Virus record (IMG/VR): IMGVR_UViG_3300037563_000004 | Span: 1-20,297 of that record | Length of the DNA stretch: 20,297 nt | Source: a virus | Reading direction: 5' to 3' (one strand) | Shown: piece by piece, positions 1 to 20,297 of the stretch | Numbering within the stretch: position 1 is the first letter of the stretch | How the letters are laid out: the number at the start of each line of letters is the position of its first letter | Made by a program: the position numbers and the translations under genes | Notes under the pieces: generated by a model | Told to the model about the DNA's origin: nothing | Databases searched by the model: none | Seen by the model: the letters and a program-made list of their open reading frames with translations, nothing else

Positions 1-1055
1 TGACAGCTACCCGCTACAATCTGCCGTGAGTCACCCATATCCACAAGCGTTTTTCCTGCCAGTGGGCTGACATACCCACCCCCGCCGCCAGTGCTTGCAA
101 TGCTGACTGTGCTTCCAACAGTGCTGACCGCTATGCCTGCCCCGGCTGCTATCGTTACTGCAGTGGTGACGCCGTTGACGCTGGGTACTCCCCCGCCGCC
201 GCCAGAAATAGCTACAGGTGATTGAGAAGTAGTAAGTCCTTTTTCATTTACCGTAACTTGACAAACATGTGTAGAGTCTCCACAAGTACCTGGGCTACTA
301 TTTACAGTAGCTAATGTAGCTGCTTGAGAACCTGTACCAGGACCAGCAAGTACATCACCACTAAGTTGATTAAGACCACCACCGCTAGGAGTAGAGCAAG
401 TACCATCAAATTTTAGATAACCACTAGTACAACTACCACTAGCCCATAAAGCTACGATATAGGAAAAGTTTTCTGTAGTCCAAGCAGATCCAGTAGATAC
501 CGCAATTCCAGCAGGAGGATATGGAAATGCCCCAGCTGAAATAGCTACAGGAGTGCAAGCTACTGTTTGTCCTTTTCCATTAACTATAATTTGACCTACA
601 TGGGTAGAGTCCCCACAAGTACCTGGACTACTATTTACAGTAGTTAAAGTAATGGTTTGTAGTCCAGAACCAGGACCAGCTACTGCATCTCCATTAAGTT
701 GGTTTATGCCACCGGCACTAGCTGGGAGAATTTGCCAGACCCCTGCATTACAAATATAACCAACATAAGGAGAAGATGTGATGTTGAAGTACATCTGACC
801 TTGATTACCTGTACTACAGGTAACCGTAGGAGACCCAGCCTCGAACACCGGTTTAAGAGGGAAACCTAAGCAAGCACTCGGTAGTGTTCCACCAATTAAA
901 CTATCTAAAAGATTAAAGTTATAGTTAAGAGGAAAATTCCAGTTAGTACTACCATTAGCTGGTATTTCAAGTCCGCAGTTAGGGGTAAGAATAAACTGAG
1001 CATGAGCTGCTCCTACCGATAAAATAAAAGCTAGAAGCACCAGAAACTTACGCAT
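1..1055 (-). CDS. Exported fibre-like protein with probable SGNH hydrolase domain (3' end beyond window)
   Basis: The frame is open from its start to the window edge (about 351 residues, no stop). Two ATGs are adjacent at 1058 and 1055; the SD AAGGAG lies 3 nt from the first and 6 nt from the second, so I chose 1055. The N-terminus MRKFLVLLAFILSVGAAHA followed by Q is a textbook Sec signal peptide with an AHA cleavage site. Two 56-residue repeats follow, of the GDV..GxGTGS..TLATVN....VNxKGL type known from phage tail fibres, then a glycine run, a VNGVTTAVTI-type beta segment, a second glycine run, and the motif GKTLVDMGDSR, which resembles block I (GDS) of SGNH/GDSL hydrolases. From this I infer a carbohydrate-active distal fibre or secreted esterase. 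It follows the tail fibre gene by 10 bases. A signal peptide is odd for a virion protein, and the first 203 bases are much GC-richer than the rest. The hydrolase call rests on one short motif. Confidence 0.75.
   Translation of the reverse strand, partial: MRKFLVLLAFILSVGAAHAQFILTPNCGLEIPANGSTNWNFPLNYNFNLLDSLIGGTLPSACLGFPLKPVFEAGSPTVTCSTGNQGQMYFNITSSPYVGYICNAGVWQILPASAGGINQLNGDAVAGPGSGLQTITLTTVNSSPGTCGDSTHVGQIIVNGKGQTVACTPVAISAGAFPYPPAGIAVSTGSAWTTENFSYIVALWASGSCTSGYLKFDGTCSTPSGGGLNQLSGDVLAGPGTGSQAATLATVNSSPGTCGDSTHVCQVTVNEKGLTTSQSPVAISGGGGGVPSVNGVTTAVTIAAGAGIAVSTVGSTVSIASTGGGGGYVSPLAGKTLVDMGDSRQIVAGSC
204..371 (-). repeat. Fibre repeat, copy 2 (56 codons)
   Basis: This is the second of two in-frame 168-base repeats in the exported fibre-like gene. 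It begins NQLSGDVLAGPG and ends SPVAIS. It shares the segment TVNSSPGTCGDSTHV exactly with copy 1. The GC-rich part of the gene starts at the very next codon. Confidence 0.85.
537..704 (-). repeat. Fibre repeat, copy 1 (56 codons)
   Basis: This is the first in-frame 168-base repeat, beginning NQLNGDAVAGPG and ending TPVAIS. The copies are equal in length and diverge most in the middle and near the end. Their pattern matches a repeat widespread in phage tail fibres, but here it carries cysteines (GTCGDS, and one further Cys at different positions in each copy), unusual for cytoplasmically folded fibres. Confidence 0.85.
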
Positions 1056-1065
1056 CATTTTCTCC

Positions 1066-2025
1066 TTAGCTGCCATTACCAATCGCTATCCAGTTTGCTG
1101 ACATCCCAGTTAGATTATTTTGATGAATATTAAAACCAGAAGTAGTAATACCATTAACTGTAAGAAATCCAGTATCCCCACTAGGATAAACAACAGTTAC
1201 AACAATACTTAAGTTTATTGTATTAGCAAAAGCTATAGGAAATGTGACTACAAAATCACCACCTCCTAATGAGACGTTACCATTACGTTGTGTTAATTCT
1301 CCAGTTGGGTCCTTAACCCATGCTCCATTAGAATTACTACCTGAAGTAAATGACCCCGCAATAGCAGCATCAACAAAGGCTGTTGTGGCTGCATTTGTGG
1401 TATTATCTCCAGGAGATCTAGTGGGGCACACGAGACCTCCAGTAGCAAATGTGCCGTTATTAGATATAACTGGGGAAGCCGCTCTACCGTTCAATCCAGT
1501 ATCTATATCAAATACTATAACACTAACAGAATTAGGAGTAGGGTCAGGCTGTAAACCACCGAAAAATGTTCCTGGCCAAGTAACTATATGGCCACCAGCA
1601 GAATCTTGCACAAATATAAAAATTAAAGATTGACCAGCCGCGACTCCTGTTACTGTTAAAGTAGTATTACCAGCTAAAGATATTTGAAAACCTATAAAAG
1701 CAGCAGCATCACAAGTAATAGCAGAAGAATAAGATATAGAGTCCAAACCACTAGCTATATCAGCTGTAGTTCTAATAGCTGCTAATACACTAGTTAATGT
1801 AGCTAAATTAGTATCATTAACAGTAAAACCTTTAGCGGCCATCATCTGCATTAAAGCCGTGATACCCACACTAACTTGATAAAATAATTTATTACCAGTT
1901 GCTGATGGAAAAGCTACACCATTAGGAGCCCCACCAACCCTCTGAGAATCTGAAGCATAAGCAGCATCAGATTCTTGATTAATTTGTGATGGATTCCAAG
2001 GAACGAAATTAGTACTTCCTGGCAT
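1066..2025 (-). CDS. Tail fibre / receptor-binding protein with gp53-like C-terminal domain
   Basis: This 319-residue protein is placed like a tail fibre, directly after the last baseplate gene. The N-terminal third (about 1-90: NFVPWNP, then a helical stretch through MQMMAAKG) resembles baseplate-attachment regions of phage fibres. The centre is beta-rich, and PGDNTTNAATTAFV (about 203-217) is a motif recurrent in phage fibres. The C-terminal 80 residues (GAWVKDPTGELTQRNG, then FVVTFPIAF, ending ANWIAIGNGS) fit the putative tail fibre gp53-like C-terminal fold, a receptor-binding tip with a terminal W-I-A-I-G strand. The SD AGGAG is 6 nt before the ATG. The TAA stop overlaps the SD of the following exported gene, so the two are probably co-translated. 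The family call is from motif memory; the receptor is unknown. Confidence 0.8.
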   Translation of the reverse strand: MPGSTNFVPWNPSQINQESDAAYASDSQRVGGAPNGVAFPSATGNKLFYQVSVGITALMQMMAAKGFTVNDTNLATLTSVLAAIRTTADIASGLDSISYSSAITCDAAAFIGFQISLAGNTTLTVTGVAAGQSLIFIFVQDSAGGHIVTWPGTFFGGLQPDPTPNSVSVIVFDIDTGLNGRAASPVISNNGTFATGGLVCPTRSPGDNTTNAATTAFVDAAIAGSFTSGSNSNGAWVKDPTGELTQRNGNVSLGGGDFVVTFPIAFANTINLSIVVTVVYPSGDTGFLTVNGITTSGFNIHQNNLTGMSANWIAIGNGS

Positions 2026-2034
2026 GATATTCTC

Positions 2035-2619
2035 CTATGACCATTTTCCTGTATCCCATCCGGCTATGAATCCATTTTCTAGGTCAAACCCGAAGAACGG
2101 AAGTTCTCCGAAATTATAGGTATATTCAACAGTTTGAGGTCTAGGAACAATCATTCCATTAGTTATTAAATCCTGAATTATAGAAGTAAATGGTCCTGTA
2201 ACTAGAATATTGGCCGTCATATTTTGGTTATCTTGAATAGTTATATGGCCACCAGAGAATAACTCATTCCATATAGGATAGAGACTTCCTATCTTACCAT
2301 CCCACTGATTATTAGCAATAGTAGCTCTGATTAGAATTCTATAAGTAGTGTCATCTAGAACTGGACTAACACCAAATCTAGGCTGAAAAGGAACAACTCT
2401 AGAAACCCCTACTATTACTCCTAAAGTATCTAACTGAACTCCTACCGCATAATTAAGGTCAAACGCTGAACTAATAGTTTCTAGACAGTTGCTGATGTCA
2501 TTAGCTATATTAAGGACCGCCAATAACCATTGATTGAATTTTTCTGTAGTCTTATACTCTGACGTTAAAAGGTTCTGGTAATAACCAGGAGGAAGAGATT
2601 GAACAGGAAAAGTAGCCAT
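2035..2619 (-). CDS. DUF2612 baseplate protein
   Basis: This 194-residue protein matches the DUF2612 pattern: an N-terminal helical part with YYQNLLTSEY, then LNYAVGVQLDTLGVIVGVSR (about 55-75), then LDDTTYRILIRATIANNQWDG (about 88-108). In contractile-tail phages this family follows the J wedge protein and is thought to link baseplate wedge and fibre, like Mu gp48 or P2 gpI. The C-terminus (FGFDLENGFIAGWDTGKW) is typical of the family. Its ATG overlaps the J stop by one base (TGATG), indicating translational coupling. The fibre gene follows after 9 bases. The role is inferred from position and family. Confidence 0.85.
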   Translation of the reverse strand: MATFPVQSLPPGYYQNLLTSEYKTTEKFNQWLLAVLNIANDISNCLETISSAFDLNYAVGVQLDTLGVIVGVSRVVPFQPRFGVSPVLDDTTYRILIRATIANNQWDGKIGSLYPIWNELFSGGHITIQDNQNMTANILVTGPFTSIIQDLITNGMIVPRPQTVEYTYNFGELPFFGFDLENGFIAGWDTGKWS

Positions 2620-3821
2620 CAGTATATCACCGTCAGTATTACATCAGCTGAGATTCCTGTAGCTACTTGAAAGAAATCTAAAACGATGTCAGTTGTTCCT
2701 ACTGGAGAAGCAGTAATACCTAAAGTAAGAGCTCTGATGGAGAATAGTGGCTGAAGAGGGTTAGGTATAACAGATAAAGCGGCACCATATAATGAGGATT
2801 GAAGTATCTCTTCTCCAATACTAAGACTATTTAGATAGGTTACTATAGCGGCTACGATAGCAGCTTGAGTGGCTGTGGTAAAACCAGCATTAAGACCATG
2901 TACACTCAAACTAACAAAAATAGGAACATATACTCGTCTCACAAAGCCTATATTAGTTACCGCAGTTGAATTAGGATCTGTTACAGGAACTATAGTCATT
3001 GTAGGGACAGTAGCCCCTTGAGTATTAGGTCCTATTCCTCTATTATTATATATAGCAGTAGCAATGTCTAAGTCTGCCCCACCTTCAACTACGCATGTAA
3101 GAGAGTGACTTTCATTGCCATAACTGTCAGTAACTGAGGTCTGATTTTCTAATATATTAGTTCTAGTAACTCCACTAACAGCCTCAACATCAGCCTGAGT
3201 TCCAGCTAATCTAGTAGAGGATGGGAGAGCAACAGATACTACTTGACGAGACCGTAAATTAGAATCTGATTCTACTGGAGTACCTACAACCGCAGGACCT
3301 GGGTTAGTCACAGAAGTCCAACCAGCCGTAAACCCTCCAACAGGATTAGTTACTGTATTTGGATTAGCACTAATAGCCCCGCTCTGTTGACATATAGCAC
3401 TAACACTAACCGTACCACCTGAACCAATAGGTGCTGTAGATGGTAATGACCATAGAATACCATTAGCATCAGAAACTACCCCATTATTTATAACTGTCCC
3501 AGATGTACCAGTAAGAACTAATACAACTGAAGAAGATGTGGAAGAAAGACGAGTTATTCCATTAAGTTCAACTACTGAATCTAGATCTGACCCTATAGCT
3601 GTCATAGGAGATCTAGAGTTATATGATAGTTGACAGAGCCCCATGTTGTCATTTAGTTTAAGTGCTATAGAAGAAATCCACTGAAAATCAGCCGCGTCAT
3701 TACCTAGATAAGTAGAGGCCCCATAGATAGACTTATAGCTAGCTACTAGAGACGCTAATATGTCCGAGAATTGAGGTACGGACAAACCAGCAGCGGTAAT
3801 AACTGGAGGAAAATAGGCCAT
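2619..3821 (-). CDS. Baseplate wedge protein J-like
   Basis: This 400-residue protein has the layout of the baseplate J-like family (P2 gpJ, Mu gp47, T4 gp6). The N-terminal helical segment (about 1-90) includes DFQWISSIALKLND and SRSPMTAIGSDLDSVVELNG, the conserved J signature. A beta-rich middle contains GVVSDANGILWSLP and a GTPVESDSNLRSRQ motif (about 180-195). The C-terminal part contains GAALSVIPNP. Such proteins form the dimeric wedge that surrounds the hub and opens at contraction. It sits between the gp25-like protein and DUF2612, the standard order. A GAGAG SD is 3-4 nt before the ATG, somewhat close. Length is normal for the family. Confidence 0.9.
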   Translation of the reverse strand: MAYFPPVITAAGLSVPQFSDILASLVASYKSIYGASTYLGNDAADFQWISSIALKLNDNMGLCQLSYNSRSPMTAIGSDLDSVVELNGITRLSSTSSSVVLVLTGTSGTVINNGVVSDANGILWSLPSTAPIGSGGTVSVSAICQQSGAISANPNTVTNPVGGFTAGWTSVTNPGPAVVGTPVESDSNLRSRQVVSVALPSSTRLAGTQADVEAVSGVTRTNILENQTSVTDSYGNESHSLTCVVEGGADLDIATAIYNNRGIGPNTQGATVPTMTIVPVTDPNSTAVTNIGFVRRVYVPIFVSLSVHGLNAGFTTATQAAIVAAIVTYLNSLSIGEEILQSSLYGAALSVIPNPLQPLFSIRALTLGITASPVGTTDIVLDFFQVATGISADVILTVIY

Positions 3822-3834
3822 TATCTCTCTTCCA

Positions 3835-4230
3835 TTACGATGATAGGGCTAGTGTAGCTGATGCACCAGGGGTATTGGTTACGAAAACCGTACCAAACTG
3901 AGTCTCAACTTGAGCTTTAAAGGAAAAACTTCTATTCAAATAGGAAGCTGATATAGAACTTATTCCAGTTACATAAGGGGTTCCTGTTATTCTAGCTGAT
4001 ATAAGATTGATGATAATCTGAAGACTACGTTGACTACCAGAAGCTCCTAGAATAGATTGAAATAAAGGTAGTCCATCTAATAGATTCAGAAACCATTCAC
4101 CCTGAAATAATAAAAGTCTAGTCTTAACGATTTGAGTAACAGCAGCAAGATCAGATATAAAGTTATTCTGACCATTACCCTGTAGAGGGTCTCCATTAGG
4201 TCCTAAGGCTCTTACTGTAATAGTAGCCAT
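3835..4230 (-). CDS. gp25-like baseplate wedge protein (W-like)
   Basis: This 131-residue protein has the signature of the gp25/W family: TQIVKTRLLLFQGEWFLNLLDGLPLF (about 32-58; GEWFLN and GLPLFQSILG are the key stretches). This family initiates sheath polymerisation on the baseplate. The C-terminal half (SISASYLNRSFSFKAQVET) is a beta-hairpin region in the usual place. The N-terminal 20 residues carry the glycine-rich GPNGDPLQGNGQNNFISD seen in small baseplates. The ATG shares one base with the spike gene stop (TAATG), so translation is coupled. Confidence 0.85.
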   Translation of the reverse strand: MATITVRALGPNGDPLQGNGQNNFISDLAAVTQIVKTRLLLFQGEWFLNLLDGLPLFQSILGASGSQRSLQIIINLISARITGTPYVTGISSISASYLNRSFSFKAQVETQFGTVFVTNTPGASATLALSS

Positions 4231-4949
4231 TATTGAGCCTCCAATACCGTAGTCTCGGAATTAATAGGCATAACAGGACCAATGTACCCCAATCCTACTA
4301 GAAAAGGTTGAATGTGATTCTTATACCATTGAAACCAATTATCATTAACTAAAGCTAGTGGGACTCCACTAGTGTTTTGCTGAATACTAACTAATGGGGC
4401 TGTAATCGTAACTCCATCAGTAGATAGGTCTATTATCACCGTCTGATCATCAGACCTTATCTGCATAGATGTAGTAGAGTAGTTTTCTAATACATTAGGT
4501 TGAGACCATGGTCCGAATAAAGCAAAAGCGTCAGAAAGATCGTGTCTACGTCTATCAAACTGAGATTGAACACCACCACTCTGCCACCAACCATCTATAC
4601 AAGAATCAGCAAATATGAGAAGACATTCAGTTCCTTTTACTATAGGTAAAGTTATAGACCACCCAGGAACTCTCATCATTATAATAGGTACATCTTGTAT
4701 AGGAGCAATAGCTACTTTAGTGGGTATATTCTGAGTAGTATTAAGGGTACCATCAGCAAAAGGAGGTAATCCAGGAGGAGGTAAAAGAACCTCTTCCATA
4801 ATAGCTGGTTGAACTACACAAGTTTGCTTTACTGGATCGAAGGATACTACTATACCAGGAGTAGCACACCTAAGCATACAAGCCCATTGCCACGCTGCTC
4901 CTAATATAGGTTCAGTGGCTAAAGCTAGACGCTGTTGTACAGAATACAT
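4230..4949 (-). CDS. Baseplate central spike, gp138 N-terminal (OB-fold) family
   Basis: This 239-residue protein fits the short gp138-type central spike that caps the tail tube and pierces the outer membrane. An N-terminal helix (1-28) is followed by an OB-fold from about 30, with PGIVVSFDPVKQTCVVQP, then VPIIMMRVPGWSITLPIVKG (87-106), CLLIFADSCIDGWWQSGG (109-126) and the family motif RRRHDLSDAFALFG (133-146). A beta-helical tip region follows (about 160-200, DDQTVIIDLSTDGVTITAP). No lysozyme domain is present; the muralytic activity of this virion may instead sit in the tape measure. The start has AGGTGA 4-5 nt upstream. Confidence 0.88.
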   Translation of the reverse strand: MYSVQQRLALATEPILGAAWQWACMLRCATPGIVVSFDPVKQTCVVQPAIMEEVLLPPPGLPPFADGTLNTTQNIPTKVAIAPIQDVPIIMMRVPGWSITLPIVKGTECLLIFADSCIDGWWQSGGVQSQFDRRRHDLSDAFALFGPWSQPNVLENYSTTSMQIRSDDQTVIIDLSTDGVTITAPLVSIQQNTSGVPLALVNDNWFQWYKNHIQPFLVGLGYIGPVMPINSETTVLEAQ

Positions 4950-4959
4950 AATTCACCTA

Positions 4960-5052
4960 TTATTTTATTCCCATTCTTCTATCAATTTCATTGCCGTATT
5001 CTTCTGAATTTAGTGGCGTTTTAGGTTTGAGACTCTTAAGTCTAGCGCTTCT
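4960..5052 (-). other. -1 frame open segment that could extend the 42-codon ORF
   Basis: This frame is open between a TGA at 5053-5055 and a TAA at 4960-4962. It encodes a protein-like tail ending PKTPLNSEEYGNEIDRRMGIK. It has no ATG of its own before the region of interest, lies exactly one base back (-1) from the 42-codon ORF, and ends 10 bases before the spike ATG, where a gene should end in this tightly packed operon. A CTAAAAC run at 5018-5024 (codons CTA AAA C) could allow slippage on AAA. Either a programmed frameshift or a one-base change could explain it. A 59-residue product would result. Confidence 0.4.
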
Positions 5053-5138
5053 TCAAATTTACGCTTTCTCCACTCAGTTTGTCCACCCGAATCACATCCT
5101 AATGAACCGAAAACACTCTGTCCACCATCAATAGCCAT
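5010..5138 (-). CDS. Small hypothetical protein (42 codons), possibly frameshifted to 59
   Basis: The only ORF in the 209-base space between hub and spike genes begins MAIDGGQSVFGSLGCDSGGQ and continues with a charged helix-like stretch (TEWRKRKFEEALDLRVSNL) before a TAA at 5010. Upstream lies a GAG-rich tract (GTGAGAGAGT ATG) that can serve as a weak SD. It starts 20 bases after the hub stop. I do not recognise a family. Its place suggests a minor baseplate or assembly protein. Stopping at 5010 would leave 60 untranslated bases before the spike gene, unusual here, whereas the -1 frame fills exactly that space. Confidence 0.5.
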   Translation of the reverse strand: MAIDGGQSVFGSLGCDSGGQTEWRKRKFEEALDLRVSNLKRH

Positions 5139-5158
5139 ACTCTCTCACTACCTCTCTC

Positions 5159-6226
5159 TTATTGGCTAGTATCAGACTGTTTAGAAACTCCTAACAACAG
5201 AAGCATATCTTGAACCTGTGATATTCCTGTTATATCAGAATACCATGCATTACCTCTAGTATCTCCAGTAAACCGTACTCCAATTACAGCGTATTGATTA
5301 GCTAATGGCCTTGGAGGCGTGGACCCTTGAGGAACAGGAAAAGCTATGGGGGCTTGACGAACATACTGAAGCATCACTGCAACTTGGTTTAGTGGGGCGA
5401 CTACTTGAACATTAGGGTCTAGTAGAACTCTGAAGTCTACCCCAAGCTGCGTCTGTTGCGGTTGTCCTATTAAACTTAATGTTACGTTCCCTATTCTTAC
5501 AGGAGGACCACCTTGAGGATTTACTGGAGCATATGTGGCTATAAGACTTCCTAATGGTTTACCTAAGTCATTTATATTCCACGTGTGACTATCAAAGAAT
5601 GATAGTAGGTTATTCTGATCAGCTATAGATTGAAGATAGTTGTGGGGGTTACCGAAGTAAGACTTACCTCTAGGTAACTGTGTAGTAGACGTAAGAATAC
5701 TCTTAACTTGAGAAGAATTTATATTTATAGGAGTTTTAGCATTCTCAGCTATAAACTTAGCTTGACTAAAGTTCGTGGATCTTAGAGGTAGAGTAGCGTT
5801 CATAAAATTCTGGACTGTAAGAGCTCTAGCAAGAACACAATGTAAAATAAGTCTTTGGTCTACTACATCAAGTCTATCTTGAATAGTATAGAAAACAGGA
5901 CCAGTCCATATAGCTGGTGGAGTTCCTCCTGGATAATCTGCTTGATATCCCGCGCATACCGTAACTATATCTCCTTCACTTATTATAAGATTATAAAGAT
6001 CTTGGCCTGCATTAGGTCCTGAAGGAATAGGTCCATTAGCATTATAAATAGCTATTTCCCCATGCCAGAATTCTGACCAAGCAACTTGCTGAATATCAAA
6101 AGTAAACCTTAAGGCTTCAGGCTCGAAAGTATCTGACGAAATTATTACAGTATCACCAGTAGTTTGAGATTTAACTGATAAAGAATAAGCTCTACCGAAA
6201 AATGGAGTAGTACTAGTGGCACTCAT
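5159..6226 (-). CDS. Baseplate hub protein
   Basis: This 355-residue protein lies between the plug and spike genes, the place of the hub (gp27/D-like) in simple contractile tails. Beta-rich N-terminal stretches include LRFTFDIQQVAWSEFWHGEI and GDIVTVCAGYQ, followed by IWTGPVFYTIQDRLDVVDQR, a common hub pattern (spike-binding barrels). The C-terminal third contains NQVAVMLQYVRQAP and GNAWYSDITGISQV. A GTG at 6250 would add eight residues but has no SD; the ATG at 6226 overlaps the plug gene stop as ATGA, like other junctions here, so I start there. Hub proteins form a trimer joining tube and spike. The call rests mainly on position and fold pattern. Confidence 0.7.
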   Translation of the reverse strand: MSATSTTPFFGRAYSLSVKSQTTGDTVIISSDTFEPEALRFTFDIQQVAWSEFWHGEIAIYNANGPIPSGPNAGQDLYNLIISEGDIVTVCAGYQADYPGGTPPAIWTGPVFYTIQDRLDVVDQRLILHCVLARALTVQNFMNATLPLRSTNFSQAKFIAENAKTPININSSQVKSILTSTTQLPRGKSYFGNPHNYLQSIADQNNLLSFFDSHTWNINDLGKPLGSLIATYAPVNPQGGPPVRIGNVTLSLIGQPQQTQLGVDFRVLLDPNVQVVAPLNQVAVMLQYVRQAPIAFPVPQGSTPPRPLANQYAVIGVRFTGDTRGNAWYSDITGISQVQDMLLLLGVSKQSDTSQ

Positions 6227-6648
6227 ACTTTTGGGGTATCTCCAACCCACAGCTGAAAGTCTGTACCTAAATTAGTTTGGTTAGGATAATCTACACCTTC
6301 CATCCCAGCACCACCTCCGTAAGGTCCCTCACCGTAGAATCCTTCACCATAACCTATACCAGAGCCACCCTCTACTAGCAAGTTAGAGACATTTATAATA
6401 TACCAACTACCTATTTTAAGATATTTCTGCTGCTTGAGTATATTAGCTGCTGGATAAGAACCAGTAATCATCGGTACAGAGTCTATGAGAAGTTTATTAC
6501 TAGCATCTAATATAGTTAGTAGCCAATAACCAGCCATCGAGTTAAATCTAATAACTAAATTTAATGTTAGTGGAAGACCATCTACAGAAAGTTGAACAGT
6601 AAAAGACTGGTTAGGTGAGTTATTAAGAGGAATCATCTGTAACGACAT
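6223..6648 (-). CDS. Baseplate plug protein (Pam3 gp18-like)
   Basis: This 141-residue protein resembles the baseplate plug family described for cyanophage Pam3. It opens MIPLNNSPNQSFTVQLSVDG and has LNLVIRFNSMAGYWLLTILD (about 29-48), then LLIDSVPMITGSYP, the typical plug layout of one beta domain per chain. The C-terminal third has a glycine/aromatic stretch (GIGYGEGFYGEGPYGGG) and ends LGTDFQLWVGDTPKV. GGAGGA directly abuts the ATG at 6654 but stands 6 nt before the ATG at 6648, so the latter is chosen. It overlaps the hub start by 4 bases (ATGA). Confidence 0.75.
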   Translation of the reverse strand: MSLQMIPLNNSPNQSFTVQLSVDGLPLTLNLVIRFNSMAGYWLLTILDASNKLLIDSVPMITGSYPAANILKQQKYLKIGSWYIINVSNLLVEGGSGIGYGEGFYGEGPYGGGAGMEGVDYPNQTNLGTDFQLWVGDTPKV

Positions 6649-6659
6649 AACCATTCCTC

Positions 6660-7448
6660 CTAAGTATTTACTTGACTTAAAGCATTTGAACTAACGTCCC
6701 CAGCCCCTGGAACCTGAGGAAAAGTAGGAGTATTAGGGTATAAAGTAGATGGAATAACATTCTGAGCTACTTGAGAAGCATTAGGGGCTGTAGACTGAAT
6801 AACTCCTCCTGATGTTTGATCAGTAGTTTGAGGTAAAGCACTAGATGCTGTTTGAATTTGTACACTACCCGCAATAATCTCTTCTAGGGTAATGGTGGCT
6901 TTTAAGGCATGCAAAGTTTTATTATCATCAGGAGCACTCATATCCATGATGAGCATATTACTATAGGTATCTAATCTAGTAGTAATAGTAAATAAAGTTT
7001 TAGTAATAGCTAAATTCTTAAGTATCTGCCAAGCAGATACGCTCTTAGTTGCCGCTCCTACCCATACTCCTGCTGTAAATGAAGCCATAGCATCACTCAT
7101 ACCAATCTCTAGTATAAGTCTAGCGGGTTCCATGTAAGCATGATCTGATATATTAGCTCCAGTAAGTACAGGGTGCTGAGTCTTATGAACTCTTCTATTA
7201 TGTACAATTCTCATTACTGCATCAAATACATAATTAACAGCGGCAGAAGCCGGTTGGCCTGTAGTAGTACTAGATTTAGCAGGAACTGTAAGAATAGTTA
7301 AAGCTGGTTTAGAATACTGTAGAGGCGTCCATGGCCCACTAGAGGAAATACTTACATCATTCTGATCTTGTGAAGATCCAAATAGTATTTGCTCTGAAGT
7401 AGACGTAGCGATAGTTAATAGAGAAGGTAGTATTATTCCACTTCCCAT
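6660..7448 (-). CDS. Dit-like tail/baseplate protein
   Basis: This 262-residue protein carries the core of the Dit-like N-terminal family: AAVNYVFDAVMRIVHNRRVHKTQHPVLTGANISDHAYMEPARLILEIGMSDA (about 68-120, key residues HPV, ISDHAY, P-R-LILEIG). The centre continues WQILKNLAI and LLIMDMSAPDDNKTLHALKATITLEEI, typical of proteins that attach the hub to the last tube ring. The first 65 residues and last 60 are low-complexity, Ser/Thr/Gln/Pro-rich. The ATG shares a base with the tape-measure stop (TAATG), so the two are coupled. Stop TAG overlaps the plug SD. Confidence 0.75.
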   Translation of the reverse strand: MGSGIILPSLLTIATSTSEQILFGSSQDQNDVSISSSGPWTPLQYSKPALTILTVPAKSSTTTGQPASAAVNYVFDAVMRIVHNRRVHKTQHPVLTGANISDHAYMEPARLILEIGMSDAMASFTAGVWVGAATKSVSAWQILKNLAITKTLFTITTRLDTYSNMLIMDMSAPDDNKTLHALKATITLEEIIAGSVQIQTASSALPQTTDQTSGGVIQSTAPNASQVAQNVIPSTLYPNTPTFPQVPGAGDVSSNALSQVNT

Positions 7449-9115
7449 TACTTGAACGCCCCCGACGCAGTTTGAGCCATTACAGTACGATTCTGTTTAC
7501 GTAAATACTCCACCATAGAATCACTAATAATATCTTTCATTTTATCTATAGGAGTTCCATTGGGGACATTTACAGTAAGTTGATTTATGTTTACAGAACC
7601 TGTTCCTTTACCTGAAGGTTCATCAAATAAAGGTTCATATCTCTTCATTCCAGTAGCATAGTCTGCTTCTGACCCGGTATAGTATCCGCCTTGTTTAAGA
7701 GAATGAGCAAATGAATCTGAGTCACCAGCATCCATAATACCTTTAGAGGTATATCTACTGCTAGTAATTTGATTACTATAATCTTTTACAAAATCATCTA
7801 AGGTGTTGTACTTCTTATAGTCAGTACCATTTCCACCAGGAACATTTATCCCTGCTGCGTTATTATCCTTATTGAAGACAGAACTAGAAAAACCACCGGT
7901 TTCTTCAGCCCACTGAGCATAAATAAGTTTAGCAGGAAGACCTGTAATCTCAGAGGCTCTAATGGCCAAGGATCTCATTTTGTCTATTGATGATCCAGTT
8001 TTAGGTTTACTAGTTGAACTATAGGCGGTACCATAATTAGATTCTTCAGAGTCCACCATCCAAGGTAAATAAGCTTTTCCGGATTCACTATTAGCTTCTT
8101 CTTGAGATTGATTAGCCCACTGAGACCACTGAGACGATTTCTTTCTCATCTCATCAGCTTCTTTATGCTTTCCTTGTTTATCTAATAATGCTGCTCTTCC
8201 TGAGAAATAACTACTGGTTACATTAGATATTCCTGTAACTATTTCACTACCTGAAGCTGAAAGACCATGATATATAGTATGAAGAACTTTATCAGTTCCC
8301 TCTACTACAGCAGCCATGCCATTAGCTGTATGAACTAAAGCAGTAGCAAAATTCTCAAACTTAAAAGTAGTACTCTCTATAGAAGAGTCTCCAGATAATT
8401 GACTTACCACATTAGTAAAACCTAACGCTACAGCTTCAGCATCCTTACCTACTCCTGTAAGTACAGTTCTCATATCACCCCATACAGGAAGTAGATATGT
8501 AGATACTTTATCTGCCCACATAGGTATATCATCAGAAAAAGTATGATTTAACTTACGAAGGTCAGTAAGTACGTCACCAGTACCTAATCCTAACTTTTCA
8601 TATAATTTAGCCACAGAACCCATAGCAAGAAAACCAAGTTCTGTACCAAACTGCTTTACTTCTATTATAAGTTTACGAATACCGACCATATCAGGATCAA
8701 AAGTAGTTCCTAGGGAATTACCCAGCTTTACGTTTCTCTCATATAGGTCCTGAAACTCTTTATTAAGTTCTCCTGTACCGTCTGTAACAATATCACTAAG
8801 AGAAACCCCTAGGGTATCTAGTGCTCCTTGCATAGCACGAAAAGAGTTCTTAGTCATGAGCATTCTGGTGCCCATAAGATTAAACTGCCGATCAGCCATA
8901 GCTGTCTTATCGGCTAAGGTTATAATACTAGTACCGAAAGAGGCAAATGCTGTTACAATAGCTACGTCTAGTTTAGCAAAGCTCTTAACAGAAAATTCAG
9001 CAAACCTATCTACTGAAGTGGTAGCGTCTTTAAGAGTAGTATTAAACTTTACGAATGAGGCTGTGTCTTGAGTCGCCCCCAGCTTTACCAAATAGGATTC
9101 TAAAACGTTATCCAT
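7448..9115 (-). CDS. Tape measure protein with embedded glucosaminidase-like domain
   Basis: This 555-residue protein follows the frameshifted chaperone pair, the standard place of the tape measure. The N-terminus (about 1-120) is Ala/Thr/Leu-rich and helical (SYLVKLGATQDTASFVKFNTTL, then ADRQFNLMGTRMLM), typical of the family. Residues about 378-497 look like a FlgJ/glucosaminidase-type muralytic domain: LPAKLIYAQWAEETGGFSSS with candidate catalytic Glu404/405, NNAAGINVPGG in the place of the usual NNLFGIK, YNTLDDFVKDYSNQI, and YATGMKRYEPLF at the end. The C-terminus (510-555) is a helical tail that probably binds the tail tip. At about 0.15 nm per residue the tail would be about 80 nm (inference). 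The ATG overlaps the chaperone stop region by 8 bases. Confidence 0.85.
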   Translation of the reverse strand: MDNVLESYLVKLGATQDTASFVKFNTTLKDATTSVDRFAEFSVKSFAKLDVAIVTAFASFGTSIITLADKTAMADRQFNLMGTRMLMTKNSFRAMQGALDTLGVSLSDIVTDGTGELNKEFQDLYERNVKLGNSLGTTFDPDMVGIRKLIIEVKQFGTELGFLAMGSVAKLYEKLGLGTGDVLTDLRKLNHTFSDDIPMWADKVSTYLLPVWGDMRTVLTGVGKDAEAVALGFTNVVSQLSGDSSIESTTFKFENFATALVHTANGMAAVVEGTDKVLHTIYHGLSASGSEIVTGISNVTSSYFSGRAALLDKQGKHKEADEMRKKSSQWSQWANQSQEEANSESGKAYLPWMVDSEESNYGTAYSSTSKPKTGSSIDKMRSLAIRASEITGLPAKLIYAQWAEETGGFSSSVFNKDNNAAGINVPGGNGTDYKKYNTLDDFVKDYSNQITSSRYTSKGIMDAGDSDSFAHSLKQGGYYTGSEADYATGMKRYEPLFDEPSGKGTGSVNINQLTVNVPNGTPIDKMKDIISDSMVEYLRKQNRTVMAQTASGAFK

Positions 9116-9347
9116 TGGTATGCCTCGCTCGGTATTCGTAGGATCTTATTTTGTTTTCTAGTTGAACATCCATAATCTCATTAATATCTAATAGATCATC
9201 TACATTATAAGTCCCATCGAATGTCTCATGTAATTTCCACAATCCCGCTTCAACAGGTCTCATGAGAATACCACTTAAAGTAGGGTAATCACATGGCTCC
9301 CAACCTAAACTATCGGCGTCTGAGAGCTCTAGGCGACGTCGACTAAG
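9108..9347 (-). CDS. Tail assembly chaperone, -1 frameshifted extension
   Basis: This -1 frame segment overlaps the end of the upstream chaperone and encodes 79 residues after the slip: LSRRRLELSDADSLGWEP, CDYPTLSGILMRPVEAGLW and a charged C-terminus ending RARHTNG. An internal ATG at 9374 exists in this frame, but the canonical slippery heptamer at 9347-9353 makes ribosomal frameshifting the likely route, giving a 194-residue fusion (115 + 79). This reproduces the G/GT chaperone pair of many long-tailed phages, where the long form recruits tube subunits to the tape measure. The reading frame ends 2 bases before the tape-measure ATG. Confidence 0.82.
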   Translation of the reverse strand, partial: LSRRRLELSDADSLGWEPCDYPTLSGILMRPVEAGLWKLHETFDGTYNVDDLLDINEIMDVQLENKIRSYEYRARHTNG

Positions 9348-9691
9348 AAAGGGGTTAGGTTGAACATAATACATTCAGCTGTGAGATTAAAAGCTACACT
9401 AGGGTCTTCTTGCATAGCAACATCACATATAGAACCATTAGCTGTAGTTACTGCTGTTGGAAAGGTGTTACCATCCTTATAATCCATGAACTCTATTTGC
9501 CTAAGAGCCATACTCTGAATCTCATCAAACTCTTTCCTAGAACACTTTCCTAAGGCTGAGAGTAAGGCTTTTCCTTCAGCTTTATCTGCTAGGAAAGCAA
9601 ATAACCAACAAGCAGATCTAGCATCCATCTTGTTAATTCTATAGGTCTTATCTTTAACAGGAACATCTTGATAAGTTTTACGGTTTTCCAC
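9329..9691 (-). CDS. Tail assembly chaperone, short form
   Basis: This 120-residue protein starts at a GTG (9689-9691) with a perfect SD AAGGAG 5 nt upstream; no ATG is near. The sequence begins MENRKTYQDVPVKDKTYRIN, then MDARSACWLFAFLADKAEG, a pattern common in phage tail assembly chaperones (beta hairpin followed by helical bundle). It lies between tube and tape measure, as this family does. The normal stop is TAG at 9329, just past the slippery site, so most ribosomes make the short form and a minority make the 194-residue fusion. The protein acts in the cytoplasm during tail assembly and is not expected in the virion. Confidence 0.85.
   Translation of the reverse strand: MENRKTYQDVPVKDKTYRINKMDARSACWLFAFLADKAEGKALLSALGKCSRKEFDEIQSMALRQIEFMDYKDGNTFPTAVTTANGSICDVAMQEDPSVAFNLTAECIMFNLTPFLVDVA
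9347..9353 (-). promoter_or_regulatory. Programmed -1 frameshift site (slippery heptamer CCCTTTC)
   Basis: Read on the minus strand, codons ACC CCT TTC of the short chaperone contain C CCT TTC, which fits X XXY YYZ exactly: slipping one base back pairs CCC and TTT with the same Pro and Phe tRNAs. It sits 18 bases upstream of the zero-frame stop, and the -1 frame is open from here to 9108. I did not find a strong downstream stem by eye, although GTCGACGTCGCC (GC-rich, partly self-complementary at GTCGAC) follows. Confidence 0.88.
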
Positions 9692-9711
9692 AATATCTCC
9701 TTATTGTGTTA

Positions 9712-10155
9712 CTACTGTGTCGTGACTTGAGCAGCCAATAACCGCCAAGTTACCATTGCGCCCGAAACACCGTACCCCTTATCAGGAATTTTCAGAGGAG
9801 AAACTCCTGTTAAAGTATGAACTGCTCCAGAAAGTAAATCCTGAACTTTAACAGCAGCAGCCGCAAAATTAGAAGCATTAGAGGCCTCTGCTTGAGTAAA
9901 TTTGATATTCGCCCAATTAACTAAAAACTCATGTAGTGAACTTTGTTGCTGAGTTTCGATCTCTAATGCGCCTGATTGACCAGATACATAACTTACCATG
10001 ACGGTTCCATCAGCCGCAATATCATGAATAGTACGGTCTGTGGCGTTATACACAGTCAACTGCTTAACGCCTTCTTGACCTCTGAATGGAAATGTTCCTG
10101 CATCAGGATCAGTAAAAGCACCGACCACAGATTTGAAGGCATAAGTTGAAGGCAT
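9712..10155 (-). CDS. Tail tube protein (DUF3277-like)
   Basis: This 147-residue protein lies directly after the sheath gene, the usual place of the tube. It begins MPSTYAFKSVVGAFTDPDAG and contains VMVSYVSGQSGALEIETQQQSSLHEFLVNW (about 55-85), a typical tube loop and helix, then GAVHTLTGVSPLKIPDKGYG and VTWRLLAA near the end, all consistent with the DUF3277/tube family. The frame extends to an ATG at 10182, but AAAGGA stands 6 nt before the ATG at 10155 and homologues begin around ATYSF-like sequence, so I chose 10155. It is preceded by a 155-base leader holding a hairpin, so translation starts independently of the sheath gene. Confidence 0.85.
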   Translation of the reverse strand: MPSTYAFKSVVGAFTDPDAGTFPFRGQEGVKQLTVYNATDRTIHDIAADGTVMVSYVSGQSGALEIETQQQSSLHEFLVNWANIKFTQAEASNASNFAAAAVKVQDLLSGAVHTLTGVSPLKIPDKGYGVSGAMVTWRLLAAQVTTQ

Positions 10156-10230
10156 GTGTTTTCCTTTCATTGATGCCATCATTTAATGGCATAAACTCAT
10201 TAACTTAGTGTATTCTTAAGGGACCTTGAA

Positions 10231-10289
10231 GATACCAAGGTTAAATATGCAAACCCTGGTTATATATTATATCATCCAGGGTTTGCATA
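10231..10289 (-). terminator. Hairpin element after sheath gene (copy 1 of duplicated element)
   Basis: Arms at 10246-10259 and 10276-10289 form a perfect 14-bp stem (tatgcaaaccctgg and its complement) around a 16-base loop. In the transcript it lies 21 bases after the sheath stop. Only a short run (ATATTT) follows, so it is a weak intrinsic terminator at best; transcript-end protection or a processing site is equally possible. A second small stem (10223-10228 with 10236-10241) lies just downstream. The element is a near copy of that at 14903-14960. The rest of the 155 bases between sheath stop and tube start holds nothing else I can recognise; no good -35/-10 pair. Confidence 0.65.
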
Positions 10290-10310
10290 AATTACTAGGG
10301 ACTCCTAAAA

Positions 10311-11735
10311 CTATACTTGTACTAACACTTCAATCGTAACAAAGTGCACAGCGCCAGCCTCAATTAAAGCCACATAAATAGGAGGAGCTTGACGAGCAGC
10401 TATTTGAGCTTGAGATATAGTAGAATACTTAGGAGACTGTACTAAATAACCAGCAGGTAAAGATTGTCCCTTTTTAAGGTTAAGAATAGTCTGACCTTGC
10501 CAAATTCCAGCAGCAATAAAGCCAACATTAACCGCAGTATCAAGAGCAGACTCTACAGCTTGAATTAAGAGTTGTTGACCAGAATCAGTCTGTGGAACAC
10601 TAGGCATACTAGTTAATAGATTGAGAATAGCATATTGAATATTCGAAGCCAGAATGTCTAAATTGAGTACTTGGTCGAAGAAGACATTCACAGCCATCAT
10701 GGTACCTTGTTCCAGAATATTGAATGAATTAGCATAATTCAGAAACAGATTACCATTAGGACCTTGAGCAGGAGTAACCCCCTCAATATTTCCAATTTGG
10801 GAAGTAGTAAGACCAGGTTCAGTAACAACCGCGACCAGAGGAACTCCACCGCTAAATTTCTCAGTAAAGTATGAGTTAGCTAATTGGCTATTGGAAGCCA
10901 TAGCTTGACCCATGATAGCAGCTACAAAGTAGATCTGGTTTGGAACAAGACCACTCTGGGTAGTAGCATAATGCATCCATGTACGAGAAGCACTAGTAGC
11001 AAAAATAGTAAGAAGAACATTATCACTAGAGCCATTAAGAACAGCAACATCACCAGTGGTTCCAAAATATGTAGTTCCGATTTGGCTCTGTACGAATGCT
11101 GCAATGGCAATATGATCAGCATCAGTAGCTCCACAAACCATGCAGCAATACCACTCAGGATTAGCTGTACGGCAAGCCATTACAGCTTGTACTGGTGTTT
11201 CTCCGATAGCAGAAACATTAACAGTAAGACCACTACCTATAGAAGGACTAACAGCAACAGTAGCCAACCCAGTAGCTATTGCGTAACCAGTACCTTGCTG
11301 GTATATAGTAATAGCTGAAGGTATACCGCCTGATTCAGCTGAAATTCTACCAATACCATAGCTAGCTCCGCCTTGGGTTATATTGAATAAATCCCCAACA
11401 GCCCACCCAGTACCAGCAACATCTATAGTCATAGTTTGAATAGCTGTAGAGTCTTGACTACCTATATAAACTGCTTGAGGAGGAGGATTCTGGCTAAAGT
11501 ACATTTGAGCCGCAATATATGCTGGATCAGATGTAGTAAAGCCATCTGTTAACATGGCTGAGGAGTAAGTAGCTTGTAGATACTTACGGATACGAGGATT
11601 AATACCGTAACTGGGAATTACTCCACTGTCATCGATAATCAATCCAATATTAAAGGAAGGGGCAGCTACCTGTGGAGAACTAGTTACTACAGTAACATCA
11701 GCAATTATCGAAAGTGGTAATGGATTTGCAGGCAT
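10311..11735 (-). CDS. Tail sheath protein (DUF3383-like)
   Basis: This 474-residue protein matches the DUF3383 sheath group: N-terminal PLSIIADVTVVTSSPQVAAP and FNIGLIIDD, then RIRKYLQATYSSAMLTDGF and AAQMYFSQNPPPQAVYIG (about 74-92), a core near AWMHYATT-like RTWMHYATTQ, and a C-terminal domain with GYLVQSPKYSTISQAQIAAR and HFVTIEVLVQV, the strand exchanged between rings in contractile sheaths. Residues about 98-178 appear to be an inserted beta domain with two GTGW/YAVG..-type motifs (VAGTGWAVGDLFNITQGG and QQGTGYAIATGLATV), probably exposed on the sheath surface. SD AAGGAG is 5 nt before the ATG. A strong hairpin follows the stop. Confidence 0.88.
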   Translation of the reverse strand: MPANPLPLSIIADVTVVTSSPQVAAPSFNIGLIIDDSGVIPSYGINPRIRKYLQATYSSAMLTDGFTTSDPAYIAAQMYFSQNPPPQAVYIGSQDSTAIQTMTIDVAGTGWAVGDLFNITQGGASYGIGRISAESGGIPSAITIYQQGTGYAIATGLATVAVSPSIGSGLTVNVSAIGETPVQAVMACRTANPEWYCCMVCGATDADHIAIAAFVQSQIGTTYFGTTGDVAVLNGSSDNVLLTIFATSASRTWMHYATTQSGLVPNQIYFVAAIMGQAMASNSQLANSYFTEKFSGGVPLVAVVTEPGLTTSQIGNIEGVTPAQGPNGNLFLNYANSFNILEQGTMMAVNVFFDQVLNLDILASNIQYAILNLLTSMPSVPQTDSGQQLLIQAVESALDTAVNVGFIAAGIWQGQTILNLKKGQSLPAGYLVQSPKYSTISQAQIAARQAPPIYVALIEAGAVHFVTIEVLVQV

Positions 11736-11744
11736 AGTAACTCC

Positions 11745-12620
11745 TTACACCTCAACTGTAAAAGATTCTAGCTCTCCCGAGCTATCATAAACGGTAACTG
11801 GAACAGTCAGAACTGTACCAACAGTATAGGTCTCCGTCACTTGTTCGTTGAACTCAGCAACCAAATCAATACGCTCCCACCACTCTCCCTGAAAATTCTC
11901 AGGAACACGACGGGGTTCTTCAATAGAAGGATTGATGTATAAATTGCTTATAGCTAAAAGATCAGCAAATTGTTGGACGGTAATAAGAGCTGAGCGAACT
12001 GCTCTAGCTCTGTCTAAACCATTAGGTCCGTAGAATGTCCAGTAAATTCTACCAGTTCTTGTAAAAACATCAGTAGTGGTATAAACTATTCCTACTGAAG
12101 TACCTACAGCATCTCTTAATTTTGAGTACTCAGTGTCTACTGGTTCATACCGTAAAGTTACTGTGTCTTCAGCAATAGGCGGCCCTGGTTGACCTTGTAT
12201 TTGCCAACCTATACGAACTTTTTCATAAGCTTTAAGGTCTATTACTGAAGCAGTAACAGGGCCAGAAGCGGTAGCTGGATTACTTAACATTACAGTATTT
12301 CCTGAAATACCAGTAATGAAAGTAAAGTTAGGTATTCCGACTCCAGCAATCAATAAACCAGGATATAGATTAGTGGTACTGTTTACGGTAGAAATTTCTA
12401 ATCCATTAGTAATAGTTAACTGAGTAGTCCAAGCAACTGGTGGATAGGCGGTAAACCATGATACTAGAGATGGAGGAAGTACATTTAGATTTTGAGATGG
12501 AATAGGATAAGTAAGAATCCCAAGCATCTGAGCAGTGGCTAACTGAAAAGCACTTTCTATCTGCTGGTCAGTTAGAGCAGTAGAGGTGAGTTGAGTTCCG
12601 TCAGGATAGGTTATGTTCAT
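11745..12620 (-). CDS. Neck / tail terminator protein with inserted beta domain
   Basis: This 291-residue protein lies between the tail-completion proteins and the sheath. Segments VRIGWQIQGQPGPPIAEDTVTLRYEPVDTEYSKLRD (about 135-170) and IYWTFYGPNGLDRARAVRSAL resemble the phage neck terminator family, which caps the tube and joins head. The C-terminal part (PRRVPENFQGEWWERIDLVAEFNEQV) fits the same family. Residues about 65-127 interrupt that core: LTITNGLEIS, YPGLLIAGVGIPNFTFITGI, NTVMLSNPATASG, a self-contained beta-rich block also seen in the cement and DUF4054 proteins. The ATG overlaps the preceding stop (ATGA). Confidence 0.75.
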   Translation of the reverse strand: MNITYPDGTQLTSTALTDQQIESAFQLATAQMLGILTYPIPSQNLNVLPPSLVSWFTAYPPVAWTTQLTITNGLEISTVNSTTNLYPGLLIAGVGIPNFTFITGISGNTVMLSNPATASGPVTASVIDLKAYEKVRIGWQIQGQPGPPIAEDTVTLRYEPVDTEYSKLRDAVGTSVGIVYTTTDVFTRTGRIYWTFYGPNGLDRARAVRSALITVQQFADLLAISNLYINPSIEEPRRVPENFQGEWWERIDLVAEFNEQVTETYTVGTVLTVPVTVYDSSGELESFTVEV

Positions 12621-13045
12621 CTGCCGCTCATCCTAACTCCTATAGCTCTCCAATATCCAAAATCTCGCCAAGGAGCTATAGAGATAACTCTATAGAGTTG
12701 ACCTCTCCACTGAATCTGATCACTTACATGTTGCTCTGAGTGGCCATACTTGTTCTTATTATCACAGTCAAACCCATTATCACCATACGATTGTTGACCA
12801 TAGCCACCATCTAATTGAGTTTCATATATTCTTTCATAGGAGTGGAAGGTCATTGCTCCGCTGATCCTATCGCCTTCAGGAATCATCTGAAGATCTTGAT
12901 CAGAAGAAACTGTAATTATTCCATATCCACAGACATTTTCACTCCAAGTTTTCCAGCCACCTAACTCAAACCAACCTCTAGAGCGAAGTATAGTGAAGGC
13001 TTCAGCTAGATCAGAGTCCATTACAACCTCTGATAAGCTTATCAT
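12617..13045 (-). CDS. Neck / head-tail connector protein
   Basis: This 142-residue protein sits between the gp10-like protein and the tail terminator. It contains ISGAMTFHSYERIYETQ (about 62-78), then HVSDQIQWRGQLYRVISIAPWRDFGYWRAIGVRMSGR (C-terminal), a pattern I associate with small head-completion/stopper proteins (a W-R-G-Y-R-V strand pair followed by D-x-G-Y-W). The N-terminus is a helix (SDLAEAFTILRSRGWFELGGW). AGGGGGACAC precedes the ATG and the start overlaps the previous stop (ATGA). I am unsure whether it is the stopper or an adaptor. Confidence 0.65.
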   Translation of the reverse strand: MISLSEVVMDSDLAEAFTILRSRGWFELGGWKTWSENVCGYGIITVSSDQDLQMIPEGDRISGAMTFHSYERIYETQLDGGYGQQSYGDNGFDCDNKNKYGHSEQHVSDQIQWRGQLYRVISIAPWRDFGYWRAIGVRMSGR

Positions 13046-13641
13046 GTGTCCCCCTTCACTACATACGTTATACTTCCTCTTAGTACTCCTGTATCTATAA
13101 GAGGTCTATTGGAGCCTTTAGCTTTAATAGTAGCAGGTTTATTAGGTGGCCAGTTATTCCGTGAATCAGTAAACCAAGCTTTTGACGCATTAGCCCCAGC
13201 CATTCCCGCTTTAGCTAGTCTGCTTAATACTTCACCAGGTTTACCGTCTAAAGAAGCTTGAGTAGCTTTAGAGAGTTGAAAAGCTATAGACTCTTTATTA
13301 GGAGAAGCCATTATAGCAGGCTCAATAACAGGTCTAGCAGGTATATGATTTACTGGAGAACCTTTAGAGTGGATATACATTAACTGAGCATTATTAACAG
13401 AAGATAATATAGACTTACTGATTCTACTAATTTTCTTAGCTCTAATTTTACCTGGTTTTCCAGACTTATTAAGTTTAGACTGATCGAGAATTTTCTTTGC
13501 TGTTTCAGCTAACTGACGTTTTCTATCTAATGAGGATGAGGCTGGAATCCCGACATAAACAGCCTGCTTACCTATGCTCTTGATTCTGTCTAGTACTTTC
13601 TTGCTGTCGCTTTTCCTTATTATTGTTACTGTCGGTTTCAT
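13042..13641 (-). CDS. Tail completion / gp10-like (virion morphogenesis) protein
   Basis: This 199-residue basic protein has the C-terminal signature of HK97 gp10/Mu gpG-type proteins: WFTDSRNNWPPNKPATIKAKGSNRPLIDTGVLRGSITYVV (about 155-195; W-P-x-N-x-x-T-I-x-x-K and PLIDTG.L..SI). The middle contains IPARPVIEPAI, another family landmark, and the N-terminal third is Lys-rich and helical (DSKKVLDRIKSIGKQAVYVGIP). Such proteins act at the head-tail joint. The start has SD GAGGA 5 nt upstream. The gene overlaps a short upstream ORF by 74 bases and the next gene by 4 bases (ATGA). Confidence 0.8.
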   Translation of the reverse strand: MKPTVTIIRKSDSKKVLDRIKSIGKQAVYVGIPASSSLDRKRQLAETAKKILDQSKLNKSGKPGKIRAKKISRISKSILSSVNNAQLMYIHSKGSPVNHIPARPVIEPAIMASPNKESIAFQLSKATQASLDGKPGEVLSRLAKAGMAGANASKAWFTDSRNNWPPNKPATIKAKGSNRPLIDTGVLRGSITYVVKGDT

Positions 13642-13729
13642 TAATTTCCTCGTGCTTTCTCAGCCAAGCTAAGATAGTACGATCATTCCAACTACCATCA
13701 GGCTCTTCTTGATCGAATCTAGTTCGCAT
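13568..13729 (-). CDS. Small overlapping ORF (53 codons), unrecognised
   Basis: This ORF starts 4 bases after the DUF4054 stop (TAATTCTATG), with no SD, so it would depend on reinitiation by ribosomes leaving the upstream gene. It reads MRTRFDQEEPDGSWNDRTIL, then AWLRKHEEINET, a compact and plausible helical protein, then an Asn/Gln/Arg-rich tail that lies inside the next gene in another frame. Without it 92 bases would be untranslated between two tightly packed genes. I do not recognise a family. The first 30 residues look most real; the tail could be incidental. Confidence 0.5.
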   Translation of the reverse strand: MRTRFDQEEPDGSWNDRTILAWLRKHEEINETDSNNNKEKRQQESTRQNQEHR

Positions 13730-13733
13730 AGAA

Positions 13734-14471
13734 TTATATGACCCAGACAGGACCCATATTTGTAGAACGGGCTAAAGTAATAAACTGAGTCCCGTAAGTA
13801 GTTTCTTGCCATGTTCCCCAAGCTTCATAACCATCGATAAATCTAATGCCAGCACTTACTCCACCAGCAGACTTAGCTGCTATAAGACCACGCTCTAACC
13901 CAGATGAAGCAATCTGAGCAGCATTAACAAAAGGGCCAGCCTCTGATCGCATATATAAAGTGCAGTAGTGAGCAATAAATAGAGACATAGCCAACCACCA
14001 CATCTCATTATACCTTTGGTGCATTACTGAAGCTCTAGCTAGGAACACATAAGCTAAAATAACCATTAAAGGCATTGTTGGTTTCTCATATACTGTAAGA
14101 ACAGTATCACTTACTATAGCATTATTACTTATAGTAATAGTATCAGTTCCTAAGGCAATAATTACTGAGTCTTTAGGAATACTATTTAAGTTTACTACTA
14201 GTTGTCCTACTGCTAAGCCAGGAAAATTCTGGTCAGTAAACCCAGTAATTATATTAGAGCCAGCAGTAATAGATAACCCAGTAAAGGAAGTAGGACACCC
14301 GAAGAATTTAGGATACATTCCTAAGAAGTCTGTGGCTGTAAAGCAAGGGTTACCAGGAAAAACGGCTCCTGATGCGTTACCAAAGAAACTTACAGTAAGA
14401 GCCCCGAGGTCTACTCCGCCAGTTCCGTAGACCATTGCATAGAAGCCGTTTATGTCAGGAAAACCCCACAT
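13734..14471 (-). CDS. DUF4054 head-tail adaptor with inserted beta domain
   Basis: This 245-residue protein looks like a head-tail adaptor of the DUF4054 group. The conserved parts are FTATDFLGMYPKFFG (about 44-58), the helical PLMVILAYVFLARASVMHQR (134-153) with WWLAMSLFIAHYCTLYM, and the C-terminal GGVSAGIRF... WGTWQETTYGTQFITLARSTNMGPV. Family members are shorter because residues about 65-128 are an extra beta-rich block (LSITAGSNIITGF, PGLAVGQLVVNLNSIPKDS, DTITISNNAIV) of the kind found in the neck and cement proteins here. The adaptor ring sits under the portal. The first 40 residues are Gly/aromatic-rich and unassigned. The start has a moderate SD (AGG), 10 nt upstream. Confidence 0.75.
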   Translation of the reverse strand: MWGFPDINGFYAMVYGTGGVDLGALTVSFFGNASGAVFPGNPCFTATDFLGMYPKFFGCPTSFTGLSITAGSNIITGFTDQNFPGLAVGQLVVNLNSIPKDSVIIALGTDTITISNNAIVSDTVLTVYEKPTMPLMVILAYVFLARASVMHQRYNEMWWLAMSLFIAHYCTLYMRSEAGPFVNAAQIASSGLERGLIAAKSAGGVSAGIRFIDGYEAWGTWQETTYGTQFITLARSTNMGPVWVI

Positions 14472-14477
14472 GATAAC

Positions 14478-14888
14478 CTACTTTTCTTCAGTCTCTTCAA
14501 TTTCCCCTGGAGTATCTTCATCTTCCTCTACTTCACCCTCAGCAAGAATAGGCTCAGCATCTAAATCAATAGGTACAAGCTTCTTACCATCACTAATAGA
14601 AACCGGCTTACCTTTATTATCCACAATCACAGTACCTGAAGGAGGAACATTAGCAGGAACCTCAACTTCTGGTTCAAAGGGATTCTTCTTCATTAAGGCG
14701 TCAGCTAAAGGAAGTGATCTACTAGACTTAAGAATAGTTATATACCCAGACTGTACTAATGGCTTGAAGCCAGGATGATCTACAACATCATCAGGTACTC
14801 TCTTCTTATGACCAGCATCAATATGAACCAATCCACCATCAGTAGAAGCTGAATGAAGGTTAACGTGCTTATTTGCTTGGATATTCAT
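14478..14888 (-). CDS. Small head-associated hypothetical protein with acidic tail
   Basis: This 136-residue protein has a basic/neutral N-terminal half (VHIDAGHKKRVPDDVVDHPGF, then LVQSGYITILKSS, about 20-57), a proline-rich linker, a short beta-like segment (SGTVIVDNKGKPVSISDG) and a strongly acidic C-terminus (last 20 residues mostly Glu/Asp/Thr). The DxG..K..VPDDV...PGF pattern recurs in small proteins next to capsid genes, but I cannot name a family or function. The SD AAGGAG precedes the ATG by 6 nt. It follows the hairpin element after the capsid gene and is 6 bases upstream of DUF4054. Confidence 0.75.
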   Translation of the reverse strand: MNIQANKHVNLHSASTDGGLVHIDAGHKKRVPDDVVDHPGFKPLVQSGYITILKSSRSLPLADALMKKNPFEPEVEVPANVPPSGTVIVDNKGKPVSISDGKKLVPIDLDAEPILAEGEVEEDEDTPGEIEETEEK

Positions 14889-14902
14889 GTCAATCTCCTT
14901 GT

Positions 14903-14960
14903 GACACCAGGTAATATATGCAAACCCTGGATGAATACATACTCATCCAGGGTTTGCATA
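14903..14960 (-). terminator. Hairpin element after major capsid gene (copy 2 of duplicated element)
   Basis: Arms at 14917-14934 and 14943-14960 form a perfect 18-bp stem with an 8-base loop, starting 11 bases after the capsid stop in the transcript. No run of U follows the stem (TATTACC), so classical rho-independent termination is unlikely to be complete, which fits the essential genes downstream. The arm at 14943-14960 is identical over 18 bases to 10272-10289 after the sheath gene, and the sequence downstream of both stems is also alike (GATACCAAGGT versus GACACCAGGT on the plus strand). Confidence 0.7.
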
Positions 14961-14971
14961 ATTGTACTAAG

Positions 14972-15982
14972 TTAGCAACCGTAGTAAATTTGAACCGTCT
15001 GGGGACGGTTAATTTTCACCACACCAATGTTAGCAAGGTAGAGAAATTCGAAACAACCGCTGACAATTGACGGAGGAGCACCAAACCGCGTAATTTCCTG
15101 AGGAATACCAAGACTGAGGCAATCCTTGTCATATTTGTAAGCTATGATTTCGTCAGTAGCAGGAGAACCCGGGCCCTGACCTTCAAGCCAATAAGGCAGA
15201 GGATAGAATTCAGGTTCAACACCAAAAGCAGAACCAAAATAGTTCTTCTTGATGTATTCCTGCATAGAAGCATAGCCACTAGGACCACCAATAACAGCCA
15301 TTGGTTGAGTCAGAATAGCATACGGCGCAGGAGGAATCAGGAAGCGGTCTGGGAGAGCTCCAGGGGCATTACCACTAGCATTCCAGTTGGTAATAGCCAT
15401 GAAGTTAAAGTCATTTAAGATAGCCGTAGCTGTCTTAGTAGACCAAGTCGTAGTTGAACCAGTACCTGTCGCAGGAAGAGCGGTCTGGGTCAGAGACGGG
15501 TTATTAACCAGTCCCTGATTTCCTGCAAATCCAGCATAAGCACGACGGTCCAATGTCTTACTGTAGTCAACACGAACTCCCTTATCAAGGAGGTCCTGAG
15601 GACTACGGCCTACCTGAGCCATCCGGAGAGATTCTACAATCGGAATCCGAATACGCACTTGGTAGGGGAACACGGGCCATGTGTCCTGGTTAACGTTATA
15701 TTCGATCACTCTAGAGTCATTCGTCTGTGAACCTGCGCTATCATCCTGAGGTCCACGGAAGTCGACGTTATGAGCAATATGGTTCATGACCCAACCACCA
15801 CCTCGATCAATTGGAAGATCGCGGAGGTAGGTGTAATTCTCCAATGGGAGACGTACGGTTGGATCGAGTTTGGATAATTCGGCAATCAGGAAGGTCTGAC
15901 CCGTAGCAGCCGCAGCAGCGTCGGAAAGGACTTTCCCACTTCGCAGAGCATTAAGACTCTGTTGATATTCCCTGGGATTCAT
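14972..15982 (-). CDS. Major capsid protein (DUF2184-type, HK97 fold)
   Basis: This 336-residue protein lies right after the cement gene and has the pattern of the DUF2184 capsid group: an N-terminal helix (REYQQSLNALRSGKVLSDAA), DPTVRLPLENYTYLRDLPID (about 40-59), GWVMNHIAHNVDFRG, a spine-helix region (IPIVESLRMAQVGRSPQDLLDKG, about 113-135), LDRRAYAGFAGNQGLVNNP, and a P-domain ending FEFLYLANIGVVKINRPQTVQIYYG. The HK97-type shell would be built from this protein on the scaffold made by the upstream gene. Its GC content is visibly above that of the tail genes, perhaps codon choice for high expression. SD AAAGGA is 6 nt from the ATG. A strong hairpin follows the stop. Confidence 0.87.
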   Translation of the reverse strand: MNPREYQQSLNALRSGKVLSDAAAAATGQTFLIAELSKLDPTVRLPLENYTYLRDLPIDRGGGWVMNHIAHNVDFRGPQDDSAGSQTNDSRVIEYNVNQDTWPVFPYQVRIRIPIVESLRMAQVGRSPQDLLDKGVRVDYSKTLDRRAYAGFAGNQGLVNNPSLTQTALPATGTGSTTTWSTKTATAILNDFNFMAITNWNASGNAPGALPDRFLIPPAPYAILTQPMAVIGGPSGYASMQEYIKKNYFGSAFGVEPEFYPLPYWLEGQGPGSPATDEIIAYKYDKDCLSLGIPQEITRFGAPPSIVSGCFEFLYLANIGVVKINRPQTVQIYYGC

Positions 15983-15999
15983 TTTTTATCCTTTCAGCC

Positions 16000-16755
16000 T
16001 TAGGCGATTGTACGAGCAAGAATAGTAACTTGAGCAGTATCATCTACTTCCAAGAAACCGGTCTTCCATTTGAGATTGGTAAGAAGAACAGTATGAGAAA
16101 AAACCACATTCCCAGATACAGTTCCTAAAGAAGCCTGAGACAATGTAACAGTAGAAACCCCAACTGCAGCAACTGTGGTATTAGCAGCGAGATTAGTACC
16201 AGTAACAGACATACCTACTTCAATACCGGTCATTGCTCCAGGAGTAAGAGTGACTGAAGCACCAGTAGTAGCACCAGTAGTTGTAATAGGATTAGGGTCA
16301 GTAGCAGCCTCAAGACCACCAACAACACCAGCAGGAATAGCTGAATCAGAAGCTACACGCATCCAAACTGATCCACCAGCGGTAGGAGTGCCATTATAGC
16401 AGGTAACATTGATAGTTCCCTGTACAAGGCCATCCATGGTAGCACCAGGAAGGAATACTCCACCAGCAGTGAGAACATCATTAGACCCGGCTGAATTATA
16501 AGCAGGATTGATATTCACGTTACTAGGAGCAATACCCATTGCTAATGCTGCTGTTACAGTACCTCCACCAGCGATAAATGTCTTAACGCTAGAGTAGGTG
16601 TTATTCGTGTTCAGAACGAATGTCTCGCCGAACGCTACAGGAAACGTATCAGTCGGATTAACCTGACGCGCTGTACGAAGGGAATAGCCCTCATTACTGA
16701 TACTCCCAACAAATCCTAGGTAAAGTCCTTTAACAGGAATTACAGTTGCTGGCAT
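16000..16755 (-). CDS. Capsid cement / decoration protein (gp24-like) with inserted beta domain
   Basis: This 251-residue protein precedes the capsid gene and resembles the structural cement family: IPVKGLYLGFVGSISNEGYS, then RTARQVNPTDTFPVAFGETFVL (30-49), AMGIAPSNVN, and the characteristic GVFLPGATMDGLVQGTINV... GGSVWMRV (99-134). The C-terminus (NLKWKTGFLEVDDTAQVTIL, 227-246) returns to the family pattern. Residues about 158-222 form an extra block (ASVTLTPGAMTGIEVGMSVTG, NTTVAAVGVSTVTLSQASLG) of the type also present in the DUF4054 and neck proteins, probably on the outer face of the head. The ATG follows the protease/scaffold stop by 2 bases; the SD (AGGG) lies inside that gene's end. 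Confidence 0.78.
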   Translation of the reverse strand: MPATVIPVKGLYLGFVGSISNEGYSLRTARQVNPTDTFPVAFGETFVLNTNNTYSSVKTFIAGGGTVTAALAMGIAPSNVNINPAYNSAGSNDVLTAGGVFLPGATMDGLVQGTINVTCYNGTPTAGGSVWMRVASDSAIPAGVVGGLEAATDPNPITTTGATTGASVTLTPGAMTGIEVGMSVTGTNLAANTTVAAVGVSTVTLSQASLGTVSGNVVFSHTVLLTNLKWKTGFLEVDDTAQVTILARTIA

Positions 16756-16757
16756 GG

Positions 16758-17618
16758 TTATTTACTTCCCTTCTCGGCAAGTAACGCCGCTTCATGAATG
16801 CGCTTACCTTTGGCAAAAGGAACGCCATCGAAACAAGTGCAATTATGGCCGCTTTCGACCTTAACAACCGCATGATCAGTAGCAACCATAGAAAGAGCAG
16901 GAATACCCGGAGGAGTCTTGACCTTAGCAAAAGAGGCATAGGCCCCCGTCTTAGCAGCTCCGTTAACAGCCTTAACTGCAGAATTGTAACTATCTACCAT
17001 GATCTTTTCAGTAGCATTCCACTTACTCTTCGGCTTCTGGATGATAATAGCTGCAAGAGGCTTAGTGTTCTTGATGTACTCACGAATAGAATCATTCGCT
17101 TGCTTCAAGACACTTTCACCGGCATCGTCAATCTCATCAGCGTCGGCCGCTCCATCTTCTCCACCCTCTTCTTCAGCAACAGTCTTTTCAGGGTTCTTTT
17201 CAGGATCGTCCTTATCGTCCTTATCATCTTTCTCTTCAAGTTCTTCGAGAGTTTCTTTCTTTTCACCGTCATCTTCCTTAGCGTCCTTACCGGGATTATG
17301 CTCAGGTTCTTTTTCCTCTTCACTAAGATAACGGTTAAGTTCCTTCTTAAGAGCTTCTAAGTTAGCTGGTTTACCGTCAGCGTCACAACCCATACCATCT
17401 TTACTCCCCTTAGCATCTAAGAGGCGTTGGAGACAGGCATGAGCCGCTTCGTGATGGGGTTTCTTATCTACAGCCGCCCTATCAACAGCAACCGCGGCAG
17501 GGATAATTGTAACCTTATTCCCTGCTAGGTCCTTTGTGATGGCCGAGATTTCTTCTGGGCTAGCATCGGGTACCATTGCTTTAATCCCTCGCCCGAGAAT
17601 CAAATCCATCAGGTTCAT
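16758..17618 (-). CDS. Nested scaffold protein from internal start
   Basis: An in-frame ATG at 17618 (residue 209 of the protease/scaffold) is preceded by AGAGGA with 8 nt spacing, a credible SD, and comes at the boundary between the protease domain and scaffold part (protein begins MNLMDLILGRGIKAMVPDAS). It would give a 286-residue scaffold, in the style of lambda Nu3 inside C. That would let scaffold outnumber protease. The internal start is inferred from the SD and domain boundary. Confidence 0.6.
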   Translation of the reverse strand: MNLMDLILGRGIKAMVPDASPEEISAITKDLAGNKVTIIPAAVAVDRAAVDKKPHHEAAHACLQRLLDAKGSKDGMGCDADGKPANLEALKKELNRYLSEEEKEPEHNPGKDAKEDDGEKKETLEELEEKDDKDDKDDPEKNPEKTVAEEEGGEDGAADADEIDDAGESVLKQANDSIREYIKNTKPLAAIIIQKPKSKWNATEKIMVDSYNSAVKAVNGAAKTGAYASFAKVKTPPGIPALSMVATDHAVVKVESGHNCTCFDGVPFAKGKRIHEAALLAEKGSK

Positions 17619-18242
17619 GATTGGTTTCCTCTTTTCCGTTTTGATTTCGGGCGGGGCTGAATCCTGTATAGCTATTCGGCTTCCGGCCCTGCCTTTTGAA
17701 ACAACTGCTACATGATTACCTCTTATATGATACATAACAAGCGTTCCGTCAGCCAAACGCTTGAGCATTAAAGCATACCCGCAACTTACGTCACGAATAC
17801 CACTTTCAGGGTCTCCGGGTGGATATACCTTCTCTATAAGAGTAGGATCCTTTATATGAAGATCACCCTTGAGGGTAACTTCTTTCTTACCATCAATGTC
17901 TACTGGTTCACCTTCACCAACATCTTGAATATGACCACAGTTTAATTCACCTTCATTCTCAACAATAACTACTGATCCATCAGGATGTTCATCAACTACT
18001 GTTTTACCATTGAAGGAAGCAATAGTATCTGGATGAAGTACTTCTTCTTTCGGCCGATGAACACTGTACTTAGTTTCAGGATCTAATCCCCATGAATCTT
18101 GATATCCTGGAAAACCCTTAAGTTCTCGGCCATAGTAATCCTGAAAACCACTGCGACAAATAGGAACATTGCGACAGATTAGATAGCCTTCAGGGGTCTT
18201 TTCTAGATTAGGACTCAGCATAATGCTGAGATATTTTGGCAT
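16758..18242 (-). CDS. Prohead protease (DUF2213) fused to scaffold
   Basis: This 494-residue protein has two parts. Residues 1-195 match the DUF2213 protease: VVDEHPDGS (His86), a DVSCGY motif (Ser153) and GNHVAVVSKGRAGSRIAIQDS (His177, Ser182), candidate catalytic residues by family analogy. Residues 209-494 form a scaffold-like section: helical (ASPEEISAITKDLAG), then a long highly acidic/Lys stretch (about 320-385, many Asp/Glu, tandem DKDD), then an Ala/Lys-rich region ending KGKRIHEAALLAEKGSK. Scaffold fused behind a protease is common in this capsid lineage (as lambda C/Nu3). The protease should cut the scaffold and perhaps capsid tails during maturation. SD AGGAG lies 7 nt before the ATG. 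Confidence 0.82.
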   Translation of the reverse strand: MPKYLSIMLSPNLEKTPEGYLICRNVPICRSGFQDYYGRELKGFPGYQDSWGLDPETKYSVHRPKEEVLHPDTIASFNGKTVVDEHPDGSVVIVENEGELNCGHIQDVGEGEPVDIDGKKEVTLKGDLHIKDPTLIEKVYPPGDPESGIRDVSCGYALMLKRLADGTLVMYHIRGNHVAVVSKGRAGSRIAIQDSAPPEIKTEKRKPIMNLMDLILGRGIKAMVPDASPEEISAITKDLAGNKVTIIPAAVAVDRAAVDKKPHHEAAHACLQRLLDAKGSKDGMGCDADGKPANLEALKKELNRYLSEEEKEPEHNPGKDAKEDDGEKKETLEELEEKDDKDDKDDPEKNPEKTVAEEEGGEDGAADADEIDDAGESVLKQANDSIREYIKNTKPLAAIIIQKPKSKWNATEKIMVDSYNSAVKAVNGAAKTGAYASFAKVKTPPGIPALSMVATDHAVVKVESGHNCTCFDGVPFAKGKRIHEAALLAEKGSK

Positions 18243-18257
18243 GATGCTGCTCCTTTC

Positions 18258-19562
18258 TTAAACTGCAGCAGGTTCCTCATCCCTCACACTCTGCTTAGCA
18301 ATCTTACCAGCTAATACAGTAGCAAGACGCTTAGCTTTATGCTCAGAAGGAATATGAGAAGAAGCAGCAAAGTCACCCTTGTGGTGTGCCCCTACAGTAT
18401 ACTCACCCTTTTCATTAGGGCCTAGGATGTGCTTCCGTACTTCTGAAGCAGGAACACGATCTTCCCCTGCATTTACTCTAGCTGGACCTTTAGTGTAAGG
18501 AGTCTTTCCCTGTAACTGAAATCTAGTAACTTTTTCATTATTTTCTTCAGGGGCATAACTGGCTCTTTTAGGTCCTTTAATAGCTTTATTACCTGTTTCT
18601 TCTCCCACTGAATCCTCAGGAAGATGTTCCCCTTTAATAACTCTAGGATAATGGGGAGTACGCTCATGAATAGGATCAGTCATCTTATCAGAGGCAGCAT
18701 CATTTTCCTGTATAGGCTCTTTCCCGAAGATCTTTCTACGCTCTTCATTAAGACCCTCTTTAAGGTGCTCAGTACTCTTTCCTCTTGCCATGTGCTCATA
18801 CCCGTGTATGTTTCTATGCTTAAAATTCTCTAATTCATGGGTACTGGTGCCGTTTTTATGAGGAGTTACCTCGACTTCACTTCCTTCAGGAGTCATATAA
18901 AAATGAGTTTTAGTACCTTGATAATTCTTACTACTTCCTTCATGCTTATATTCATGAGAATGTAGTGATTTAACTTTTTCTTTTATTTCAGGATTTATGT
19001 CTACTGCAGCATCCTCAGCTGCGTCCGCTTGACTAGGATAGACTTTCTTGTCTTTCTTAGGGTCCGTGTTACTCTTTACATAGTGACCATTTCCGTCACG
19101 ATGATGAAGGGACTCAGTAAACCTCTTTTTGTCTTCAGCAGCAGGATCGAGAGCTAAGTCATCTCCGGCGCCCTTCCTCATAAAATTCTTGATATCGAAG
19201 GTGGGGCCTCGGCCACCTGAGGGATTCTTCTCAGGAGGAGTTGGTGGTTTATACACTCCACCACCGTGAGGGTCCTCCATAGACCTTGGGGCTTCGGGAC
19301 CAGGATTCTTCATAGGATCGCGTTTGATGCCTTCATCAGCCCAACCATCTACACAACAATCCGCAGCATCCATGACCGCAATAGAATCAGCAGCAAAGTC
19401 AAGAGAGTGCTTCATGTGAGGCAGCATAGTACCTAATCCAGTACCAGCAGTATGAATCTGTTGATCTGCGGGAATTGCTTGAGCAATCGCGGGACCAGAA
19501 GAGAACTCCATTTTAGGAGTAGCGGCATCCGAACCAAATGAGCTATAACCACCATTGATCAT
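18258..19562 (-). CDS. Hydrophilic head-region protein, unrecognised
   Basis: I do not recognise this 434-residue protein. It has no membrane segment or signal peptide, is rich in Lys, Glu, His, Gly and Pro, and looks partly disordered. An N-terminal part (MINGGYSSFGSDAATPKMEF through AVMDAADCCVDGWADEG) is followed by a proline-rich linker (YKPPTPPEKNPSGGRGP), a central His/Lys-rich region (LHHRDGNGHYVKSNTDPKKD; HSHEYKHEG; NFKHRNIHGYEHMARG), and a C-terminal region with basic helices (EHKAKRLATVLAGKIAKQSV). The frame extends to ATG 19580, but that ATG lies in a short tandem repeat; ATG 19562 has SD AGAGGA at 6 nt, so I chose it. Between a homing endonuclease and the protease, it may be an internal head protein or minor capsid component (inference). 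Confidence 0.7.
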   Translation of the reverse strand: MINGGYSSFGSDAATPKMEFSSGPAIAQAIPADQQIHTAGTGLGTMLPHMKHSLDFAADSIAVMDAADCCVDGWADEGIKRDPMKNPGPEAPRSMEDPHGGGVYKPPTPPEKNPSGGRGPTFDIKNFMRKGAGDDLALDPAAEDKKRFTESLHHRDGNGHYVKSNTDPKKDKKVYPSQADAAEDAAVDINPEIKEKVKSLHSHEYKHEGSSKNYQGTKTHFYMTPEGSEVEVTPHKNGTSTHELENFKHRNIHGYEHMARGKSTEHLKEGLNEERRKIFGKEPIQENDAASDKMTDPIHERTPHYPRVIKGEHLPEDSVGEETGNKAIKGPKRASYAPEENNEKVTRFQLQGKTPYTKGPARVNAGEDRVPASEVRKHILGPNEKGEYTVGAHHKGDFAASSHIPSEHKAKRLATVLAGKIAKQSVRDEEPAAV

Positions 19563-19576
19563 GTTATTTCCTCTTC

Positions 19577-19601
19577 TCATTACTCATTACCCATTACTCA
19601 T
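19577..19601 (-). repeat. Tandem 7-base repeat at endonuclease stop
   Basis: Three copies of the 7-mer tcattac (third with one change, ccattac) plus tcat occupy 19577-19601. On the minus strand each gives GTAATGA, so stop and start codons alternate (TAATGAGTAATGAG). The endonuclease stop lies in it. It may reflect slippage or the scar of the endonuclease insertion. Confidence 0.75.
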
Positions 19602-20187
19602 TTTGGAAATATCTATAGTTTCTTATATGGACTATAGCTGACTTAGATACCCTTAATTCCTCAACCCATTCCCTTACTAATTTAACCTTATCTGTTCTTA
19701 TAGCTCTTACTTGTTCTGGAGTTACCTTACGTAAACTATTAGATATATTCTTACAGTGATCCTGTGTAAATGGTTTTCCGGGTCCTGTAGAAATACCTTT
19801 ATTCCAGGGTATATTACCCTTAAGGGCCTCAGATATTTTAGGATTTTTACGGCCTTTTAAAGCGGATGAAATAGCTTTCCTAGTTTCTTCATTACCATTC
19901 CAACCAGTTGTTATAGTATGACCCATAGTTAAGTTATAACCACCATCACCTAAAGTATCGAATAATTCTATATAAAAGTCTTCTTTTTCTTTAAGTTCTT
20001 CTTCATTATCAGCCTGATCTACTTGAACTATCTTAAAATTTTCTATCCCATGCTTACGTAGAGCATTACCTATATAAGTCTTAGATCTTAAATGACCTCT
20101 AAATCTATTTCTTATAGAACCTACAGTAACTCCTACATATCCTCTTCCAGTGACTTTATAAAAAGCATAATAAACTATGCCAAACAT
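19594..20187 (-). CDS. GIY-YIG homing endonuclease with NUMOD3 motifs
   Basis: This 197-residue protein begins MFGIVYYAFYKVTGRGYVG, holding both halves of the GIY-YIG signature (VYY near 5-7 and YVG at 17-19). Catalytic-type residues are in place: Arg27/Arg29 in SIRNRFRGH and Glu69 in KEDFYIELF. Residues about 100-131 hold NUMOD3-like DNA-binding repeats (EETRKAISSALKGRKNPKIS, then ALKGNIPWNKG). The C-terminus (PEQVRAIRTDKVKLVREWVE, then LRVSKSAIVHIRNYRYF) looks like a helix-turn-helix. It is a free-standing mobile gene between head genes, AT-richer than its neighbours. SD GGAGGA is 5 nt before the ATG, so it is expected to be translated. Its target is unknown, but such enzymes usually cut the empty allele of their own site. 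Confidence 0.92.
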   Translation of the reverse strand: MFGIVYYAFYKVTGRGYVGVTVGSIRNRFRGHLRSKTYIGNALRKHGIENFKIVQVDQADNEEELKEKEDFYIELFDTLGDGGYNLTMGHTITTGWNGNEETRKAISSALKGRKNPKISEALKGNIPWNKGISTGPGKPFTQDHCKNISNSLRKVTPEQVRAIRTDKVKLVREWVEELRVSKSAIVHIRNYRYFQNE

Positions 20188-20201
20188 TAAATTCCTCCAA
20201 G

Positions 20202-20297
20202 TTAATTTTTAATTGGCTTATGGTTTGAAATTGAAGCATCCTGATAAGCTGAAAGTCCGCCGAAAGGATTAGGACTTACTACAGCACCTGAATTACC
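20202..20297 (-). CDS. 3' end of upstream gene (partial)
   Basis: The last 31 codons of an open frame enter from the right edge, reading GNSGAVVSPNPFGGLSAYQD, then ASISNHKPIKN and TAA. The stop is 14 bases before the endonuclease start. In related operons a portal or minor head protein sits here, but 31 residues do not allow identification. Confidence 0.6.
   Translation of the reverse strand, partial: GNSGAVVSPNPFGGLSAYQDASISNHKPIKN

Follow-up and report, generated by a model that had tools for sequence, protein, structure and literature searches.

How do three unrelated proteins of a single virion come to share one small beta-rich block, and what does this block do for the particle? The question is raised by the viral contig IMGVR_UViG_3300037563_000004 (uncultured; 20,297 bases, all of which were analysed and are hereafter called "the window"), for which a first-pass annotation had reported that the cement protein, the DUF4054 adaptor and the neck terminator each contain a block of about 60 residues laid out on the same plan.

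Head and Neck Genes of the Window

The window corresponds to the minus-strand structural module of a contractile-tailed phage, in which a head maturation protease (DUF2213) is followed by the cement protein, the major capsid protein, a small ORF and the DUF4054 adaptor, then by a tail completion/neck protein, a collar-like protein, the neck terminator, the tail sheath (DUF3383) and the tube, and finally by the baseplate and fibre genes. The first carrier of the block is the cement/decoration protein (251 aa; 16000..16755, minus strand; phrog_563, E 2e-6), whose model matches, in a fold search, the Pam3 capsid/cement protein 8hdt_G (E 2.1e-4, prob 1.00) and the E217 decorating protein gp24 (8frs_f; E 1.8e-3, prob 0.93). 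The second is the DUF4054 head-to-tail adaptor (245 aa; 13734..14471, minus strand; Pfam DUF4054, E 3.9e-10), the family profile of which matches E217 gp27 (8fvh_N; E 3.6e-5), while the third is the neck/tail terminator (291 aa; 11745..12620, minus strand; Pfam Phage_tail_terminator_9, E 6e-12), whose model is matched by Foldseek to the Pam3 terminator 8hdr_G (E 2.8e-6) and to the E217 gateway protein gp29 (8fvh_M; E 2.2e-5). With the adaptor, terminator and cement cores all matched, the phage is E217/Pam3-like in its head and neck. In E217, the counterparts of these proteins are a dodecamer (adaptor), a hexamer (terminator or gateway) and surface trimers at the threefold positions (cement) (PMC10329688).

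Elsewhere in the window, a GIY-YIG endonuclease with a NUMOD3 motif (19594-20187, minus strand), likely a homing endonuclease, adjoins the head genes, and a tape-measure-like protein (7448-9115, minus strand) bears a glucosaminidase domain at its C-terminus (Pfam E 5e-13). Neither the neck protein nor the capsid protein had relatives in two scans of bacterial and archaeal genomes. Among the related loci, L063 and L064 belong to the same contig (IMGVR_UViG_3300036781_000230, 79 kb), which has two cement genes, one at each end; the pair may stem from two phages, from a duplication or from a join made during assembly.

One Domain Inserted in Three Carriers

The block, hereafter the type A module, spans approximately residues 154-220 of the cement protein (16096..16296, minus strand; delimited from relatives with an empty site and from the model), residues 64-131 of the adaptor (14079..14282, minus strand; domain profile iE 2.4e-20) and residues 64-128 of the terminator (12237..12431, minus strand; iE 3.1e-20). 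The blocks were thus present where they had been annotated, with boundaries right to within a few residues. Inside the window, the signal that unites them is modest: the window neck is reached at 4e-4 by the cement profile and at 0.002 by the adaptor profile, and the neck profile reaches the window adaptor at 0.007 and the window cement at 0.07. Pairwise identities are low as well (about 19-27% to the neck copy), and a composition rich in S, T, G and V could imitate similarity, as would be expected if the blocks were native family parts or convergent, i.e., beta-rich segments with similar turns and separate origins.

The homology of the three blocks is nonetheless secure, because the blocks of relatives add to this signal. 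Across some 90 related loci (4,064 ORFs), an iterated profile gathered 52 copies, all in the cement, adaptor and terminator families, while reversed decoy sequences gave zero matches below 0.01. Moreover, the block profile of each carrier retrieves the blocks of others: the neck profile finds 12 adaptors (best 3.8e-11) and 3 cements (best 1.9e-8), the cement profile finds adaptors (1.6e-8) and necks (1.5e-5), and the adaptor profile finds necks (3.1e-7). Against these cross-family matches, the agreement in strand order between two models (see below) and the existence of homologues with empty sites, separate origins for the blocks are extremely improbable, and we regard the blocks of about 65 residues as homologous copies of one domain.

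These copies are insertions, since relatives with an empty site exist for all three proteins, which also rules out that the block is a native part of any of the families. Profiles made from insert-free relatives match the window protein on either side of each block in all three carriers, so that, as had been proposed, the family core is interrupted and then resumes. For the cement protein, six relatives in the first loci display a clean junction (…GLEAxADG-xN…) exactly at the position of the window's block, with sharp junctions in the block-free proteins of L002, L004, L006, L008 and L009, and further ones in the larger locus set. In the adaptor, the block separates a DFLxxYPKF helix segment from the one that follows; it is missing from L035, L046, L050 and L053, E217 gp27 is too short for it (155 aa), and the alignments of DUF4054 matches in cultured phages cover only the core or its near flank. 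Necks without the block are found in L003, L004, L005 and L006, and also in distant relatives. In L026, the neck terminator is spread over two overlapping ORFs (873-1388 and 1174-1731), probably owing to a frameshift in the contig.

Fold of the Type A Module

In the AlphaFold model of the neck terminator, the block forms six strands (64-70, 76-79, 90-93, 96-106, 109-112 and 120-127; pLDDT about 91-98), as it does in the cement model (157-164, 167-170, 183-186, 193-198, 202-205 and 213-220), and the two models, which were computed from separate alignments, agree in strand order instead of displaying different folds. The type A module is therefore predicted to be an independently folding, six-stranded beta-barrel of about 65 residues, the fold of the adaptor copy being assigned through its sequence homology to the modelled copies.

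The structures that resemble the block are barrels (8bke, the barrel domains of E1 and F-ATPase, and 8eci). In the fold search, in which the aligned columns were taken as the blocks from alignment length because residue ranges are not reported, the cement model superposes on the Arthrobacter phage Bridgette decoration protein (8eci_1) at 1.7 Å over 69 columns, with 23% identity and a probability of 1.00, and the neck model aligns with the KP34gp57 depolymerase over 80 columns at 4.1 Å, with 22% identity. Within the PDB, the domain profile likewise scores best against this 8eci chain, albeit weakly (E 0.0017, with a high bias of 22.9). Regarding KP34, its record has no domain-profile match at E<=0.01 and pairwise hhalign gives a probability of 5%, so that sequence kinship is not significant and we retain this barrel as a fold resemblance only. 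An Ig-like domain was rejected for lack of both Pfam and fold support: no Ig fold was recognised among the best 50 structural matches, and Pfam, at E<=1, gave no Ig family for any of 48 copies. No CBM family was returned by Pfam for the same 48 copies, and the type A domain has no Pfam family. Sequence searches of the PDB with single proteins gave nothing useful for the cement or the adaptor, while searches of phage records gave no matches with one adaptor block (from L076) or with the 8eci segment, the latter possibly masked by low-complexity filtering.

Occurrence beyond the Head and Neck

The same sequence domain occurs in virion structural proteins of cyanophages (PHROGs 5838, 6002, 6005 and 10467; best E 8e-8), with five copies in large structural proteins of cyanophage S-H9-1 (best 1.4e-14), and in tail fibres of Klebsiella phages (1.1e-7 for the ZCKP8 tail fibre); a likeness at the fold level extends to a cyanophage fibre and a short tail fibre. 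Across 20 viral contigs, mostly fragments, of up to 104 kb, the profile finds the same three proteins, along with a protein of 1,300-1,560 aa that is encoded by three related contigs and has a single copy, in most cases a weak one. One of these large proteins (1,306 aa, from a relative) resembles a tail-fibre/receptor-binding protein and has a weak, sub-threshold CBM_5_12 match.

History of the Copies

Three copies within 5 kb of the window, on one strand, could be taken for the outcome of recent copying within the operon, and the first-pass annotation had accordingly considered a domain that is readily copied there. This part did not hold, because the copies cluster by carrier protein and not by genome. 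In a tree of 52 copies, the cements group together (97/95), as do 20 of the 21 necks (95/92), with the adaptors needing three changes. Furthermore, sharing a genome does not make two copies more similar to each other (within vs. between genomes, 27% vs. 27% for adaptor-cement, 26% vs. 26% for adaptor-neck and 30% vs. 28% for cement-neck), and the carrier genes are separated by others devoid of the module. We therefore rejected recent operon copying, which we deem highly unlikely, while an ancient duplication between carriers is possible, the deep forks of the domain tree being poorly settled. The neck copy of L076 has a long branch outside the neck clade and may represent a second insertion at the same site. 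Of the five cement copies, the window's own (16096-16296, minus strand) has diverged most (end branch 1.35), despite a capsid protein 91% identical to that of L007.

When mapped on a tree of the capsid protein, which was midpoint-rooted and resolves the branching within the close clade poorly, presence of the block changes once in the adaptor, twice in the neck and four times in the cement. Taking insert-free lineages as ancestral, and given that E217 gp27 has no room for the block, this tree suggests that the module was gained in the adaptor, then in the neck, and then patchily in the cement, where repeated loss or transfer occurred. The four cement changes are not four gains, since the cement copies make up a single clade. 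The neck block was lost at least once, as L003-L006 add a loss; L004, which owing to deduplication is without adaptor and neck states in the capsid tree, has the adaptor block and no neck block.

Other Modules at the Insertion Sites

A second and unrelated module, type B ("GGTGY"), occupies residues ~98-180 of the window's tail sheath (11196..11444, minus strand; profile iE 1.4e-36) and is found in the sheaths of nearly all these phages. In L041 (1859-2647) and L047 (5235-5975), the adaptor slot holds type B in place of type A, the L041 adaptor segment matching the L033 sheath at 2.1e-16, while the cement of L043 (2962-3822) has a third, unrelated insert of ~75-85 aa at the site of the type A module. 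As type B fills the adaptor site and a third insert the cement site, we favour permissive slots over one domain with one fixed role. The adaptor of L032 (730-1710) combines the type A module with a second, different insert further downstream. A broader proposal, which we advance only tentatively and consider rather unlikely as it stands, is that cement, adaptor, terminator and sheath offer standard slots into which type A, type B and other small beta modules are plugged and exchanged. If true, such slot exchange would be a general means of virion-surface diversification on the head and neck, beyond receptor-binding proteins alone.

Putative Function

Our leading explanation, to which we would give about an even chance, is that type A modules are a putative exchangeable decoration of the exterior that confers weak, avidity-based multivalent adhesion. 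Inserted in permissive loops of the cement, the adaptor ring and the terminator ring, barrels of about 65 residues would point away from the particle, since the DNA channel inside the rings has no room for twelve or six barrels of 7 kDa, and since the cement binds the outer shell. They would form a cap and a neck collar of small barrels, putatively adhering in a weak and multivalent manner to the host envelope or to extracellular polysaccharide, which would help to keep the particle near cells; the rapid divergence of the block relative to the core would then reflect changing surface contacts. Indeed, the block is less conserved than the core in 78 of 78 neck pairs, 74 of 78 adaptor pairs and 10 of 10 cement pairs (162/166 in total), a pattern that is also compatible with relaxed constraint. 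The conserved positions are fold residues only (Gly24, the G-I/V-P-x-G-T turn and alternating hydrophobics), and more than half of the block consists of Ser, Thr, Asn, Gly and Ala, with few charges. For a shared role in binding glycans or mucus, a candidate put forward in the first-pass annotation, no conserved sugar-binding site is visible, because aromatics amount to 3-5% and include neither a conserved Trp nor a conserved residue at the surface; a conserved charged patch is likewise lacking. Adhesion is favoured because the block diverges fast and occurs in tail fibres and cyanophage structural proteins, while conservation limited to fold positions and the fact that relatives dispense with the block count against this reading.

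Alternatively, the barrels might brace their neighbours (cement to cement, or adaptor to terminator or sheath) and so stabilise the head and neck, with no ligand involved. This is a possibility that we rate as somewhat unlikely, even though a capsid decoration protein (8eci) is the nearest match of known structure, the conserved positions are purely structural with rare aromatics, and two of the carriers belong to the neck, where the adaptor ring lies above and the terminator ring below the collar protein. A load-bearing interface would not be expected to diverge faster than the core, nor to be absent from close relatives (capsid protein >80% identical) in which the carrier is otherwise intact, and an unrelated module occupies the adaptor slot of L041 and L047. 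Finally, patchy presence, fast divergence, the lack of conserved functional residues and one or more neck losses (L003-L006) would suit a tolerated passenger, i.e., a mobile coding module that landed in exposed loops and persists without function. This appears improbable to us, given that the module is kept in the adaptor of every close relative, that its fold persists throughout a deep tree at identities of 20-40%, and that it is nearly confined to exposed virion proteins in the 20 contigs, whereas random insertion is expected to scatter.

Comparison with Known Systems

Among known systems, the Bridgette decoration protein (8eci) has the same fold as the cement copy and is likewise a component of the capsid exterior, where it sits as a dimer around the penton (PMC13033339). 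It is, however, a separate, free-standing protein of a siphophage, whereas the domain described here is inserted in cement, adaptor and terminator. In the KP34gp57 depolymerase, a small six-stranded barrel is also inserted in another fold, where it lines the polysaccharide groove (PMC10653864), but it is larger (101 residues), belongs to an enzyme groove and has no significant sequence match to type A. The repeated domain of cyanophages is the same sequence domain, but it lies inside very long, fibre-like proteins without a named family, unlike the single copies found here in compact head-neck proteins. Ig-like domains occur on phage structural proteins, such as T4 Hoc, and figure in the bacteriophage-adherence-to-mucus model. 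They too are optional beta domains on exterior virion proteins, but they differ in fold, the neighbours of type A being barrels and Pfam giving no Ig match.

While phage domain shuffling (PMC10684548) and virion decoration (PMC6669499) are already known, we found, in the part of the literature covered, no report of one module inserted in the cement, adaptor and terminator of one phage, and the head-neck distribution of the type A domain would be a new variation on such decoration. It ties inserts in core connector proteins to an unnamed, widespread module seen in tail fibres, in cyanophage structural proteins and, by fold, in a free-standing capsid decoration protein, and it marks sites in the cement, adaptor and terminator that tolerate an insert of 65 residues. 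Moreover, within a single phage architecture, the relatives naturally have or lack the same domain at each of three sites, and comparisons among them can serve to test what decoration of the head and neck is worth.

The closest functional precedent, by analogy, is that of the 936 lactococcal phages, in which carbohydrate-binding modules are carried by the neck passage structure, the major tail protein and Dit, two of these modules having been shown to bind host cells (PMC6669499). As in our phages, the modules are optional, sit on several virion proteins and differ in combination between relatives. In contrast, those of the 936 phages are CBM domains with tested binding, mostly occupy one decorated site per phage and are not borne by the capsid cement, the adaptor or the terminator, which are the proteins that carry the type A module here.
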